Assembly: GCF_010993965.1 (NCBI RefSeq)
Contig: NZ_WIXM01000003.1
Coordinates: 124,001 to 188,000, forward strand
Length of the DNA: 64,000 bases
Reading direction: 5' to 3'
Source of the DNA: Gracilibacillus sp. YIM 98692
GTDB lineage: Bacteria > Bacillota > Bacilli > Bacillales > Amphibacillaceae
The translations under genes were made by a program, and so were the position numbers. The stretch's first letter is position 1. Each line of letters opens with the position of its first letter. Shown here one piece after another: positions 1 through 64,000 of this stretch. The notes under the pieces are model-generated. The model saw only the letters and a list, made by a program, of their open reading frames with translations. It did no database searches and was not told where the DNA came from.

Positions 1-639
1 TTCAATTTTCGTTAGAATACTGTTGAAATCCCCTATCCCTTTTGCCGATAGTGTACGAATTGGGCCTGCAGAAATAGCATTGACACGAATACCATCTTTT
101 CCAAGATCGTTTGCAAGATACCTCATACTGGCATCAAGACTTGCTTTTGCAACCCCCATTACATTATAATTTTTCACAATACGTTCGCCACCGAGGTATG
201 TTAATGTAACAATACCACCACCTTCAGTCATTAAAGGCGCTGCTTCTCTAGCCGCTGCTACAAGCGAATATGCACTAATGTTATGCGCTAACAAGTAACC
301 ATCTCTACTAGTATCAACGAATTCACCTTGAAGATCTTCTTTTTTCGCAAAAGCAATACAGTGTGCTAGCCCATGAATCGTTCCTACGTCTTGCTTAATA
401 GATTGGAATGTGTTAGCTACAGCTTCATCATCTGTTACGTCACATTCGTAAAATAAAGCATCTTGCCCATCTAATGTTGCAGCTAATTTTTTCACAGGTT
501 TTTCAAAACGTTCATTTGCATAAGTGAAAATTAAACGTGCACCCGCTTCATGCAGAGAGCGTGCGATGCCCCATGCAATACTTCTTTTATTAGCGACACC
601 CATCACGACATAGGTGCGTCCTTCCAAAGAAAACTTCAT
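1..639 (-). CDS. fabI: Enoyl-[acyl-carrier-protein] reductase FabI (3' end outside window)
   Basis: NADH-dependent enoyl-ACP reductase that catalyses the last step of each type II fatty-acid elongation cycle in the cytoplasm. The frame is open from the ATG at 639 to the window edge, giving 213 of the usual 255-260 residues, so the C-terminus is missing. The N-terminus MKFSLEGRTYVVMGVANKRS is the FabI Rossmann start, and the active-site Y-x6-K appears as YNVMGVAK, followed by the family-typical SAGPIRTLSAKGI. A strong SD (taggagg) lies 8 bases upstream. It is a single-gene unit controlled by the FapR-type promoter just upstream. Identification is firm. Confidence 0.95.
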   Translation of the reverse strand, partial: MKFSLEGRTYVVMGVANKRSIAWGIARSLHEAGARLIFTYANERFEKPVKKLAATLDGQDALFYECDVTDDEAVANTFQSIKQDVGTIHGLAHCIAFAKKEDLQGEFVDTSRDGYLLAHNISAYSLVAAAREAAPLMTEGGGIVTLTYLGGERIVKNYNVMGVAKASLDASMRYLANDLGKDGIRVNAISAGPIRTLSAKGIGDFNSILTKIE

Positions 640-680
640 TTATTTACCTCCTACAGGTGATAATATCCTTTTATAGCTTG

Positions 681-727
681 TTATTAGTACCTGATACTAT
701 TTTATATGATTCCTATTAGAATCTCAA
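681..727 (-). promoter_or_regulatory. fabI promoter with FapR-type operator
   Basis: Reading the minus strand, TTGAGA (722-727) and TAAAAT (699-704) are separated by exactly 17 bases and form a sigma-A-type promoter. The near-palindrome TTATTAGTACCTGATACTAT at 681-700 starts inside the -10 box and covers the likely transcription start. It closely matches the published FapR operator core, TTAGTACCTGATACTAA. FapR is the malonyl-CoA-responsive repressor of Firmicute lipid synthesis. The same geometry recurs at fabH (32699-32744). Confidence 0.85.
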
Positions 728-729
728 AT

Positions 730-840
730 ATTTATCACGGCGAACAAATCGTCCATAAGCTTCCCACTTCAAGACTTAGAATTATGAAAGAAGGATAAGT
801 GGGGGATGAAGCCCCCCACAGATGGGAGTATATCTTTATA
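730..840 (-). repeat. Family B interspersed repeat, long form (copy B4)
   Basis: On the minus strand it begins ATAAAGATATAC, 13 bases after the yjbQ stop, and ends with the family signature TTATGGACG...CCGTGATAAA. Inside is a G/C-rich hairpin (GTGGGGG, 7-base loop, CCCCCAC). Other copies are at 11350-11508, 28002-28028, 39223-39263, 47942-47998 and 60361-60417. It fills most of the fabI-yjbQ intergenic space. Confidence 0.75.
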
Positions 841-853
841 CGAATTATAGATC

Positions 854-2701
854 TTACACATATTCTAAGAGCTGTTGTAATTCATCTACATATTCTTGTG
901 ACCCTGTTACGATTAACCTATCGTCATAACGTAATTCTGTATCACCATGAGGTACAATGGATTCTTTACTTCTAAAAATACGGACCATAATCACATCTCC
1001 TGTAAAAGGGAATTCTCTAATTACAGTGCCATCATAAGCGGTATTTTTCATACTAATTTCATACAAAGAGCTTTCTTGCTCTGTTAAAATACTAACAACA
1101 CTTGGTGATTCAATGAGTGCTTTCAATACTGTCTTAGAAGATAACAATACAGAAAAGACATCTACACCAATCTCTTTTAATCGCTTTTCAATTACTGGAA
1201 TCTCAATTCTCGCAATAACTCGCTCCACTCCAACTTTCTTAGCATAAGTAGCAATTTCTTCGTTCTTTTCCTCATCTCCAGTAGAAACTACCACAATATT
1301 ATGATCAAATACAAAAGAATCCTTCAATGTATCTAATTGATAACTTGCCAATTCTTGAATATCAAAAGCGGATTTAGAATTTTTATGAACATCAATATTT
1401 TCTTGTTTGGTATGGAATAAATGTGCTTGAAAGCTTTTACCATCCAACTCCCGAACAACAGGCAATGTTGCTTGATTTGTACCAATAAAGGCAATACTTT
1501 GTTGGTGATTCTCTGTATCATCTTTTTCATAAAATTTACTAAAAAATGCCGGAGTCAGGATACATGATAGGACAGCTACTAAAATCAAGGCTCCATGCAT
1601 ATCATTATCAATAACTCCTAATCTTTCCCCGATCGTCGCTGCTGCAATAACCAATGATAAAGTAGAAGTAAGTAACATACTAGCTGCAATCACTGTTTTG
1701 GTATCGTACCACTTTCTTAGTATAGCCACAGGTATCGCTTTGGAAATCAATAAAGCGATGAACAGTAAAGGGATTAAAGCAAGCACTTGTGGATTATCAA
1801 ATAATGCCCATAAATCTAACTCAACCCCAACCATTACAAAGAAAATAGGGATAAGAAATCCATAGCCAAAGCTATCTAATTTTTGAATCAATTCTTGATG
1901 AGGAGCAAGTAAGGAGACTAGAGCCCCCGCCAAAAAGGCTCCTAGAATGTTTTCTGCTCCGACTGTCTCCGATAAGGCAACAAGAAAAATAATTAATGTA
2001 AATACAGCTCTTGTCCCAATCTGAATCGTCCCTTTTGACATGGTTTCAATAAAGGATTGATTACGAAAGTGTTTTCCGACAAAATAAAGCAGTACACCTA
2101 CAGCAAACAATACTAATAATAACCACATGTTTCCTGCTTCTTCTCCGTAAAAGGATACGAAAACAGCAAGTAAAATCATGGTTGCTAAATCAGCAATCAC
2201 AGCAATCAGCAAAATGGTTTGTCCAACTGTTGTTTGCATAGCTTGGGCTTCTTTTAAAGTTGGAACAACCACTCCTAATGATATGGTCGAGATGATTAGT
2301 GTCATCAGCCATACATTATCTATAAATCCTAGCACTACGAATAGATAAGATAATCCAAATGAAAGAATTAATATAGCTGCAAAGATGAAACTTGCAATAA
2401 TTACCGGATTCGGCATATTTTTTTTTGCCGACTTTTGCGTTTTTTTATTAGAGAATATAGAAAAATCTATTTCTAAACCACTCAAAAACATTAGAAAAAT
2501 AAACCCTAACGTTGATAGAGTTTCAAGCCAATTACTTTCTTCTACCAAATCAAAGCCACTTTGGCCTATGATTAACCCAACAATTATTTCAGCGACAACG
2601 ACAGGAATTAGTTTCAGTCGAAATCGATGTAATAAAATAGGGGTTAAAAAGGCTGCGACAATAACGATCACAAGGGAACTAACGGATTCTCCATGTGGCA
2701 T
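854..2701 (-). CDS. yjbQ: CPA2-family monovalent cation/proton antiporter with RCK domain (YjbQ)
   Basis: A 615-residue integral membrane antiporter of the KefB/CPA2 superfamily, probably exchanging K+ or Na+ for H+. Residues 1-380 contain about twelve hydrophobic segments, including FLSGLEIDF and the helix FLIPIFFVMVGVELDL. From about residue 400 a Rossmann-like regulatory module (AFIGTNQATLPVVREL) follows, and a TrkA-C-like domain ends the protein. Length and architecture match B. subtilis YjbQ, which is also near prpE. The start at 2701 has an SD (agaggag). Only 18 bases separate it from mgtE, so the two genes are probably co-transcribed. The transported ion cannot be read from sequence. 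Confidence 0.9.
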   Translation of the reverse strand: MPHGESVSSLVIVIVAAFLTPILLHRFRLKLIPVVVAEIIVGLIIGQSGFDLVEESNWLETLSTLGFIFLMFLSGLEIDFSIFSNKKTQKSAKKNMPNPVIIASFIFAAILILSFGLSYLFVVLGFIDNVWLMTLIISTISLGVVVPTLKEAQAMQTTVGQTILLIAVIADLATMILLAVFVSFYGEEAGNMWLLLVLFAVGVLLYFVGKHFRNQSFIETMSKGTIQIGTRAVFTLIIFLVALSETVGAENILGAFLAGALVSLLAPHQELIQKLDSFGYGFLIPIFFVMVGVELDLWALFDNPQVLALIPLLFIALLISKAIPVAILRKWYDTKTVIAASMLLTSTLSLVIAAATIGERLGVIDNDMHGALILVAVLSCILTPAFFSKFYEKDDTENHQQSIAFIGTNQATLPVVRELDGKSFQAHLFHTKQENIDVHKNSKSAFDIQELASYQLDTLKDSFVFDHNIVVVSTGDEEKNEEIATYAKKVGVERVIARIEIPVIEKRLKEIGVDVFSVLLSSKTVLKALIESPSVVSILTEQESSLYEISMKNTAYDGTVIREFPFTGDVIMVRIFRSKESIVPHGDTELRYDDRLIVTGSQEYVDELQQLLEYV

Positions 2702-2719
2702 AATGTCTTACACTCCTCT

Positions 2720-4084
2720 CTAGAGCAAAAATTTCATAAAAGCTGTTGCTAGTCCAAAATAAATCAAAATAGAAATAATATCATTTAATGTTGTTATAAA
2801 AGGGCCTGATGCAACAGCAGGATCAATTTTCAATCGGTGCATAACAAGGGGAACAATTGCACCAGCAATGGTCGCTACCATTAAGGTACACATAATCGAT
2901 ATGCCAACTAAAATACCTAAATAAATATCTGAATACACAAAGGCAACTACGATAGTAATGACTACACCACAACAAGTACCTGTAATGACTCCAGTTCTTG
3001 CCTCCTGCCAAATCACTCTGGCACGGCCAATCTTGTCCATTTCCCCTGTTGAAATGCTTCGAACAGCAACTGCTAAAGCTTGTGTTCCCGTGTTTCCAGC
3101 CATACCTGCAATCAAAGGTATGAAAATAGCTAAAATAGCCACCTGTTCTAATGTTTCTTCAAAACGGCCAATAATATTTGCAGTAATCATCCCTAAAAAT
3201 AATAGTGCGATAAGCCATGGCAACCTTTTTTTAGCAGATGAAAAAGCTGTATCACCAAAACGTTCTACATCCGAAATACCAGCTAGCTTGGAATAATCAT
3301 CACTAGCTTCTTCATCCATGACGTCCATAATATCATCAACTGTAATAATCCCTAATAAATGGCCTTTAAAATCAATAACAGGTAATGCTAAAAAATCATA
3401 ATCACGCATCATTTGTGCTATCTCTTCCTGCCCTTCACCAACTGGAACAGACACAACTCGTTCATGCATAATATCTTGTATCAGCCAGCCTCCTTCTGCG
3501 ATGATTAAGTCACGAAGAGAAATAACGCCAGCTAATTTCTTAGAAGAATCTACCACATAAATGTAGTAGATCGTCTCTGCGTCTGGTGCTTCCTGTCTTA
3601 GATGTCTCATTGCCTCTTTAACTGTCATTTCTAACTGTATGACAACATATTCAGTTGTCATAATACTTCCTGCTGTTTTTTCTTCATAATGCAGTAATTC
3701 TTTTATTTCCTCAGAGGCTTCTTTATCCATAATCGTTAAGAAACTTGCTACTTTGTTTTTATCTAACTCATTTAACAAATCAACGGCATCATCTGTTGAC
3801 ATTTCTTCTAATATTTTAGCTGCATAAGCAGGAACCATTTCAATTAAAATATCAGCAACTGTATCACGTTCGACGTGTTCAATTACTTCCGCCATTTCTT
3901 CTGGGGAAAGATAGGAATAAATCAAAAAGCGGATATCTTCCTCTTGTTCTTCAAAAATTTTGGCTTGGTCGTATGGGTGTATTTCTAAAAAGTCTGCACG
4001 AAATTGGTCAATTTGCTTATTCACTAATGCCTTTTGTATATTTTCCCATAATTCCATGCGCTCATGTTGTTCTAAATGCTCCAC
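2720..4084 (-). CDS. mgtE: Magnesium transporter MgtE
   Basis: Mg2+ channel/transporter of the plasma membrane, 454 residues. An N-terminal helical MgtE_N domain (about 20-125) precedes two CBS domains (about 135-255, cytoplasmic Mg2+ sensor) and five membrane helices (about 285-454). Pore-family motifs include PLIAGMAGNTGTQAL and DPAVASGPF. The start codon is GTG at 4084 with an AAGGAGG SD nine bases upstream. It is the first gene of a two-gene unit with yjbQ. I found no M-box-sized leader: the gap to the divergent rodA-type gene is only about 250 bases. Confidence 0.95.
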   Translation of the reverse strand: MEHLEQHERMELWENIQKALVNKQIDQFRADFLEIHPYDQAKIFEEQEEDIRFLIYSYLSPEEMAEVIEHVERDTVADILIEMVPAYAAKILEEMSTDDAVDLLNELDKNKVASFLTIMDKEASEEIKELLHYEEKTAGSIMTTEYVVIQLEMTVKEAMRHLRQEAPDAETIYYIYVVDSSKKLAGVISLRDLIIAEGGWLIQDIMHERVVSVPVGEGQEEIAQMMRDYDFLALPVIDFKGHLLGIITVDDIMDVMDEEASDDYSKLAGISDVERFGDTAFSSAKKRLPWLIALLFLGMITANIIGRFEETLEQVAILAIFIPLIAGMAGNTGTQALAVAVRSISTGEMDKIGRARVIWQEARTGVITGTCCGVVITIVVAFVYSDIYLGILVGISIMCTLMVATIAGAIVPLVMHRLKIDPAVASGPFITTLNDIISILIYFGLATAFMKFLL

Positions 4085-4336
4085 TCTGAACGGCCTCCTT
4101 CCTATCTATTACAATATGTACGATTCTACATATTTCCCTAATATATATGCAATAATTTCGATATAACTGTTAAAAGAATAACATATCTTGCTATGAAATA
4201 CGTTAAATTTACTTCATCTTATTATTACATTTTCATAGGATAATTATAAAAAAGTAGCAGTTTTGATTCTCAAATAGTGGAATTTCCTCTATACTATACA
4301 ATAGATGAATTTTGTGAGAGGAAGAAATATTTCATT

Positions 4337-5524
4337 ATGTCTCAAGAAAATAAAAATCCAAAAATAGATTATTCGCTAATTTTCATCATTATTTTATTAG
4401 CGATATTAAGTGTGTTTACTTTATATACATTAGACCCATATTTAAAGCAAAAATATGCACAAACCTTTTATATAAATCAAATCACCTGGTTTATAGCTGG
4501 TTCGATTGTCATTGGTATCGTTATGTTGTTTGATTATGAACGTTTGCGCCAAGTGTCTTGGCTTTTTTATAGCTTAGGCCTGCTTTCATTAATTATGCTT
4601 TACTTTCATTTCCCTCCTGGGATAGCCAAAGAAGTAAATGGTGCTTGGGGTTGGTTTCAATTCCCAGTACTTGGAACCATGCAGCCTGCAGAATTTATGA
4701 AAGTTTTCTTAATTATTTTCTTGGCTCATATCATGGTCGTTCATAATGAAAAATACCCTGCCCATACGGTAAAAATGGATTTATGGCTGTTGTGCAAAAT
4801 AGGTATAACAGCTATTGTCCCCATCTACTTTTTAGCAAAGCAACCAGATATGGGAGGGGTTTTAGTATTTATTGCGATTACAGCAACTATGATTCTCGTA
4901 TCAGGAATAAAATGGCGTATTATTTTAACTGTTGTTGCAGCTGGAATTTTCACAGCCATTTGTATCATTGTTATTTACTTGGCATTTCCTGATCAAATGG
5001 AAACCTTCCTAGAAAATACCGGGTTACACCATGTGGAAGGTAGATTTCAAGGGTGGTTGTCTCCAGAAGAATATAGTCAAAGTGGTGCATACCAAGTTAT
5101 ACGTGCAATGAGAGCCATAGGTTCAGGGCAATTATCCGGTAAAGGGATTGGTATTTTTGAAGTAGCACCAGGGATTCCTGAATATCATACCGATATGATT
5201 TTCACTGCTGTTGCAGAGCAATTTGGTTTTATAGGCTCCAGTATTGTTATCACTATTTACTTTTTACTCATTTACCGTCTTATTTTTATCGCATTGAAAT
5301 CAAAAGATCCATTTGGAAGCTATATGATTACTGGAATTATAGGAATGTTCACTTTCCAAGTATTTCAAAACATTGGAATGTCCATAAAACTCCTTCCTAT
5401 TACTGGTTTACCTCTACCATTTATCAGCTATGGAGGTAGCTCGACATTAACTTATATGCTGGCTATTGGTATCGTTTTGAATGTTTATTATCGTATAAAA
5501 ACCTATATGTTTGACGAATCCTAG
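4337..5524 (+). CDS. rodA: RodA/FtsW-family (SEDS) peptidoglycan polymerase
   Basis: A polytopic SEDS glycosyltransferase that polymerises glycan strands from lipid II. It has about ten hydrophobic segments, the catalytic-Asp motif KQPDMGG, and the C-terminal signature LLPITGLPLPFISYGGSS. The preceding NIGMSIK makes it more RodA-like than FtsW- or SpoVE-like, so the symbol is a best guess. I chose ATG 4337 (395 aa). An in-frame ATG at 4277 lies inside the probable promoter (TATACT at 4290-4295), whereas 4337 follows a gagagg SD. It is transcribed toward prpE with 29 bases between them. Confidence 0.88.
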   Translation: MSQENKNPKIDYSLIFIIILLAILSVFTLYTLDPYLKQKYAQTFYINQITWFIAGSIVIGIVMLFDYERLRQVSWLFYSLGLLSLIMLYFHFPPGIAKEVNGAWGWFQFPVLGTMQPAEFMKVFLIIFLAHIMVVHNEKYPAHTVKMDLWLLCKIGITAIVPIYFLAKQPDMGGVLVFIAITATMILVSGIKWRIILTVVAAGIFTAICIIVIYLAFPDQMETFLENTGLHHVEGRFQGWLSPEEYSQSGAYQVIRAMRAIGSGQLSGKGIGIFEVAPGIPEYHTDMIFTAVAEQFGFIGSSIVITIYFLLIYRLIFIALKSKDPFGSYMITGIIGMFTFQVFQNIGMSIKLLPITGLPLPFISYGGSSTLTYMLAIGIVLNVYYRIKTYMFDES

Positions 5525-5553
5525 GAATAACCTTATGAGTGAGGAGTTTCATG

Positions 5554-6297
5554 ATGAGAGTAGATATAATAGGTGATATTCATGGTTGTTATGATGAATT
5601 ACTCGAATTAATCAAGAAGTTGGGGTATGAAATAAAAGGAGATAATATCACTCACCCTGATCAACGAAAGCTTGCATTTGTTGGAGATTTAACAGACAGA
5701 GGCCCAAACTCTATTGCTGTCATTCGACTTGTATACCAAATCGTCATTCAACAACAAAATGGCTTTTATGTCCCTGGGAACCACTGTAATAAGCTCTATC
5801 GATATTTCCTGGGAAATAATGTTCAGGTAACTCATGGCCTTGAAACAACAGTTGCAGAATATAAGCAATTACCTGATTCAGAACAAGAAGAAATTAAAGG
5901 TAAAATGATAGCATTATATGAAAAGTCCCCATTATATATAAAACTGCCAGAGGCAGAGGTTGTCATCGCTCATGCTGGTATTCGTGAAAAAGATATCGGT
6001 AAAGTAAATAAACAAGTTAAAACCTTTGTGTTATACGGGGACATCACGGGTGAAAAGCACCCTGATGGAAGACCTATTCGCCGTGACTGGGCTCAACATT
6101 ATCATGGAGATCACTGGATTGTTTATGGCCATACCCCTGTAACAAAAGCCCGATTTGTTCATAAGACCGTCAATATCGATACAGGTTGTGTTTTTGGTAA
6201 CAAGTTATCAGCCTTTCGTTTGCCTGAAGAAACAATTGTAGATGTTGAGTCCCGACAACCTTTTGTAGAAGAGAAATTTAACAGGGATATAAAATAA
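5554..6297 (+). CDS. prpE: Bis(5'-nucleosyl)-tetraphosphatase PrpE
   Basis: A calcineurin-like metallophosphoesterase that hydrolyses diadenosine tetraphosphate; the B. subtilis homologue also affects germination. All metal-site motifs are visible: DIHG, GDLTDRG, GNH, AHAG and GHTP. The length of 247 residues is typical. Three starts are possible (GTG 5539, ATG 5551, ATG 5554). GAGGAG at 5541-5546 gives the best spacing (7 bases) to ATG 5554 and yields [11 protein letters not shown], close to the family N-terminus. A bidirectional terminator follows at once. Confidence 0.93.
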
Positions 6298-6324
6298 GCC
6301 GTCCATAATGGGCGGCTTATTTTC
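6291..6324. terminator. Bidirectional terminator between prpE and yjbO
   Basis: AAAATAAGCC pairs with GGCTTATTTT, extended inward by further pairs, and has A/T runs on both sides. It overlaps the prpE stop codon and serves the convergent genes prpE and yjbO. Confidence 0.85.
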
Positions 6325-6351
6325 TGGTCTCTATAATATTCTTCTACATAT

Positions 6352-7254
6352 TTAACCCTTATTCTGAAAATTCTTTGGTCTTGCAACTAACGGTTCCATA
6401 TCCTCTGGTAATGGGACGGAAAAATGCATCCGATCTTTTTTAATGGGATGATAAAAAGATATACTTTCACAATGTAATGCCTGACGATTAATTTGCGTTC
6501 TATCCCCTTTATATAATTTATCTCCAAGTAGTGGATGACCAAGATGAGTAAAATGAACACGTATTTGATGAGTTCTTCCTGTTTCTAAGCTAATAGACAA
6601 TAAAGAATAATCCTCCCATTCACTGATGACCTCGTAGTTAGTTATCGCTTCTTGCCCATTTGGATCTATTTTTCTCTCTAAAATCGAATCAGGATGCCTC
6701 CCAATCGGAAGTTGAATCGAACCTTTTTTCTTTTGCAAATGACCTGAGACTAACGCCCGATATGTACGATTCACTACTCCAGATTTTTGATCTTTCATTA
6801 AAATAGAATGACTATAGCGATGTTTAGCAATTAAAAGCAACCCTGAAGTATCACGATCCAATCTTGTCACGACATGTACCGTATAGGGCAATCCTTGTTG
6901 ATTATAATGATAAATAATTCCATTTGCTAATGTATTTTTTAAATGATGGAAAGATGGGATAGTTGCCATATAAGCTGCTTTATTTAATACTAAGATATCA
7001 CTATCTTCATAAACAATATTTAATGGAATATATTTTGGTGTGACAAGTTCACTTCGTTTTTCTGGCGGAAATATAACCTCAACCAAGTCTTTTTCTTTTA
7101 ACACATATCTCACGTTTACTTCTATTCCATTGACTAATATTTCCCCGCCGTCATATTTTACGGCATTTAGCGTTCTTCTTGACATCCCTTTTACTTTTGA
7201 AAGGTAATCCCTAAGCAGAAGTTGTTCATGTTGTTTATCTACTTGCCATTTCAA
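6352..7254 (-). CDS. yjbO: RluA-family 23S/tRNA pseudouridine synthase (YjbO)
   Basis: Isomerises uridine to pseudouridine in structured RNA; the exact target is unknown. An N-terminal S4-like RNA-binding segment (about 10-75, LRDYLSKVKGMSRRTLNAV) precedes the catalytic domain with motif RLDRDTSGLLL, which carries the catalytic Asp, and the RTHQIRVH motif. The 300-residue length fits the RluA/RluD class. The SD is weak (ggtga, 12 bases away). It lies 23 bases behind nadF in the relQ-nadF-yjbO operon, the same order as in B. subtilis. Confidence 0.92.
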   Translation of the reverse strand: MKWQVDKQHEQLLLRDYLSKVKGMSRRTLNAVKYDGGEILVNGIEVNVRYVLKEKDLVEVIFPPEKRSELVTPKYIPLNIVYEDSDILVLNKAAYMATIPSFHHLKNTLANGIIYHYNQQGLPYTVHVVTRLDRDTSGLLLIAKHRYSHSILMKDQKSGVVNRTYRALVSGHLQKKKGSIQLPIGRHPDSILERKIDPNGQEAITNYEVISEWEDYSLLSISLETGRTHQIRVHFTHLGHPLLGDKLYKGDRTQINRQALHCESISFYHPIKKDRMHFSVPLPEDMEPLVARPKNFQNKG

Positions 7255-7277
7255 CTTACGTCACCAAGTTCCTTTCC

Positions 7278-8084
7278 CTATTCTCTTTCATCTGAAATAA
7301 ATGAATCATGTACTCTTTTCCAAAATGGAAAAGCGCGAAAGCGAGCAAACCTAATTTTTTTATCGGAAACTTTACATTCAATACTCTCTACCTCTTCATA
7401 TTCACCCGTATGATGATCGATTGTTATTAAAAAGCTTCGATCACGGTGTAATGGTTTTAATTCACAATCATGATGTTTAGGTAAAATAAGAGGAGAGCCT
7501 ACCGTTCTAAATACTCGGTTATTTATTGACGCCATTTCAGTTAATTGAAATGCATCTAATGAAGGATGAATAATCGCCCCACCTAACGCTTTATTATACG
7601 CGGTACTACCAGATGGGGTCGACATACATAATCCGTCACCACGGAAACGTTCAAAATGCTCCCCTTTTATTAGTACATCCACCACTACGGTACCATCTGC
7701 CGATTTAACAGAGGCTTCATTAAGCGCTAAAAATTGTTGTGGTTGAGCATTGCCATTTGGATGAATTTTTATATCTAGCAAAGGATATTCTACTGTTTCA
7801 AAAGGCTTTTTTGCTATTTCGATAATTAATTTTTCTACTTCATGTGGCAGCCAATCGGCATAAAATCCTAAGTGTCCAGTGTGCATACCCACGAAGGCCG
7901 TTTCATTTAAACGATGTTGATAATTATGAAAAGCTTCTAAAAAAGTACCATCTCCACCGATAGAGATGACAATATCTGGGGTTTCTTCATCATATTCTAA
8001 AGAAAAATCTTTTAAATATTGCTTCATTCTCGATTTTAACACGTCCGATTTATGATCCCCTTTTGAAGTAATCGCAAAACGCAT
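7278..8084 (-). CDS. nadF: NAD kinase
   Basis: Phosphorylates NAD to NADP in the cytoplasm. The GGDGT motif at about residue 42, the NE motif (LNEASVK) and the TPSGSTAYN motif are all present. It aligns end to end, from memory, with B. subtilis NadF/PpnK (RFARFRPFPFWKRV is nearly identical). The start at 8084 gives MRFAITSKG with the AAAGGAGG SD 8 bases away; the in-frame ATG at 8090 would be only 2 bases from the SD. It sits 14 bases from the relQ stop. Confidence 0.95.
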
Positions 8085-8098
8085 CGTCATAACCTCCT

Positions 8099-8719
8099 TT
8101 AATCTTTTCTTTTATATGTGTAAAAAATACGCTGAGCTTCCTGAATTTCATCTTTTATCTTCGACATTTCCTCATCTAGTTTAAAGGCAGCTTCAGCCGC
8201 TCTTTTTAAACGAGATTGGACTTTTTCTGGCATTTTTCCTTCATATTTATAATTTAGTGAATGCTCATTTGTTGCCCAAAAATTCATGGCTAAAGTACGG
8301 ATTTGAATTTCTGCAATCATCTGTCGTTGACCATAAATAGTTTCTACTGGATATCGTATAATTAGATGATAGGATCTATAACCACTTTCTTTTTTATTTT
8401 GGATATAATCTCTTTCTTCTATTACATGAAAATCATTACGAGTGCGTAAACGTCTTACAATATCATAGATATCGTCTACAAATTGACATACAACACGAAC
8501 ACCTGCGATATCCTGTAAATCTGTATCCATATGATCATATGATATATTTTTTCTTTTCATTTTCTCCTTTATACTCGACACAGGCTTTACTCTTCCTGTG
8601 ACAAATTCTATTGGCGAATGATTGGATTCATATTCAAACTGTTCTCTCATCCCTTTTAACTTCACTTTTAATTCTTCTACCACCTGTGCATAAGGTGCCA
8701 AAAAAGTCTTCCAGTCCAT
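8099..8719 (-). CDS. relQ: Small alarmone synthetase RelQ/YjbM ((p)ppGpp synthase)
   Basis: A stand-alone RelA/SpoT-type synthetase domain without hydrolase, TGS or ACT domains that makes (p)ppGpp from ATP and GDP/GTP. Diagnostic stretches are [36 protein letters not shown] and [21 protein letters not shown] longer frame begins with TTG at 8782. I chose ATG 8719 (206 aa) because the B. subtilis protein starts at the same alignment position ([10 protein letters not shown]) and an aggtggt SD precedes it. First gene of relQ-nadF-yjbO, coupling alarmone and NADP synthesis. Divergent from yjbK. Confidence 0.93.
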
Positions 8720-8903
8720 GTCTAGCACCACCTTCACCTGTCCATTTCCAAGCCTTTTTATGTTTATTTTACCATATTTCAAAACTGTTATCGCCTATTA
8801 GCTTGTTTCCGCTGCCAAAAAAAATGAAGCAGAAAGTTTTGCAATTTATCCGCATATAGACCAAAATAAGAAACAGAGTGTTTGGAAAGGAGATATTGTG
8901 TTC

Positions 8904-9482
8904 ATGTCACAAGAAATTGAAATAGAATTTAAAAATTTATTAACAAAAAAGGAATTTAATCAAGTTTTAAAATACTTTTTGACAAATGACTCTCATAAGA
9001 TAGTACAAGTCAACCATTATTTTGAAACAAAAGCAATGGACTTAAAAAATAAACAAGCCGCTTTGCGTATAAGAGAAAAAGAAGACAGCTATCAATTAAC
9101 ACTTAAACAACCTAATCCAGAAGGTGCCGGCTTGTTAGAAACACATGCAAATCTTACAGAAGATGAAGCAAGTGATTGGATAAACGATGAGGTGAAATAT
9201 AACCAAAAAATAGTAAAACAATTACAACAGCTCGACATCGACTATAACAAACTCCATTATGGCGGACAATTAAAAACAGTGCGATATGAGTTTCCTTACA
9301 AAGATACCACCATCGTTCTTGATCATAGCTTTTATAACGATGTTGAAGACTATGAGTTAGAGCTAGAAGCAAAAGATGAAGCATATGGGAAAGAAATTTT
9401 TGATGACATCCTTCATCAATTCGATATTCCATTACGAAAGACAGACAATAAGATCAAACGGTTTTACACGACAATACGTTAA
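8904..9482 (+). CDS. yjbK: CYTH-domain triphosphate tunnel protein (YjbK)
   Basis: A member of the CYTH/triphosphate-tunnel-metalloenzyme superfamily, which acts on organic or inorganic triphosphates. The N-terminal ExExK signature is visible as EIEIEFK, followed by alternating acidic and basic strands (ALRIREKEDSYQLTLK). The length of 192 residues matches B. subtilis YjbK. AAAGGAG at 8886-8892 could serve a GTG at 8898 or the ATG at 8904; the ATG gives the family N-terminus MSQEIEIEF. It is divergent from relQ, suggesting a link to triphosphate or alarmone metabolism, but the substrate is unknown. Confidence 0.9.
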   Translation: MSQEIEIEFKNLLTKKEFNQVLKYFLTNDSHKIVQVNHYFETKAMDLKNKQAALRIREKEDSYQLTLKQPNPEGAGLLETHANLTEDEASDWINDEVKYNQKIVKQLQQLDIDYNKLHYGGQLKTVRYEFPYKDTTIVLDHSFYNDVEDYELELEAKDEAYGKEIFDDILHQFDIPLRKTDNKIKRFYTTIR

Positions 9483-9542
9483 ACTGTATAATAACAGTTG
9501 AACCCTTACCATGAGTAGATTTATTTCACGCAATCACATAAG

Positions 9543-9612
9543 TTGCTTGAATCAAGTCATCACTGTTACAATATAGTAACGAAATAAAGGTGCTCCTTTA
9601 CGTAATACGTAA
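9543..9612 (+). promoter_or_regulatory. Probable yjbI-spxH promoter and 15-bp palindrome
   Basis: TTGCTT (9543-9548) and TACAAT (9567-9572), 18 bases apart, form a plausible sigma-A promoter. Downstream, in the expected 5' leader, lies the perfect odd palindrome TTACGTA-A-TACGTAA (9598-9612), 26 bases before the yjbI start. It could be an operator for an unidentified dimeric repressor. The palindrome is directly observed; its role is inference. Confidence 0.5.
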
Positions 9613-9638
9613 CATCGAATGAAAGGTTAGGAAAAAAC

Positions 9639-10040
9639 ATGAGAGACGTGGATTCACTTTATGAAGCAATCGGTGGTCAAGCCAAAATTGATGAGTTAGT
9701 CGAAGCTTTTTATGCAAGAGTTGCAAAACATCCTGATTTAATTCCGATATTTCCAGATGATTTTACCGAAGTGGCCAGAAAGCAGAAACAATTTTTAACA
9801 CAATTTTTTGGTGGACCTCCATTATATATACAAGAACATGGACACCCTATGATGAGAAAGAGACATCTCCGCTTTCCAATTACGCCAACTAGAAGAAATG
9901 CTTGGCTAAAATGTATGGAAGGTGCTTTAGACGAAGTAAACATTGAAGAACCATACCGCTCTGCAATGTTTGATCGGCTAACATTAACAGCCAATCACAT
10001 GATGAACACACCTGACGAAGAGAAAGGAGAATCATTGTGA
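9639..10040 (+). CDS. yjbI: Group II truncated haemoglobin (YjbI)
   Basis: A 2-on-2 globin of the trHbO type, 133 residues, cytoplasmic haem protein. Visible features are the N-terminal IGG helix ([13 protein letters not shown]), the [15 protein letters not shown] segment, the proximal His region [14 protein letters not shown] and the conserved Trp of helix G (NAWLKCM). It overlaps spxH by four bases (GTGA), so the two are translationally coupled. In Bacillus the yjbI-yjbH pair is conserved; globin activity in oxidative or nitrosative stress is inferred from the family. Confidence 0.93.
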
Positions 10041-10930
10041 ATTGGAATTCTGCCGGATCATGGCAACATCAAGACCGAAGCCAAACCACCCATTACCATT
10101 TTATTGATGTATTGAAAAAACCCATTGAAATATATGTTTTTGTCGATCCTTTATGTCCTGAGTGCTGGTCTTTAGAACCCTATTTAAAGAAATTAACGAT
10201 AGAATATGGTCGTTTTTTTACGATACGGCAAGTATTAAGCGGCCAACTAAGTAATTTGCATAAAGATAAGTTTGAACGCCCGCGCAAATTGAAAGATATA
10301 TGGGAAAAGACAGCAAGCCGTACAGGCATGAGCTGTGATGGAGATTTGTGGATAGAAAACCCCATTCATTATCCTTGGCTAACTTCAACAGCTATTAAAG
10401 CTGCTGAACTGCAGGGGAAGAAGGCAGGAAAAAAATTCTTAAGGAAACTTCAAGAATCGGCTTTTCTAGAAAAGCAAGATATATCTAAAGAACAAGTGCT
10501 CTTAAATTGTGCGGAAAAGGTTTATTTAGATATGCAAGAATTCCATAATGATCTTTACTCCCATTCCGCTAAAAAAGCTTTACAATGTGATTTAAAGCTT
10601 ACAAAAGAAATGGATGTGGAATACAGTCCCACAATGGTTTTTTTCAATGAATCGGAAGATGAAGCAGGCCTAAAAATATCCGGAATGTATCCTTATGAAA
10701 TCTACGTCAAGGTGTTAAAGCAAATGTTGCAGAAAGAACCCTTACCTGCTAAAAAGCCAAAATTGTTAGACTTTTTATCTTATTATGATTTCGTTGGCAC
10801 GAAAGAAATCGCAGTAGTGTATGATTGGTCCGTGGAAAAAACAGAAAAAGAAATGAAAAAGCTGCAATTAAAACAGCTTGTTGAAAAAATACCCGTCAAA
10901 TTCGGTTCATTTTGGAAATATAGTAAATAA
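10037..10930 (+). CDS. spxH: ClpXP adaptor protein SpxH (YjbH)
   Basis: A DsbA/thioredoxin-like adaptor that delivers the redox regulator Spx to ClpXP for degradation. The CxxC pair lies near the N-terminus as [12 protein letters not shown]. The remainder is the helical DsbA-like domain, and the length of 297 residues is typical. The start is GTG at 10037, overlapping the yjbI stop, with AGAAAGGAG six bases upstream. Its client Spx is encoded 7 kb away in the same window. Followed by a strong terminator. Confidence 0.93.
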
Positions 10931-10964
10931 AAATGGGAGATGCTTTAAGCATCCCCCATTTTTA
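10928..10964 (+). terminator. Terminator of yjbI-spxH
   Basis: AAAATGGG-GATGC pairs with GCATC-CCCATTTTT across a TTTAA loop and is followed by a T-rich tract, overlapping the spxH stop. Confidence 0.85.
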
Positions 10965-11028
10965 TTTGCTTTATAACATTTGTTAAGTATCTACACAATT
11001 TTGTTATAAATGATAGGTACATTATAAA

Positions 11029-11140
11029 CGGGCAACTCTTCAGCTTCTCAGATAGCCTAGTTGCTCTTATCTATATTCCTAAAATTGTCCATTACGTTTA
11101 GATTACCTCCTTGCTGACCATTTATGCTTTCTTATCCGGT
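11029..11140 (-). repeat. Family A interspersed repeat (copy A4)
   Basis: On the minus strand it carries the family opening AAATGGTCAGCAAGGAGGTA and the middle motif TAGATAAGAGCAACTAG, but its final hairpin differs from the others (GCAACT/AGTTGC instead of CTCGGC/GCCGAG). It lies in a 600-base gene-free stretch between spxH and the 53-aa gene. Other copies are at 39099, 42118 and 44834, with a diverged one at 18735. Confidence 0.65.
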
Positions 11141-11142
11141 AA

Positions 11143-11175
11143 AAAAGCGTACATGTTCTATACATGTACGCTTTT
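11143..11175. terminator. Strong terminator-like hairpin in gene-free stretch
   Basis: Perfect 14-bp arms (AAAAGCGTACATGT and ACATGTACGCTTTT) around a 5-base loop, with A/T tracts on both sides. No gene ends immediately beside it; it abuts repeat A4. Between 11176 and 11349 I see nothing recognisable. Confidence 0.6.
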
Positions 11176-11349
11176 ACACATCTATTACTAGACAAGGGAT
11201 GGGAGAAAGTTTTTCAAGTCAAACAAAGGGGTTTTGTTTGTTAATCACGTTAATAACTATATCATTTGATAGATAAGTTGACAATACCTCTGTTCATTAA
11301 TTCACAGAAGTGTCACACTTCTATTTCTCTGCTCGATTCATACAATTTA

Positions 11350-11508
11350 ATAAAGAGAGACTTCTATCAGTGGGGGTTTTGTTCATCCCTCACTGATAGA
11401 TAGTGAAACTTATCAGGGTGTTAGTGCCCGTTATCCCCCTCTTACACTTCTTTCATTAATCTAAGTCTAGAAGTGGGGGACTTACGGACGATTTTAACCG
11501 TGATAAAT
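11350..11508 (+). repeat. Family B interspersed repeat, long form (copy B3)
   Basis: Begins ATAAAGAGAGACTTC and ends ACTTACGGACG...CCGTGATAAATG. A 13-bp stem (CTATCAGTGGGGG with CCCTCACTGATAG, one G-T pair) follows the start. The 3' stem TTACGG/CCGTgATAA is shared with the other copies. The distal end coincides with a spurious upstream ATG of the next small gene. Confidence 0.75.
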
Positions 11509-11533
11509 GTTAAAGAAGGATGTGAAACACAAT

Positions 11534-11695
11534 ATGAAATGGTTCTTCATCCTGCTACCTTTTGTTGCGATTCTTTTTAATTTTTTTGGTCTAATGCAAT
11601 TTATTCCTAGGCTTTTCACCATTCCAATTCTATTTGTCTCCATCTATATAACGGTCTATTATTTCTATTCGCGCCGTTATTTCAGAGGATTTTAA
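11534..11695 (+). CDS. Small two-helix membrane protein of unknown function
   Basis: A 53-residue protein (MKWFFILLPFVAILFNFFG...) that is almost entirely two hydrophobic helices with a basic aromatic C-terminus (YSRRYFRGF). The longer frame from ATG 11507 would start inside repeat B3 without an SD. ATG 11534 follows gaaggatgtg at a reasonable distance. It is followed by a terminator shared with the convergent pepF. I do not recognise the family; membrane location is the only supported statement. Confidence 0.6.
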   Translation: MKWFFILLPFVAILFNFFGLMQFIPRLFTIPILFVSIYITVYYFYSRRYFRGF

Positions 11696-11724
11696 TTACA
11701 GCAGAAAGCCATCTCTCTTTGAAG

Positions 11725-11762
11725 AAAAGGGAACAAGTATGAACCACTTATTCCCTTTTTTT
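11725..11762. terminator. Bidirectional terminator between small ORF and pepF
   Basis: AAAAGGGAAcAAGT pairs with ACTTaTTCCCTTTT, followed by a T run on the plus strand and an A run on the other side; it ends just before the pepF stop. Confidence 0.85.
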
Positions 11763-11765
11763 ACT

Positions 11766-13580
11766 TTAATTTTGCTCTAATAGGTTTTCCATTTCATTAA
11801 GCTTTTCTTCAAAAACTTTTAACGCATTTAAGATAGGTGTCTTCTCAGTCATATCTACCCCTGCTTGTTTTAGTACTTCGATTGGGTAGTCACTGCTGCC
11901 AGCTTTTAAATAACCTAAATATCTTTTTACTGCTGTATCTTTTTCCTCCATTATTTGAAAAGCAAGGGATTGTGCAGCAGCATACCCTGTAGCATACTGA
12001 TAAACATAATAATTGTAATAGAAATGTGGGATTCTTGCCCACTCTAGACCGATCTCATCATCGATAATCAGATCGCTGCCAAAGTATTTTTTGTTTAATG
12101 CGTAATAAAGCTCTGTAAACTTATCGGCAGTTAACGTCTCCCCTTCTTGTGCAAGTAGATGTATTTGATGTTCGAATTCTGCAAACATGGTTTGTCTAAA
12201 CACAGTTCCTCTAAATCCTTCTAAGAAATGGTTAAGCAAAAATAATTTCTCTTTTGGGTCATTTGTTTGTTGCACTAAATAATCATTTAGTAATGCTTCA
12301 TTACATGTAGAAGCGACTTCTGCCACAAAAATAGAATAATTTCCATAGCGGAATGGTTGATTTTGGTGCGTATAATAACTATGAAGGGAATGACCTAACT
12401 CATGTGCTAGTGTAAATAAATTATTTAAATTGTTTTGCCAATTCAATAAAATATATGGATTGGTACTATAAGCACCAGATGAATAAGCTCCACTACGCTT
12501 TCCTTTATTTTCTTCGACATCAATCCAGCGTTCATCAAATGCTTTCTTAACGATTTCCAAGTAGTCTTCTCCCAATGGGGCTAACGCCTTTAAGATAACA
12601 TCTTGAGCTTCCTCATAGGTATAAGTCATATCCACGTCTTTTACTAAAGGTGTGTAAAGGTCATACATGTGCAGCTCTTCTAATTCTAATACCTTTTTGC
12701 GCAGTGCTACATAACGTTGCAGTAACGGTAATCCTTCATTAATAGCTTCAACCAAATTATCATACACTTTTTCAGGTATATTATTTTTATTTAAAGCTGC
12801 TTGTCGGGCTGACTCATAATTTCTAATTTTTGCATAAAAATTATCTTTTTTCACAGCACCTTGTAAAGTAGAGGCAAATGTATTTTTATAACTTCCAAAC
12901 GTATCATACATGGCTTTAAATGCATCGTGTCGAACTCTTTGATCTTTTGATTCTAGGAAATTAATATATCTGCCATGTGTCAGATCCACTTCTTCTCCCT
13001 TTTCATTTGTAACAGAGGGAAAAGAGAGATCAGCATTATTTAACATACTAAATGTTTGAGATGCATTCCCTGTAACATCAGAAGCTTCCGCTAAAAGTGC
13101 CTCTTCTTTTTCAGATAAAATATGTGGCCGCTGTCGATTAATTTCATCTAATGTATGCTGATACATTCGCAGGTCTTTATGTTCTTCTACATAACGTTTT
13201 AACGTTTCTTCATCTAATTTCAATATTTCTGGAACGATAAAACTCATCTCACTCGATGCTTGAGTAATTAAATTTTCAGCCTTTCCATTTAGTGATTGAT
13301 AAAAAGAATTGGCTGTATCTTGGTCATAGCGCATATGAGCATATGTATATAATGTACTCAAACGATCAGACACTTCATCTTGTAATTGTAAAAGCTCATA
13401 TAACTTTTGAGAAGATTCCTCTAAAGTTCCATGGTATTGCTTGAATTTAGGTAATAAATCCTTTACTGCTTGCCATTCTTTTTCCCAATCCTCATCTGTT
13501 GCAAAAATATCTTCCAATTTCCACGTTAATTCTTCTGGGATTTCATCACGTTTAGGCAAAGATTTTTGCGCTTCTGCCAT
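11766..13580 (-). CDS. pepF: Oligoendopeptidase F
   Basis: Cytoplasmic zinc metallopeptidase of family M3B that cleaves peptides of roughly 7-17 residues. The zinc motif HELGH is in LAHELGHSLHSYYTH at about residue 390, with a downstream Glu ligand region (FVAEVASTCNEALL). Length 604 is normal. The SD gaaggagg sits a few bases before the ATG. In this neighbourhood it may process peptides imported by Opp; in B. subtilis YjbG/PepF lies at the corresponding place. Convergent with the small membrane protein gene. Confidence 0.95.
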   Translation of the reverse strand: MAEAQKSLPKRDEIPEELTWKLEDIFATDEDWEKEWQAVKDLLPKFKQYHGTLEESSQKLYELLQLQDEVSDRLSTLYTYAHMRYDQDTANSFYQSLNGKAENLITQASSEMSFIVPEILKLDEETLKRYVEEHKDLRMYQHTLDEINRQRPHILSEKEEALLAEASDVTGNASQTFSMLNNADLSFPSVTNEKGEEVDLTHGRYINFLESKDQRVRHDAFKAMYDTFGSYKNTFASTLQGAVKKDNFYAKIRNYESARQAALNKNNIPEKVYDNLVEAINEGLPLLQRYVALRKKVLELEELHMYDLYTPLVKDVDMTYTYEEAQDVILKALAPLGEDYLEIVKKAFDERWIDVEENKGKRSGAYSSGAYSTNPYILLNWQNNLNNLFTLAHELGHSLHSYYTHQNQPFRYGNYSIFVAEVASTCNEALLNDYLVQQTNDPKEKLFLLNHFLEGFRGTVFRQTMFAEFEHQIHLLAQEGETLTADKFTELYYALNKKYFGSDLIIDDEIGLEWARIPHFYYNYYVYQYATGYAAAQSLAFQIMEEKDTAVKRYLGYLKAGSSDYPIEVLKQAGVDMTEKTPILNALKVFEEKLNEMENLLEQN

Positions 13581-13671
13581 TCTTTATTCCTCCTTCAATA
13601 CAACAATTGGTCAATTCTTCCTTATTATAACTTACTTCGTACTTGTTCATACAGTTGTACGTATTATTACT

Positions 13672-14760
13672 TTATTTCTTTCGGTATGGAAAAGAAAAGC
13701 TATCTAGGTCTAACATTTTTAACATCCCATTTTTCACAAGGATATTAAAATATTCTTTAATAGGATCTTTATGCGCAGTGATTAAAGGATAGAAGGATGA
13801 GGATTGACGATATGGGGCTAATAATGTTTGAGCATTAGAAACTGTAAATCGATCATATGCTAAAAATAAGTCAATATATAGCTTGCTTTGCCACATCCAA
13901 GGAGGAACGTTCATCATAAATTGTGTTGATATCGGTAAAAAAGTAAACGAAGGAAGGTCTTGTACATGAAGCCGATGATGGTATAACCATTTTCTCCAAT
14001 TAGTTGCTTGCTTATTATGAAAAGGTACTGGATAGTGGCGCCAATAATGCCATTCTTTTATCCAGTGTTTTTTCAATAATGATCGTGGAAAACGGGAAAG
14101 TTGGAACAAGTTTCTCCACTTTATATTGGTTAAATAATTGACTTGAAGTTTACCTATTGCTTTTGTTTGGCTAAAAAAATAAAAATCTTGAAAAGTAATA
14201 ATGCTTTTGGTTTGGGAGCAATAATAGTAGAGAGTTGGCAGGAAATGTTCGTGGAATTGATGGATAAACAGCTTATCCCAGGCTGTTAATTTCAGTGTAT
14301 TTTCATGGAGAAATGTTAAACGATTAGCACCTAAAATCCAAATGGGATTAATACCTAACTTTTGATATTGTCTTGTTCGTTTCACAAATTCCTCTGACGA
14401 AAGCTTAGCACATTGATATTCAATTGCTATTTGTTTTGAATGGACCGAGAGAAAAATATCAGGCCGCTGCCTAATCTTAGGGAGATAGTGTTCTAAAGAG
14501 GGATGTAACCCTTGACGTTGAAGCCAAATGAATAATTCAGCTTTTCCTTTTTCATGATAGGAACTTTCCCCTTGATGAGAGCAATCTGATTTTTTTGAAT
14601 GAGCGAAATGAGGGATAACTTGTGGACCAGCCTTAACAACGAGGGGCATTTTGCATTGAGGACAATAAAATGATTTTTCTTTTTTCAAAAAAGGAATCTC
14701 ACTGCGTTTTCGAGTACATATAACAATAAGGTTTCCTTGATCATCTTCTGCTTGCAGCAT
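13672..14760 (-). CDS. coiA: Competence protein CoiA
   Basis: Competence-induced protein needed for transformation after DNA uptake, probably during recombination. The N-terminal zinc-finger-like segment (FYCPQCKMPLVVKAG) is followed by HFAH and a restriction-endonuclease-like core (RPDIFL...IAIEYQCA), the CoiA nuclease signature. I start at ATG 14760 (362 aa): the perfect SD GGAGGTGAT lies 8 bases upstream, whereas the longer frame from 14787 would translate through that SD. The SD sits inside the stem of the 14764-14808 hairpin, implying translational control or attenuation. ComK dependence is known for B. subtilis and inferred here. Confidence 0.92.
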   Translation of the reverse strand: MLQAEDDQGNLIVICTRKRSEIPFLKKEKSFYCPQCKMPLVVKAGPQVIPHFAHSKKSDCSHQGESSYHEKGKAELFIWLQRQGLHPSLEHYLPKIRQRPDIFLSVHSKQIAIEYQCAKLSSEEFVKRTRQYQKLGINPIWILGANRLTFLHENTLKLTAWDKLFIHQFHEHFLPTLYYYCSQTKSIITFQDFYFFSQTKAIGKLQVNYLTNIKWRNLFQLSRFPRSLLKKHWIKEWHYWRHYPVPFHNKQATNWRKWLYHHRLHVQDLPSFTFLPISTQFMMNVPPWMWQSKLYIDLFLAYDRFTVSNAQTLLAPYRQSSSFYPLITAHKDPIKEYFNILVKNGMLKMLDLDSFSFPYRKK

Positions 14761-14763
14761 ATT

Positions 14764-14808
14764 AAAAATCACCTCCATATCTTTCATTTCGACATGGTGG
14801 TGATTTTT
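14764..14808 (-). promoter_or_regulatory. Terminator-like hairpin that buries the coiA ribosome-binding site
   Basis: Positions 14764-14773 pair perfectly with 14799-14808, and after one mismatch four more pairs extend the stem (14775-14778 with 14794-14797). In the minus-strand transcript this reads AAAAATCACC...GGTGATTTTT, a hairpin ending in five U residues that begins 8 bases after the MFS stop. Its 3' arm contains the coiA SD. It can act as the MFS terminator and can sequester the coiA start. Confidence 0.7.
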
Positions 14809-14816
14809 CCTTCTTT

Positions 14817-16205
14817 CTAATTAGTTTTTCCTGGTATAGAATTCTTAATGAAAAAGGCTAGAACAAAACCTATAAAAGAAATAATACCTGCAACGATGAA
14901 CGAAATGTTTACGCCATGAATCATTCCTTGCAATCCTTCTGATGGAATAGCTTGACTCATCATGATCGATACAAGTAACGCTGTCCCTATTGCTCCTGAC
15001 ATTTGTCTCATCGTGTTATTCATGGCAGTACCATGCGGCATCAGTGAATCTGGCAATTGATTTAACCCTGCAGTGGTCACTGGCATCATCACCATAGATA
15101 TACCAAACATACGAAAAGCATTGACAATGGTTAAGTATAATAATGTTGTCTCTGTTGTTAAAATTCCAAACAAAAATGTTGTTATAAACAATAGTCCTAG
15201 ACCGACAACTGCTAACCATTTACCGCCAAACTTATCAAAAAGTTTACCTGTAACAGGATTCATCGCTCCCATCAACAGTGCTCCTGGCAACAATACTAAA
15301 CCTGATTCCAATGCAGTAAAACCTAAGTAATCCTGCATCATGATTGGTAATATAATAGCACCGCCAATCATGGACATAAAAGAGATCATTCCTATGGCCG
15401 TTGTTAATGTAAAAATCGGATAACGAAAAATTCTAAATTCCAAAATAGGCTTTTTCAATGTAAGTTGTCTCCAAATGAAAAGAGCTAATGTAATAGATCC
15501 GATAAAAAACGGTATCCACACATGCGGGTCTGTCCAACTGATCTCAACATCCCCTGCAATACTAAATGCGTATAAAAGACCACCAAATCCCAATGTGGAC
15601 ATGATAATGGAAAGAATATCGACTGGTGGCTTTGTCTGCTTCGTCACATTTTTCAAAATAAAGTACGCTATCATCATGTCCAAAATGGCAATTGGCAACA
15701 CAACATAAAAGAGACTGCGCCAAACAAATTGCTCTACTAACCATCCAGATAACGTCGGTCCAATCGCAGGAGCAAATGCAATAACAAGGCCAAACATCCC
15801 CATTGCAGAGCCTCGCTTTTCAATGGGAAAAACGAGAAACATGATCGTTTGCATAAGCGGCATCATTACTCCGGCTCCAGAAGCCTGTAAAATACGTCCT
15901 GTTAATAAAACACCAAAATTAGGGGCAAGAGCACAAACTAAGGTGCCTAATGCAAAGCTTCCTATAGCGGTTAAAAACAACGCACGTGTTGTAAACCGTT
16001 CTATTAAAAAGGCCGTAACAGGAATCATAATCCCATTAACAAGCATAAAAATCGATTGCAGCCACTGAGCGGTGGAAGCATCGATTTTTAAATCTGCCAT
16101 AATATGTGGTAATGCTGTACCTAATAAAGTTTGGTTTAAAATCGCAACAAATGCGCCTGAAATAAGTACCGCCATCAACGGTACACGGTTTACTTGTTCA
16201 GACAT
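14817..16205 (-). CDS. DHA2-family (14-TM) multidrug MFS transporter
   Basis: Proton-driven drug exporter of the EmrB/QacA/LmrB group, 462 residues with about fourteen hydrophobic helices. Family motifs include the N-terminal LNQTLLGTALPHI, the motif-A-like loop (LIERFTTRALFL) and the antiporter motif C (AFAPAIGPTLSGW). The SD agaagga precedes the ATG. A 9-bp inverted repeat just upstream suggests control by a dimeric repressor not encoded in the window. Substrate unknown. It separates coiA from mecA. Confidence 0.9.
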   Translation of the reverse strand: MSEQVNRVPLMAVLISGAFVAILNQTLLGTALPHIMADLKIDASTAQWLQSIFMLVNGIMIPVTAFLIERFTTRALFLTAIGSFALGTLVCALAPNFGVLLTGRILQASGAGVMMPLMQTIMFLVFPIEKRGSAMGMFGLVIAFAPAIGPTLSGWLVEQFVWRSLFYVVLPIAILDMMIAYFILKNVTKQTKPPVDILSIIMSTLGFGGLLYAFSIAGDVEISWTDPHVWIPFFIGSITLALFIWRQLTLKKPILEFRIFRYPIFTLTTAIGMISFMSMIGGAIILPIMMQDYLGFTALESGLVLLPGALLMGAMNPVTGKLFDKFGGKWLAVVGLGLLFITTFLFGILTTETTLLYLTIVNAFRMFGISMVMMPVTTAGLNQLPDSLMPHGTAMNNTMRQMSGAIGTALLVSIMMSQAIPSEGLQGMIHGVNISFIVAGIISFIGFVLAFFIKNSIPGKTN

Positions 16206-16231
16206 AAAATTCCTTCTCTCTGCTTCAATTC

Positions 16232-16255
16232 ATTAGTTATTTTAACATAACTAAT
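16232..16255 (-). promoter_or_regulatory. Inverted repeat (probable operator) upstream of the MFS exporter
   Basis: ATTAGTTAT and ATAACTAAT form perfect 9-bp arms around a 6-base spacer that on the minus strand contains a TAAAAT -10-like hexamer. Two direct TGTTTCG copies follow at 16257-16271. Size and symmetry fit a MarR/TetR-type operator; the regulator is unknown. Confidence 0.55.
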
Positions 16256-16360
16256 TTCGAAACACGAAACATTTGCTTGTATGCTAGCCTCTGATATTAA
16301 AAACATTTAATGTTTTTATTATCAATTGTTATTAGAATTGTATGTTTACTTCCAAACAAA

Positions 16361-16394
16361 AAAATTAGGTACTCTTATTAGAATACCTAATTTT
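16361..16394 (-). terminator. mecA terminator
   Basis: AAAATTAGGTA pairs with TACCTAATTTT; the mecA stop codon is part of the stem, and a run of T follows on the minus strand. Confidence 0.85.
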
Positions 16395-17076
16395 AACGGG
16401 CAAAGTTTTCTTTCACTTGTTCTAAAGCGTCATATTCGAAAATAGGTTTCCCATATTCTTCGACAACAAACATAGTGACAGAAGATTCATGACCATATTC
16501 AAGTATTTGACTAATTAAGTCTTCTTGTTCATCATCTGACAAATAATCCTCGTCAAAGCTTGTAATGAGCATGTATTTATCATCATAGAAGTACAATTCA
16601 TCTCGCATACCTTCTACTGATTCAAACACGTGACTTAATTGAATAACATCTTCTAACTCTTTAAAGCTGACAACTACCACAAAATCATGACCAATTTGAT
16701 ATTCCACTTCCACTTCTTCCTTATCAAGGGGACCAAATTTTTCCTCTAACAAGGATTCAATTTTATCATCTACTGGCATATCAATTGTCTTACCTGATTC
16801 AGTTGGTAACTGTAAATTCTGTCCATCTTTAGAAATTTGTGCTTTTGTCACAACAATTTCAAGCCCTTTTTCTAGTGCTTGCACTTGTATCCATAATGGC
16901 CCATCTATTTGGAAATCTTCTTCGTTATAATTGACTTCATCCATTACTTGCCAGAATAATTGCTCGCTCTTTTCACGATTATACCAAATTTCTTCTCGAT
17001 CAAAGCCACGATCTTCAATATCCATGTAAGAAATATAAAACTTAATGGTATTTTCATTAATTCGTTCTATTTCCAT
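16393..17076 (-). CDS. mecA: Adaptor protein MecA
   Basis: Adaptor that links ComK (and other substrates) to the ClpC/ClpP protease and promotes ClpC assembly. It has the acidic N-terminal domain (MEIERINENTIKFYIS, substrate binding), an acidic linker at about 110-135, and the C-terminal ClpC-binding domain ending YGHESSVTMFVVEEYGKPI. Its 227 residues compare with 218 in B. subtilis. The SD gggagag is upstream. Its target ComK is encoded at 60843-61382 in the same window. Confidence 0.95.
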   Translation of the reverse strand: MEIERINENTIKFYISYMDIEDRGFDREEIWYNREKSEQLFWQVMDEVNYNEEDFQIDGPLWIQVQALEKGLEIVVTKAQISKDGQNLQLPTESGKTIDMPVDDKIESLLEEKFGPLDKEEVEVEYQIGHDFVVVVSFKELEDVIQLSHVFESVEGMRDELYFYDDKYMLITSFDEDYLSDDEQEDLISQILEYGHESSVTMFVVEEYGKPIFEYDALEQVKENFAR

Positions 17077-17393
17077 ACACTAACTCTCCCTTCTTTATTG
17101 AATGATTGGGTTGGAAGGGATCATATTACATTTATCTAAACCCTTATAAATTATATACCCTGTTTGCATCAATTAAACCATTTTGAAAGGTGTTATTTCC
17201 ATTGTATGATAATCATAGCTCATTTGAAAACAAAAAAACTTAAAAAATTAAATTTTTTAATGATGCTCCAGTATTATTATAGATTGTAGCTTATTCTAGC
17301 TCATTTGTCACTAGTCATTTTCTTCAATTTTTGAATAATTAGCTCATGCCTATTCAAAAAGTATAATTTAAGCGTTTTACTTTTCAACAGTGG
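17077..17393. other. AT-rich gene-free stretch between mecA and spx
   Basis: About 320 bases without a plausible coding frame. It must hold the mecA promoter, but no hexamer pair stands out. Nothing repeated elsewhere in the window was noticed here. Confidence 0.5.
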
Positions 17394-17427
17394 AAAAAAA
17401 GCAGATCTTTAAAGATCTGCTTTTTTT
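17394..17427 (-). terminator. spx terminator
   Basis: A perfect self-complementary stretch with A7 and T7 tails: GCAGATCTTT pairs with AAAGATCTGC. It overlaps the spx stop codon. Confidence 0.92.
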
Positions 17428-17821
17428 AATTTACCATTCTTTGTGCTTCTTTTAATTGGAAAGTACGCACAGTACGCGGTAAGAAACGTCTAATCTCATC
17501 CTCATTATAACCAACTTGTAATCTCTTCTCATCTAAAATAATTGGTCTTCTCAATAAGCCAGGGTTTTCTTGGATTAATTGAAAAAGATCTTTTAAAGGA
17601 AGTTGGTCTAAATTAACGTTCAATTTTTGAAAAACTTTAGAACGAGTAGAGATAATCTCGTCTGTTCCATCTTCTGTCATTCTAAGTATTTCTTTAATTT
17701 CATCTAAAGTAAGTGGTTCAGAGAATATATTTCTTTCCGTGAAAGGAATCTCATGTTCCTCTAGCCACGCTTTCGCTTTTCTACATGATGTACAACTTGG
17801 CGAGGTATAAAGTGTTACCAT
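17426..17821 (-). CDS. spx: Transcriptional regulator Spx
   Basis: ArsC-family redox regulator that binds the RNA polymerase alpha C-terminal domain and activates thiol-stress genes. The redox switch CxxC is [11 protein letters not shown] at residues 10-13, and the Arg of RRPI, needed for alpha contact, is present. The length of 131 residues is exact for Spx. The 3' end carries hydrophobic-basic residues used for ClpXP recognition. It lies 203 bases behind yjbC, as in the B. subtilis yjbC-spx operon, and has its own upstream dyads. Its adaptor SpxH is at 10037-10930. Confidence 0.97.
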
Positions 17822-17922
17822 GTAACTTCACTCCTCAAATTTTAAATGATTTATAATATAGATGCTGAATGCTTACACCTTTTATTACATTAAAATAAAT
17901 TTAAATAACTTTCTATGTAATA

Positions 17923-17943
17923 TAGTATACTACATATTGTAGT
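17923..17943 (-). promoter_or_regulatory. Overlapping dyads in the yjbC-spx intergenic region
   Basis: TAGTATACTA (17923-17932) is a perfect 10-bp palindrome. It partly overlaps ACTACA-tat-TGTAGT (17929-17943). In B. subtilis an internal spx promoter is repressed by PerR and YodB, and YodB sites contain ACTA/TAGT half-sites, so these are candidate operators. Assignment is inference. Confidence 0.4.
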
Positions 17944-18024
17944 GGAATGATAGAGTGTTATGTGTATTTCTTCACTTTTTACATATATTTTTCCTTTCCC
18001 TCATTCCTTAAGATTAAAACATGA

Positions 18025-18624
18025 TTATTCATTTTTTTCATCTTCTTTATCAATCGCCTGAAATATGTTATCTACATCACGATCATCATCATAAGAAAGC
18101 ACTTCATCAACCGGTTGGTATGGCTTTCCATAGATCTCCTCATCTTTATAAGTATGGATATCTTCATACATTTTCTTCATCTGTTGATAAATTTGTTCTT
18201 CATTTTTTCCTTCTGGTGACCAATATAAGATTTCTAATGTGTTCGCTTCATCTGTTGCTAAAGATTTTCGTGTATAGCCAATTGATTCTGCATGTCTAAA
18301 TCCTTCTCGTTGATAGAAGCGTAAACGCTTTGTCGAGTCAGTGTCTTGGTAGTCAAATGGTTCTACCTCTAAAATAATCGGTTTATTTTTCTCTTTTAAT
18401 TTTTCCATTAATTCATGTCCTAACCCTTTTCCTCTTGCTTCTTTAGACACATAGACATAATCGATAAAAATAAAAGACGGAAATTCAGCATACATTAAAA
18501 CATGGTAAGGGCCTTCATCCTTATAGTAAACATCTCCTTTTTCTTTTAATAATACTTCCATATGTTCCTTTGATTTCATTTCCTCTACTGGGAAATATTG
18601 ATTTAATTTTTCATACCAATTCAT
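18025..18624 (-). CDS. yjbC: GNAT-family acetyltransferase YjbC
   Basis: Putative N-acetyltransferase, 199 residues, gene directly upstream of spx. The N-terminus MNWYEKLNQYFPVEEMKSKE closely resembles B. subtilis YjbC. The acetyl-CoA loop is visible as SKEARGKGLGHELMEKL, and the end is highly acidic. An AAGGGGAG SD precedes the ATG. In B. subtilis yjbC is co-transcribed with spx and responds to several stress sigma factors; whether the same holds here cannot be read. The acetylation substrate is unknown. Confidence 0.92.
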   Translation of the reverse strand: MNWYEKLNQYFPVEEMKSKEHMEVLLKEKGDVYYKDEGPYHVLMYAEFPSFIFIDYVYVSKEARGKGLGHELMEKLKEKNKPIILEVEPFDYQDTDSTKRLRFYQREGFRHAESIGYTRKSLATDEANTLEILYWSPEGKNEEQIYQQMKKMYEDIHTYKDEEIYGKPYQPVDEVLSYDDDRDVDNIFQAIDKEDEKNE

Positions 18625-18734
18625 TCACTTACTCCCCTTTTATCTACCCCATACTAATATGTTCCATTAACCGATTCCTTATACATCAATTACATTATAC
18701 CCGATAACAGGGGTTTTTATCGATACTATTTTAA

Positions 18735-18800
18735 AAGAAAATTGATAAAGAAAAACTTGGCTTATCGCCAAGTACTCGCGAAAGCCTTAGTTTTACTTAT
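18735..18800 (-). repeat. Diverged family A repeat remnant (copy A5)
   Basis: On the minus strand the segment ends with the hairpin ACTTGGC-gata-AGCCAAGT followed by TTTTTC and a sequence like the family end (TTTCTTTAT). Relative to A1 and A3 (CTCGGC/GCCGAG) both arms have changed together, so pairing is kept. Only the 3' half of the family is recognisable. Confidence 0.5.
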
Positions 18801-18871
18801 ACTTTGTACTTGAAAATTTTCGCTACATCGAATGGACATCCATTCTAAAATTTTATGATTACCTAACGTGT

Positions 18872-18899
18872 AAAAAAACCTCACTTTATAGTGAGGTTA
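18872..18899 (-). terminator. Terminator of the glycoside-hydrolase-like gene
   Basis: AACCTCACT and AGTGAGGTT pair around a 4-base loop and are followed by seven T on the minus strand; the stop codon overlaps the stem. Confidence 0.88.
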
Positions 18900-20132
18900 A
18901 TCTAATGGCGTGTAATCTACACCTTCTGTATAGGAGTTTCCAGCATTCCATAATAGAAACTCATCTACACCATTTTCGTTTAATGCTCGTATCTGTGCCT
19001 CTACTTCCTCCACACCATATTGAAACGTTGGTCCACTGTAGAGCCATGGTGCTTCAAAATCCTGAATCCAAGGTCTAGATAAAGGCGGTTCATCGAGATT
19101 TCCCAACACCTCATTTTCAACCTTCATATACTCGGTAACCAAACGATAAGGTTCTTGGTCTGGCTTATCAATGCCAAAGTACGGTGTCCAATGGCTTGGA
19201 TAAATCATCGAGGAAATCACATCCACATTATCTGCAATTCTAGAAAAATTCTGGCCAATGCCTGGTGCTTCTTCAATTGTAGCTGAATACCCAAAAATAT
19301 CGACGGAAACATCCACATCATAGTAAGCTAGTTCTTCTCTTGCATAAGCAACAAAGTCTGTTACAGCTTCCACTCTTTTCTTTACGTCGTTTAATTCTAA
19401 ATCTTTAAAATCACCTTGATCATATTGCAATTCTTTATCTCGTTTTTCAAAACCTTCTGGAAAGCGAACATAATCAAACTGAATATCTTGGAAACCGAGC
19501 TCTGCAGCCTTTTTGGCTAACTCCACATTATAGTCCCAAACCTCTTTCTGAAACGGACTAACAAAAGCGTCTCCTTTTCCATTTTTCCAAACTTCTCCGT
19601 TTTTCGTAAACGATAGATCTGGCCGCTTTTCTGCTAACACAGTATCTTTAAAGACTACTATTCTCGCTATCGGATATATCCCTTTATCTTCTAACACTTC
19701 TAACATTTCTTTTGGATCTTTAATGAAATTCTGTGCTATATCTTCATAAGGAGACCCTTCTTCTGGGATGAATGTTAAATTGCCATGATCATCTTTAATA
19801 TCAATTACCATTGCATTTAGTTCGGTTGAGTCGATTAAATTCAGTAAATCTTCAAATCTACTGCCACCTGCAGAATGTCCTGTAACATAGACTCCTCTTA
19901 CCGCATCAGGATAGTTAAATTGGAACCCTGATTGAAATGTAAAACGTGCTAACTTTTCAGGGAGTTCGATGTCTTTTCCCATCAACTGCTTCACCTTATG
20001 TAAGGAAACCATTTTTTCATTATTGGATTGATCTTCCTCGTCAGCTAGAATAAAGCCAGCAGTTACCCAGATGCTTAGCAAAAAAACAAACACAATACTC
20101 ATGGTGATACGCTTTCCATTATGCATGCTCAT
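18897..20132 (-). CDS. Putative secreted/membrane-anchored glycoside hydrolase (COG1306/DUF4015-like)
   Basis: A 411-residue protein with an N-terminal signal or anchor helix (MSIVFVFLLSIWVTAGFIL) and an extracytoplasmic TIM-barrel-like domain. The stretches VRGVYVTGHSAGG, NAMVIDIKDDHGNL and FQDIQFDYVRFPEGF match the bacterial putative glycosyl hydrolase family known as DUF4015 or COG1306; the Asp of FDYVRFP is a candidate catalytic residue. Single-gene unit with its own terminator, between yjbC and the opp operon. Substrate unknown. The family call is from memory of motifs. Confidence 0.8.
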   Translation of the reverse strand: MSMHNGKRITMSIVFVFLLSIWVTAGFILADEEDQSNNEKMVSLHKVKQLMGKDIELPEKLARFTFQSGFQFNYPDAVRGVYVTGHSAGGSRFEDLLNLIDSTELNAMVIDIKDDHGNLTFIPEEGSPYEDIAQNFIKDPKEMLEVLEDKGIYPIARIVVFKDTVLAEKRPDLSFTKNGEVWKNGKGDAFVSPFQKEVWDYNVELAKKAAELGFQDIQFDYVRFPEGFEKRDKELQYDQGDFKDLELNDVKKRVEAVTDFVAYAREELAYYDVDVSVDIFGYSATIEEAPGIGQNFSRIADNVDVISSMIYPSHWTPYFGIDKPDQEPYRLVTEYMKVENEVLGNLDEPPLSRPWIQDFEAPWLYSGPTFQYGVEEVEAQIRALNENGVDEFLLWNAGNSYTEGVDYTPLD

Positions 20133-20232
20133 CAGTCTCCCTAAATAATTTTCTTCTTACTAACTAATATTATAAAGAAAAACTCAAAAAATGTTAATAA
20201 AACTAACAATTTGTCTAATTATTTTTTTACAT

Positions 20233-20272
20233 ATAAAAAGAGCTCTTACCTATAGTTATGATAAGAACTCTC
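20233..20272 (-). terminator. opp operon terminator
   Basis: Minus-strand hairpin AGAGtTCTTA / TAAGAgCTCT with a 13-base loop, followed by TTTTTAT, 18 bases after the oppF stop. Confidence 0.7.
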
Positions 20273-20290
20273 ATTATAACACTATCAGTC

Positions 20291-21217
20291 TTAAATTTTT
20301 TGTTTAATTGCTTTCATTTCCTTTGCCGAACACAATAGCCAGTGGTTCGGAATTACTTCTCTAAATTGTAAGTCTTCCCTTTTATCCATTTGGCTCGGAT
20401 CATACGTTATTCTTTTTCTCGACCGTTCATAAGCTGGATCTGGCAATGGAATGGCGGAAAGTAGTGATTTTGTATATGGATGCAAAGGGTTTCTATACAA
20501 TTCCTCACTATCTGCTAATTCGACAATTTTACCAGCATACATCACAGCAATCCTATCACTAATATATTTTACCATCGATAAATCATGTGCAATAAATAAA
20601 TAAGTTAATCCATGGTCTTTTTGCAGTTTTTTCATTAAATTTACCACTTGTGCCTGTATGGACACATCAAGAGCTGAAATGGGTTCATCGGCTATAATAA
20701 ATTCGGGCTCCATTGCTAACGCTCTAGCAATACCGATTCTTTGACGTTGTCCTCCACTAAATTCATGAGGATATCTAGAAGCATGTTCTTTATTTAACCC
20801 TACTGTTTCCAACAGTTGATGAACTCGTTTCTTTTTTTCATTTTTAGATTTCAAAAGTGCGTGTATATCCATGCCTTCCGAGATTATTTCGTTCACCGTC
20901 ATTCTCGGGTTTAACGAGGCATATGGGTCTTGAAAAATCATTTGCATTTGTTGATTAAAGGCCTTTAAGTCTTTTTTAGATTTTTTCCCGTGAACCTTTG
21001 TACCCTTGAAGATCACTTTTCCGTCTGTTGCATCATACAGACGAATAATGGTTCTTCCAGTAGTGGACTTTCCACAACCTGATTCTCCAACTAAACCAAA
21101 CGTTTCTCCTCTATAAATATCAAAACTGATCCCATCTACCGCTTTAATAATCCCTTTATTCCCTGTATGAAAATGCTGCTTTAAATCTTTCACTTCTAGA
21201 ATTTTTTCCCGCTTCAT
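20291..21217 (-). CDS. oppF: Oligopeptide ABC transporter ATP-binding protein OppF
   Basis: Second ATPase subunit of the Opp importer, cytoplasmic face. Walker A GESGCGKST at about residue 45, the ABC signature FSGGQRQRIG, Walker B EFIIADEP and the C-terminal oligopeptide-ABC extension are present. The start is ATG 21217 (308 aa) with AAAGGGTG six bases upstream; the in-frame GTG at 21226 lies within that SD. Unusually it is separated from oppD by about 560 bases containing repeat C1, so it may depend on read-through or a new promoter. Confidence 0.93.
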   Translation of the reverse strand: MKREKILEVKDLKQHFHTGNKGIIKAVDGISFDIYRGETFGLVGESGCGKSTTGRTIIRLYDATDGKVIFKGTKVHGKKSKKDLKAFNQQMQMIFQDPYASLNPRMTVNEIISEGMDIHALLKSKNEKKKRVHQLLETVGLNKEHASRYPHEFSGGQRQRIGIARALAMEPEFIIADEPISALDVSIQAQVVNLMKKLQKDHGLTYLFIAHDLSMVKYISDRIAVMYAGKIVELADSEELYRNPLHPYTKSLLSAIPLPDPAYERSRKRITYDPSQMDKREDLQFREVIPNHWLLCSAKEMKAIKQKI

Positions 21218-21239
21218 GGTGTTCACCCTTTTATATAAC

Positions 21240-21770
21240 TATTTTCTAAAAGATTGCTACTGTAAAACAAACATATTGCACAATAAACATAAACTGTGCA
21301 GTAATTTATAAATATTTTCCTTCCTCTCGTTTAAAGATGAGTGCTTAATCGTCGCTGCGGAAAAACACTCGCTTTCACCCTAGGGCACAAGTGCGACATC
21401 TACTCAAGCTTCCTTTGGTCGCTTTCGCAGTGTCTTCTTTGCCGTGGGGAACGCTTCAGCCTCCTCGGAAGCAAAGGACGCTTCCTGCGGGGTCTTCAGA
21501 CTGTTCCTTTCCCACAGGAGTCACGCATTTTTCCGCAGCTTGGATTGGTGCTCGTTTTAAGTGAGAAAAAAACATATTCTTACTACTCACTAGCGGAAGA
21601 AATATACGTAGACTCCTGGGGGAACAGCGCGAGCTGAAGATCCCGCAGGCAGTTTGCTGCCGAGGAAGCTGAAGCCGTGCCCCCGGAAAGCGAAGTATAT
21701 TTCTGGAGCGGTATTCAGAGCTTTTTCAAGGCTTATGTCGCAGTTTTGTTCTACTGTGTAGTAAAGAAAG
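21240..21770. repeat. Large inverted-module repeat C1 between oppD and oppF
   Basis: About 500 bases built from two modules in opposite orientation: one around 21420-21525 (minus) and one around 21605-21700 (plus). Each contains GACTCCTG, a CTGAAGA block, a GCTGAAGC block and CGGAAAGCGAAG. Its outer end near 21740 shares gcagtttggttctactgtgta-like sequence with C2 and C3. Nearly identical to C2 (26700-27225). No transposase frame; short frames inside are not credible genes. MITE-like, boundaries approximate. Confidence 0.8.
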
Positions 21771-21775
21771 TTTTT

Positions 21776-22822
21776 TTAACGTATATTGTCCTTTCCAAAA
21801 CCTTGCATTCTCCTTTTCACAGCTGCTGGTGGGGTTAAGTTTGGTGCTTTTTCGTGCAGTAACCATGTCGCTGCATAGTGTGTATCGGAGACTCGAAACA
21901 TGGGGGGTTCTTTCTCGAAATCTATTTGTAATGCATATTTATTTCTGGAAGCAAAGGCATCTCCTTTAGGTGGATGGGTTAAATCAGGAGGTGTTCCGGG
22001 AATGGTAAATAATTGTTCTTCTTCACTATCAACCATCGGCATAGACCCCAATAACCCCCAAGTATATGGATGTTTAGCATGATAAAAGACGTCATCCACC
22101 GTACCTATTTCTACTATTTTTCCTGCATACATAACTGCTACACGATCCGCAACATTTGCCACAACACCTAAATCATGTGTAATGAAAATAATGGATGTTT
22201 CCATTTTCCGTTGAATATCCTTCATCAATTCTAAAATTTGTGCCTGGATAGTTACATCAAGTGCCGTAGTTGGCTCATCTGCAATTAACACTTTGGGATT
22301 ACATGCAAGCGCCATCGCAATAACAACGCGCTGTCTCATACCACCAGAAAATTGATGAGGATAATAATCCATTCTATTTTCTGGTTCTGGTATGCCAACT
22401 AAATGTAACAGTTCTTCCGATCTTTTTTTCGCCTCTTTTTTGGACATAGATCGGTGAAGAATTAACCCTTCCATTATTTGTTTCCCAATTTTCATGGTAG
22501 GATTTAGAGAAGTCATCGGATCTTGAAAGATCATTGATAAATCTTTACCCCTAATCTTTCGTAACTGTTTCTCAGATAGCTTCGTTAAATCTTGTTGCTC
22601 AAATAATATTTCCCCCTTAGTGATTCTTCCTGCTGGCTTGGAAATTAGCCCCATCAATGCTTTGGTTGTCACAGATTTACCAGATCCTGATTCTCCCACT
22701 ATTGCCAAGGTTTCTCCTTTTTTTAAGCTAAAATGAACGCCTCTTACTGCTTGCACACTACCACCATACGTATCAAACGTTACATACAGATCGTTCACTT
22801 TTAATACATTTTCCACTATCAT
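21776..22822 (-). CDS. oppD: Oligopeptide ABC transporter ATP-binding protein OppD
   Basis: First ATPase of the Opp importer. Walker [10 protein letters not shown], signature [10 protein letters not shown], Walker B KVLIADEP and the switch His ([10 protein letters not shown]) are visible; the oligo_HPY extension follows ([12 protein letters not shown]). The stop lies only 6 bases from the edge of repeat C1, yet the C-terminus looks complete. ATG 22822 is chosen (348 aa) because the ATG at 22828 abuts the SD aaagg. It begins 9 bases after the oppC stop, consistent with an operon. Confidence 0.93.
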
Positions 22823-22831
22823 CAGCATCCT

Positions 22832-23980
22832 TTATCTTCGCATTTTTGGATCTAGTGCATCTCTGAGACCATCAGCCAAAATGTTAAAACCTATCATAAG
22901 CAGAGAGATAATAATGGCTGGAAATAGAAGCATATATGGGTAGACACGATAAGAATCAAACGCCGTATCAATTAACGTTCCTAATGATGCAATGGGAGGT
23001 TGTAAACCAAGTCCTATAAAACTAAGAAATGCTTCAAAAAATATGGCGCTAGGAATGGTAAACATCGTGTTAATAATGATAATACTTGTGACATTAGGAA
23101 TAAGGTGTTTCATTAAAACTCGCTTATTAGAAGATCCCAATGTCCTTGCAGCTAAAACAAACTCATAATTTTTTAATTTTAATACTTGTCCTCGAACAAT
23201 GCGGGCCATACCTATCCAGCCAGTAATCGTTAAAGCAATCGTAATCGCTAACAGTCCAGGATCAAGCAGCAAAATCATTAATATAACGATAACTAAATTA
23301 GGAATACCAGATAAAATCTCAATAATCCGTTGCATCACGTTATCTGTTCTTCCTCCATAGTAACCAGAAATCCCGCCATATAACACACCGATCACCATAT
23401 CTATTAATGCTGCTAAGAACCCGATATATAAAGATATCTGTGTCCCTTTCCAAATTCGTGTCCAAAGGTCACGCCCCATACTATCTGTTCCAAACCAAAA
23501 ATACTTATCTTCCAATGCTTTAGCTGCATAAATATCTACCTTTAATGCTACAAGGTAATAACCATTGTTCTCTTCTGATGGTTCTTCCAATATTTCTATT
23601 CCTCTTACATGTTGTTCCTCTACTTCATAGCTTTCTAAGCCTTTTTCAATCGCTTCGTCTTCTGTCTTTCCATAAGCTTCAAATATTTGAAAGCCATTCA
23701 ATCCCGCCCACTCGAGCCCTTGTACTTTAGGAGGTAAATAAGCAGAATCATAATCCGTTTCCTTAATCGAATAATGATTCATAAATGGTCCAATGATAGC
23801 CATCAATAATAAAAACACTAAAACAAATAACCCTAAGATAGCACCTTTATTTTTCCTTAACCGAATCCATGCATCTTTCCAATAGGAGAGCTGAGGACGT
23901 GAAATGGTTTCATTTTCTTCCTCTGCCAAATGGACAGGTTGAAATTTCCCTGTATCCATTTGTTCTTTTTCTTTGTCCAT
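22832..23980 (-). CDS. oppC: Oligopeptide ABC transporter permease OppC
   Basis: Inner-membrane permease of Opp with BPD_transp_1 fold. At 382 residues it is longer than the usual ~300. The extra sequence is a hydrophilic, acidic segment between helix 1 (about 45-70) and the conserved YFWFGTDSMGRDLWTR entry, that is, an extracytoplasmic insertion of about 80 residues (70-160). The EAA-like loop LAARTLGSSNKRVLMKHLIPN contacts the ATPases. Its start overlaps the oppB stop by one base (TAATG). Confidence 0.93.
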   Translation of the reverse strand: MDKEKEQMDTGKFQPVHLAEEENETISRPQLSYWKDAWIRLRKNKGAILGLFVLVFLLLMAIIGPFMNHYSIKETDYDSAYLPPKVQGLEWAGLNGFQIFEAYGKTEDEAIEKGLESYEVEEQHVRGIEILEEPSEENNGYYLVALKVDIYAAKALEDKYFWFGTDSMGRDLWTRIWKGTQISLYIGFLAALIDMVIGVLYGGISGYYGGRTDNVMQRIIEILSGIPNLVIVILMILLLDPGLLAITIALTITGWIGMARIVRGQVLKLKNYEFVLAARTLGSSNKRVLMKHLIPNVTSIIIINTMFTIPSAIFFEAFLSFIGLGLQPPIASLGTLIDTAFDSYRVYPYMLLFPAIIISLLMIGFNILADGLRDALDPKMRR

Positions 23981-24921
23981 TAGTCCTCCCCTCCTGTTAA
24001 TCGAATACGCGGATCGATTACGCCATACAGAATATCGACTATTAAAATAACGACAATGAATAGAACAGAAAAAAGCATAGTCGTGCCCATAATAACAGGA
24101 TAATCATTGGTACTAATGGAACGGACAAATTGTTCTCCAATTCCTGGTATCGCAAATATTTGTTCAATGACTAATGTTCCCGTCATTAAACTTACTGTCA
24201 TTGGGCCTAATACAGTGATAACAGGAATCAAAGCATTCCTTAATGCATGTTTAAATAAAATGGAACCATTCGAAACTCCCTTTGCTCTCGCTAATTCTAT
24301 ATAATCAGAACCCAAAACCTCTAACATTTCCGTTCTCATAAAACGGGCACAAATAGCCAAAGGAAAAATCATGAGAGATATAGTTGGTAACACGGAATAG
24401 ATAGGTCCTTCCCAAAAGGATGGAGGAAATATTCTCCACTTCACCGCAAAGTAAAACTGTAACACCCCTGCAAATATAAAGGAAGGAATCGAAATCCCAA
24501 TTACCGCTGCAATATTAGATATATAGTCCGCCCATAAATTATGCCGTATCGCAGCAATCATTCCTAGCGCGACACCTAAAAGCGAACCAACAATTAGCGC
24601 CTGAGCGCCTAATGTAGCGGAAGGACCAATTCGCTCTAAGATAATATCGGTTACGGCACGATTATCATACTGAAAGGAAATACCTAAATCACCCTGTAAC
24701 ATGGCTGCCATGTATTGAAAATATTGAACAGGCACTGGTTCATCTAGTCCATACTTTTGCAACAAAATTTCTTCTTGTGCTTCTGACATTTTGCCACCTA
24801 AGTTATTAAAAGGGGAACCTGGTAGCAGCTGCATGAGGAAAAAGGTAATCGTTGCGATAATGTATAATGTAATAACCATGTATATAAGACGCTGAATAAT
24901 ATATTTAGCCAACCCATGCAC
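23980..24921 (-). CDS. oppB: Oligopeptide ABC transporter permease OppB
   Basis: Partner permease of OppC, 313 residues, six predicted membrane helices. The N-terminus YIIQRLIYMVITLYIIATIT and the FFLMQLLPGSPF motif are typical of DppB/OppB. The cytoplasmic coupling loop is ELARAKGVSNGSILFKHALRNALIP. The SD AGGAGG precedes ATG 24921. It lies 79 bases after oppA without an obvious terminator between them. Confidence 0.95.
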   Translation of the reverse strand: MHGLAKYIIQRLIYMVITLYIIATITFFLMQLLPGSPFNNLGGKMSEAQEEILLQKYGLDEPVPVQYFQYMAAMLQGDLGISFQYDNRAVTDIILERIGPSATLGAQALIVGSLLGVALGMIAAIRHNLWADYISNIAAVIGISIPSFIFAGVLQFYFAVKWRIFPPSFWEGPIYSVLPTISLMIFPLAICARFMRTEMLEVLGSDYIELARAKGVSNGSILFKHALRNALIPVITVLGPMTVSLMTGTLVIEQIFAIPGIGEQFVRSISTNDYPVIMGTTMLFSVLFIVVILIVDILYGVIDPRIRLTGGED

Positions 24922-25000
24922 CTCCTATTGGCTATGCTTTGTCCGTTTATTATGGTGGAAAAGCAGAGATACTATGACTTAGATATACTCTATTTTCCTG

Positions 25001-26665
25001 TTAGTTCAAAACTTTCTCGTTTTTTTGTATATCTACATACTTAAAACTATAATCATTACCAAACGGATTGAGCTTATTCATTTCTTTGACATAATCCTTA
25101 GACAATACCGAAGTCTTCCTTTGCATAATCGGTGCAATTCCAGCTTCTTCTAACAATATTTTTTCTGCTTGCTGCATAGCTTCAAATCGTTCAACTGGTT
25201 TCATAGCTAGTTCACCTTTAGCAGCTTGTACTAATCGGTCATATTCTTTATTTGAATAACCTATGTCATTGTTTTCCCCATCTGTTACCCAAAGATCTAT
25301 AAAAGAGATAGGATCTTTATAATCAGGTCCCCAACCTGAAACAGCTAACTCGTAATCTTGTTTTCTCATAATTTCTAATTGCTGCCCCCAAGGTACATTC
25401 ATAGTATCAATGGTTAAGCCTTCTAAATTACTCTCGAGTTCTGTTTTCATAAATTCACTTATATCCTTAGCTTCTTCACTATCACCGCTTAGAAAACTCA
25501 ACGTCATTTCTTCAAATTCTAGTTCCTTTTTAGCCGTTTTCCAGAATGCTTGAGCTGCTTCCACATCATACTCCAATACATCACTACCCGTTTGAAAATC
25601 CTCTCCTGTTTCCGGATGCTCAACGAAATTTTCTGGAACAAAGAAGTTTACTGGATTAGAATCATTACCGTAAACAACATCTATATAAGCTTGCTTATTA
25701 AAGGCCTTTGCTAAGGCTTTTCTAAAATTTACATTTTGGATATACTCCCCAATTTTTTCTGATTCTTGATTAAATTTCATCCAAAATACAGATGTTTCAA
25801 ATATGGATTGAAACTCCGGATTCGTTTGATTATCTCTTACTTGTAGACCGCTTAATGGAACACGATCTAATTTTCCAACCTCATAATTGGACAAGCGAGT
25901 ATTAGCGTCTTTAATAACTTTTACTGAAATTCCATCAAGTGATACATTTTTTGCATCCCAGTATGTTTCATTTCTTATTAACTCCCAAGTATCTTCCGCT
26001 TTCCATGTCGTCATTTTAAACGGACCATTTGATAAGATATGATCTGGTTCTAAGGCATAATCCTCTCCCTGATCCTCGATGAACTCTTTATTAGCTGGTA
26101 AAAATGTCGGAAATGCGGCATATGAATCAAAATATGGTACTGGCTTTTCTAACTCCACAATGAATGTATGTTCATCTGGTGCACTGACTCCTAATTTTTC
26201 TGGAGCTAATTCTCCTTCATAAATCTTAGCTGCATTTTTAATTTTTCCACTCATAAGATAATTAGCATAAAAAGAACCATTCTCAGGATTAATGGCACGT
26301 TGCCAACCGTAAACGAAGTCATCTGCTGTAACAGGATCACCGTTCTCCCACTCTGCATCTTCACGCAAATGAAAAGTATACGTTTTTCCATCATCACTTA
26401 TTTCTGTTTCTCCCTTTTTAGCAATACCTGACACAATTTTCCCTTCAGGAGCCAGACGATATAACCCCTCGTATATAGTGTCTGCATATTGAAGCGACAC
26501 ATTGTCTTCCGCTAAAATAGGGTCCATTGTTGGGATGTCGGAAGAAGAAGAAATATATAAAACTTTCCCATCCATCCCACCTGTTTCATCGTTTCCATAA
26601 CATGCGGTTACAAAAAATAACAATATACAAACACCCAAAAGACAACATAGCCTTCGTTTCACCAT
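25001..26665 (-). CDS. oppA: Oligopeptide-binding lipoprotein OppA
   Basis: Extracellular solute-binding lipoprotein (SBP_bac_5) that captures peptides for OppBCDF; in Bacillus the same system imports signalling peptides feeding competence and sporulation. ATG 26665 (554 aa) gives a classic lipoprotein signal MVKRRLCCLLGVCILLFF with lipobox VTAC, and a GGGAGGTG SD lies 8 bases upstream. A longer in-frame reading to 26845 runs into repeat C2 and is spurious. Solute-binding motifs TFHLREDAEWENGDPVTADDF fit the family. Confidence 0.94.
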   Translation of the reverse strand: MVKRRLCCLLGVCILLFFVTACYGNDETGGMDGKVLYISSSSDIPTMDPILAEDNVSLQYADTIYEGLYRLAPEGKIVSGIAKKGETEISDDGKTYTFHLREDAEWENGDPVTADDFVYGWQRAINPENGSFYANYLMSGKIKNAAKIYEGELAPEKLGVSAPDEHTFIVELEKPVPYFDSYAAFPTFLPANKEFIEDQGEDYALEPDHILSNGPFKMTTWKAEDTWELIRNETYWDAKNVSLDGISVKVIKDANTRLSNYEVGKLDRVPLSGLQVRDNQTNPEFQSIFETSVFWMKFNQESEKIGEYIQNVNFRKALAKAFNKQAYIDVVYGNDSNPVNFFVPENFVEHPETGEDFQTGSDVLEYDVEAAQAFWKTAKKELEFEEMTLSFLSGDSEEAKDISEFMKTELESNLEGLTIDTMNVPWGQQLEIMRKQDYELAVSGWGPDYKDPISFIDLWVTDGENNDIGYSNKEYDRLVQAAKGELAMKPVERFEAMQQAEKILLEEAGIAPIMQRKTSVLSKDYVKEMNKLNPFGNDYSFKYVDIQKNEKVLN

Positions 26666-26699
26666 GTATAAAGCACCTCCCTTTTTAAAGTAGGCCATT

Positions 26700-27225
26700 C
26701 TATAAAAGCTTGTTCCTATTAAATAAACCCTTATTGTACAACATCCATATAATACGCAGTAACTTTGAACAGTTTCCCTCTCACTCTGTTCACGATGAGT
26801 GCTTAATCGACGCTGTGGAAAACACTCGCTTTCACCCAAGGGCACAAGTGCGACATCTACTCAAGCTCCCTTTTGGTCGCTTTCGCAGTGTCTTCTTTGC
26901 CGTGGGGAACGCTTCAGCCTCCTCACTCACCAAAACCGTTCGCCTGAGGGGTCTTCAGACTGTTCCTTTCCCACAGGAGTCTCGTATTTTTCCACAGCTT
27001 GGATGGGTGCTCGTTTTTAGTGAGAAAAAATACATTTTCTTAATACTCACAAGCGGAAGAAATATACGTAGACTCCTGGGGGAACAGCGCGAGCTGAAGA
27101 TCCCGCAGGCAGCTTGCTGCCGAGGAAGCTGAAGCCGTGCCCCCGGAAAGCGAAGTATATTTCTGGAGCGGTATTCAGAGCTTTTTTAAGGCTTATTGCG
27201 CAGTTTGGTTCTACTGTGTAATAAA
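26700..27225. repeat. Large inverted-module repeat C2 upstream of oppA
   Basis: Same two-module architecture as C1 and nearly identical over long stretches (compare 27051-27190 with 21591-21730, only a handful of differences). Its oppA-proximal edge leaves only about 35 bases before the oppA start, so the opp promoter must lie in or be supplied by the repeat. C3 at 35655 shares the outer ends. Boundaries approximate. Confidence 0.8.
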
Positions 27226-27344
27226 AAAGAAAAGAGCAAAAAATATAGAATAGATTATTATATTTACATATAAAAAGACGAATTGTGTGATAATATAAAT
27301 AGTTTTTCTGTTCACTAAGTTGAAGAAAGAGTTGATACCTAATC

Positions 27345-27701
27345 ATGAAACATATTTTTCTATTTTGTTTACATATTCTATTTTGTTTCATTTTTGTCAT
27401 ATTATGTATTAGAAGTGTATCGTTAGAGGCTTTCATTAATATTCTTTTTTATTTGAGTGCTTTTTACCTCATAACTGGTTTACTACTATTTGTCATAAAG
27501 AGGGGATTTTTCGACCAAGCAGCCATTAGTTTTAGTAAAGTTTTTAAAAACGGAAAAATGATATCTTATGAATGGATATTTAAAGAATGGAGATTACCAT
27601 CGGAAAAAATATCTGCATGGCCTGTTTCGTTTTTTCTTCGAAACGGTGTGTTTTTTGCTATTTTGGATATTTCCCTGCTTTTTCTCTATTATCAATATTA
27701 A
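27345..27701 (+). CDS. DUF3899-family membrane protein
   Basis: A 118-residue membrane protein: two hydrophobic helices (7-28 and 33-52), a central basic cytoplasmic loop (RGFFDQAAISFSKVFKNGK), an amphipathic stretch and a final helix. The LLLFVIKRGFFD motif is what I associate with DUF3899 proteins of Bacillaceae. Function unknown. It lies between repeat C2 and the trpS T-box and is divergent from opp. The SD is poor (gaagaaagag), so expression level and exact start are uncertain. Confidence 0.65.
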   Translation: MKHIFLFCLHILFCFIFVILCIRSVSLEAFINILFYLSAFYLITGLLLFVIKRGFFDQAAISFSKVFKNGKMISYEWIFKEWRLPSEKISAWPVSFFLRNGVFFAILDISLLFLYYQY

Positions 27702-27774
27702 TATTGTTTTCTTTCTATTAACTTGAAAAATAGCCCCATTTTCTTTATAATTTCTATACAAATACTATATTGAA

Positions 27775-28000
27775 AAAGCAGGGAAATGAGAGTACTTCTT
27801 TTCCACTAGTAGAAGAGAGTTCGTGGCTGGTGTAAACGGACACTATGAAAAGAAGGAATTGGGACTTCCTATGGAATTAGCTTTTTAATCGTATCTAGGC
27901 GTTAACTAGAATAAGTGATCACTTTATCGTGATAACAAGGGTGGCACCGCGGTTCATTCGTCCCTTTTCTCAAGGGGGAAAGAATGGGCTTTTTTATTTT
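27775..28000 (+). promoter_or_regulatory. Tryptophan T-box leader of trpS
   Basis: Contains the invariant T-box sequence AGGGTGGCACCGCGG (27938-27952). Stem I is formed by CTTCTTTTC and GAAAAGAAG, with GAAT-TGG-GAC on the 3' side of the specifier loop, so the specifier codon is UGG (27860-27862). The terminator CATTC...AAAGAATG followed by CTTTTTTATTTT ends near 28000. Uncharged tRNA-Trp should promote read-through into trpS. Confidence 0.93.
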
Positions 28001-28001
28001 G

Positions 28002-28028
28002 TATAAAGAGAGACTTCCATCAGTGGAT
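28002..28028 (+). repeat. Family B fragment (copy B5) in the trpS leader
   Basis: Only the first ~25 bases of family B remain (ATAAAGAGAGACTTCCATCA). They lie directly after the T-box terminator and before the trpS SD. Confidence 0.6.
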
Positions 28029-28051
28029 AGTTACATAGGAAAATTAAATGA

Positions 28052-29059
<1,008 letters not shown>

Positions 29060-29105
29060 TTTACCTGTAAGAACTTCATTGGCCTACACGTTTCAAATGG
29101 CACAA

Positions 29106-29192
29106 ACAAAAGGAGCTGTCTTAAAATCTAGGTTACTGTACACGCATCTGTGTACATTTGTAACCAACCTTATAAGACAGCTCCTTTATTTA
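29106..29192. terminator. Long nested bidirectional terminator between trpS and yjbA
   Basis: Outer arms AAAGGAGCTGTCTTA and TAAGACAGCTCCTTT are perfect over 15 bp. An inner stem GGTTAC...GTAACC encloses TACAC/GTGTAC pairing. The outer arm shares AAAGGAGCTGT with the family D elements at 33030 and 43208. Confidence 0.85.
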
Positions 29193-29202
29193 CGAAACTC
29201 TA

Positions 29203-29961
29203 CTATGGCCTTAATGATTTTGTTGGATTCTCTTCTTGTTCTTTTTCCCATATGTTTTCATAATAAGAGTGACCTTTGACAATCTGTTTACAGAAATTTT
29301 CATGACGTTTACTCCAACCATCTGAAACCTCGTGATACAATATACCCCACGCTTGATCAAAAGACATTTCTTTAATTTCACAATATTGATCTGGTGCCCA
29401 TTCCGTTAACCAATACCGCACTTCTTCTAAACATTCTCCTGCTTCTAACTGATCTAATGCTATCATTAACAATTGTTTAAGCTGACGTTCTCTTCTCGTA
29501 AGTCCTTGCATTTGTTGAGGTGGCAGCGATAGGATATGATATTCCTTTTGCTCTTTCCCCTTTATCTTATAACTTTGGGGTTGTCTACCTTCAATTAATT
29601 CTAATACTAGTCTTTCTTGTCGTGGAATTAGACGACTTTTTCGCATCGGAATATGGTAACCCATTGTATCAAATACCATGATGGATGTTCCATCTGTTAC
29701 TATACTTGCATAATCGAGTGGCTTACGCTCTTGATTTTTTCGAATATATGCTCGTTTATGGATCTCATCAAGCATGGACTTCGGAATATCTTGTAAGTCA
29801 TTTTCTAAATATTGATAAGTCATAGAATCAATATACAGAACCGGCACTTGATCTAAAATTTCAATCCCATCAGACTTTCTCCATTCATGGAATGGACAGA
29901 CATTATACCCATTTTCTTCACCTTCAAACCAATTCACCCATACATCATGCAAATACAACAT
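29203..29961 (-). CDS. yjbA: Conserved protein YjbA (UPF0736)
   Basis: Conserved Bacillus protein of unknown function, 252 residues, soluble, rich in Trp and charged residues. The N-terminus MLYLHDVWVNWFEGEENGYN and the segments PVRKSRLIPRQE-like and GLTRRERQLKQLLMIALDQL match B. subtilis YjbA. The longest frame starts at 30012, but ATG 29961 has a gaggg SD and aligns with the known N-terminus. Transcribed toward trpS, convergent, sharing the terminator. Confidence 0.92.
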   Translation of the reverse strand: MLYLHDVWVNWFEGEENGYNVCPFHEWRKSDGIEILDQVPVLYIDSMTYQYLENDLQDIPKSMLDEIHKRAYIRKNQERKPLDYASIVTDGTSIMVFDTMGYHIPMRKSRLIPRQERLVLELIEGRQPQSYKIKGKEQKEYHILSLPPQQMQGLTRRERQLKQLLMIALDQLEAGECLEEVRYWLTEWAPDQYCEIKEMSFDQAWGILYHEVSDGWSKRHENFCKQIVKGHSYYENIWEKEQEENPTKSLRP

Positions 29962-30086
29962 ATGACGAACCCTCACTTTTAAGCTAATCTTTTTCTTAAT
30001 CTGAACTGCCATTGTTTATAAAATTACAAGTTGTTTTCTTTAAAAACAGTATGGCCAAAATATGAAAATTTATTCTTCTCTTTCTA

Positions 30087-30299
30087 TTATTTAACAGAAA
30101 TGACACTTAGCTTTTGGATGGAGAGTCCCATTATGATAAGTCCGATTAGAAAAAAATAGCATTCCGCCTTCGACTGTATAATGGCTACATAGTCTAAGAG
30201 TGTTAGTCCTGCTGGGATAAAGTTTAAATATAAAATAATCGAAATGCCACCAGATATCGATAAGCCAAATCCAACTAAAAAAAAGAGAATATAAAGCAT
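30087..30299 (-). CDS. Small membrane protein, unknown function
   Basis: A 70-residue protein with two hydrophobic segments (MLYILFFLVGFGLSISGGIS and the C-terminal FFLIGLIIMGLSI) joined by a short loop containing a Cys. ATG 30299 has the SD aggtga four bases upstream; the longer frame from 30326 reads through that SD. It lies alone between yjbA and the fabF terminator. It resembles short conserved Bacillaceae proteins, but I cannot name a family. Confidence 0.65.
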   Translation of the reverse strand: MLYILFFLVGFGLSISGGISIILYLNFIPAGLTLLDYVAIIQSKAECYFFLIGLIIMGLSIQKLSVISVK

Positions 30300-30382
30300 T
30301 TTTTCACCTGCTTGTCTGATGATCATCTTTTTTACATTATATGTCCAAGCTTTACTTCTATGAAGAAAAGCTTCACCATAAG

Positions 30383-30437
30383 AAAAAGAGGCTGACTAAA
30401 ACATCACTATTACGATGTTTACAGTCAACCTCTTTTT
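30383..30437 (-). terminator. fabH-fabF terminator
   Basis: Long hairpin: AAAAAGAGG-TGACT...AACATC pairs with GATGTT...AGTCA-CCTCTTTTT, with U-rich ends on both strands, 16 bases after the fabF stop. Confidence 0.88.
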
Positions 30438-30452
30438 ATCCATATCAAAACA

Positions 30453-31691
30453 TTATTCAAATTTTTTAAAGATTAAGGATACATTATGCCCACCGAACCC
30501 TAGAGAGTTACTTAATGTAACATTTACTTTTCTCTCTTTTGCTTCATTTGGCACGTAGTTTAAATCACACTCTTCATCAGGTGTTTCATAGTTAATGGTA
30601 GGTGGAACAATTTGCTCCTGAATTGATTTAATACAAGCAATCGCTTCTATTGCACCTGCTGCACCTAACAAGTGACCTGTCATAGACTTCGTAGACGAAA
30701 CATCCAGCTGATAAGCATGGTCTTTAAATACTGTTTTAATCGCTTGTGTTTCGAAAGAGTCATTATAAGCAGTACTTGTACCATGAGCATTAATATAATC
30801 AACTTCCTCTGCTGCCAATTCAGCGTCATCCATAGCTTGTTGGATCGCTCGACTAGCTCCTTCCCCTTCAGGTGCAGGAGAAGTAATATGATAAGCATCT
30901 CCAGAAGCCCCATAACCAACAATCTCAGCATAGATAGTCGCGCCCCGTTTTTGAGCAGATTCTAGTGATTCTAAAATCAGAATTCCAGCCCCTTCTCCCA
31001 TGACAAAACCATCACGGTTTTTATCAAATGGACGGCTAGCTGTCTTCGGATCTTCATTAAAAGACAAAGCTTTCGCTGTGGAGAATCCTGCAAACGACAT
31101 TGGTGTTAAAGGCGCCTCTGCTCCACCTGTAATCATATAATCGGCATCTCCACGTTCAATGACTTTAAAAGCATCTCCAATAGAGTTTGCACCAGAAGCA
31201 CATGCTGTTACGGAACAATTATTAATACCTTTAGCTCCTAATTGTATAGATACTTGACCTGATGCCATATCTGCAATAAGCATTGGTACGAAAAAGGGGC
31301 TAACGCGACGATATCCTTTATCCACAAATTTACGGAATTGTTCGTCATATGTGGCCATACCACCGATACCAGAGCCAATCCAAACACCGACTCTCGGCGC
31401 TATTTCATCTGTTATTTCTAGCTTGGCATCTTCTACTGCCATTTTTGCTGCAGCTACTGCATATTGTGTAAAGAGATCCATTCGTTTGGCTTCTTTTTTA
31501 TCCATATATTTGGTTGCATCAAAATCATCTACTTCCCCAGCTACTTTGGCTGGAAAATCATCTTTATTTACTTTTGTTACATAATCAATACCAGATTCTC
31601 CAGCTTTTAAGTTATTCCAAAATTGTTCCACTTCATTACCTAATGGTGTAATCGCACCAAGTCCGGTAATAACAACTCTATTTTTGTCCAT
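30453..31691 (-). CDS. fabF: 3-oxoacyl-[acyl-carrier-protein] synthase II FabF
   Basis: Condensing enzyme that elongates acyl-ACP with malonyl-ACP. The catalytic triad is visible: Cys in VTACASG (about residue 164), His in [11 protein letters not shown] and His in [10 protein letters not shown]. The Gly-rich C-terminal NSLGFGGHN is standard. 412 residues. The AGGAGG SD lies 8 bases upstream. It follows fabH by 37 bases and is expressed from the FapR-type promoter upstream of fabH, giving the initiation and elongation condensing enzymes together. Confidence 0.97.
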
Positions 31692-31728
31692 TGCTTTTCC
31701 TCCTTATCAAAATGAATCTATAATTTCG

Positions 31729-32664
31729 TTATTTGCCCCATTTTAGTGCAACCGCGCCCCAAGTGAGGCCACCGCCGAACCCGACTAATACAATAAGATC
31801 ATCATCTTTTATTTTACCGTTTTTTACCCCTTCAGATAAAGCAATTGGTATAGAAGCAGCAGAAGTATTTCCGTATTTATTCACATTTACTGCCATTTTA
31901 TCTTCTGATATACCTAATCTTTGTCTAGCGGCATCCATTATACGGATATTCGCTTGGTGAGGAATTAAATAATCAACATCCTCTTTAGCATAGCCAGCTT
32001 TTTCTGCTACATAAACGGAAGACTCTGGCATTTGGCGAACTGCAAACTTAAAGACTTCGCGTCCATTCATATGAATAAAATCACCTGTTTGTGCTAAGTG
32101 TGGGCCTCCACTGCCATCTGCACCTAGTTCAAATGATAGTACACCTCTATCTTCGCTCACAGGCCCCATTACTGCAGCACCTGCTCCATCTCCAAATAAA
32201 ACACATGTATTTCGGTCTTCCCAATCCGTAATTTTGGACAGTTTTTCAGCTCCTACAATAAGAATATGTTTATAAGCGCCTGTTTCAATAAATTGTTTGG
32301 CTGTAATGACACCATACATAAAACCTGCACATGCCGCACTAACATCCATTGCTGCAGCATTAGTTGCCCCTAGTGCCTCTTGCAATTTACAAGAAACGGT
32401 CGGAAAGGACTGGTCTGGTGTTACGGTAGCTACTAATATAAGATCTAACTCCTCGCCTTTTACACCTGCTTCTTCTAAAGAAACCTTAGCAGCCTCTAAC
32501 GCCAGATCAGATGTCTCTTCTTGATCTGCAGCAATTCTTCGTTCTTCGATGCCAGTTCTTGTTCTAATCCACTCATCGTTCGTGTCAACGATTTTTTCCA
32601 TATCAAAATTAGTTAACACTTTTTCTGGAACATAATGCCCTGTTCCTAAAATACCTGCTTTCAT
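31729..32664 (-). CDS. fabH: 3-oxoacyl-[acyl-carrier-protein] synthase III FabH
   Basis: Initiates fatty-acid synthesis by condensing acyl-CoA with malonyl-ACP; Bacillus FabH prefers branched primers. Catalytic residues are present: Cys112 in [10 protein letters not shown], His in IPHQANIRI and Asn in YGNTSAAS. 311 residues. The SD agaggtagg precedes the ATG. First gene of the fabH-fabF operon with its own promoter and FapR-type site. Confidence 0.96.
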
Positions 32665-32698
32665 TTATATCCTACCTCTCATAGGGTTATCATCAATT

Positions 32699-32744
32699 AT
32701 TAAGACTTGGTACTAATTTTAATCGATATTGTTGTAAATTTCAA
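32699..32744 (-). promoter_or_regulatory. fabH-fabF promoter with FapR-type operator
   Basis: On the minus strand TTGAAA (32739-32744) and TAAAAT (32716-32721) are 17 bases apart. ATTAGTACCAAGTCTTAAT (32699-32717) overlaps the -10 box and the start region, matching the FapR consensus strongly in its left half. The layout is the same as at fabI. Confidence 0.82.
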
Positions 32745-32815
32745 GTTGCCTCAAGCGTCTTTTGCCTATACTGCTGTTCTTTTTGTTCATAGAATATTCT
32801 ACGGGGGTGTTTTTT

Positions 32816-33019
32816 ATGTTTCATCAAGACCGTTCTAATCCACAACCAAAGAATAGATTTGATGAAATGATGTTCGGAAAAACATCAAATAGCTCAAATC
32901 CACAAGAAGAAAAAGACTCCAACGAATCAGCAGACTTATTCGAAACAGCACAATTAATAGCAGACACATATCAAAAGCTTTCTCCATATACGAAAGCTAT
33001 TAAAAAATTCTTTAAGTAA
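32816..33019 (+). CDS. Small hydrophilic protein of unknown function
   Basis: A 67-residue protein, MFHQDRSNPQPKNRFDEMMF..., Asn/Ser/Glu-rich in the middle and ending in an amphipathic basic helix (SPYTKAIKKFFK). ATG 32816 follows gggggtg; the longer frame from 32762 has no SD. It is divergent from fabH and occupies the place where B. subtilis has yjzB between comZ and fabHA, but I cannot confirm homology. No signal peptide or membrane helix with this start. Confidence 0.6.
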   Translation: MFHQDRSNPQPKNRFDEMMFGKTSNSSNPQEEKDSNESADLFETAQLIADTYQKLSPYTKAIKKFFK

Positions 33020-33029
33020 TCAGTAAGAA

Positions 33030-33290
33030 AAGGAGCTGTTTAATAAGTTAAGGTTTTGATTTTTCTCTGATGCAACAACTGTAATATGCAAGACTCCTCA
33101 TGACGAGCGAGCCTAAGAGACTCCACAACGAGGGACAAGTGAGGAGGCTTGCGGGAAGCATGCGGTATAGAAAAAAACTGCTTAAGCGATTTTTGCTTAA
33201 GCAGTTTTTTGACTTATGCCCTTTGGGTGAAAGCGAATATATTCCAGTTGTGTGTACAGGGAAGCTCACTATAGGACAGTTCCTTCCCTG
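33030..33290. repeat. Family D element with internal terminator
   Basis: Begins aaggagctgttt like the element at 43208 and contains GACTCC-type pieces related to family C modules. A perfect 16-bp hairpin with six-T tail (33172-33210, AAAAAACTGCTTAAGC arm) works in both directions between the small ORF and med. At 33230-33255 lies gcgaatatattccagttg, the reverse complement of a family D arm at 43245-43262. Confidence 0.6.
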
Positions 33291-33294
33291 CTCT

Positions 33295-34272
33295 TTATTT
33301 TGTTTCTTGTTGATGTGGCAACAATCCGGTCGTTTTATACTCATCAATATCTTCTTTTAATGTACGAATAAATGGTTCTGGAACTTGATCGCTAAAACTC
33401 CCCATCGATATTACTTCCTCTGGGAAACCAAAATTATAGACACCACCAATAATTTCCCCATTTTCTATTTGTTCAAAAGCATATACATATAATTTATCGA
33501 CATGCTGTACTGTGCTTGTTAATACACTTTGTCCTCCAATATTACTTTGGTCATTGACAAAGCCAATCGATTGTATTCCTTGCTCCATTGCTGATTCGAT
33601 AATTGGAATACTATAGGCATCCCCAGCTGGATAAATGGTATCTACATTATTAGCAATCATTGCGTTATAATGCTGCATTGCTACCTCTTCATTATCCCAA
33701 CTGTAAACATATTTAATATCTACATTGACTTGATCATTTTGATACTGAACACCTTCATAAAAGCCTTCAACCTCGGGCTGCCACTCATAGGCAGCAATAA
33801 TTCCTACTTTATTAGTTTCTGTCATTTTACCTGCCATCATTCCAGCAAAAAAACCCATCGGCATTGAATTAAAATTTAAGCTAGTAAGATTATCACCAGA
33901 GTAACCCCCATTGACATAAAGAAAATGAATATCGGGATAAAACGTATGAATTTGTTGAAAGAACTTTCCGTAAATACTGCTATGTCCAATAATTAAATCC
34001 ACACCATTGTTTGCAAATTCTTCTATCACTCTTTTTGTTTGTTGCCTAGTTTTAACTTCTTCACGAAAGTAAACATCCACATCATGCTCTTCCTTCAATT
34101 CAAGCAAACCTCGGTATCCTTTATTTCCCCATGTTTGATCATTAATGGAATTCTCTATGAGCATCCCTACTTTTTCAATTTTCTGACTTTTCACAGTCAT
34201 ATTACAACCTGTTAGTAAGGAAAAGGTAAAGATGGTACCAATCAATAACATGATCCCAGAAACTCTAATCAA
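33295..34272 (-). CDS. med: Med-like BMP-family lipoprotein (positive regulator of comK)
   Basis: Membrane-anchored substrate-binding-like lipoprotein of the BMP/PnrA family. Lipobox LTGC follows the hydrophobic signal. IEKVGMLIENSINDQTWGNKG, WQPEVEGF and VLTSTVQHVDK match B. subtilis Med, a positive factor for comK expression. I prefer the TTG start at 34272 (325 aa) since ggagtg lies 8 bases upstream; ATG 34287 lacks an SD. The order med-small ORF-fabH-fabF matches B. subtilis, though comZ was not found. Confidence 0.87.
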   Translation of the reverse strand: MIRVSGIMLLIGTIFTFSLLTGCNMTVKSQKIEKVGMLIENSINDQTWGNKGYRGLLELKEEHDVDVYFREEVKTRQQTKRVIEEFANNGVDLIIGHSSIYGKFFQQIHTFYPDIHFLYVNGGYSGDNLTSLNFNSMPMGFFAGMMAGKMTETNKVGIIAAYEWQPEVEGFYEGVQYQNDQVNVDIKYVYSWDNEEVAMQHYNAMIANNVDTIYPAGDAYSIPIIESAMEQGIQSIGFVNDQSNIGGQSVLTSTVQHVDKLYVYAFEQIENGEIIGGVYNFGFPEEVISMGSFSDQVPEPFIRTLKEDIDEYKTTGLLPHQQETK

Positions 34273-34530
34273 TATCCGCACTCCCATTTATAGCAGTTTC
34301 TTTTTCTACGTTTGATATAAAAGTTTATATAAAGCAATTTTTCTCATCTTAGGACTATTTTATCGCTTACAGCCTTATCCGTAAACCAAAGAGATATGGT
34401 CAATTAGGATTTGCATTTTTTTATTTATTTTCTTAATAAACTTTGGTAAACTATTATAAGATAAAACCTGTTACGGATTATCCGTATAAAACAAGTACAT
34501 ATAAAAACGAGAAAAATAAGAGGTGAGATC

Positions 34531-34704
34531 ATGAAATATTTAATGGCCATCATTTGGGCAGTATTGTTCAGCTTTTTAGTAGCGTATGTTTTATCCAGTA
34601 TGGCAGGAGAAATGTTTAGCGTTCCATCCGTACTATCCATCGCTGCCGTCTTCACTATTATTGTGATTATACTTGGCGACGGCATACTGAAGGAAGAAAA
34701 TTAA
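34531..34704 (+). CDS. DUF2929-family small membrane protein (YjzD-like)
   Basis: A 57-residue protein not listed by a 60-residue cut-off: it starts MKYLMAIIWAVLFSFLVAYV, then SSMAGEMF, a second hydrophobic helix and the end DGILKEEN. An SD (agaggtgag) sits 6 bases upstream, and a terminator follows at 34724. Two membrane helices and length fit DUF2929, which includes B. subtilis YjzD from the same med neighbourhood. Function unknown. Confidence 0.75.
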   Translation: MKYLMAIIWAVLFSFLVAYVLSSMAGEMFSVPSVLSIAAVFTIIVIILGDGILKEEN

Positions 34705-34723
34705 TAAGTATAATAGTACTTGT

Positions 34724-34757
34724 TCAACCCTTGTCACATTTATTGGCAAGGGTTGAT
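34724..34757 (+). terminator. Terminator after the yjzD-like gene
   Basis: TCAACCCTTG pairs perfectly with CAAGGGTTGA over a 13-base loop; a short T-rich tail follows. Confidence 0.75.
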
Positions 34758-34783
34758 TTATGAAAAATATAGGGGGATAAATA

Positions 34784-35614
34784 ATGGAAATGTGGCAGGA
34801 CCTTTTGTTATTGTTAAAATATTTGTTCCTTGGGGTACTACAAGGCTTTACAGAACCGATCCCCATATCATCAAGTGGACATTTAGTCATTGTACAGCAA
34901 TTGTTTGGGGTAAAGGCAGAGAATGACTTATCGTTTGAAGTGCTCGTAAACTTTGGGTCATTACTAGCTGTTTTAATGATTTACAGAAAGGATTTAATTC
35001 GAATAACCATTAATGGTGTGAATTACATTACAACACGTCGAGAACCTTATCAAGCAGACTTTATGTTTATCATTTACCTTATTATTGCTACGATCCCCGC
35101 AGCTGTGATTGGATTATTGTTTGAAGATCAAATAGCCGGTGTATTTGGTCGAGCGAAAATGGTTGGCATCACATTAATTATAACAGGTATTGCATTATGG
35201 ATAATTCGAAATTTACGAGGAAGTAAAAATGATGGAGCACTGACAGTAAAAGACGCTTTAATTGTAGGGTTTGCTCAAGCTGTTTCTTTAATTCCCGGTA
35301 TCAGCAGATCTGGTGCTACGATTGTTGCCGCCATGCTTCTTGGTATGAAACAAGAAACTGCCTTACGATTTTCCTTTCTTATGTTTATTCCAGTAAGTTT
35401 AGGTACGCTTGTTTTATCTATCGGTGATGTAGTGAGTAACGAAAATTTCGATGCATTGTGGATTCCCTACACCATCGCTTTCATCGCCTCTTTAATTGCG
35501 ACGTATTACTCTCTGCGCTGGTTTATGAACGTGATGGCACGAGGCAATTTAAAATATTTTGCTTTCTACTGCTTTATCGTAGGTTTTATAGCCTTTATCT
35601 TTATACAAGGATAA
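34784..35614 (+). CDS. uppP: Undecaprenyl-diphosphatase UppP (BacA)
   Basis: Integral membrane phosphatase that regenerates undecaprenyl phosphate for wall synthesis and confers bacitracin tolerance. The two signature motifs are visible: [15 protein letters not shown] (catalytic Glu and Ser) near residue 20 and [10 protein letters not shown] near residue 170. About eight hydrophobic helices; 276 residues is typical. The SD aggggga is upstream. Monocistronic, flanked by terminator and repeat C3. Confidence 0.95.
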
Positions 35615-35654
35615 GAAATTATAAAAGTTTTTATAACGTTTGAAAATAATCAAG

Positions 35655-36110
35655 CTTTCTTTATAAAAGCCTGTTTTCTAAAAGGGCTTTACTTTTCAAA
35701 TAAATACCATTGCATAATATCCATATACTGCGCATAATTTTAGCATGACTTTCTACCATTCTTCGGAAGCTGAGTGCAAAGAATCGCTTCGCCAAGATAC
35801 TTCGCTTCATTTGGTGTTCTGATTGAAGAAAGACCGAGTACAAAGAAATGAATTTCGATGGATCTACACTTCCAAAAGGCAGAACACCTTTATTAGCGTA
35901 GGCAGAATACAGAGACTCCTGTGGGACAGCGAGAGCTGAAGATCCACTTGGTAAAGCGGGTTTCTTTACCAAGTTAGCTGAAGCCGAGCCCACGGAAAGC
36001 GAAGTATTCTGCCGGAGCGGATGATAGCACACACCTCCAATTAGAATGGAAAGAAGCTTCACCGAGACAACTTTTCACTATTGCGCAGTTGTTTGGTTCT
36101 ACTATGTAGA
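35655..36110. repeat. Family C repeat, single-module copy C3
   Basis: Shares with C2 the left outer sequence (ccatatactgcgcataat-like) and the right outer sequence (ttgcgcagtt...ggttctac). It has one module at 35910-36005 (GACTCCTGTGGGACAGCG, GCTGAAGCCGAGCCCACGG). Internal frames are not credible genes. It fills the 600-base space between uppP and the yitW terminator. Confidence 0.7.
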
Positions 36111-36140
36111 AATCAACAAAGAAGTAGGAAAAGCCATGAA

Positions 36141-36184
36141 AAAATAGAGGTACGAATCATGATGTGATTGTACCTCTATTTTTC
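36141..36184. terminator. yitW terminator
   Basis: AAAATAGAGGTAC pairs perfectly with GTACCTCTATTTT, with further pairing AATCA/TGATT inside; serves the minus-strand gene. Confidence 0.88.
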
Positions 36185-36221
36185 ACTCGTCTTATTTTCT
36201 TCGGTTAGGCATCAGTCGATT

Positions 36222-36533
36222 TTAATCAGGAATACCTAAAGCTATTTTCGCATAACGTGACATACGGTCTTTAGACCAAGGTGGATTCCATACGATATTA
36301 ACGTTTGTATCTTTTACCTCAGGAATATCCTCCATAACACGCTTAACATCTGCCTCAATGTGCCCGGCTAATGGACATCCCATCGCTGTTAGCGTCATAG
36401 TAACTGTAGCTACACCGTCATCGTCTAAATCAACACCATATACTAATCCTAAGTTAACAATATCTATTCCAAGCTCCGGGTCAATTACATTTTCCAAAGC
36501 TCCCATTAGATTTTCTTCAAGTGCTTGATCCAT
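36222..36533 (-). CDS. yitW: MIP18/DUF59-family iron-sulfur assembly protein (YitW)
   Basis: Small cytosolic protein of the SufT/PaaD/MIP18 group linked to iron-sulfur cluster maturation. The core VIDPELGIDIVNLGLVYG and the conserved Cys region TLTAMGCPLAGHIEAD are visible. 103 residues from ATG 36533, which has a perfect AAGGAGGG SD; the longer frame to 36605 is unlikely. It follows yitV in the same direction with about 95 bases between, the pair conserved in B. subtilis. Confidence 0.93.
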   Translation of the reverse strand: MDQALEENLMGALENVIDPELGIDIVNLGLVYGVDLDDDGVATVTMTLTAMGCPLAGHIEADVKRVMEDIPEVKDTNVNIVWNPPWSKDRMSRYAKIALGIPD

Positions 36534-36628
36534 TTGTGTTCCCTCCTTCTTCCATCTTACAGCTCTTTCATTTAGCATGTTTCCTCTATTATAAAGGAAA
36601 ATCACACTTTCGCAAAAAGCTATGCTTA

Positions 36629-37393
36629 TTATAATTGTAACTCGATCCAGTTAGCAAATTCAAGAATAGCAAAGCGACTTACGTCATGCCCACGTCCCAT
36701 TTCTTTTAGGAAGCGGATATTTTCTGGATTTTTATAATGCTTAATTGCTTCCTCATAAAACTGATAAGCATGGTTAAAAGGGACAACTTCGTCTTCTTCC
36801 CCATGCCAGAAAAATAATGGGCGGCCAAATAATTTTTCCATTTGTAATGAAAGGTCAATATCATTTAATTGTTTCATTAATGAAGTTATTTCTGCTTCAG
36901 ATAATGAGAATTCTTGCAGACTTTCTTGCATATAATCCACTAATTCCTGAGCAAATTTTGATATTTTAGGGGACCCCATTAAAACCCCTGCACTTTTTAT
37001 CCAAGAAAACTGTGTTAATGCAGCAGCGGTCGTAATACCACCCATACTTGTACCGGCTAATCCAAAGCGGTCTTTATCCAATAGATGTTTTGCTGCAAGT
37101 TCTTGATAAATAATCTCTATATCATCAAGATTTTGCAAAATAATATCAAAAAAACGCATTTCCAATTCTGCCTTGGATAGATCCTCTTTACGGTCACCAT
37201 GGTACATGCAGTCAGGTAAAAGTACACGGTACCCTTTTTCTGCTAAAAAGTATGCAATCGATAAATTATGCTCTTTAGCACTTGTAAAGCCATGTATGTA
37301 CGTTAAGGTGGGCATTGGTTTATCGCGTTTATCTTGGTCGACAACATGCAGAAGCGGTATATCATTCCAATATTCTTTATTGATCACAATCAT
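36629..37393 (-). CDS. yitV: Alpha/beta-hydrolase esterase (YitV)
   Basis: Soluble alpha/beta-hydrolase, 254 residues from ATG 37393 (SD aaagga). The oxyanion region YIHGFTSAKEHNL, nucleophile elbow GTSMGGITTAAAL, acid region (FWHGEEDEVVPF) and a His near the end (GHDVSRFA) are all present. Strong resemblance to B. subtilis YitV, a putative esterase next to yitU and yitW. The natural ester is unknown. Divergent from yitU. Confidence 0.9.
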   Translation of the reverse strand: MIVINKEYWNDIPLLHVVDQDKRDKPMPTLTYIHGFTSAKEHNLSIAYFLAEKGYRVLLPDCMYHGDRKEDLSKAELEMRFFDIILQNLDDIEIIYQELAAKHLLDKDRFGLAGTSMGGITTAAALTQFSWIKSAGVLMGSPKISKFAQELVDYMQESLQEFSLSEAEITSLMKQLNDIDLSLQMEKLFGRPLFFWHGEEDEVVPFNHAYQFYEEAIKHYKNPENIRFLKEMGRGHDVSRFAILEFANWIELQL

Positions 37394-37537
37394 ATTGTCT
37401 AATTCCTTTCTGTATAATATTGCTAATCCTATCATATCCTTTTCGCAGAGTGCATGCAAAAAAAAGGAATGAAATTACAAAAACTTTACATCCATAATCA
37501 AGCAATATAGACTATACTTACATTGTGAGGTGATAAA

Positions 37538-38389
37538 ATGCAGGAAAAACACTTGATTGCACTTGATTTAGATGGCACATTACTGACAGATAGAAAAGAA
37601 ATTAGTCCTTATACGAAAAATATTGTACACAAAGCGATTCAGGAAGGACATATTGTGGTTATCGCTACAGGCAGACCTCATCGAGCTAGTATCATGTACT
37701 ACCAAGAACTTGGATTAGATACACCTATGGTAAATTTCAATGGAGCACTAATCCATCATCCACATGACCATAAATGGGATGTCCTTCATTCGCCACTTCC
37801 GAATCGCACTGCTAAAAAAATTATTCAAACATGCTATGAATTTAAAGTTGACAATATATTTGCTGAAATACGAGATGAAATGTTTTTAGATCGTTATGAT
37901 GAGCAAATTTTGAACATGTTTTCACATCCCCAACAAAAAGAAATTATCACCATTGGAAGCTTAAAAAACCATTTAAAAGAAGATCCTACTTCCTTATTAA
38001 TTCACCCGAAGAATCATCATATTGAAGAGTTAAGAAAATACTTGGATGATGAACACGCCTCCGTTATTGAACACCGAAAATGGGGTGTTCCTTGGGATAT
38101 TATTGAAGTAGTACGAAAAGGAATCAATAAAGCTGTAGGTTTGAAAAAAATTGCTCATTACTACCACATTCCACAATCTCATGTTATTGCGTTTGGCGAT
38201 GAAGATAATGACCTTGAAATGATTGATTATGCTGGTGTCGGTGTAGCAATGGGAAATGCCATCGATTCTCTGAAAGATATTTCTAACCACCAAACAAATA
38301 CCAATCAAGCAGATGGAATTGGCACATTTTTATTAGAATATTTAAAACTAGACGTTTCCATATCCTCTACAAGCGAAATATACGAATAA
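37538..38389 (+). CDS. yitU: Cof-type HAD phosphatase (YitU)
   Basis: HAD-superfamily phosphatase of the Cof subfamily; several Bacillus members dephosphorylate flavin precursors or sugar phosphates. Motif I DLDGTLL at residues 10-16, motif II ATGRPH, motif III Lys (KGINKAVGL) and motif IV GDEDNDLEMI are all present. 283 residues. SD gaggtgat. Divergent from yitV. The substrate cannot be read from sequence. Confidence 0.9.
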   Translation: MQEKHLIALDLDGTLLTDRKEISPYTKNIVHKAIQEGHIVVIATGRPHRASIMYYQELGLDTPMVNFNGALIHHPHDHKWDVLHSPLPNRTAKKIIQTCYEFKVDNIFAEIRDEMFLDRYDEQILNMFSHPQQKEIITIGSLKNHLKEDPTSLLIHPKNHHIEELRKYLDDEHASVIEHRKWGVPWDIIEVVRKGINKAVGLKKIAHYYHIPQSHVIAFGDEDNDLEMIDYAGVGVAMGNAIDSLKDISNHQTNTNQADGIGTFLLEYLKLDVSISSTSEIYE

Positions 38390-38409
38390 AAATGATACTT
38401 TGCTACATA

Positions 38410-38447
38410 CTAAAGCTTGAACATCTTAATGAATGTTCAAGCTTTAG
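38410..38447. promoter_or_regulatory. 15-bp perfect inverted repeat before the DUF3813 gene
   Basis: CTAAAGCTTGAACAT and ATGTTCAAGCTTTAG flank an 8-base spacer. The structure lies 20 bases after the yitU stop and ends 5 bases before the AGGAGG SD of the next gene, with no T run. It could terminate yitU, stabilise the downstream mRNA, or act as an operator. Confidence 0.6.
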
Positions 38448-38465
38448 TAAACAGGAGGATTTTCG

Positions 38466-38660
38466 ATGCAAAATCAATTGTTTCAGCAAGCAAGAGAAGC
38501 AGTTAACCGTTTAGTAAACCGTGGCGGGCAATTTAACCAACAAGATAAACAAGCTGCACACGACGCTATTCAATCTGCATATAACAACGCTACAGCAGAA
38601 GAACAACAAGAACTAAAACAATTGGAACAACAATTAAAGCAACAAAACGAACTAAAATAG
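38466..38660 (+). CDS. Small Gln-rich helical protein (DUF3813-like)
   Basis: A 64-residue soluble protein, very rich in Gln and Asn, predicted wholly helical (LFQQAREAVNRLVNRG...EEQQELKQLEQQLKQQ). The NQLFQQAREAV start recalls DUF3813 proteins found beside yitU in Bacillaceae. AGGAGG SD at proper distance. Function unknown. Confidence 0.7.
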   Translation: MQNQLFQQAREAVNRLVNRGGQFNQQDKQAAHDAIQSAYNNATAEEQQELKQLEQQLKQQNELK

Positions 38661-38799
38661 TCTCCTCGAATTATATACCCCGCACTTTAAACAGGCATAC
38701 TGAAAAAGTATGCCTGTTATTTACATATATAAATTCTTTTTAATTTTACTCATTTCTGATATTATGAGTGTAAAGTACGTTTAAATAGGAGGAAAGAAC

Positions 38800-39063
38800 A
38801 TGGGCATTCATGTCGAATCAACACCAAATCCAAATGCAATGAAATTTACAAGTGACAAACTAATTTTTGAAGGGAATAACAGTATTTCTGTTATGCCAGG
38901 CCAAACAAGTGAATATGAAATTTTGAATGAATTAATGAATCTTGATGGCGTTGATAATGTTTTTGGATTTCAACACTTTATTACCGTTAACAAAAAAATG
39001 GATGTAGAATGGGATGCATTAATTGGACAAGTAGAAGATACTATCGAACGTTACGGATATTAG
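38800..39063 (+). CDS. Nfu_N-domain (NifU N-terminal-like) scaffold protein
   Basis: An 87-residue protein starting with ESTPNPNAMKF, the hallmark of the NifU/Nfu N-terminal domain found ahead of iron-sulfur carriers. The C-terminal Cys-containing NifU domain is absent, so it is a stand-alone Nfu_N protein as seen in many Bacillaceae. AGGAGG SD upstream and terminator downstream. A role with YitW in iron-sulfur metabolism is possible but inferred. Confidence 0.85.
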   Translation: MGIHVESTPNPNAMKFTSDKLIFEGNNSISVMPGQTSEYEILNELMNLDGVDNVFGFQHFITVNKKMDVEWDALIGQVEDTIERYGY

Positions 39064-39097
39064 AAAAGAGAAGGAACAAATCCTTCTCTTTTTTTTA
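39064..39097 (+). terminator. Terminator of the Nfu_N gene
   Basis: AAAAGAGAAGGA pairs with TCCTTCTCTTTT around a 5-base loop and is followed by a T run. Confidence 0.92.
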
Positions 39098-39098
39098 A

Positions 39099-39225
39099 CG
39101 TATAGGAAAGCATAAATGGTCAGCAAGGAAGCAATCTCGACGTAGCAGACCATTTTAGGAAGATAGATAAGGGCAACTACAGCTCTGCTGTCGCCTAAAG
39201 GCTCGGCAATCGCCGAGTTTTCTTT
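39099..39225 (+). repeat. Family A interspersed repeat (copy A1)
   Basis: Begins AAATGGTC...GACCATTT (8-bp enclosing stem), then TAGATAAGGGCAACTAC, an ACAGC/GCTGT stem, and the final hairpin CTCGGC-aatc-GCCGAG followed by TTTTCTTTA. Directly abuts family B copy B6, making a composite. Confidence 0.75.
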
Positions 39226-39263
39226 ACACGGCGAATAATTGTCCGTAAGCCCTCACTCTTTAT
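39223..39263 (-). repeat. Family B repeat, short form (copy B6)
   Basis: On the minus strand: ATAAAGAGTGAGGGC then TTACGGAC...CCGTGTAAA. The first TAA is the stop codon of the BsuPI lipoprotein gene. The first hairpin of the family is absent, but the 3' stem is present. Confidence 0.7.
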
Positions 39264-40102
39264 TGTTGAAGTTGCTCTAATTCAACAGGTAATTGAACTG
39301 ATCGATCTTCATTATATAGAAATAATATTAAAGTTCCATTTGTCGGTAAGTCTTCTTCTGAAATCGAAATCTCAATTGAAAAAGGTTGCCATCCATTATC
39401 ATTTAATTCTAAAGGAGTTTGTTCAATTAAATAATGATGGCCATCTTCTACTTCATAATAAGCTTTTCCAATTGACCCATGAATTTCTCCTTCGACAATA
39501 TATTGTCCCTTTTCCCCTTGTACTGTTACACCACGGAATGGTTCTTCTACTGCTTCCTCATTTTTAGTCATTTCTTTTATTTCTAGTGTTGTCGTTTGTT
39601 GGAAGAACTCATCCTCTATTGTTTCTCCATCTATTCGCGCAGGTAATAACGTCATTTCTACGTGATAAGTTCCAGTCTCTAATGTGTGATCTGGCTTCCA
39701 TACTTCTTGCCACACCATCGTCTCGCCGCTCCCAATTTCTTTTTCAACTAAAGCTTCGGTAAACATTTTTCCTTCAGAGTACTGATATATTTTTTCTTCG
39801 TCCTTCGATACTATAATTTCATATTGCTTACCTGATGGAAAAGTGAGTACTTCCTTATCATCACTCTGGTTGGTTAACGAAAAATCAAAGCGTATCCCAT
39901 CTGCTGTTTGATTGACATCCACCTCGAATAACAAATGATCCAGTGAATCTTCTTTTTTCTCATCCTCTTCTTCTGAAGGTTGGGAATTTACCGGGGTATT
40001 TGGCTCATCCTTTTGCATAGAGTCGTCTTCACTTGTCCCAGTTCCACACCCTATTAACAGCCCGAAGATACTAATAGTCATAAACCTAAGCAATTGTTTC
40101 AT
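39260..40102 (-). CDS. Lipoprotein with BsuPI (intracellular proteinase inhibitor) domain
   Basis: A 280-residue lipoprotein: signal MKQLLRFMTISIFGLL with lipobox LIGC, an acidic linker (30-55), a BsuPI-type beta domain (about 57-165; LTNQSDDKEVLTFPSG, EKIYQYSEGKMF), and a second beta domain (about 195-280) resembling the Gmad2 immunoglobulin-like fold (PFRGVTVQGEKGQYIVEGEI). B. subtilis Ipi is cytoplasmic and single-domain, so this exported two-domain form is different. The stop codon is supplied by repeat B6. Function beyond protein binding unknown. Confidence 0.8.
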   Translation of the reverse strand: MKQLLRFMTISIFGLLIGCGTGTSEDDSMQKDEPNTPVNSQPSEEEDEKKEDSLDHLLFEVDVNQTADGIRFDFSLTNQSDDKEVLTFPSGKQYEIIVSKDEEKIYQYSEGKMFTEALVEKEIGSGETMVWQEVWKPDHTLETGTYHVEMTLLPARIDGETIEDEFFQQTTTLEIKEMTKNEEAVEEPFRGVTVQGEKGQYIVEGEIHGSIGKAYYEVEDGHHYLIEQTPLELNDNGWQPFSIEISISEEDLPTNGTLILFLYNEDRSVQLPVELEQLQQ

Positions 40103-40149
40103 TTCAATGCCCCCTTTTTAGTATAGTCGTTTAACATGAAGAAAAAGTT

Positions 40150-40998
40150 TCAATCATCTCTGCGGAAAAATCCATAGACACCTGCTGTTTGAACTACATT
40201 GGTAAAGGCATTTTCATCGACTTCATGAATAATTCTTTCTAAGTCATATAGTTCATACCTTGTGATGACCAGATAAAGCATATGCTTATCTTCTTTTGTG
40301 TAGGCCCCTTTTACTGGGAGAATTGTCATCCCACGAGTCATCGTATCATGAATCGCTTTTTGTAATTCATCCGTTTTCTTTGTCACGATCATGGCGGTTA
40401 CTTTTTCATGACGTGTATGTATGCTGTCAATAATTCTTGTTGTCACATATAAACCTACTAATGTGTACAGGGCATTTTCTGGTTCATTTAACAAACCTGC
40501 GATCACGATAATCATCCCGTTTATCACCATTAAATAACCGCCAATTGGCTTGTCTTTCATTCGTGAAATCCACATTGCGATAATATCAGAACCACCAGTT
40601 GATGCCCCCCATTTCAAGGTGATCCCAACACCAAAACCTGCGATCACACCGCCAAATACCGCATTTAACATTAAATCATCCGACAGGCTGAGGGTTGGCA
40701 GTATTTCCAATGCACCTGATGTAAAGATAACAGATAAAAAACTATATATTGTAAATCCTTTTCCTACTTTAATCCATCCAAGTATAGCAACAGGAATATT
40801 TAATAGAAATAAGATAATACCAGTACTTATATTTTCCATATGAAAGTAATCCGTGAATATTGTAGAAAGGATTTGTGAAATACCTGTAAATCCACTGGCA
40901 TAAACGTTCGCTGCTATGAGAAAAAAATTCAGAGCTATCGCATTTAAGATCGCTCCAATAATAACGATAGCAATTCTTTGTGCCTGCATTAAAAACAA
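40150..40998 (-). CDS. YitT-family membrane protein (DUF161/DUF2179)
   Basis: Membrane protein with about five or six hydrophobic segments (NFFLIAANVYASGFTGISQI, WGASTGGSDIIAMWISR) followed by a cytoplasmic DUF2179 domain ending GVYGFFRRDD. This is the YitT/YqfU/YpjC architecture; function unknown. Three starts are possible. GGAGGG best serves TTG 40998 (spacing 6) over ATG 40989 (15) or ATG 41022, whose frame would translate the SD. Confidence 0.82.
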   Translation of the reverse strand: MFLMQAQRIAIVIIGAILNAIALNFFLIAANVYASGFTGISQILSTIFTDYFHMENISTGIILFLLNIPVAILGWIKVGKGFTIYSFLSVIFTSGALEILPTLSLSDDLMLNAVFGGVIAGFGVGITLKWGASTGGSDIIAMWISRMKDKPIGGYLMVINGMIIVIAGLLNEPENALYTLVGLYVTTRIIDSIHTRHEKVTAMIVTKKTDELQKAIHDTMTRGMTILPVKGAYTKEDKHMLYLVITRYELYDLERIIHEVDENAFTNVVQTAGVYGFFRRDD

Positions 40999-41198
40999 GA
41001 TTATCCCTCCAATTATAACCATCTCTTTATTCTAAATAGGCCACGATATCCTTTACCCTTTGATTGGTTCATTTAACCATATTGAAGAGCAAATTAAGCT
41101 CATTTATTTTGACGAATAGACCGGTTATGCTTACACTTATATTAAACTGAAATAACGATTACATACATGTTGTCTAGTATGTAAAAGGAGGATGTCGA

Positions 41199-42062
41199 TT
41201 GCAGATCCAAATTATGACCGATAGCGCTTGTGATTTATCAAAAGAAGATTATCAAAAGTACCAAATTGAAATGGTTCCATTAACGGTTCAATTAGAAGGA
41301 AAAAATTATGAGGATCAATTATCGATTTCGTCAAAGCAAGTATATGATTCGATGCGTGAAGGAAAAGCCCCAAAAACAGCACAAGTAAGTCCCCAAGTTT
41401 TTAAGGATGCTTTTGAAAAACATGCCAGAGAAGGAAGTGCAGTCATTTATTTATCCCTATCTTCTGAGCTTTCTGGAACATATCAAGCTGCTAAATTGAT
41501 GGAACAAGAAGTAAAAGAAAATTTCCCTGACTTCAAGATAGAAGTCATTGATACGAAATGTGCTTCTCTTGGGTTGGGGTTAGTCGTATTAAAGGCAGCA
41601 GAACTAGCACAAAATAACACAAAATTTGAAGAAATCGTCTCTACCAGTAAATATTATTTGGAGCATATGGAACACATTTTTACGGTGGACGATCTCGAAT
41701 ATTTATATCGAGGCGGCCGTGTAAGTAAAACAGCTGCTTTTGTTGGAACATTATTAAAAGTGAAGCCTTTATTACACATGGAAGATGGCAAACTGATTCC
41801 ACTTGAAAAAATACGTGGAACGAAAAAAGTCTATAAACGAATGCTCGAGGTTATGGATGAGCGAGGAATGGATTTAAAACATCAAACGATTGCCATAAGC
41901 CATGGTGATGCGAGTGATACTGCAGAACATTTGGCTAATATGATACGGGAAAAATGGGATGTAAAAGAGATTAAAATAAATATGATAGGATCTGCCATTG
42001 GGGCACATGCAGGACCAGGGACGATAGCATTATTCTTTTCAAATCAATCACCAAACGAATAA
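41199..42062 (+). CDS. DegV-family fatty-acid-binding protein
   Basis: Cytoplasmic DegV protein, 287 residues; family members bind fatty acids and in several Firmicutes present them to FakA kinase for phosphorylation. The N-terminal TDSACDLSKED, fatty-acid-site SLSSELSGTYQAA, CASLGLG and the C-terminal IGAHAGPGTIALFF are characteristic. TTG start at 41199 with AGGAGG 7 bases upstream. No FakA-type kinase gene lies nearby. Followed by a strong terminator. Confidence 0.93.
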   Translation: MQIQIMTDSACDLSKEDYQKYQIEMVPLTVQLEGKNYEDQLSISSKQVYDSMREGKAPKTAQVSPQVFKDAFEKHAREGSAVIYLSLSSELSGTYQAAKLMEQEVKENFPDFKIEVIDTKCASLGLGLVVLKAAELAQNNTKFEEIVSTSKYYLEHMEHIFTVDDLEYLYRGGRVSKTAAFVGTLLKVKPLLHMEDGKLIPLEKIRGTKKVYKRMLEVMDERGMDLKHQTIAISHGDASDTAEHLANMIREKWDVKEIKINMIGSAIGAHAGPGTIALFFSNQSPNE

Positions 42063-42068
42063 AAGACA

Positions 42069-42099
42069 TGCACGCAGCTTATTTTGCTGCGTGTTTTTT
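42069..42099 (+). terminator. degV-family gene terminator
   Basis: CACGCAGC pairs with GCTGCGTG around TTATTTT, then six T. Confidence 0.93.
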
Positions 42100-42117
42100 A
42101 CCATATCAAAATCTATA

Positions 42118-42231
42118 TCGTGTTACAGATAAAGAGAATTCGACGTAGATACCACGACGAGGAAGATAGATAAGGGCAACTACTCCTCTAACTTCTCCCT
42201 AGACTCGTTAATCGACGAGTTTTCTTTATCA
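42118..42231 (+). repeat. Family A interspersed repeat (copy A2)
   Basis: Contains GAAGATAGATAAGGGCAACT and ends with ACTCGT-taatcg-ACGAGT followed by TTTTCTTTA. Relative to A1 and A3 the last base pairs of the hairpin are changed on both sides, keeping complementarity. The opening third is diverged. Confidence 0.7.
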
Positions 42232-42318
42232 TATTAAAATATGTATTATCGTATGGTGCATGATTCATTGGATTTTTGACATACTATTCAAATAGATTAC
42301 ATATAAGGAGTGGAAGGT

Positions 42319-43179
42319 ATGTCATCCAATCAACAGAAAGAAATTTTACCCAAACAACATCAAGACAGGCAGCCTGGCTTTGAACACAACATGCAGCCAT
42401 TACCAAAGACGATAAATCGCCATTATCAAGGCAGCCAAAAGCTTGCGCAAAAGAGTGCGATTATTACAGGTGGTGACAGTGGCATCGGTCGTTCTGTAGC
42501 AGTACATTTTGCTAAAGAAGGAGCAAATATCGCCATTGTTTATTATGATGAAGATCAAGATGCCAATGATACAAAAAAGATGGTGGAACAAGAGGGGGTA
42601 CAATGCAGTCTTTTTAGAGGAGATATAGCGAAAAGTAACTTTTGCTCGGATGTGGTAGAGAAAGTGTATCAAGAATTTGGCAAAATAGATATTTTAGTCA
42701 ATAATGCCGCGATGCAATTCCCGCAACAAGATTTCACTAAAATTACCGATGAACAGTTAGAGCGAACATTTCGAGTTAATATTTTCTCCTACTTTTATTT
42801 TTCAAGAGCGGTTCTGCCATACCTGAAACAAGGCAGCTCAATTATTAATACTTCTTCCATTACTGCTTTTAAAGGAAACAAAAAATTAATTGATTATTCG
42901 AGCACGAAAGGAGCCATTACGACGTTTACGAAATCACTAGCTCAATCTGTTGCATCACAAGGAATTCGAGTAAATAGTGTCGCACCTGGTCCCATTTGGA
43001 CTCCTCTTATTCCAGCATCTTTTGATGAGAACGAGGTAGCAAAGTTTGGTTCAGATACTGAAATGGCACGACCTGGGGAACCATGTGAGGTCGCACCGGC
43101 CTATGTTTATTTAGCTAGCGAAGATGCTAGCTACATCACAGGTCAAACCATTCACATAAATGGCGGCACTCCGATCTAA
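42319..43179 (+). CDS. SDR-family oxidoreductase (general stress/glucose dehydrogenase-like)
   Basis: Short-chain dehydrogenase, 286 residues. A 45-residue N-terminal extension (KQHQDRQPGFEHNMQPLP) is characteristic of the Gsp39/YhdF subgroup. Cofactor site TGGDSGIGR, NNAAM, and catalytic Ser-Tyr-Lys in NTSSIT...YSSTKGA are present, with the C-terminal GQTIHINGG. ATG 42319 has AAGGAG 8 bases upstream; the GTG at 42310 lies in the SD region. Substrate unknown; I saw no clear sigma-B promoter. Confidence 0.9.
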   Translation: MSSNQQKEILPKQHQDRQPGFEHNMQPLPKTINRHYQGSQKLAQKSAIITGGDSGIGRSVAVHFAKEGANIAIVYYDEDQDANDTKKMVEQEGVQCSLFRGDIAKSNFCSDVVEKVYQEFGKIDILVNNAAMQFPQQDFTKITDEQLERTFRVNIFSYFYFSRAVLPYLKQGSSIINTSSITAFKGNKKLIDYSSTKGAITTFTKSLAQSVASQGIRVNSVAPGPIWTPLIPASFDENEVAKFGSDTEMARPGEPCEVAPAYVYLASEDASYITGQTIHINGGTPI

Positions 43180-43207
43180 CCTCTAGGTATAAATTTTAAA
43201 TAAAGAA

Positions 43208-43300
43208 AAAAGGAGCTGTTTAAATAGACAACTCCTCTGTACACGCAACTGGAATATATTCGCTTTTCCCACAGGAGTCTCATATATTCCAGTTGCTGAA
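43208..43300. repeat. Family D element with two hairpins
   Basis: AGGAG-TGTT...GACA-CTCCT forms the first hairpin, probably the SDR terminator. The second has perfect 15-bp arms GCAACTGGAATATAT (43245-43259) and ATATATTCCAGTTGC (43282-43296) enclosing a CCCACAGGAGTC block also seen in family C. Related to 33030-33290. Confidence 0.65.
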
Positions 43301-43318
43301 TTAATCATTCATACCTAC

Positions 43319-44770
43319 CTATGAAATGACCTTATTCTTATTTTTAACACTGACGGTGATGACAAATCCGACAAATGCTCCGACGATAGCTAACATGGCT
43401 ATGATAAAAAACCAATTAAATCCTGTATCTTCTTCTAATATAAAAACATTAGCTGTTTCACGGTCTAACACAATATAATAGTTCCCATCATCTTGTTGTC
43501 TTACAATACCATCTTCTAATAAACCGCGAAGTTGCATCCCATCATCCATATTGGCTATTTCTACCGTTTTTGTTTCTGTATCATTGTTGATCGCCATATA
43601 CATAGTCTGATCGGCAGAAGTCCTTTTATAGACAGACATCGCTCCCGCTTGGTTTACGAGTTCTATATCTCCTTCTCGTAATGCCGGTGCATCTTCTCTC
43701 AGTGTACTTAATTTATCTAAGTATCTTGTAATATCTTCATCTGTCCGATTAACTTCTGCCATTCGATGATCAGGTTCTGCTGCCCCATTGTCCATCGGCA
43801 CTTCAGAACCTTGATATATCAGACTATCGCCTGGAATGGTATATAAAAATGTAAGGGCTAATTTCCACCTAGTAACAGGGTTGAATCCTTCCCGAACTGC
43901 TTCATGCGTAAACCGATTCGTTGCCGCATTATCGATAAACTGTATTTGGTTGCCTTGTAAAAGTTGTTCTTCAGTCAAAATAGATTCTAATGATTCCCCT
44001 GGATGCTTCAATACATTCACTAATTTTTCTTGTAACCGATGATTCACTTGAAGATAATTTGCATCATTAGCGTAACTCTTTCCATCTGTCAGGAGAAGTG
44101 CTTGCTCGTTCACTTCCTCAATCCTCTCTTGGAAAGCTTGAATAAATGATTCAGGTGTATTCTCATTCACATATAAATGAAAACCATCAATTTCCACTTC
44201 TTCTATCCAATAGGCAGCACTATTTAAGAAATAGTTTTCCACATCATCTATTTGTAAATCAGGGATCAAAACCTCTGTACCCCATTGATGATTCTCTTTG
44301 TTCGCTGTCCACTTGCCATTTAGTTCTGATAAAGGATGATCGGCATTTACTTGAGAGACAACAAAATCCAAGATAACTTTCATATCATGTTCATGCGCCG
44401 TTTCTACCATTTGTTTTAAATCTTCCATTTCACCAAAGTGAGGATCTAGTGATTGGTGGTCCAATGGATCTAACCCATGGTAACTGCTTGATTCCATTAC
44501 TGGACTAACATTAATCGCAGTAAAACCTAAATCTGCTAATTCAGGAATATGATCGATTATTCCTTCTAAATCACCACCATGATAAGCTGTTTTTTGATCA
44601 ATATTAATGTCCATATCATTGTCGCTGTTGCCATTAATGAACCGATCTACCAATATATAATACATCCGCTCATCTGTCTTTTGATTAGCTTCGACCTTCC
44701 CTCCAAAAACAGTACCAATCATAATGATGAGAAACCCGACTAATAGAATTTGTCTAATATATTTATACAT
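43319..44770 (-). CDS. Membrane-anchored GH13 alpha-amylase homologue lacking catalytic residues
   Basis: A 483-residue exported protein: signal peptide (about 1-28), GH13 barrel (about 35-370), a beta domain, and a C-terminal membrane helix (FIIAMLAIVGAFVGFVITV) with a basic tail. The fold is clear (YYILVDRFINGNSDND, YHGGDLEGI, MKVILDFV), but the active site is lost. Region II reads GFHLYVNEN, with Tyr200 where the nucleophile Asp should be. The acid/base Glu position is Asp229 (LLTDGKS). Region IV FIDNAATNRF has Ala282-Ala283 in place of His-Asp. It probably binds glycan or acts as a scaffold rather than hydrolysing starch. SD aagggga. Confidence 0.88.
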   Translation of the reverse strand: MYKYIRQILLVGFLIIMIGTVFGGKVEANQKTDERMYYILVDRFINGNSDNDMDINIDQKTAYHGGDLEGIIDHIPELADLGFTAINVSPVMESSSYHGLDPLDHQSLDPHFGEMEDLKQMVETAHEHDMKVILDFVVSQVNADHPLSELNGKWTANKENHQWGTEVLIPDLQIDDVENYFLNSAAYWIEEVEIDGFHLYVNENTPESFIQAFQERIEEVNEQALLLTDGKSYANDANYLQVNHRLQEKLVNVLKHPGESLESILTEEQLLQGNQIQFIDNAATNRFTHEAVREGFNPVTRWKLALTFLYTIPGDSLIYQGSEVPMDNGAAEPDHRMAEVNRTDEDITRYLDKLSTLREDAPALREGDIELVNQAGAMSVYKRTSADQTMYMAINNDTETKTVEIANMDDGMQLRGLLEDGIVRQQDDGNYYIVLDRETANVFILEEDTGFNWFFIIAMLAIVGAFVGFVITVSVKNKNKVIS

Positions 44771-44833
44771 GTACTATCCCCTTCTTCATATAATCTTTCT
44801 TTTTCTATTATGATGAACTTTAACAAGTTGTCA

Positions 44834-44966
44834 AATAAAGAAAACTCGGCGATTGCCGAGCCTTTGGCGACAGCAGAGCCGTAGTTGCGCTTATCTATAT
44901 ACTTCAAATTGGCCGCCTCGTCGAATTACTTCCTTGCTGACCATTTATACTTTCAGATACGGTAAT
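44834..44966 (-). repeat. Family A interspersed repeat (copy A3)
   Basis: Best-preserved copy on the minus strand: AAATGGTCAGCAAGGAAGTA, GATAAGCGCAACTAC, then CTCGGC-aatc-GCCGAG and TTTTCTTTA. It lies directly after the terminator of the 149-aa gene and upstream of the amylase-like gene. Confidence 0.78.
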
Positions 44967-45004
44967 AAAAAGACTACACTTTTTTTGACAAAGTGTAGTC
45001 CTTT
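44967..45004. terminator. Terminator of the 149-aa gene
   Basis: GACTACACTTT pairs with AAAGTGTAGTC around a short loop, with T-rich ends, immediately after the minus-strand stop. Confidence 0.88.
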
Positions 45005-45005
45005 A

Positions 45006-45455
45006 TTACTTTGATATTTGATTTAAATATTTTGTCTTCATTCTTTCTCTTATAAAATAAATCATACTAATCACAATAAAAAAGAGGATGGGAACAGTAT
45101 ATTGAAAAACGTTCATCCAATGGAAAGGTGCTTCGTGTTGATAGATTGCTTTTACGTATACATTACCTTCTTCTACCGCAATAGCTTCACTAACCGGAAT
45201 ATCGCTTATCGAAAAATATTTTGTATCAATCGGGTACTTATTTGAAGCATTTCCATAATACTCCCCTGTTCTATCAGGCTTAGAGGTAACCCGGCCAATA
45301 TTCTCTTCCACCTGAACTATCGGAACCTGTTCCTCTGTCACTTGATACACCTTTCCATCATAGACCACAAACGGATAAGCCCAACTTAACCCCAAGACAA
45401 CCGTTAAAGGACTAAACATACAGACAAGTAGTAAGCTAACGAAAAATTTTTTCAT
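45006..45455 (-). CDS. Putative membrane protein, unknown function
   Basis: 149 residues: N-terminal hydrophobic helix (FFVSLLLVCMFSPLTVVLGL), an extracytoplasmic domain of about 85 residues with YDGKVYQVTEEQV, IGRVTSKPDRTGEYYGNASN and SEAIAVEEGNVYVKA, and a second membrane helix (about 117-137) followed by a basic end. I do not recognise a named family. The repeated beta-strand pattern suggests a small extracellular beta domain. It lies between asnO and the amylase-like gene on the same strand; the SD is weak. Confidence 0.7.
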   Translation of the reverse strand: MKKFFVSLLLVCMFSPLTVVLGLSWAYPFVVYDGKVYQVTEEQVPIVQVEENIGRVTSKPDRTGEYYGNASNKYPIDTKYFSISDIPVSEAIAVEEGNVYVKAIYQHEAPFHWMNVFQYTVPILFFIVISMIYFIRERMKTKYLNQISK

Positions 45456-45500
45456 AATGGGTCACTACTTTCCTATACTTTTCCTATTAAATACCCTTCA

Positions 45501-47351
45501 CTAGGACGTTTCAATCGTTACATCATACATTCTTAACCAATAATCAATTTGAGCTAGATGTGCCATTAATTGCGGCCCTGTCATTAATTGGCCAAACCAT
45601 GGAGCATCTATATTGGATGCTTTATGATTGACTAATTCTTGCACCGCTTTTTTATCCAATACTTCAAATAACCGGGCATCCTTATCCTGTAAAATCTCAT
45701 CCATCCATTTAACAACTGCTTTCGTATAAGCTGGGTGATGTGTTTTCGGATAAGGGCTTTTCTTACGATATAAAATCTCATCAGGAAGCAATCCCTCTAA
45801 AGCTTTTCGTAAAATTCCCTTTTCTCGATTTCCTATTGTTTTTATTTCCCATGGAATATTCCAAACATATTCCACCAAGTGATGATCACTAAACGGCACA
45901 CGCGCCTCGAAACTCGCCCCCATACTCATTCGATCCTTACGATCAAGTAATGTTGGCATAAACCAATGCATATTTAAATAAAACATCTGACGTCTACTCC
46001 GTTGCTCTGCATCTTCCCCATCTAATAAGGGGGTCTCTCGAATCGTATCCTCGTATTTCGTTAGAGCGTATTCCTTCAGACTTAGCTTTGATTGCAGTTT
46101 TTTTGTTAATAACTGCTGTCTCACTTCAGAAGATCGAATCCAAGGAAAACCTTCTCTTTCTAAATCATCCTTACGATAAAACCATGGATAACCACCGAAT
46201 ATTTCATCTGCACATTCTCCAGATAAAGCAACGGTGACATGTTTTTTCGTTTGTTCACAAAACCACAATAGTGATGAATCCACATCTGCCATTCCTGGCA
46301 AGTCACGGTATCTTACCGCATCTTTTAATAAACCAGCTAATGTGTGATTATCCATCTCAAAAGAATGGTGACGGGTTCCGCAAGCATTTACCATCTTTTC
46401 AATAAATGATTTATCTTGATTTGGTTGAAAACTGCTTTTTTGAAAATATTGGTCATTTCCTTGATAATCAATGGAAAAAGTTTGTAAAGTACCTGAATTA
46501 TGACGCTTCATATATTGACTAGCAATCGCGGTAATCGCACTTGAATCCACTCCACCAGACAAAAAAGTGCCTAACGGAACATCTGAAACGAGTTGCCGTT
46601 CCACGGCATCTGTTAATAACTCTCTGATATGTTGTGCTGTCTCTTCAACAGAGTCTTCATGCTTCTCACTTTGGACATTCCAGTACCGTCTTGTTTTCCA
46701 GCCATCTTTTGAAAAAATTCCGACATGTGCTGCTCGTAATTCTTCCATTTGCTTAAAAACACCAAATCCTGGTGTTCTTGATGGGCCAACTGCAAAGATT
46801 TCCGATAAGCCTTCTTCTGTTAAGACAGCTCTCACTTCGCTATGTGCTAAAATTGCTTTGATTTCGGAAGCAAATAAAAGACCATTTCGATGCTGCATGA
46901 AAAAGAGCGGTTTTACCCCTAAACGATCCCTCGCTACAAAAAGCTGTTCTTTTGCTTCATCCCATATCGCATAAGCAAAGATGCCATTTAATTTTTCAAC
47001 ATGAGATTCGCCCCATTCCATATAGCTTTTTAATAATACTTCTGTATCAGAGTGTGATTGAAATTTCCAGCCTCTTTTAACTAACTCACGTCTTATTTCT
47101 TCAGTATTATATAATTCTCCATTATAAACGAGTACATATTTTTGTTTCGACGTTCGTGCTTCCATTGGCTGCTTCCCGCCATCAGGATCCACTACAATCA
47201 GACGCTGATGCCCAAAACCAACATGTTGATCCAGCCAATAACCAGATTCGTCAGGGCCACGGTGTTCTAGGGTATTCGCCATTTGAGTGATATTTTGCTT
47301 TTCATTCGTTATATCACGAGTAAAATCTACCCATCCTGAGATGCCACACAT
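45501..47351 (-). CDS. asnO: Asparagine synthetase (glutamine-hydrolysing), AsnO type
   Basis: Converts aspartate, glutamine and ATP to asparagine. The N-terminal Cys2 nucleophile of the class II glutaminase domain is MCGISGW, with the RLIVVD and NGELYN motifs. The synthetase domain carries the ATP-pyrophosphatase loop FLSGGVDSSAI and SGECADEIFGGYPW. 616 residues, matching the B. subtilis sporulation-linked AsnO (about 614), which also neighbours yisL. SD gaggatac. Which of the three Bacillus paralogues it is rests on size and neighbourhood. Confidence 0.9.
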   Translation of the reverse strand: MCGISGWVDFTRDITNEKQNITQMANTLEHRGPDESGYWLDQHVGFGHQRLIVVDPDGGKQPMEARTSKQKYVLVYNGELYNTEEIRRELVKRGWKFQSHSDTEVLLKSYMEWGESHVEKLNGIFAYAIWDEAKEQLFVARDRLGVKPLFFMQHRNGLLFASEIKAILAHSEVRAVLTEEGLSEIFAVGPSRTPGFGVFKQMEELRAAHVGIFSKDGWKTRRYWNVQSEKHEDSVEETAQHIRELLTDAVERQLVSDVPLGTFLSGGVDSSAITAIASQYMKRHNSGTLQTFSIDYQGNDQYFQKSSFQPNQDKSFIEKMVNACGTRHHSFEMDNHTLAGLLKDAVRYRDLPGMADVDSSLLWFCEQTKKHVTVALSGECADEIFGGYPWFYRKDDLEREGFPWIRSSEVRQQLLTKKLQSKLSLKEYALTKYEDTIRETPLLDGEDAEQRSRRQMFYLNMHWFMPTLLDRKDRMSMGASFEARVPFSDHHLVEYVWNIPWEIKTIGNREKGILRKALEGLLPDEILYRKKSPYPKTHHPAYTKAVVKWMDEILQDKDARLFEVLDKKAVQELVNHKASNIDAPWFGQLMTGPQLMAHLAQIDYWLRMYDVTIETS

Positions 47352-47426
47352 CGAGTATCCTCACATCCTCTCTGTCTCGATCACTCTTAATAATGTATGC
47401 ATATACAGGCAAAAAATGACCAGTAC

Positions 47427-47458
47427 AAAAAAAGCATGCCTCTTAAGAAAGGCATGCT
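47427..47458 (-). terminator. yisL terminator
   Basis: AGCATGCC pairs with GGCATGCT across TCTTAAGAAA, itself partly self-complementary, followed by seven T on the minus strand. Confidence 0.88.
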
Positions 47459-47476
47459 ATATATCGATTTACTCTT

Positions 47477-47830
47477 TTACATAGGTAATCGAAAAAATCC
47501 GAGAACTAATGCAATAATGAGAGCTATAATCAGTTGAGCCCATACACCTTTTGCAGGTTTGCCTTTGGAAGTTTTCACTAATACCAATTCCATTCCTGCA
47601 ATAACCCATAAACCTGCTAATCCTTTTACAATCAACTCACCTAAGAAAGGAAAACCGCCACTGGCATATTCTGCAAACAGATCTCCGCCAGAGTAAAGAA
47701 TCAGCAAATAATCTAAGCGCAAAATCATATGTAGAATCTTGCCAGCTTTATGACCTTGTTTATAAAAGATAAACGATATCAACAATAAAATTAAACCTAA
47801 CACCCATGCGGTAATATGCAAATGTGTCAT
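47477..47830 (-). CDS. yisL: YisL-family membrane protein (UPF0344)
   Basis: A 117-residue protein with four hydrophobic helices; the HLHITAWVLGLILLLISF start and the HMILRLDYLLILYSGG segment are typical of the YisL/UPF0344 family (DUF1516). A Gly/Lys loop (VKTSKGKPAKG) lies before the last helix. Function unknown. Strong AAGGGGGG SD. Next to asnO as in B. subtilis. Confidence 0.92.
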   Translation of the reverse strand: MTHLHITAWVLGLILLLISFIFYKQGHKAGKILHMILRLDYLLILYSGGDLFAEYASGGFPFLGELIVKGLAGLWVIAGMELVLVKTSKGKPAKGVWAQLIIALIIALVLGFFRLPM

Positions 47831-47941
47831 TTTGTTCCCCCCTTAACTATTCTATTTAAAAACATCATATCATTTATTAGGATAATTTTCATTTTTAATC
47901 TTGGACTTCACGCAATTGTCAAAAACCAGTCTATATTTTCA

Positions 47942-47998
47942 CATTTATCACGGTGAACAATCGTCCGTATAACCCCACTGATGGAAATCTCTCTTTAT
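47942..47998 (-). repeat. Family B repeat, short form (copy B2)
   Basis: Minus strand ATAAAGAGAGATTTCCATCA, then TACGGACGATTGTTCACCGT and GATAAATG. Its opening TAA is the stop codon of the DUF418 gene. About 57 bases, close to copy B1. Confidence 0.75.
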
Positions 47999-49161
47999 TT
48001 GTTCGAATAAACCTTACCAATTCTTCCATAAGTTCCTTTTCTCCAGAGCCACTCCAGTGGGCCTCTCCTCCATTTTCGAAGCCATACATAACTCCATATA
48101 ATTTGAAGCGGAAAGACAACGAACGCAATTGCTATAGTCTCAAATGGGGTTAGGGAACCATACCAACCAAGACCAACGGAATAAAATAACAAAACACCAA
48201 TAATCGACTGAAGAATATAATTCGTTAAGGCCATTTTCCCAACATAACTAAACAATCGGAAAATAACTGATATATAAGAGTAAGTTAAAGCAATCGTTAA
48301 CATGTAAAAAATCGCAGACATCGTTCCACCTATCATATCCTGTGGAATAGTCAGCCATAAGGGATTTCCAATAAAATATGGGCCTACCTTAAATAGCACG
48401 AAACCAATTAAGGTGATGAGCCATACTCGCTTCAATATATTTTGATGATCTTTTATATCATGCAGCCACTTATTTCTTGCAAAAAGCATCCCAATTAAGA
48501 AAATTGGCAATATATTAGCAATCATTAAAATAAAGGCAAAGACATTATTAGCGAAGAGCCAATCTGTCATATTTTGACGAAGAATTTCTCCCCAACCACC
48601 TCCACCATAATGTTGGTAAGCACGCTCTATTAGTTCTACATTGGTTGTATCTATAAAATCACGCGCCAAATACATTAATCCTGTAAACAAAGACATAGGA
48701 ATCAGTAACAAGCATAAAGACCAAGTCCATAACGTTTTGTTTTCACAGTGAATAAACAACAGCAATATAAGCCCGATTAAACTATATGTAATCAATATAT
48801 CCCCATACCAAATCAAAAATGCGTGAATACATCCAAATAACAATAACAATAAAAGTCTTCTAACTAATAATCTTCTAGGCTTGGCAAGTTTATTTTTAGC
48901 ATTTTCATATATAATCTGAATACCAAATCCAAATAAAAAAGAAAATAGCGAATAAAAACTAGCTTGAAAAAAGATATCAATAATGATTTGCCAGATACCA
49001 GCATCTCCCGTTCCCCAATAATTTTGTCCATTTCCATATAAAAAGTATGGACCATGAAAAGCTGGCAAATTAACCATAAAAATTCCAAATATCGCAAATC
49101 CTCTTGCCGCATCAATCCAAGGCAATCGTTGATGATTCGAAAAGGGTCTGACTGAACTCAT
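47995..49161 (-). CDS. DUF418-family membrane protein
   Basis: A 388-residue protein with about ten hydrophobic helices. The N-terminal RLPWIDAARGFAIFGIFMVN and the C-terminal FETIAIAFVVFPLQIIWSYVWLRKWRRGPLEWLWR are typical of DUF418/YeiB-like proteins, related to acyltransferase-3 membrane proteins. Function unknown; transport or envelope acylation is speculative. SD GGGGGAAAAG precedes the ATG. The last codons run into repeat B2, which provides the stop. Confidence 0.88.
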   Translation of the reverse strand: MSSVRPFSNHQRLPWIDAARGFAIFGIFMVNLPAFHGPYFLYGNGQNYWGTGDAGIWQIIIDIFFQASFYSLFSFLFGFGIQIIYENAKNKLAKPRRLLVRRLLLLLLFGCIHAFLIWYGDILITYSLIGLILLLFIHCENKTLWTWSLCLLLIPMSLFTGLMYLARDFIDTTNVELIERAYQHYGGGGWGEILRQNMTDWLFANNVFAFILMIANILPIFLIGMLFARNKWLHDIKDHQNILKRVWLITLIGFVLFKVGPYFIGNPLWLTIPQDMIGGTMSAIFYMLTIALTYSYISVIFRLFSYVGKMALTNYILQSIIGVLLFYSVGLGWYGSLTPFETIAIAFVVFPLQIIWSYVWLRKWRRGPLEWLWRKGTYGRIGKVYSNK

Positions 49162-49259
49162 TTACTTTTCCCCCTATTCAGTTAATTCTTTATACAGTTT
49201 ATCTTATTCAATTGCTAAAAACTAGTATATTTTCAAATAATTATCTTTAACTTGTTTTC

Positions 49260-49286
49260 ACACTCTTTATGACGATTCATAAAATA
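49260..49286 (+). promoter_or_regulatory. Sigma-K-type promoter of gerP
   Basis: AC at 49260-49261, 16 bases, then CATAAAATA (49278-49286) fits the sigma-K pattern (AC, then CATAnnnTA). The gerP operon of B. subtilis is transcribed late in the mother cell by sigma-K RNA polymerase. No GerE box was sought. Confidence 0.65.
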
Positions 49287-49322
49287 ATTATGGAACAATG
49301 TTTGAGGTTAGGATGATGTATG

Positions 49323-49541
49323 ATGCCAGCGGTTGTCGGTGCAGTAAAAGTAATCAATATAGGCTCTTCCAGCATTTTTCATATTGGGGATGTCTATAAA
49401 ATGCAACCATACACCCAAGCAAAAACGTTTGCTGGTGGTGGATCGTTTAATACAGGTGATGGTATTCGCATACAATTAAAGAATGCACAAACTCAAATGA
49501 TCGATGACGATAAGTTCGATCAAAATATAACTGGAGTTTAG
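49323..49541 (+). CDS. gerPA: Spore germination protein GerPA
   Basis: First gene of the six-gene gerP operon, whose products are needed for germinants to pass the spore coat. 72 residues; MPAVVGAVKVINIGSSSIFHIGD and the FAGGGSFNTGDG motif are the GerPA/PF signature. Start at ATG 49323, giving the family MPA N-terminus; an ATG three bases earlier is also possible. The sigma-K-like promoter lies 40 bases upstream. It ends 12 bases before gerPB. Confidence 0.93.
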   Translation: MPAVVGAVKVINIGSSSIFHIGDVYKMQPYTQAKTFAGGGSFNTGDGIRIQLKNAQTQMIDDDKFDQNITGV

Positions 49542-49553
49542 TAGGTGATATAT

Positions 49554-49757
49554 GTGCAATTAACCGTTCATCAATCCATTTATATCCATTTGCTTAAAGT
49601 AGAGAATGTAACTAATTCGTCTGTCCTGCAGATCGGAAGCTCTGGGAAAATGCAAGCTCTATCGCAGCTTTACAATACTGGTGAATTCGAAACGCTTGCA
49701 GAAGAGGCTGAAATTGAAGGTGCCCAAGAACCGTTAGTACCTCTATCTCCAACGTAA
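49554..49757 (+). CDS. gerPB: Spore germination protein GerPB
   Basis: 67 residues. VENVTNSSVLQIGSSGKMQALSQLYNTG is the GerPB signature. GTG 49554 is preferred because AGGTGAT lies just upstream; the open frame from GTG 49545 would begin within that SD. Second gene of gerP. Confidence 0.9.
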   Translation: MQLTVHQSIYIHLLKVENVTNSSVLQIGSSGKMQALSQLYNTGEFETLAEEAEIEGAQEPLVPLSPT

Positions 49758-49784
49758 AGAAAAAAGGAATAAGGAGTGAAATAA

Positions 49785-50318
49785 ATGAATGATCAAAATT
49801 TGTATTATTATCTCTCTCAATTACAACAACAAATGAACCAATTACACGATCATATAAACTCCTTAGAGGCCAGATTAAAGCAAATAGAGCAGTCTTCATC
49901 AAATAAAACAAATATTGAAAAGCTTGAATACCATTTTGATCAATTAAAAATCGAACGATTAGATGGTACCCTTCACATTGGCGTAACTCCTGATGAATTA
50001 CAACAAATGGATGATTTCTCTCTCCCACTTCAGCAATCCATGCCTCCAACGATACAAGAGGAAATCAATCAGTACATGGAAAATGAAATACCATCCTACA
50101 TCCAAGAATTAGAACAAGAATACCAACATAGTTTAGATAACCAATTTCGCCAAGCCTTAATCGATGATATCAAAAAACAGTTACCGCAGCGGATCGAATA
50201 TTATCAACAAGCGAATATGCCTCCAAATCAATTACATCAGCATGTTACTTCCAATGTGAAAAATGAGATGATTCAAGGACTAAGAAAATGGTTTACTCAA
50301 CATTCTAAAAAGGAGTAA
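49785..50318 (+). CDS. gerPC: Spore germination protein GerPC
   Basis: 177 residues, the largest GerP protein. An N-terminal Gln-rich coiled coil (YYYLSQLQQQMNQLHDHINSL) is followed by IEKLEYHFDQLKIERLDGTLHIG, the conserved GerPC core, and an acidic helical C-terminus. AAGGAG SD. Shorter than the ~205-residue B. subtilis protein. Third gene of the operon. Confidence 0.93.
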   Translation: MNDQNLYYYLSQLQQQMNQLHDHINSLEARLKQIEQSSSNKTNIEKLEYHFDQLKIERLDGTLHIGVTPDELQQMDDFSLPLQQSMPPTIQEEINQYMENEIPSYIQELEQEYQHSLDNQFRQALIDDIKKQLPQRIEYYQQANMPPNQLHQHVTSNVKNEMIQGLRKWFTQHSKKE

Positions 50319-50325
50319 GGTAATT

Positions 50326-50544
50326 ATGAAATACGATGTCCATAATTGGAACTTAGAAGTTGGAAACATTTCTATTGTAGGTGTTTCTAGTTCTTCTTTA
50401 TTTTTAGTCGGTGACAGTCATGAAATCAAACTTTCTTCTCAATTTGATACACCTCCTGAATCCTACATTGTTGGTGCACAGGTACCATTAGCAGAACCTG
50501 AAAACCAAGGAGCAGCAAATAATGAAACAACACCGGACAGCTAA
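50326..50544 (+). CDS. gerPD: Spore germination protein GerPD
   Basis: 72 residues. LEVGNISIVGVSSSSLFLVGD matches GerPD; the Pro/Glu-rich tail (PLAEPENQGAANNETTPDS) makes it longer than the usual ~58 residues. The tail overlaps the start of gerPE by 23 bases, and the gerPE SD lies inside it, so the extension may exist mainly to couple translation. Confidence 0.9.
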   Translation: MKYDVHNWNLEVGNISIVGVSSSSLFLVGDSHEIKLSSQFDTPPESYIVGAQVPLAEPENQGAANNETTPDS

Positions 50545-50905
50545 AGTCAATGCCATAAAAGTTACCGGGTTATCTCGTAGTTCAATTTTCCATATAGGAG
50601 ATGTCCATACAATAGAACCTGAATTAGATGCTCTGGCCGTTCAGAAAGAAGGTGGTATTTCTTCTGATAAAGGATTTGAATTAGAGAAATTTCCAATTTT
50701 CCAACGCGAATTCATTCACCTATCAGAGCAAGACGATGTTATTCAGACGACAACTCATCACCATCCATTTATTCGTACTAATAAAATGAATATAATGGCG
50801 GCATCTGCATCTGCTATTTTACAAATTGGCAATAGCAAACAAGTGAATGCTGAAGCTAAGGTTAAACATATTCGTATTATAAAAGAAGAAGAAAACTCTC
50901 CTTAA
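50522..50905 (+). CDS. gerPE: Spore germination protein GerPE
   Basis: 127 residues. VNAIKVTGLSRSSIFHIGDVH and the second similar segment near the C-terminus (NIMAASASAILQIGNSKQVNAEAKVKHIR) give the two-repeat GerPE pattern. AAGGAG lies 10 bases before ATG 50522. Overlaps gerPD out of frame. Confidence 0.92.
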   Translation: MKQHRTAKVNAIKVTGLSRSSIFHIGDVHTIEPELDALAVQKEGGISSDKGFELEKFPIFQREFIHLSEQDDVIQTTTHHHPFIRTNKMNIMAASASAILQIGNSKQVNAEAKVKHIRIIKEEENSP

Positions 50906-50924
50906 AAGAAAGGATGTGATTTGT

Positions 50925-51143
50925 TTGCCATCGATTGTTGGTCCGATAAAAATTAATAGTGTTGGAGGAGGCGTCGTCAATTTTGGGGACAGCTTCTATT
51001 TATCGCCAAAAAGTGCGTCAAAATCAGCTTCTGGGGCTGGAGGTAATAACACCGGTGATTTTACCAACACCAATACTGGTTTTAATATTACCAATGCAGT
51101 TGATCCTGATGCAGTTGATCAAATCGTAGGTGGTAATGCCTAA
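50925..51143 (+). CDS. gerPF: Spore germination protein GerPF
   Basis: 72 residues. MPSIVGPIKINSVGGGVVNFGD and the Ser-rich SGAGGNNTGDFTN segment define GerPF. The start is TTG at 50925 with AAAGGATGTGA upstream; the GTG at 50916 is within that SD. Last gene of gerP, 26 bases from the convergent addA stop; no convincing U-tailed terminator was seen between them. Confidence 0.92.
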   Translation: MPSIVGPIKINSVGGGVVNFGDSFYLSPKSASKSASGAGGNNTGDFTNTNTGFNITNAVDPDAVDQIVGGNA

Positions 51144-51169
51144 GGAGGGAAGTATTCTCTCCTTTGGCA

Positions 51170-54100
51170 CTACATTTCTACAAGTAATCCTTTATCAAAA
51201 AAGTATAGATATTTCTCACAAACTGGTTGTTCCCATATCTCTTCAATAGCTTTGGCATATAATTCTATTTGAACCAAATATCTTTGCTTTAAACTTTCCT
51301 CTGTCATGTTATCAGATAACTGGTCTGTTTTATAATCTAACAAAATCCAACCATCATCTGTTTTAATCAGACAATCCACAACCCCTTGCAAAAAAATCCG
51401 TTCTTGCTGTTCATCCGACCAAGAAGGGTATACCTCTTTGGCAGGTAATGTCAAGCTGAAGGGAATTTCTCTTTCCACGTGTTTAGCTGTTGAAAATCTT
51501 TTACCAATATCTGTTTCAAAGAATTGTACAATTCCTGACATGTCAATAGCTTCTGCCTCATCCTCTGTTAGTAGCTCTTGTTGCTCTAATTGAGAAACAA
51601 ATTCTATCACATCTATTTGATCCCATTGTTCTTTTCGAGGTATATGTTGCATTACTGTGTGCATAGCAGTTCCAATTTCTGCTTTTGACAATGTCTTTTC
51701 TTGTTGCATAAACTGTGGTCTCTTTCTTATAGGCGCTCGAAATGGTTCAATCAACTGGGCATCGCTATACATATCTTTCACTTCATACTGGCGTTTCATC
51801 TCTGTTACTGTTTGTTTAGCACGGTAAAAAGACGCGTCAGAGTATGGATATTTATAATTAAGCTTTTCATCCACTACTTCTTGCAGTGTTGAATTGTTTA
51901 ACACCAGTGGCTTCCATTCATGAATCGCATTTGCTAATTCATCAATTGTTTGTCTAGTTGTTTCATCAATTTTATGAAATACACTACTATGTATTCGAGC
52001 TACATTCCAAATGGATGAATCCTTTAACAAATCTGTTGAACTAATAGACGCAAATGAATCACTTCGTAATAGCTCTCCATGCTGATGACGGATTAATGCC
52101 GCTCCTACCCAATCCAAATAAGACAATGATTCTAATCGATAATAGGACGGTAATACCCACTTGTTATCATTTAAAACACGTTCCCATTTCTTTTTCTTTT
52201 TTTCTAGGGAGGTGACTGTACCTATTAGTACAAGCTTCTCTTTTGCACGAGTTAGGGCAACATATAACACTCTCATTTCTTCGGCAAGCATTTCTCTATA
52301 CATCTCTTCTTTAAAAGCATGATATATAAGAGTTGGATACATAATACGCTTTATAGGATCAATATATTTAGTGGCAAAGCCTAATTCTTTATGCAGTAAG
52401 TATTTCTGTCTTATATCTTGTTTATTAAATTCTTTGTTTAAACCGCCGACGATTACAAGTGGAAATTCTAATCCTTTACTCTTGTGGATGGTCATAATAC
52501 GAACAACATCTTCTTGCTCCCCTAGTGCTTTTGCGGCACCTAAATCTTCACCTTTCTCCTCCATTCTCTCAATGAAACGCAAGAATCGGAATAATCCACG
52601 AAAAGATGTAGATTCATAACTTTTTGCTCTATCATATAAGGCTCTTAAATTGGCTTGACGTTGTCTGCCTCCAGGAACGCCTCCAACAAAGTCATAATAA
52701 CCTGTCTCCTGATATATTTGCCAAATCAATTCTGATAAAGATCCTTGTCTTGCTTCAGAACGCCAAATGTTCAATCGGCTTAAAAACAATTCCAGACTAC
52801 TTAATTTAGACTTATCTTGACTGCTATGCTTTCTTACATATGATTTTAAAGCTTCATAGTAAGTGGCCTGTTTGTTAGCTAAGCGAATTTCTGCTAAATC
52901 ATTCTCATCTAATCCTACAATAGGGGATTTCAGTACAGAAGCTAGTGGAATATCTTGTCTAGGATTATCCACTACCTTCAATAAGCTTAACATTACTTGA
53001 ATTTCAATCGCTTCTAAATACCCTGAAGATAGCTCTGCATAAACTGGAATTCCTTGTTTTTTAAACTCTTCCATAATAGTTGGAGCCCAAGTCATGGATC
53101 GAAGCAATATCACGATATCACGAAATTCTGCTTTTCTTGGTAATGCAGTTTTTTTATCTACTACCTCTATCGCTTCTTGCTCTTTATTACCAATCCATTG
53201 ATTAATTTTGTCAGCATAAGCTCTTGCTTCTAATTGTGCTTTTTCAAGTTCATCAAGGCTGTCTTTTTCTTCGTCATTCAACGATTCTTTTTCTGACTCA
53301 TGAAGTTCTTGATCGATGATGATACACTCCGCCTCAGGATTGGTAATTGGATACTGTTTAAAATCCATATTCCCATATACAAGTTCAGCATCTTGATCAT
53401 ATTCTAAGTCACCGATTTCTTTATCAAAAAGTTGTCTAAAAATAAAGTTGGCAGCATCTAATACTTGTTCACGACTTCTGAAATTTTTCGCCAAGTCAAT
53501 CCGATAACCTCTATGCGCCTCTTTCGCAAAGCGGTTATATTTATCAATAAATAAAGTAGGCTCTGCATGGCGAAAACGATAAATGCTTTGTTTAACATCC
53601 CCTACCATAAACATGTTGCCTTGATAACTTTTGTCCGAAATGGAAGTCAATATAGTTTCTTGCACAATGTTTGTATCCTGGTATTCATCCACCATAATCT
53701 CTTTATATTTTTTTTGTAAATCGATCGCAACAGATGATGGTGTTTGTTCATCTTTGTCTTCTAACAAAATTTCCAAGGCAAAGTGTTCGAGGTCTGCAAA
53801 ATCTACTATTCCTTTTTCTTTTTTCGCCTCTTGATAAGATTGCTTAAATGTCTTGATCATTTCCGTTAAATGTTTCACTGTTGGATATAATTGTTCCATA
53901 TCTTTTAGATGATGCGTCAAATCTCTACTAAACCAATCGTTGCTTATATTGCTCCATCTGTCCTTTACTTCTTTTCTTAATTCTTTTACTTTTTCCTTCT
54001 TTTCTTCTGCACAATCCACTTTTTTTCGAGATAGTGGTTTAAACTTGCTGCTTTGAAAAACTTTTCTTGACTCTTCCCATGAGATTTGAATAGCACCACG

Positions 54101-54892
54101 TGCTTGTTGAATCATTTCCATATCCATATCTAAAGCATCCGCATAATGATATGGACCATCACTTTCACGAGTTACCTTTAATGCTTCTTCTATTTGTTGT
54201 TCCATTACTTCCAGTTGTCTAGTGACTTCTCTTTTTAGAATAGACAGCCATGGGAGATGAAGTTCTTCTGTCATCTCATCCACTTTATATATGTGAACCA
54301 TTTGATCAAGCCAATGATCTGGATTTGGATGTTGTATGGAAAACTCATACATTTTGAGTATTAAACTTTCCACTTCCCTATCACTTCGGTCATTAGAAAA
54401 ACGATCAACTACTTGAAAAAAAGCTTCTTGTTTCATTAGATCATCTGTTCCATACCAGGTTTCAAATAACTCCTCCATTACTTCTTGTCTAATGAGATCT
54501 GCTTCCAACTCATCTGCAATACGAAAGTTTGGATCTATGTCTACTTCATAGGCATATTTCCGCACTAATTCCATACAAAAAGCATGGAGAGTAGAAATCG
54601 AAGCATGTTGCAGCAATGATAATTGTTTTTTCAAATGATTTGATGTTGGTTGATTTGCTAATGCTTCTTCTAATGCTGTCCCAATACGACTTCGCATTTC
54701 TTGAGCTGCCGCATTGGTAAACGTTACAACAAGTAAAGAATCTATATCTACTGGTTTTTCTTTATTTAAAAGCTTTTGAATAATCCGTTCTACTAATACT
54801 GCTGTTTTACCAGACCCTGCAGCTGCTGCAACTAAAATATCCTGACCGGATTGATATATCGCTTCCTCTTGTTCTTGTGTCCACTGTGGCAT
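51170..54892 (-). CDS. addA: ATP-dependent helicase/nuclease subunit A (AddA)
   Basis: 1240-residue motor and nuclease of the AddAB (RecBCD-like) complex, which resects double-strand breaks until a Chi site. UvrD-type helicase motifs: Walker A AAAGSGKTAVL, motif II VDEYQDTN, motif III GDVKQSIYRFRHAEP, motif VI VALTRAKEKLVL. The C-terminal RecB-type nuclease is FLQGVVDCLIKTDDGWILLDYKTD. Start overlaps the addB stop by one base (TAATG), so the subunits are coupled. Important for repair and transformation. Confidence 0.97.
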   Translation of the reverse strand: MPQWTQEQEEAIYQSGQDILVAAAAGSGKTAVLVERIIQKLLNKEKPVDIDSLLVVTFTNAAAQEMRSRIGTALEEALANQPTSNHLKKQLSLLQHASISTLHAFCMELVRKYAYEVDIDPNFRIADELEADLIRQEVMEELFETWYGTDDLMKQEAFFQVVDRFSNDRSDREVESLILKMYEFSIQHPNPDHWLDQMVHIYKVDEMTEELHLPWLSILKREVTRQLEVMEQQIEEALKVTRESDGPYHYADALDMDMEMIQQARGAIQISWEESRKVFQSSKFKPLSRKKVDCAEEKKEKVKELRKEVKDRWSNISNDWFSRDLTHHLKDMEQLYPTVKHLTEMIKTFKQSYQEAKKEKGIVDFADLEHFALEILLEDKDEQTPSSVAIDLQKKYKEIMVDEYQDTNIVQETILTSISDKSYQGNMFMVGDVKQSIYRFRHAEPTLFIDKYNRFAKEAHRGYRIDLAKNFRSREQVLDAANFIFRQLFDKEIGDLEYDQDAELVYGNMDFKQYPITNPEAECIIIDQELHESEKESLNDEEKDSLDELEKAQLEARAYADKINQWIGNKEQEAIEVVDKKTALPRKAEFRDIVILLRSMTWAPTIMEEFKKQGIPVYAELSSGYLEAIEIQVMLSLLKVVDNPRQDIPLASVLKSPIVGLDENDLAEIRLANKQATYYEALKSYVRKHSSQDKSKLSSLELFLSRLNIWRSEARQGSLSELIWQIYQETGYYDFVGGVPGGRQRQANLRALYDRAKSYESTSFRGLFRFLRFIERMEEKGEDLGAAKALGEQEDVVRIMTIHKSKGLEFPLVIVGGLNKEFNKQDIRQKYLLHKELGFATKYIDPIKRIMYPTLIYHAFKEEMYREMLAEEMRVLYVALTRAKEKLVLIGTVTSLEKKKKKWERVLNDNKWVLPSYYRLESLSYLDWVGAALIRHQHGELLRSDSFASISSTDLLKDSSIWNVARIHSSVFHKIDETTRQTIDELANAIHEWKPLVLNNSTLQEVVDEKLNYKYPYSDASFYRAKQTVTEMKRQYEVKDMYSDAQLIEPFRAPIRKRPQFMQQEKTLSKAEIGTAMHTVMQHIPRKEQWDQIDVIEFVSQLEQQELLTEDEAEAIDMSGIVQFFETDIGKRFSTAKHVEREIPFSLTLPAKEVYPSWSDEQQERIFLQGVVDCLIKTDDGWILLDYKTDQLSDNMTEESLKQRYLVQIELYAKAIEEIWEQPVCEKYLYFFDKGLLVEM

Positions 54893-57800
54893 TAGACTTC
54901 ACCTCTTTTTACAAGCTCCATGATTTCCTCATCACTTAACTCCTTTAATTTTCGATAATTATTTTCTGTTAAAGTTGGATCGAATTGACACACGGAGCGA
55001 TAGGAACAAAACTCGCAAGCGGTTTGCTGCTTTTGTTGAAATGGGTTTAACTTTACTTCTCCTTCTGTAATCGCAACACCTGCGTGTTCCATAAGCGTCC
55101 GAATATAAGATTGAAGCTGTGCAAAAGTATCTGATTCTGCTACTTTTGAATATTTATAAAATGCTCCCTTTTTATTTAAACCGACCGGAACAATATTACT
55201 TCTACCAGACTCAAGAGAGGTATCCATCATTTTAGCTACATCTTCTTGCTCTAATAAAAGACCTTTCATTTTAAATTTCTTAAATAACTCTTGCTCTATC
55301 TGTTCTTCGGCCATCAGATCATTAGCTGACAGCATGGGATTATGCACATGGAAATAAAGCACTCCTGCAGGTGAAGCTTGTACACCCAACCATTGTTCAG
55401 CATTATTAAGTACTACATCTAAATAGGCCAACATTTGCAACGCTAAGCCATAGTATACTTCGGATAAACTTAAACCTTTAGCACTGGATTTATAATCTAT
55501 AATTCTTAAGAATAACTGTTCATTCTGTGTAGCTTGATCGACTCGGTCGATTCGTCCTCTTAACAACAAGGTGTAATCATTTGGCAATTCGATGCGTAAA
55601 GGATCTAGTTGATTGGCATAACCAAATCCTACTTCTAAGCCAACAGGTGCAAATTGACTATTCCTTGCTTGTTTACTTAGTACAAGCGTCGCACGTGCAA
55701 TAATACTCTCTAATTTCTTTTGAATATACTGATAGCGATTGGAACTGTGCAAGATTTGATGTTGTAATATGGGTGATAACTGTCTTATTGCTCGATTTGC
55801 ATAACGCCTGGCCTCATCATCATAAATACTTGAAAAATCACGCTCATCTTTTTGTATCCATTCTGTGATTTGTTTTAGGGCTTCGTGAAATAATTGTCCA
55901 ATATCTGGTGCGTCTAATTTATATTGTCTACGTTCTTCTAAACCTAGGCTATATCGAGCAAAATGCTGATAAGAACAACGATGATACATTTCAAGTCTTG
56001 AAACACTGGCCCTTAGTTCCTTATCGTGCATTTCATTAACTGTTTGTTTCGCTAAATTAACAGGTTTATTTTGATAGAACAAACTTTGCAACACACTTTG
56101 ATTTATCTTTTGATCTTTTGATTGACTCACATACCAATTCAATACATGATTCCAAATTGGATCAATTGGATAACCTCGTAATTTCCTAGCTAGCTGTGCT
56201 GTTAGAGCCCCCCTCGTTTTTTTAGGTGTGGTAACAAATCGACTAGCCTCTGTCATTTCTTCAGGGTCTTGCAAAATGATTCGTTCCTTTTGATTAGGAA
56301 ATAACTCAATCACTCTTTTAATTAAAGGAGAAGGGACTTTTTGTTTGCCTTCTTCATTACTAATTGGATAACTAATATATAAATATTCAGATGGTAAAGT
56401 GAATGCTAAATAAACATAAAACCAATCATCAAGTAATTGTTGCTTACTTCCTTCTGCTAATCGAATCCCATTGTCCGCAAGCAACATTCTTTCTTCTTCT
56501 GAGATGAGACCATCACTACTTGGCTTCATTGGCCAAATTCCTTCATTTACTCCTAATAGCAACGCACATTTGATTCCTTGCATTCTTGAGCGGTCAATGG
56601 ATCCAGTCACAACATGATCGACACTTGGTGGCACGTGAGAAAATTGCAACGACTCAAATCCAGATTCCATTATATTACGGAATCTTTTCATATCTATTTT
56701 TTCTTCTCCAGCTACTTCGGTCAGCTCCTCGAGCAATTGTATAACCGCTTCCCACACTTGATCTTGCTCTCTGCCTTTTTCAACTCGACCCTCTTCATCA
56801 TAAAGTTGTCTAATTGTTTCAAGTTGTGTCGGAACTCCTATTTGCTCTAACCATGTAAACAAGGCAATTGCTTTATCCTTGATTGTATCTGCATTTCTTA
56901 ATTCTTGATCAACACTTTCAAGGGTATGCGCTACTTGTCTTCGATAAGCATTAATTCTTTTTTGGATGTCTAATTCTTTATCTGTTTGCGCTTGCTGATC
57001 GAAGCCTTTAAAGCGCTGAAACACCCAATCTTTTTCATCTAGCCACTGCCTTCGTCCACGAACTCCATATTCAAGCACATAATTTTCTAATTCATCAATT
57101 GCTTCTTGGTTTAACTGTGCTTCCCCCGCTGGTAAGAAGCCAGTTTTCAACACTCGAAACACCGCGTCATAACGCCAATTCCCTTCTACTATATCTAACA
57201 GTGAACGAATGCATTCAATAAGCGGATGATTTAACATCGTTCTTTTGTCATCTACAAAGACAGGGATTTGATATTCTTGAAATATGGTTGTCACTAAATC
57301 GTGATATACATCTGGCTCTCGTAATAGGATAGCAATATCCTTATAACGATAATCCTCATCCCTTACTAATCTCAAAATTTCTTGTGCCGCACCCTCTACT
57401 TCAGCACGCGGGTGAACTGCTTCTGCCATCTGTACCGGTGCTTTTTTATCAAAAGGCACAGCTGGCCGACTATCGAAGTATACATCTAAATGAGTAAAAG
57501 GATCACCATCTATATCTTCTACCGAAAGCTTTAGCATATCTGTTGGAATCAGCCATTTTTGCGACATCTGTTTTAATTGTGAATATGTTTCTTTCGTTTG
57601 GTAAAATAAATCAAGGGTGGAAGGATTAACATTTTCTGCTTGATCGATAGTTAACGTAACCGTTACATTTTTTGCATTTTTCAACATTGCCTCTATTACA
57701 ACAAGTTCATGAGGGGTAAAACGGTGGAAACCATCTATGTATATCTCTGTTTCCTCTAAAAAATCAGTGTTTTCTAGCTTTTCTGTAAGCAGCTGTAATT

Positions 57801-58365
57801 GATCTTCGCTATCAATGTAGGCTTCTTGTAACGCATGATTCAGTTGTTCATAAATATAATACAAATCATCTAACTTATGATGTAAAGCTTTTTCGCTAAT
57901 AGATTGATGGCGAAATTGATCCAGATGTGTTAATTGTTCTGTTAACACATCTGGTGTAACACAATATCTTTTAAACTCTGTTATCATATCTTCCAATTGT
58001 TCGATAAACCCTTGCTTTTCAACCGCTTTTTGAAACACTTTCCAATCTGCTGTTCGCTGATCCACGATCTTTCTTAGCATCATTTGAATACCAGTGGATG
58101 TAATAAACTTTTTCGTAGCTCCTCCCTTTTGTTGCAGGACTCGCCATGCTAGTCTTGAAAAACTATACACCTGAGCGCGGATGGAACCATTCACTTCACT
58201 GCTATTTAATAAACGATATTCTTGTTGAAACGTCATTTGATCAGGAACTAAATAAATGATTGGAGGTCCTTGAGGGTTTTGACGAAGCTTTGTTTTAATT
58301 TCTTCTAAGCAAAAATCACTTTTGTTTGAAGTAGCTTGACCTATCACAAAACGTAGCAATTTCAT
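54892..58365 (-). CDS. addB: ATP-dependent nuclease subunit B (AddB)
   Basis: 1157-residue partner of AddA with inactivated helicase folds and its own nuclease. C-terminal nuclease motif LRGRIDRVDQ...LRIIDYKSSAKGL is intact. The four-Cys iron-sulfur staple is visible: one Cys in MYHRCSYQHF and three in CEFCSYRSVC. The N-terminal Walker A position reads GQATSNKS, lacking the Gly before Lys. ATG 58365 abuts the SD aaggtgg; TTG 58359 is an alternative start. First gene of addB-addA. Confidence 0.95.
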   Translation of the reverse strand: MKLLRFVIGQATSNKSDFCLEEIKTKLRQNPQGPPIIYLVPDQMTFQQEYRLLNSSEVNGSIRAQVYSFSRLAWRVLQQKGGATKKFITSTGIQMMLRKIVDQRTADWKVFQKAVEKQGFIEQLEDMITEFKRYCVTPDVLTEQLTHLDQFRHQSISEKALHHKLDDLYYIYEQLNHALQEAYIDSEDQLQLLTEKLENTDFLEETEIYIDGFHRFTPHELVVIEAMLKNAKNVTVTLTIDQAENVNPSTLDLFYQTKETYSQLKQMSQKWLIPTDMLKLSVEDIDGDPFTHLDVYFDSRPAVPFDKKAPVQMAEAVHPRAEVEGAAQEILRLVRDEDYRYKDIAILLREPDVYHDLVTTIFQEYQIPVFVDDKRTMLNHPLIECIRSLLDIVEGNWRYDAVFRVLKTGFLPAGEAQLNQEAIDELENYVLEYGVRGRRQWLDEKDWVFQRFKGFDQQAQTDKELDIQKRINAYRRQVAHTLESVDQELRNADTIKDKAIALFTWLEQIGVPTQLETIRQLYDEEGRVEKGREQDQVWEAVIQLLEELTEVAGEEKIDMKRFRNIMESGFESLQFSHVPPSVDHVVTGSIDRSRMQGIKCALLLGVNEGIWPMKPSSDGLISEEERMLLADNGIRLAEGSKQQLLDDWFYVYLAFTLPSEYLYISYPISNEEGKQKVPSPLIKRVIELFPNQKERIILQDPEEMTEASRFVTTPKKTRGALTAQLARKLRGYPIDPIWNHVLNWYVSQSKDQKINQSVLQSLFYQNKPVNLAKQTVNEMHDKELRASVSRLEMYHRCSYQHFARYSLGLEERRQYKLDAPDIGQLFHEALKQITEWIQKDERDFSSIYDDEARRYANRAIRQLSPILQHQILHSSNRYQYIQKKLESIIARATLVLSKQARNSQFAPVGLEVGFGYANQLDPLRIELPNDYTLLLRGRIDRVDQATQNEQLFLRIIDYKSSAKGLSLSEVYYGLALQMLAYLDVVLNNAEQWLGVQASPAGVLYFHVHNPMLSANDLMAEEQIEQELFKKFKMKGLLLEQEDVAKMMDTSLESGRSNIVPVGLNKKGAFYKYSKVAESDTFAQLQSYIRTLMEHAGVAITEGEVKLNPFQQKQQTACEFCSYRSVCQFDPTLTENNYRKLKELSDEEIMELVKRGEV

Positions 58366-58435
58366 CCACCTTCTTTTCTGCCCTTTTTCCCTATGTATCT
58401 AACCTAACCATACCAAACAAACGTTCTTTTGTCAA

Positions 58436-58475
58436 AAAATAAAAATAGTTACCGTTATGAATAAAGGTAACTATC
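58436..58475 (-). terminator. Terminator between signal peptidase gene and addB
   Basis: ATAGTTACC pairs with GGTAACTAT, followed on the minus strand by TTTTTATTTTTTG; ends the yhjE-signal peptidase unit. Confidence 0.85.
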
Positions 58476-58492
58476 AAGTAAACGCTTACTAA

Positions 58493-59041
58493 CTATTTGA
58501 CGAATTGAAAGTTCATTTGCTCCATAGGCCAATATCTAATATCTACTTTTCCGACAACGGTTTCTTGATCTATAAATCCTATTTTTCGACTATCATAGCT
58601 TTTTTTTCTATTATCACCTAAAACAAACAATTTCCCTTCTGGTACAACTGTTTTCCCTGTCAACTCTTCTAATGTGAAATCATTGGTCAACAGCCCTTCA
58701 TCCGGGTTACGATATGGCTCTAAATAAGTTTCTTCTATCGATTCCCCATTTAAATAAAGCATATCATCTTGATAAGCAACGTGATCTCCAGGCTTTCCAA
58801 TCACTCTCTTCACATAGTCTTCTTCTTTATTTGCATGAAAGACAATGACATCAAATCTTTCTATTTCCTTTAAATCATAGACTATTTTATTAACCATTAA
58901 CAAATTTCCATCGAATAATGTAGGCTCCATAGACTTTCCATTTACTACATAGCTTGCAAATAAGTAAGAACGGAATAAGAAAGTAAGCAATGTAGCAATA
59001 AGAACAATTCGAACGATAGATATCCATTTTTTCTTTTTCAT
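58493..59041 (-). CDS. sipV: Type I signal peptidase
   Basis: Membrane-bound serine/lysine protease that removes Sec signal peptides, 182 residues. One N-terminal anchor (about 8-30). The catalytic Ser is in NGKSMEPTL, the catalytic Lys in DYVKRVIGKPGD and the GDNRKKSYDSR box follows. Symbol by neighbourhood: B. subtilis sipV lies between yhjE and addB; sequence alone cannot separate SipS/T/V. SD ggagtgag. It follows yhjE by 53 bases. Confidence 0.92.
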   Translation of the reverse strand: MKKKKWISIVRIVLIATLLTFLFRSYLFASYVVNGKSMEPTLFDGNLLMVNKIVYDLKEIERFDVIVFHANKEEDYVKRVIGKPGDHVAYQDDMLYLNGESIEETYLEPYRNPDEGLLTNDFTLEELTGKTVVPEGKLFVLGDNRKKSYDSRKIGFIDQETVVGKVDIRYWPMEQMNFQFVK

Positions 59042-59094
59042 TCCCGCTCACTCCAAAGGGTCTTCTTTATTAACTAATTTACCCCATACGGAAA

Positions 59095-59769
59095 TCATTT
59101 AATCCGTTTATTTCCATTTTTTTTATTTAAGCTTTTATTTTGTAATCTTTTCTCTATAAATTTACCAATCACCCAAAAAATTAATATGCAAACACCCACC
59201 ACAATGGTTTTAACTGGATTTTGTGCAAAAGATACAATGCTATTTCCTATATATGCTACGGTGAAAATCATCACTGCTTTTCCTAGTAATACGGCAAGCA
59301 CAAACTGATACAAGCTAACAGCGGATAAACCTGCAACTAAATTGATAATCGCTGAAGGGGAAAAAGGAAAACATAACAAAAGGAATAGCGGACCAAACCC
59401 ATGACGTTCTAGCCAATTCATTACCTTCGACACTTGTTTATTTTTTCGAATCCATTTAAATAGGCGAATATCTTTAAAACGTCTCACTATAATAAATACA
59501 AGAACGGCTCCTGCACTAGCCCCAGTCCAAGACAAGAAAAATCCTTCCAGCAACCCATAAGCTGCTGCATTTGTCATCACAAATACGACTAGTGGTAAAA
59601 AAGGTAAAAATGCTTCCAAAAAAGGCAAGAAAAAACCCGGAATGGGACCTAAACTTTCATAGCTTTTTAGCAAAAAGTTGACCAGTTGATCATATTCATT
59701 TGCTTCAATTAATTCCTTTATCTCTTCTATATCTATATTATCTATGTTTGCAATATTATATGAATACAT
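59095..59769 (-). CDS. yhjE: VTT/TVP38-family membrane protein (YhjE)
   Basis: 224-residue polytopic membrane protein of the SNARE-associated/DedA-like VTT family. An acidic N-terminal region (ANIDNIDIEEIKELIEANEYD) precedes five or six hydrophobic helices; the core GFGPLFLLLCFPFSPSAIINLVAGLSAV fits the VTT motif. A basic Asn/Lys-rich tail ends it. VTT proteins are linked to lipid or C55-P translocation in other bacteria; for this protein the role is inferred. Upstream partner of the signal peptidase gene. Confidence 0.88.
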   Translation of the reverse strand: MYSYNIANIDNIDIEEIKELIEANEYDQLVNFLLKSYESLGPIPGFFLPFLEAFLPFLPLVVFVMTNAAAYGLLEGFFLSWTGASAGAVLVFIIVRRFKDIRLFKWIRKNKQVSKVMNWLERHGFGPLFLLLCFPFSPSAIINLVAGLSAVSLYQFVLAVLLGKAVMIFTVAYIGNSIVSFAQNPVKTIVVGVCILIFWVIGKFIEKRLQNKSLNKKNGNKRIK

Positions 59770-59906
59770 CCACTTAAAAACTCCTTAGAAACTGAAATTG
59801 ATTTAGTTGTTCCTCTTTTATTTTAATAAAATTTCTCGCTTTTTCATAATTTTTCACTTGTTTTCCCTTATTTAAACACGACCATTATTTTCAAAACATA
59901 TTTTTG

Positions 59907-59935
59907 TTGTATTTTTGTGCTTTTCTGCATATAAT
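59907..59935 (+). promoter_or_regulatory. Promoter of the YhjD-like gene
   Basis: TTGTAT (59907-59912), 17 bases, TATAAT (59930-59935). The same -10 region also reads CATATAATA, which fits a sigma-K-type -10 box, so the sigma factor is uncertain. Confidence 0.6.
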
Positions 59936-59969
59936 AGAACACACGTTCTTAAAGAGGAGGATATAGCTG

Positions 59970-60356
59970 TTGCGGTATTTAAATGATTATGAATGGAAAT
60001 TAGCTTCACGTTTTCTCTTTTTATCGCTGGCATTACGTGTTATTAAATACGATTTAGAAAAACTTCAGCAGTTATCACCATTTAAAATTAACGAAATATA
60101 TATAGATTTATTCCAACAGGTAGAACAATATGCAATAAAAGAAAGAAGAAAACTGCGCCAAAAAATGCAACAAGAAAAAATGCAAGTCATGACACTTGAA
60201 AAAAATGAATCTTTCACCTCTTACTTATTTATTTGTAAAGGGAAAGAAGAAACACGCAACTATTTTAATCCGGCAATTCGAAAAAAGGTAGAACAAATCT
60301 TAAAAGAATTAGTTTCTCAAGTTACCGGACTAGAAAAACAGCAAAAGATCAAATGA
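59970..60356 (+). CDS. YhjD-like protein
   Basis: 128 residues, soluble, very basic, mostly helical (QYAIKERRKLRQKMQQEKMQVMTLE). TTG start at 59970 with GAGGAGGATAT upstream. Position next to yhjE and comK and general layout recall B. subtilis YhjD, a small sporulation-associated protein, but the assignment is from memory and neighbourhood. No known catalytic motif. Its end is followed 5 bases later by repeat B1. Confidence 0.65.
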   Translation: MRYLNDYEWKLASRFLFLSLALRVIKYDLEKLQQLSPFKINEIYIDLFQQVEQYAIKERRKLRQKMQQEKMQVMTLEKNESFTSYLFICKGKEETRNYFNPAIRKKVEQILKELVSQVTGLEKQQKIK

Positions 60357-60360
60357 AGTT

Positions 60361-60417
60361 ATAAAGTGAGACTTCCATCAGTGGAGGTCTTACGGACGAT
60401 TGTTCATCATGATAAAC
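60361..60417 (+). repeat. Family B repeat, short form (copy B1)
   Basis: 57 bases starting ATAAAGTGAG. GACTTCCA-tcag-TGGAGGTC forms an 8-bp stem with a tetraloop, followed by TTACGGACG and a less well paired end (CATGATAAA). Lies immediately 3' of the YhjD-like gene. Confidence 0.75.
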
Positions 60418-60838
60418 GAGGTTGGGGCATAAGTAGTTTATTCATAGGAAAATCCGAACGATTTGAGCTGAACCCCAAAAGTTAAACCTAAAATTTAACT
60501 TTTTGGGGTCACCATAATTCACTCGAATCAGTTCGGATTTATGTTTATTGAAAATGAGTAAACAATACTTCGCTCCAGCGGGCACGGCTTTACATACTCA
60601 GAATGCAAAAACCGCTTTGCTGCGAGATCTTCAGCCCGCGTTAGTTCCACTATGGACTTAAAAAATGAGTGGTACATAGTATAATAAAATCTAAGGCTTT
60701 CGCTATATTGGGCGAAAAGCCAAGATTTCTTTACCACGGAGTCTTCGTATTTTGACTACGCTTAGTATTTGCGTTTAAATTTTTATTGATTCAATGTTCA
60801 CCTTTTGAATAGGCTATTTTTATTTTGTCCCATTCTCT
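60418..60838. mobile_element. MITE-like element C4 with imperfect terminal inverted repeats
   Basis: Ends GAGGTTGGGGCATAA (60418-60432) and TTTTGTCCCATTCTC (60823-60837) match as inverted repeats at 11 of 15 positions. Inside are a CCCCAAAAGTTAAA hairpin (60473-60506), a second dyad with TCCGAAC/GTTCGGA, and one family C module (AATACTTCGCTCCAGCGGGC, GATCTTCAGCCCGCG). No transposase. It fills the YhjD-comK space and touches the comK stop; the short frame inside is not credible. Confidence 0.65.
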
Positions 60839-60842
60839 TTGA

Positions 60843-61382
60843 CTATCGAAATTGCTTCTCTTTTTTGTATAGCTTTTCTGCAATAAATGGAGAAGATTGC
60901 AGCAAGTCCTCCATTTTGTTATTTAATAAGTAACGATATTGTGCAGTACGATAAAGCTGATTAATTAAAGTTGCATAAGAGGCTTCTATAATAATACTGC
61001 GCCCATTTCTAAAAACAATTCGACATTTACGTTTTGCTATATTATCGACCTGTTTGACATGTGTATGAGCAATCCAGGTACATGTTTTCTTTAAAGGGGA
61101 TTCGGTTGGGAAAAAATACATACCACTTAAACGATCAATGGCAATAGGAGGTTTGTGTGTAATCCCGCTTAAAATGCGTGATCCTTCAATTAAACCTCGC
61201 AAGCTAATGCCGAACTCATGGCAAGTCATATCCATCACTTTTTGTGCACTCCAAGTTGTTTGATAGTCATCCTCTTGGTTGTATTCCATCACATTCGTAA
61301 AGAACTGACCGTCTTTTTTCTTTCCAATTACCGCTAATGTCCTCGGACTTACTTCATTTGCTGCTTTCAATAGTTGAGACAT
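60843..61382 (-). CDS. comK: Competence transcription factor ComK
   Basis: Master activator of DNA-uptake genes, 179 residues. The conserved ComK blocks are clear: THKPPIAIDRLSGMYFFPT, CTWIAHTHVKQ, FRNGRSIIIEASY and LINQLYRTAQYRYLL. Degradation through MecA-ClpC is expected from the family; mecA and the activator med are in this window. GGGAGG lies 9 bases before the ATG. I did not find a clean pair of K-boxes (AAAA-N5-TTTT) upstream, though the leader is AT-rich. The 3' end borders element C4. Confidence 0.93.
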   Translation of the reverse strand: MSQLLKAANEVSPRTLAVIGKKKDGQFFTNVMEYNQEDDYQTTWSAQKVMDMTCHEFGISLRGLIEGSRILSGITHKPPIAIDRLSGMYFFPTESPLKKTCTWIAHTHVKQVDNIAKRKCRIVFRNGRSIIIEASYATLINQLYRTAQYRYLLNNKMEDLLQSSPFIAEKLYKKEKQFR

Positions 61383-61594
61383 TTTTCCATTCCTCCCAAA
61401 AAAAGTTTTATTAAGAACAACTATAATGTAACAGCAATCACTAAAAACTGATATAAAAACCCCTAAAATGCATGGTTATTTGAATGATTTTTTTCTATTT
61501 TCAAAAAATTTGTTATAATTTTTACAAAAGAGGCCACTGAGTGACTGTTTTTTAAAAAATTTGAATCCAATTTTTTGAAGAAGGGACGATTTAT

Positions 61595-62062
61595 ATGTGG
61601 AAAGAATGGTTTATGAAAAAGAAAAAGCATCATCAGGAAAAATATCCGGTTAAAGATATTTCCTATCATGAGTTAAAGAGAGCCATTCGAACGTTTAGTA
61701 AAGATTTACCTCCTAAAATCCCTTTAAAAGTCATTATTAATGATGATCTATCGATTGACTATACGTTACTTGCCCCAATACTGAAAGCAATACCGAAGGA
61801 CACATTTTATATGTCAAAAGAAACCTATGAAATATTTGAAGAAAAAGATTTACCTATAGCTATTGCTCTGGATCAAGTACAGCAGGCAGTTGATCAATAT
61901 TTAGCACAAAAAAATGAATTACCGGTAATTGATCATGACCCATATCAAAAAGTAAATTTTTTTAAACTAGAACAGCTGCAGCTCATTCAAGAAAGACCAG
62001 ACATGGATTTTTACATTACCGATCAAGAAAACTTAGTCACAACAAAAAAACCACAGTCATAA
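61595..62062 (+). CDS. DUF3939-like conserved protein
   Basis: 155-residue soluble protein with a basic start (MWKEWFMKKKKHHQEK). The central IPKDTFYMSKETYEIFEE and late NELPVIDHDPYQKVNFFKLEQLQ stretches match what I recall of DUF3939 proteins in Bacillus. Function unknown. SD aagaaggga. Divergent from comK. Its last codons contain the terminator of the convergent coiled-coil gene. Confidence 0.75.
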   Translation: MWKEWFMKKKKHHQEKYPVKDISYHELKRAIRTFSKDLPPKIPLKVIINDDLSIDYTLLAPILKAIPKDTFYMSKETYEIFEEKDLPIAIALDQVQQAVDQYLAQKNELPVIDHDPYQKVNFFKLEQLQLIQERPDMDFYITDQENLVTTKKPQS

Positions 62063-62071
62063 CACTGTGGT
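62042..62071 (-). terminator. Terminator of coiled-coil gene inside DUF3939 coding end
   Basis: AACCACAGT (62048-62056) pairs with ACTGTGGTT (62063-62071) and is followed by seven T on the minus strand. The first arm and T run are coding (TTKKPQS) for the plus-strand gene. Confidence 0.85.
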
Positions 62072-62080
62072 TCAACCTTG

Positions 62081-63016
62081 TTATGCATGATATACTATTT
62101 GCTCCCACCTGCGATCCCCATCTTCTATAGTGGTCGATACTTTATCTAACAAATGGCGCAACTGTGTAAGTGTCTGATTTAACTTACGTTGCATGGACTC
62201 CACTTCCTCTGCTGATTGATTTATTTTGTCCTGAACAAACCAATCCATAATCAAACCGTCCAAAAAATAATCAGCAAATGTTAACCCACCTGAAATTTGA
62301 ATGTTTGAATTAAAGGATTGCCCAATATCATCTAATTCATGGGAAAACTTACGTAATAACCGTTGTGCTTGATGTGTGGCATACTGTGCCTCATCTATGT
62401 GGCTATGCTTGATTGATGTAGATATTAATCCACCACCAAACATATCCACTGTCCCCCAGTTTTTCGCTTTATCTAAAGATGTCATGGCATCAGATAACGC
62501 AGATGATACTTGATCCCCAACCTCTAAAGCCTCTTGAATTTCCTTTTTGTCATCCTGTAAATTCCCGATTTGCTCCAGCAATGCTAAGGCTTCTTTTCCA
62601 CTATCCGTATCCTTATCAAGTAAAGCATCATATTTTTCATGTAAGAGTTCTTGATAACGCACCTCGGGATTTCCTAAATCCCTAATCTGATCGTCTAATG
62701 TATGCAAATCCTCTTCTACATCCGCAACAGATGCTTTAATCTCCTGAAACTGTAAGTGTGCCCTTGCCGCTTCTTGTTTTTCTTTATCTACCTTTTCTAA
62801 TTTTTTGCCTGTAAGGGTGTAAAACATATTGGTTACACTAAAACTTTCTAATTTTTCTACATCAACATTTTCTTTTTGTAAGGATTCATATCTTTCTTGC
62901 ATCTGCGGCCTCAACCGCTTTAAATCCTCAACTAGTGCATTACGCTCAGTTTTCAGTCTCTTTAATTTTTTCATGTTTTCTTGTTCCGTTACTAACTTTT
63001 TATAAAATTCTTCCAT
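62081..63016 (-). CDS. Long coiled-coil protein of unknown function
   Basis: 311 residues, no signal peptide or membrane helix. Residues 1-55 and 80-170 are heptad-rich (ENMKKLKRLKTERNALVEDL, LHTLDDQIRDLG); a central segment around the GTVDMFGGGLISTS motif precedes more coiled coil (NQSAEEVESMQRKLNQTL). The GTVDMFGGG motif resembles conserved bacterial coiled-coil proteins, but I cannot name a family. ATG 63016 has agaggtg six bases upstream. It follows the M48 protease gene by 32 bases on the same strand, suggesting an operon. Confidence 0.75.
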   Translation of the reverse strand: MEEFYKKLVTEQENMKKLKRLKTERNALVEDLKRLRPQMQERYESLQKENVDVEKLESFSVTNMFYTLTGKKLEKVDKEKQEAARAHLQFQEIKASVADVEEDLHTLDDQIRDLGNPEVRYQELLHEKYDALLDKDTDSGKEALALLEQIGNLQDDKKEIQEALEVGDQVSSALSDAMTSLDKAKNWGTVDMFGGGLISTSIKHSHIDEAQYATHQAQRLLRKFSHELDDIGQSFNSNIQISGGLTFADYFLDGLIMDWFVQDKINQSAEEVESMQRKLNQTLTQLRHLLDKVSTTIEDGDRRWEQIVYHA

Positions 63017-63048
63017 TACCATCACCTCTAATGTATATACGGTTGAGG

Positions 63049-64000
63049 TTAGGAATTTGTTTCAGTATCCGCTATAGTATCTAAAATTCGATTCATTCGC
63101 TCCTGAATCGGGGGATGTGAATAACGTAAAGCTTTTATAAGAGGTAATGGTTTTATGTCTGTTTTAGATTGCTCTGCAAGCTGTCTATAGCTGTCCAACG
63201 CTGGTTGTAAATCTTCTGTATGGCTAATAGCATATTCGTCTGCTGCTATTTCCATTTGACGTGAAATATACAATGAAAAAGGCTGAACTAGCATGGAAAC
63301 AATAGATGTTATAAATAAAAGCTTTAGTATAACTTTAAAACTTGGCATACTAGGAAAATTGTCTTGTTTAATCCATCGCTTAGATAACTTTTGTATAAAT
63401 AAAAGTAAAGCTAAGCTGAACATTAAGTATAAACTAATTCCCCAATACACATGTTTATATAAGTAATGACCAATCTCATGGGCAACAATAAATAAAATTT
63501 CATTGGTATCCATTCCCTCTGTTGTAGTATCCCATAATACAATTCGGGCATGTCCGAAAATACCTGTCACATAGGCATTATATGTAGACACTTTTTCGCT
63601 TTTATTAACAGTCAGCAATGTCACATCTTCTAACCCTGCTTGGTCAGTTAAGTCTTCAATGGAATTTCGCAGTTCGCCAGTTTCCAATACTTGGAATTCA
63701 TCAAATAATGGGTCAACCCAAACTGGTTGAATATACATAAAAAAAACAACAACTGGAATAGACAGCAGCCAAAACCTCCACCCCCATGTAGATTGCCATT
63801 TTTTCATACAGATCCTAGCAACTAAAATAATACTAAACAAAGCGATCCAAAATAAAACCGTGCTTATCATGGTATCTAGTATCCAAGATAAGAAGGACTG
63901 TGTTCGAATCCCTTCTCTAGTCGAAAATGAAAACCAACCAACACGAAAAGGGAGACGCAGCATAAAATCAAGTAAGATAATCGTTGTCACGAACCAAAGC
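63049..64000 (-). CDS. M48-family (Ste24-like) zinc metalloprotease, 5' end outside window
   Basis: Membrane-embedded CAAX-protease/Ste24-like peptidase. The zinc motif HEIGH is in [13 protein letters not shown], the third ligand in [12 protein letters not shown]. Several hydrophobic segments surround the catalytic domain. A GTG occurs at 63990, but the frame is open to the window edge and family members usually have about 400 or more residues, so the N-terminus is missing. The C-terminal [12 protein letters not shown] is the M48 signature. Probably co-transcribed with the coiled-coil gene. Confidence 0.88.

Follow-up and report, generated by a model that had tools for sequence, protein, structure and literature searches.

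A membrane-anchored GH13_45-derived protein of Gracilibacillus and its family without the alpha-amylase catalytic residues: a putative pseudoenzyme

Introduction

The GH13_45 alpha-amylases such as ASKA possess a signal peptide and a C-terminal transmembrane region, and maltose is contacted in ASKA by Y100, W101, Y143, R211, D213, E242, H309, D310, and R362, with H217 located at subsite +1 (PMC4791539). BmaN1, described by Sarian et al. (2017) as a GH13_45 protein with an aberrant catalytic triad, is proposed to use as replacements Glu231, His294, and the Asp that directly follows the nucleophile position (PMC5347038). It is reported to hydrolyse soluble starch with a kcat of 256 per s and to be inhibited by acarbose (PMC11448133). 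The BmaN1 paper lists seven sequences (Nos 28–34) in which the whole triad is substituted "without an obvious regularity" and treats the aberrant-triad GH13_45 proteins as putative alpha-amylases (PMC5347038); such proteins are also counted within GH13_45 in a 2024 paper on GH13 subfamilies (PMC11239784). The same 2024 paper exempts rBAT and 4F2hc from the triad criterion as non-enzymatic GH13 members (PMC11239784), and the roles of these two proteins lie mainly in transporter stability and trafficking (PMC8537225).

The gene considered here lies in a 64,000-nucleotide stretch of Gracilibacillus sp. YIM 98692 (assembly GCF_010993965.1, contig NZ_WIXM01000003.1, positions 124,001 to 188,000), hereafter called the window. 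Its product has in common with the GH13_45 amylases (ASKA/TASKA, 5a2a–c; GTA, 4e2o; BaqA) the fold, the domain A and domain C matches, the signal peptide, and the C-terminal transmembrane region, but differs from them in lacking the Asp-Glu-Asp triad, all ten mapped maltose contacts, and the WW pair, with a gap in the W166 column. Like rBAT and 4F2hc, the heavy subunits of animal amino-acid transporters, it carries a GH13-type ectodomain on a single membrane helix and keeps this anchor while the catalytic residues are gone; in rBAT and 4F2hc, however, the helix precedes the ectodomain and the light-subunit partner is known, and the likeness is drawn at the level of GH13. The plant isoamylase ISA2 is likewise related to GH13, lacks the catalytic residues, and has been retained as a partner subunit, although it is intracellular and its partner is an active paralogue.

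With the BmaN1 group, the window copy shares the subfamily neighbourhood, the replaced catalytic positions, and the C-terminal transmembrane helix, but BmaN1 keeps the Glu and has Lys-Asp and His, whereas Tyr200-Val201, Asp229, and Ala283 stand in the window copy. The combination of Lys-Asp, a retained Glu, and a His stabiliser that marks the BmaN1 group is absent from the window copy, which may instead belong to the type of sequences Nos 28–34 (PMC5347038). Among the titles and abstract openings retrieved from an open-access library, none concerned this protein as a GH13 pseudoenzyme or an inactive membrane-anchored amylase, and the consulted parts of the GH13_45 literature do not present the dead type as an old, selected, family-wide orthologue that evolved repeatedly with shifted constraint.

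The gene and its product

The gene (43319..44770, reverse strand) is an unbroken frame with an ATG start and a ribosome-binding-like GAAGGGG upstream, and its 483-aa product matches the Pfam families Alpha-amylase (E 1.8e-32, 113.6 bits) and Alpha-amylase_C_2 (E 4.6e-23). The closest solved structures by phmmer are the Anoxybacillus and Geobacillus alpha-amylases 5a2b, 5a2a, and 4e2o (E 6e-80 to 3e-74). An AlphaFold model built from a 48-row alignment (pLDDT 88.9, pTM 0.84) retrieves 5a2a, 5a2c, and 4e2o as top structures with Foldseek and VIA-align (TM 0.78–0.80; VIA-align Z 46–47, rmsd 2.0 Å over 408–416 residues), the best superposition being that on 5a2a (Z 47.0, rmsd 2.0 Å over 416 residues). 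The sequence and fold of the catalytic domain together with domain C (Pfam, PDB matches, model) place the protein in GH13, the Asp-Glu-Asp triad on strands 4, 5, and 7 is missing, and both the best PDB matches and a tree with live rows including 5a2b group it with the BaqA/ASKA type. A sequence-only reading of the locus had described a GH13 scaffold with a signal peptide, a C-terminal anchor, and an intact frame behind a clean Shine-Dalgarno site, and each of these features was recovered: the scaffold by Pfam, the PDB matches, and the model aligned on 5a2a, the N-terminal hydrophobic segment and the anchor by hydropathy and model, and the frame with its GAAGGGG by the open reading frame itself.

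The signal segment (residues 1–28; 44687..44770, reverse strand) is putative, being based on hydropathy with no cleavage site predicted, and corresponds to a helix at residues 2–21 in the model. Domain C (PF22026, residues 367–443; 43442..43672, reverse strand), whose relative conservation is higher in dead than in live proteins, is followed by the C-terminal membrane helix (residues 453–475; 43346..43414, reverse strand) and a basic tail, the helix as a whole spanning residues 453–482 by hydropathy and model. Throughout, live (intact) and dead refer to the catalytic residues as read from sequence. Hydropathy finds the C-terminal transmembrane segment in 118/118 dead rows of the family, 36/36 other dead rows, and 42/44 live rows, the two exceptions being shortened sequences. 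Immediately before the membrane, the juxtamembrane motif GxNW (residues 450–453; 43412..43423, reverse strand) occurs in all 118 dead rows of the family, in 15/36 other dead rows (all from family f7), and in 6/44 live rows. At least five aromatic residues, counted irrespective of motif positions, are present in the last 45 residues of 115 of the 118 family dead rows, so that the five C-terminal aromatics typical of GH13_45 are retained together with the transmembrane segment. The tryptophan pair of GH13_45 is replaced by YW in the window copy and survives in only 3/118 family dead rows vs. 33/44 live rows. The region V motif LPDlx is held by 2/118 family dead and 43/44 live rows, with an ambiguous local alignment (residues 167–172) in which the IPDLQ of the window copy (residues 169–173) can pair with the LPDl of live enzymes.

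The gene is apparently transcribed alone, since a promoter-like TTGACA-16-CATAAT (44807..44834, reverse strand; 11 of 12 consensus positions) precedes it and terminator-like hairpins lie on both sides, one between the upstream gene and the pseudoenzyme gene (44841..44864, reverse strand) and one downstream of it (43209..43238, reverse strand), all of these being consensus matches only. The scan of 43100–45100 returned 12 promoter-like sites vs. 8.3 in shuffled sequence and three terminator-like hairpins vs. 0.8. Catabolite-responsive cre sites with at most one mismatch were found upstream of 6/115 family loci and of 4/115 shuffled controls.

Catalytic residues and the substrate pocket

Catalytic positions were assigned from a 199-row multiple alignment, which confirms every substitution named in the sequence-only reading. 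The nucleophile Asp is replaced by Tyr200 (44171..44173, reverse strand), a Tyr being found in 15/15 rows of the own genus and in 26/118 family rows, where His is more frequent (75/118); the Arg of GxRxD is replaced by His198 (44177..44179, reverse strand), which is likewise present in 15/15 own-genus rows. Asp229 (44084..44086, reverse strand) stands at the position of the acid/base Glu, as does an Asp in 89/118 family rows and 13/15 own-genus rows. Lys231 was considered for this position on the basis of a pairwise phmmer alignment with a two-residue gap and was rejected, the multiple alignment placing Asp229 there. The His-Asp pair with the transition-state stabiliser is replaced by Ala282-Ala283 (43922..43927, reverse strand), and the stabiliser position is scattered within the family (Y34, F16, S13, N10, and others, in 120 rows). 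In region I, Ser139-Gln140 (44351..44356, reverse strand) takes the place of Asn-His. Outside the catalytic positions, Ser89 (44504..44506, reverse strand) corresponds to a residue that is Thr in 42 of the 43 live rows having a residue there, and Ser is found in 118/118 family rows, 15/15 f7 rows, 2/2 f2 rows, and 12/19 remaining dead rows; this Thr → Ser change in the region VI strand of several dead lineages is possibly convergent.

The pocket has been emptied as well. When the nine maltose contacts of ASKA and H217 were mapped by alignment, 0 of the 10 positions were kept in the window copy, a mean of 0.1 in the 15 own-genus rows, and a mean of 1.8 (maximum 5) in the 118 family dead rows, compared with 9.6 in the 44 live rows. 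No residue aligns with W166 (+2 subsite, domain B) in 118/118 family dead rows, nor in 11/44 live rows. His98 is kept in 117/118 family rows. Judged by these residues, the widespread family copy is predicted to be unable to act as an alpha-amylase by the known GH13 mechanism.

Distribution in the family and age of the loss

An orthologue is present in 17/17 genomes of the own genus and in 132/159 genomes and 36/46 genera of the own family (141 places in total, the window copy included), leaving 27 of the 159 genomes without the gene, and in all 132 genomes that have it the orthologous copy lacks the full Asp/Glu/Asp triad. Among the 118 full family rows, comprising 117 loci and the window copy, none of the three acids remains in 110, one remains in eight (L128; L051, L063, L065, and L067; L117, L119, and L158), and two remain in none; in the 15 genomes beyond this set, the copy of G100 has the Glu. 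Broken copies are few: the sole copy of G001 (L263) is split between two frames and that of G008 is in fragments, both being left out of the 118 rows though read for their residues, a second copy in G150 (L280) is frame-split, and the copy of G004 has a stop near its C-terminal end. A second copy with the full triad (E ≤ 1e-50) occurs in 6/132 genomes (G028, G094, G096, G097, G098, and G103), and those of G028, G096, and G098 branch outside the dead clade.

A tree of 122 rows was built with the motif columns left out and two distant Paenibacillus loci as outgroup, after removal from the tree and later counts of L226, a different GH13 protein with a longer frame. In this tree the 40 family rows, every one of them dead, group in a single clade (SH-aLRT 100) nested among live rows including 5a2b. 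Since the full triad is absent from every orthologous copy in 132 genomes, the loss of catalysis appears to be old, and a triad loss common to 132/132 family genomes is, as judged from the residues, more than chance.

Homologues and losses outside the family

Within the order, a match at E ≤ 1e-60 is found in 291/397 sampled genomes and 93/135 genera, the own family included, a cut-off that at its weak end admits other GH13 proteins such as a 581-aa frame of the own genome. Outside the family, 76 homologues comprise 40 intact and 36 dead copies, which were picked unevenly and give no estimate of frequency. The full triad is present in 33 of the 40 top-listed non-family matches (one or few per family, the remainder of the homologues being f7 or weaker matches), and dead copies are found also in families f2, f7, f21, f22, f23, f31, f33, f40, f41, f44, and f47. 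The intact/dead label requires seven changes on the 122-row tree, at least four of which are forced by well-supported branches; these changes are read as repeated losses, and their number is unsure because deep placements rest on long branches.

L248 (f44) has the Lys-Asp/Glu/His pattern reported for BmaN1. L182 (genome G204, f47) is partly converted, with the nucleophile Asp changed to His and the Glu and His-Asp kept, possibly an early stage of loss. One genus of f7 (g94) contains a live copy (L166 in G246) as well as dead ones (L205, L206, and L210 in G532, G274, and G209).

Genomic context and origin

Across the own family, the pseudoenzyme gene lies mostly in one neighbourhood, yisL ... 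degV-yitT. On one flank in the window are a gene for a small DUF1516 protein (47477..47830, reverse strand), which we take to be yisL of B. subtilis and which is a neighbour in 100/117 family loci, and a gene presumably of the asnB/asnO type, named from its sequence (45501..47351, reverse strand; 31/117). The other flank holds a gene assumed to be of the degV type (41199..42062, forward strand; 78/117) and one for what is presumably a yitT-like membrane protein (40150..41022, reverse strand; 65/117). Three of the 117 loci have none of yisL, degV, yitT, SDR, and asnB, and another GH13 gene lies near the dead copy in one. At 45006–45455 (reverse strand) lies a gene for a 149-aa protein that is hydrophobic at both ends and could not be confidently assigned to a family, with homologues near the pseudoenzyme gene in 11/117 loci.

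In the window, asnB and one more gene separate yisL from the pseudoenzyme gene, and yisL lies directly upstream on the same strand in 52/117 loci. An operon with yisL was considered and set aside, since the gap is never below 60 bp (median 168) and the two genes are not evidently co-transcribed. yisL is present in 131/132 genomes with the pseudoenzyme gene vs. 20/27 without it (Fisher p 1.4e-5, kinship ignored), a co-occurrence that may stem from deletion of both genes with one segment. In B. subtilis, a transcriptome table lists yisL as a hypothetical protein (PMC3514339). As a marker of sporulation, a SpoIVA match (E ≤ 0.001) is found in 130/132 genomes with the pseudoenzyme gene and 25/27 without it (p 0.13), those of G115 and G116 being weak; this comparison is uninformative as to a link with sporulation.

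Outside the family the setting is different. Among 40 non-family loci taken from the top matches listed (~11 kb each), another GH13 gene is present in 31 and degV in 19, and a frequent order is a GH13 gene on the other strand, frames of ~430, ~430, and ~280 aa, the amylase, and a frame of ~345 aa. In L164, L181, L183, and L202, the 430/430/280-aa frames presumably represent MalE, MalF, and MalG and the 345-aa frame a LacI regulator. L202 (G256, f23; 5003–6545) has a dead triad and is still located beside the MalEFG-like genes. Immediately after it comes the gene of another GH13 enzyme, as though this neighbour had taken over from the dead copy. Live orphans without MalEFG in ~11 kb occur in the yisL/asnB-degV neighbourhood in L166 (f7), where a LacI-type gene is still adjacent, and in L189 (f26). 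As these live orphans occupy the same site, the likely course would be from operon enzyme to orphan enzyme to pseudoenzyme in place, with the order of steps a matter of inference.

A continuing link to maltodextrin uptake was rejected in view of the distribution of MalG, a match to which (E ≤ 1e-60) is found in 88/132 genomes with the pseudoenzyme gene and 22/27 without it (Fisher p 0.17), and of the presence of two MalG-type genes elsewhere in the own genome; by the same evidence, the pseudoenzyme gene is decoupled from this uptake.

Selection and shift of constraint

The comparison of dN/dS between related dead copies, which the sequence-only reading had suggested as a check, indicates purifying selection. 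Among 59 pairs at ≥72% identity, five of them without a finite dS, NG86 dN/dS was 0.05–0.20 in 52 dead pairs and 0.06–0.07 in two live pairs, many pairs having dS > 1, where the estimate is poor, and all pairs being drawn from copies other than that of the window, whose nearest relative is 54–56% identical. Degeneration is disfavoured by these values and by the antiquity of the loss.

The distribution of constraint along the protein was compared by the ratios of pocket, domain C, and juxtamembrane plus transmembrane identity to overall identity, calculated over pairs that are not independent, with 40 of the 118 family dead rows sampled, the live set taken without 5a2b, L251, and L243, and the other dead set without f22, f23, and f47. 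At an overall identity of 0.45–0.60, the three ratios (pocket, domain C, and juxtamembrane plus transmembrane) were 1.25, 0.66, and 0.43 in live proteins (531 pairs), compared with 0.85, 1.08, and 0.94 in the family dead (352 pairs), 0.71, 1.15, and 1.01 in the own genus (62 pairs), 0.66, 1.11, and 1.38 in the f7 dead (69 pairs), and 0.85, 1.11, and 1.09 in the other dead (22 pairs). At 0.30–0.45, where there are no live pairs, the corresponding values were 0.73, 1.26, and 1.07 in the family dead (381 pairs), 0.66, 1.24, and 1.01 in the own genus (eight pairs), 0.66, 1.19, and 1.32 in the f7 dead (23 pairs), and 0.92, 1.07, and 0.85 in the other dead (109 pairs), the last group showing a weaker shift. 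Estimated from these identities, relative constraint in several dead groups is lower in the pocket than in live proteins and higher in domain C, the juxtamembrane motif, and the membrane helix, and the conservation of domain C and the anchor could partly reflect needs of folding or export. At the level of single residues, Q320, M92, M326, and W453 show little or no variation within the family and are already common in the nearest live relatives, so that only Ser89 and Asn341 look newly fixed.

Discussion

The proposal of a surface pseudoenzyme that is not decaying, made in the sequence-only reading, gains support from the family-wide orthologues, the purifying selection between related dead copies, the retained anchor, and the shifted constraint. 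With moderate confidence, the protein is interpreted as a membrane-anchored GH13 pseudoenzyme, a non-enzymatic ectodomain with the role of a scaffold or partner subunit, which most likely descended in place from an operon amylase. The ancestor would have been an extracellular GH13_45 alpha-amylase anchored in the membrane and encoded in a maltodextrin operon. This operon would have disappeared from around the amylase gene, which stayed at its site, and catalysis would have been abolished in the common ancestor of the entire family as well as, independently, in further lineages of the order, although the sequence of these events may have differed. The protein would then have been retained for a non-enzymatic task in which it makes no productive contact with alpha-glucan, its outward-facing ectodomain holding, shielding, or positioning a membrane partner. 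By analogy with rBAT/4F2hc and their transporters, domain C and the membrane-proximal segment might contact the partner, for which YisL, the DUF1516 protein encoded nearby, is no more than a candidate. The scaffold or partner-subunit reading is the simplest because selection keeps the anchor, domain C, and the membrane-proximal segment and lets the cleft go; a receptor that binds alpha-glucan through the old pocket and a regulator of a close active paralogue, both suggested in the sequence-only reading, are less likely.

The glycan receptor of that reading is weakened by the present results. A non-catalytic receptor whose ectodomain binds starch, teichoic acid, or another wall polymer in order to sense or tether would be in keeping with a fold that is that of carbohydrate-binding enzymes and with some conserved pocket residues (His98 in 117/118 family rows, His at the nucleophile position in 75/118, and Asp at the acid/base position in 89/118). 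We nevertheless regard it as unlikely, given that maltose contacts number 0/10 in the window copy and 1.8 on average in the family vs. 9.6 in live rows, that the W166 column is empty in all family dead rows (as it also is in 11/44 live rows), that conservation in the dead proteins is weaker in the pocket than elsewhere, and that 44 family genomes have the gene and no MalG match at E ≤ 1e-60; a different glycan or a different binding surface may still be involved. The substituted residues could alternatively support a re-tooled enzyme, with BmaN1-like or new chemistry through Tyr200, His198, and Asp229 or the His/Asp pair frequent in the family. BmaN1, for which activity is reported although Lys/Asp/Glu/His replace the triad, speaks for this and against the pseudoenzyme reading, the dead state of the present copies being deduced from residues (PMC5347038, PMC11448133), and the constancy of Tyr200 (15/15), His198 (15/15), and Asp229 (13/15) in the own genus points the same way. 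Such an enzyme is nonetheless quite improbable, as the BmaN1 replacements are absent, with Val201, Asp229, and Ala283 in their places, the stabiliser position varies widely among family members, and relative pocket constraint is low.

Regulation of an active GH13 paralogue would require a partner enzyme, and the own genome does encode several other GH13 proteins, including a 2139-aa frame. That frame (C1, 461.8–465.8 kb; L018, L021) has GH13 matches in two places and is perhaps a large secreted amylopullulanase. No close active paralogue is present in the own genome, where the next match of the family profile is the 581-aa GH13 frame (E 1.1e-63 vs. 3.1e-205 for the gene itself), and a second copy with the full triad is limited to 6/132 family genomes, which makes a regulatory partner very unlikely and leaves the corresponding suggestion of the sequence-only reading unsupported for a close paralogue; a wider version, with one of the more distant GH13 enzymes as the partner, is conceivable. 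The least credible explanation is that of a functionless relict of the lost maltodextrin operon in the course of decay. The operon genes were not found at the site in the 117 family loci, frames are split in the sole copy of G001 and a second copy of G150, and 27/159 genomes have no gene; against this, the loss is old, yet the frame (apart from the exceptions named above), the signal segment, and the anchor have been kept, dN/dS between dead copies is 0.05–0.20, and GxNW is present in 118/118 rows. Orthologues with the canonical triad, which the sequence-only reading had held to be a sign of a merely degenerating copy, do exist in other families, but degeneration fits neither the selection on the dead copies nor the age of the loss.

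Beyond the partner-subunit interpretation of this one protein, a wider and more tentative idea, which we consider possible but doubtful, is that bacteria have on several occasions converted a surface alpha-amylase, after loss of the maltodextrin operon, into a membrane subunit without enzymatic activity, as a prokaryotic counterpart of rBAT/4F2hc. Domain C and the membrane-proximal segment would bind the partner, which might be YisL or some other envelope protein, and the same shift of constraint would have followed more than one of several separate losses of catalysis.

GH13_45 pseudoenzymes resemble alpha-amylases in family searches, and the family-wide dead type is relevant to reports of activity in aberrant-triad members of GH13_45 such as BmaN1. 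One chromosomal site provides a traceable series of operon enzyme, orphan enzyme, and pseudoenzyme, and the occurrence of live and dead copies in a single genus (g94 of f7) makes the change from enzyme to non-enzyme open to direct test.
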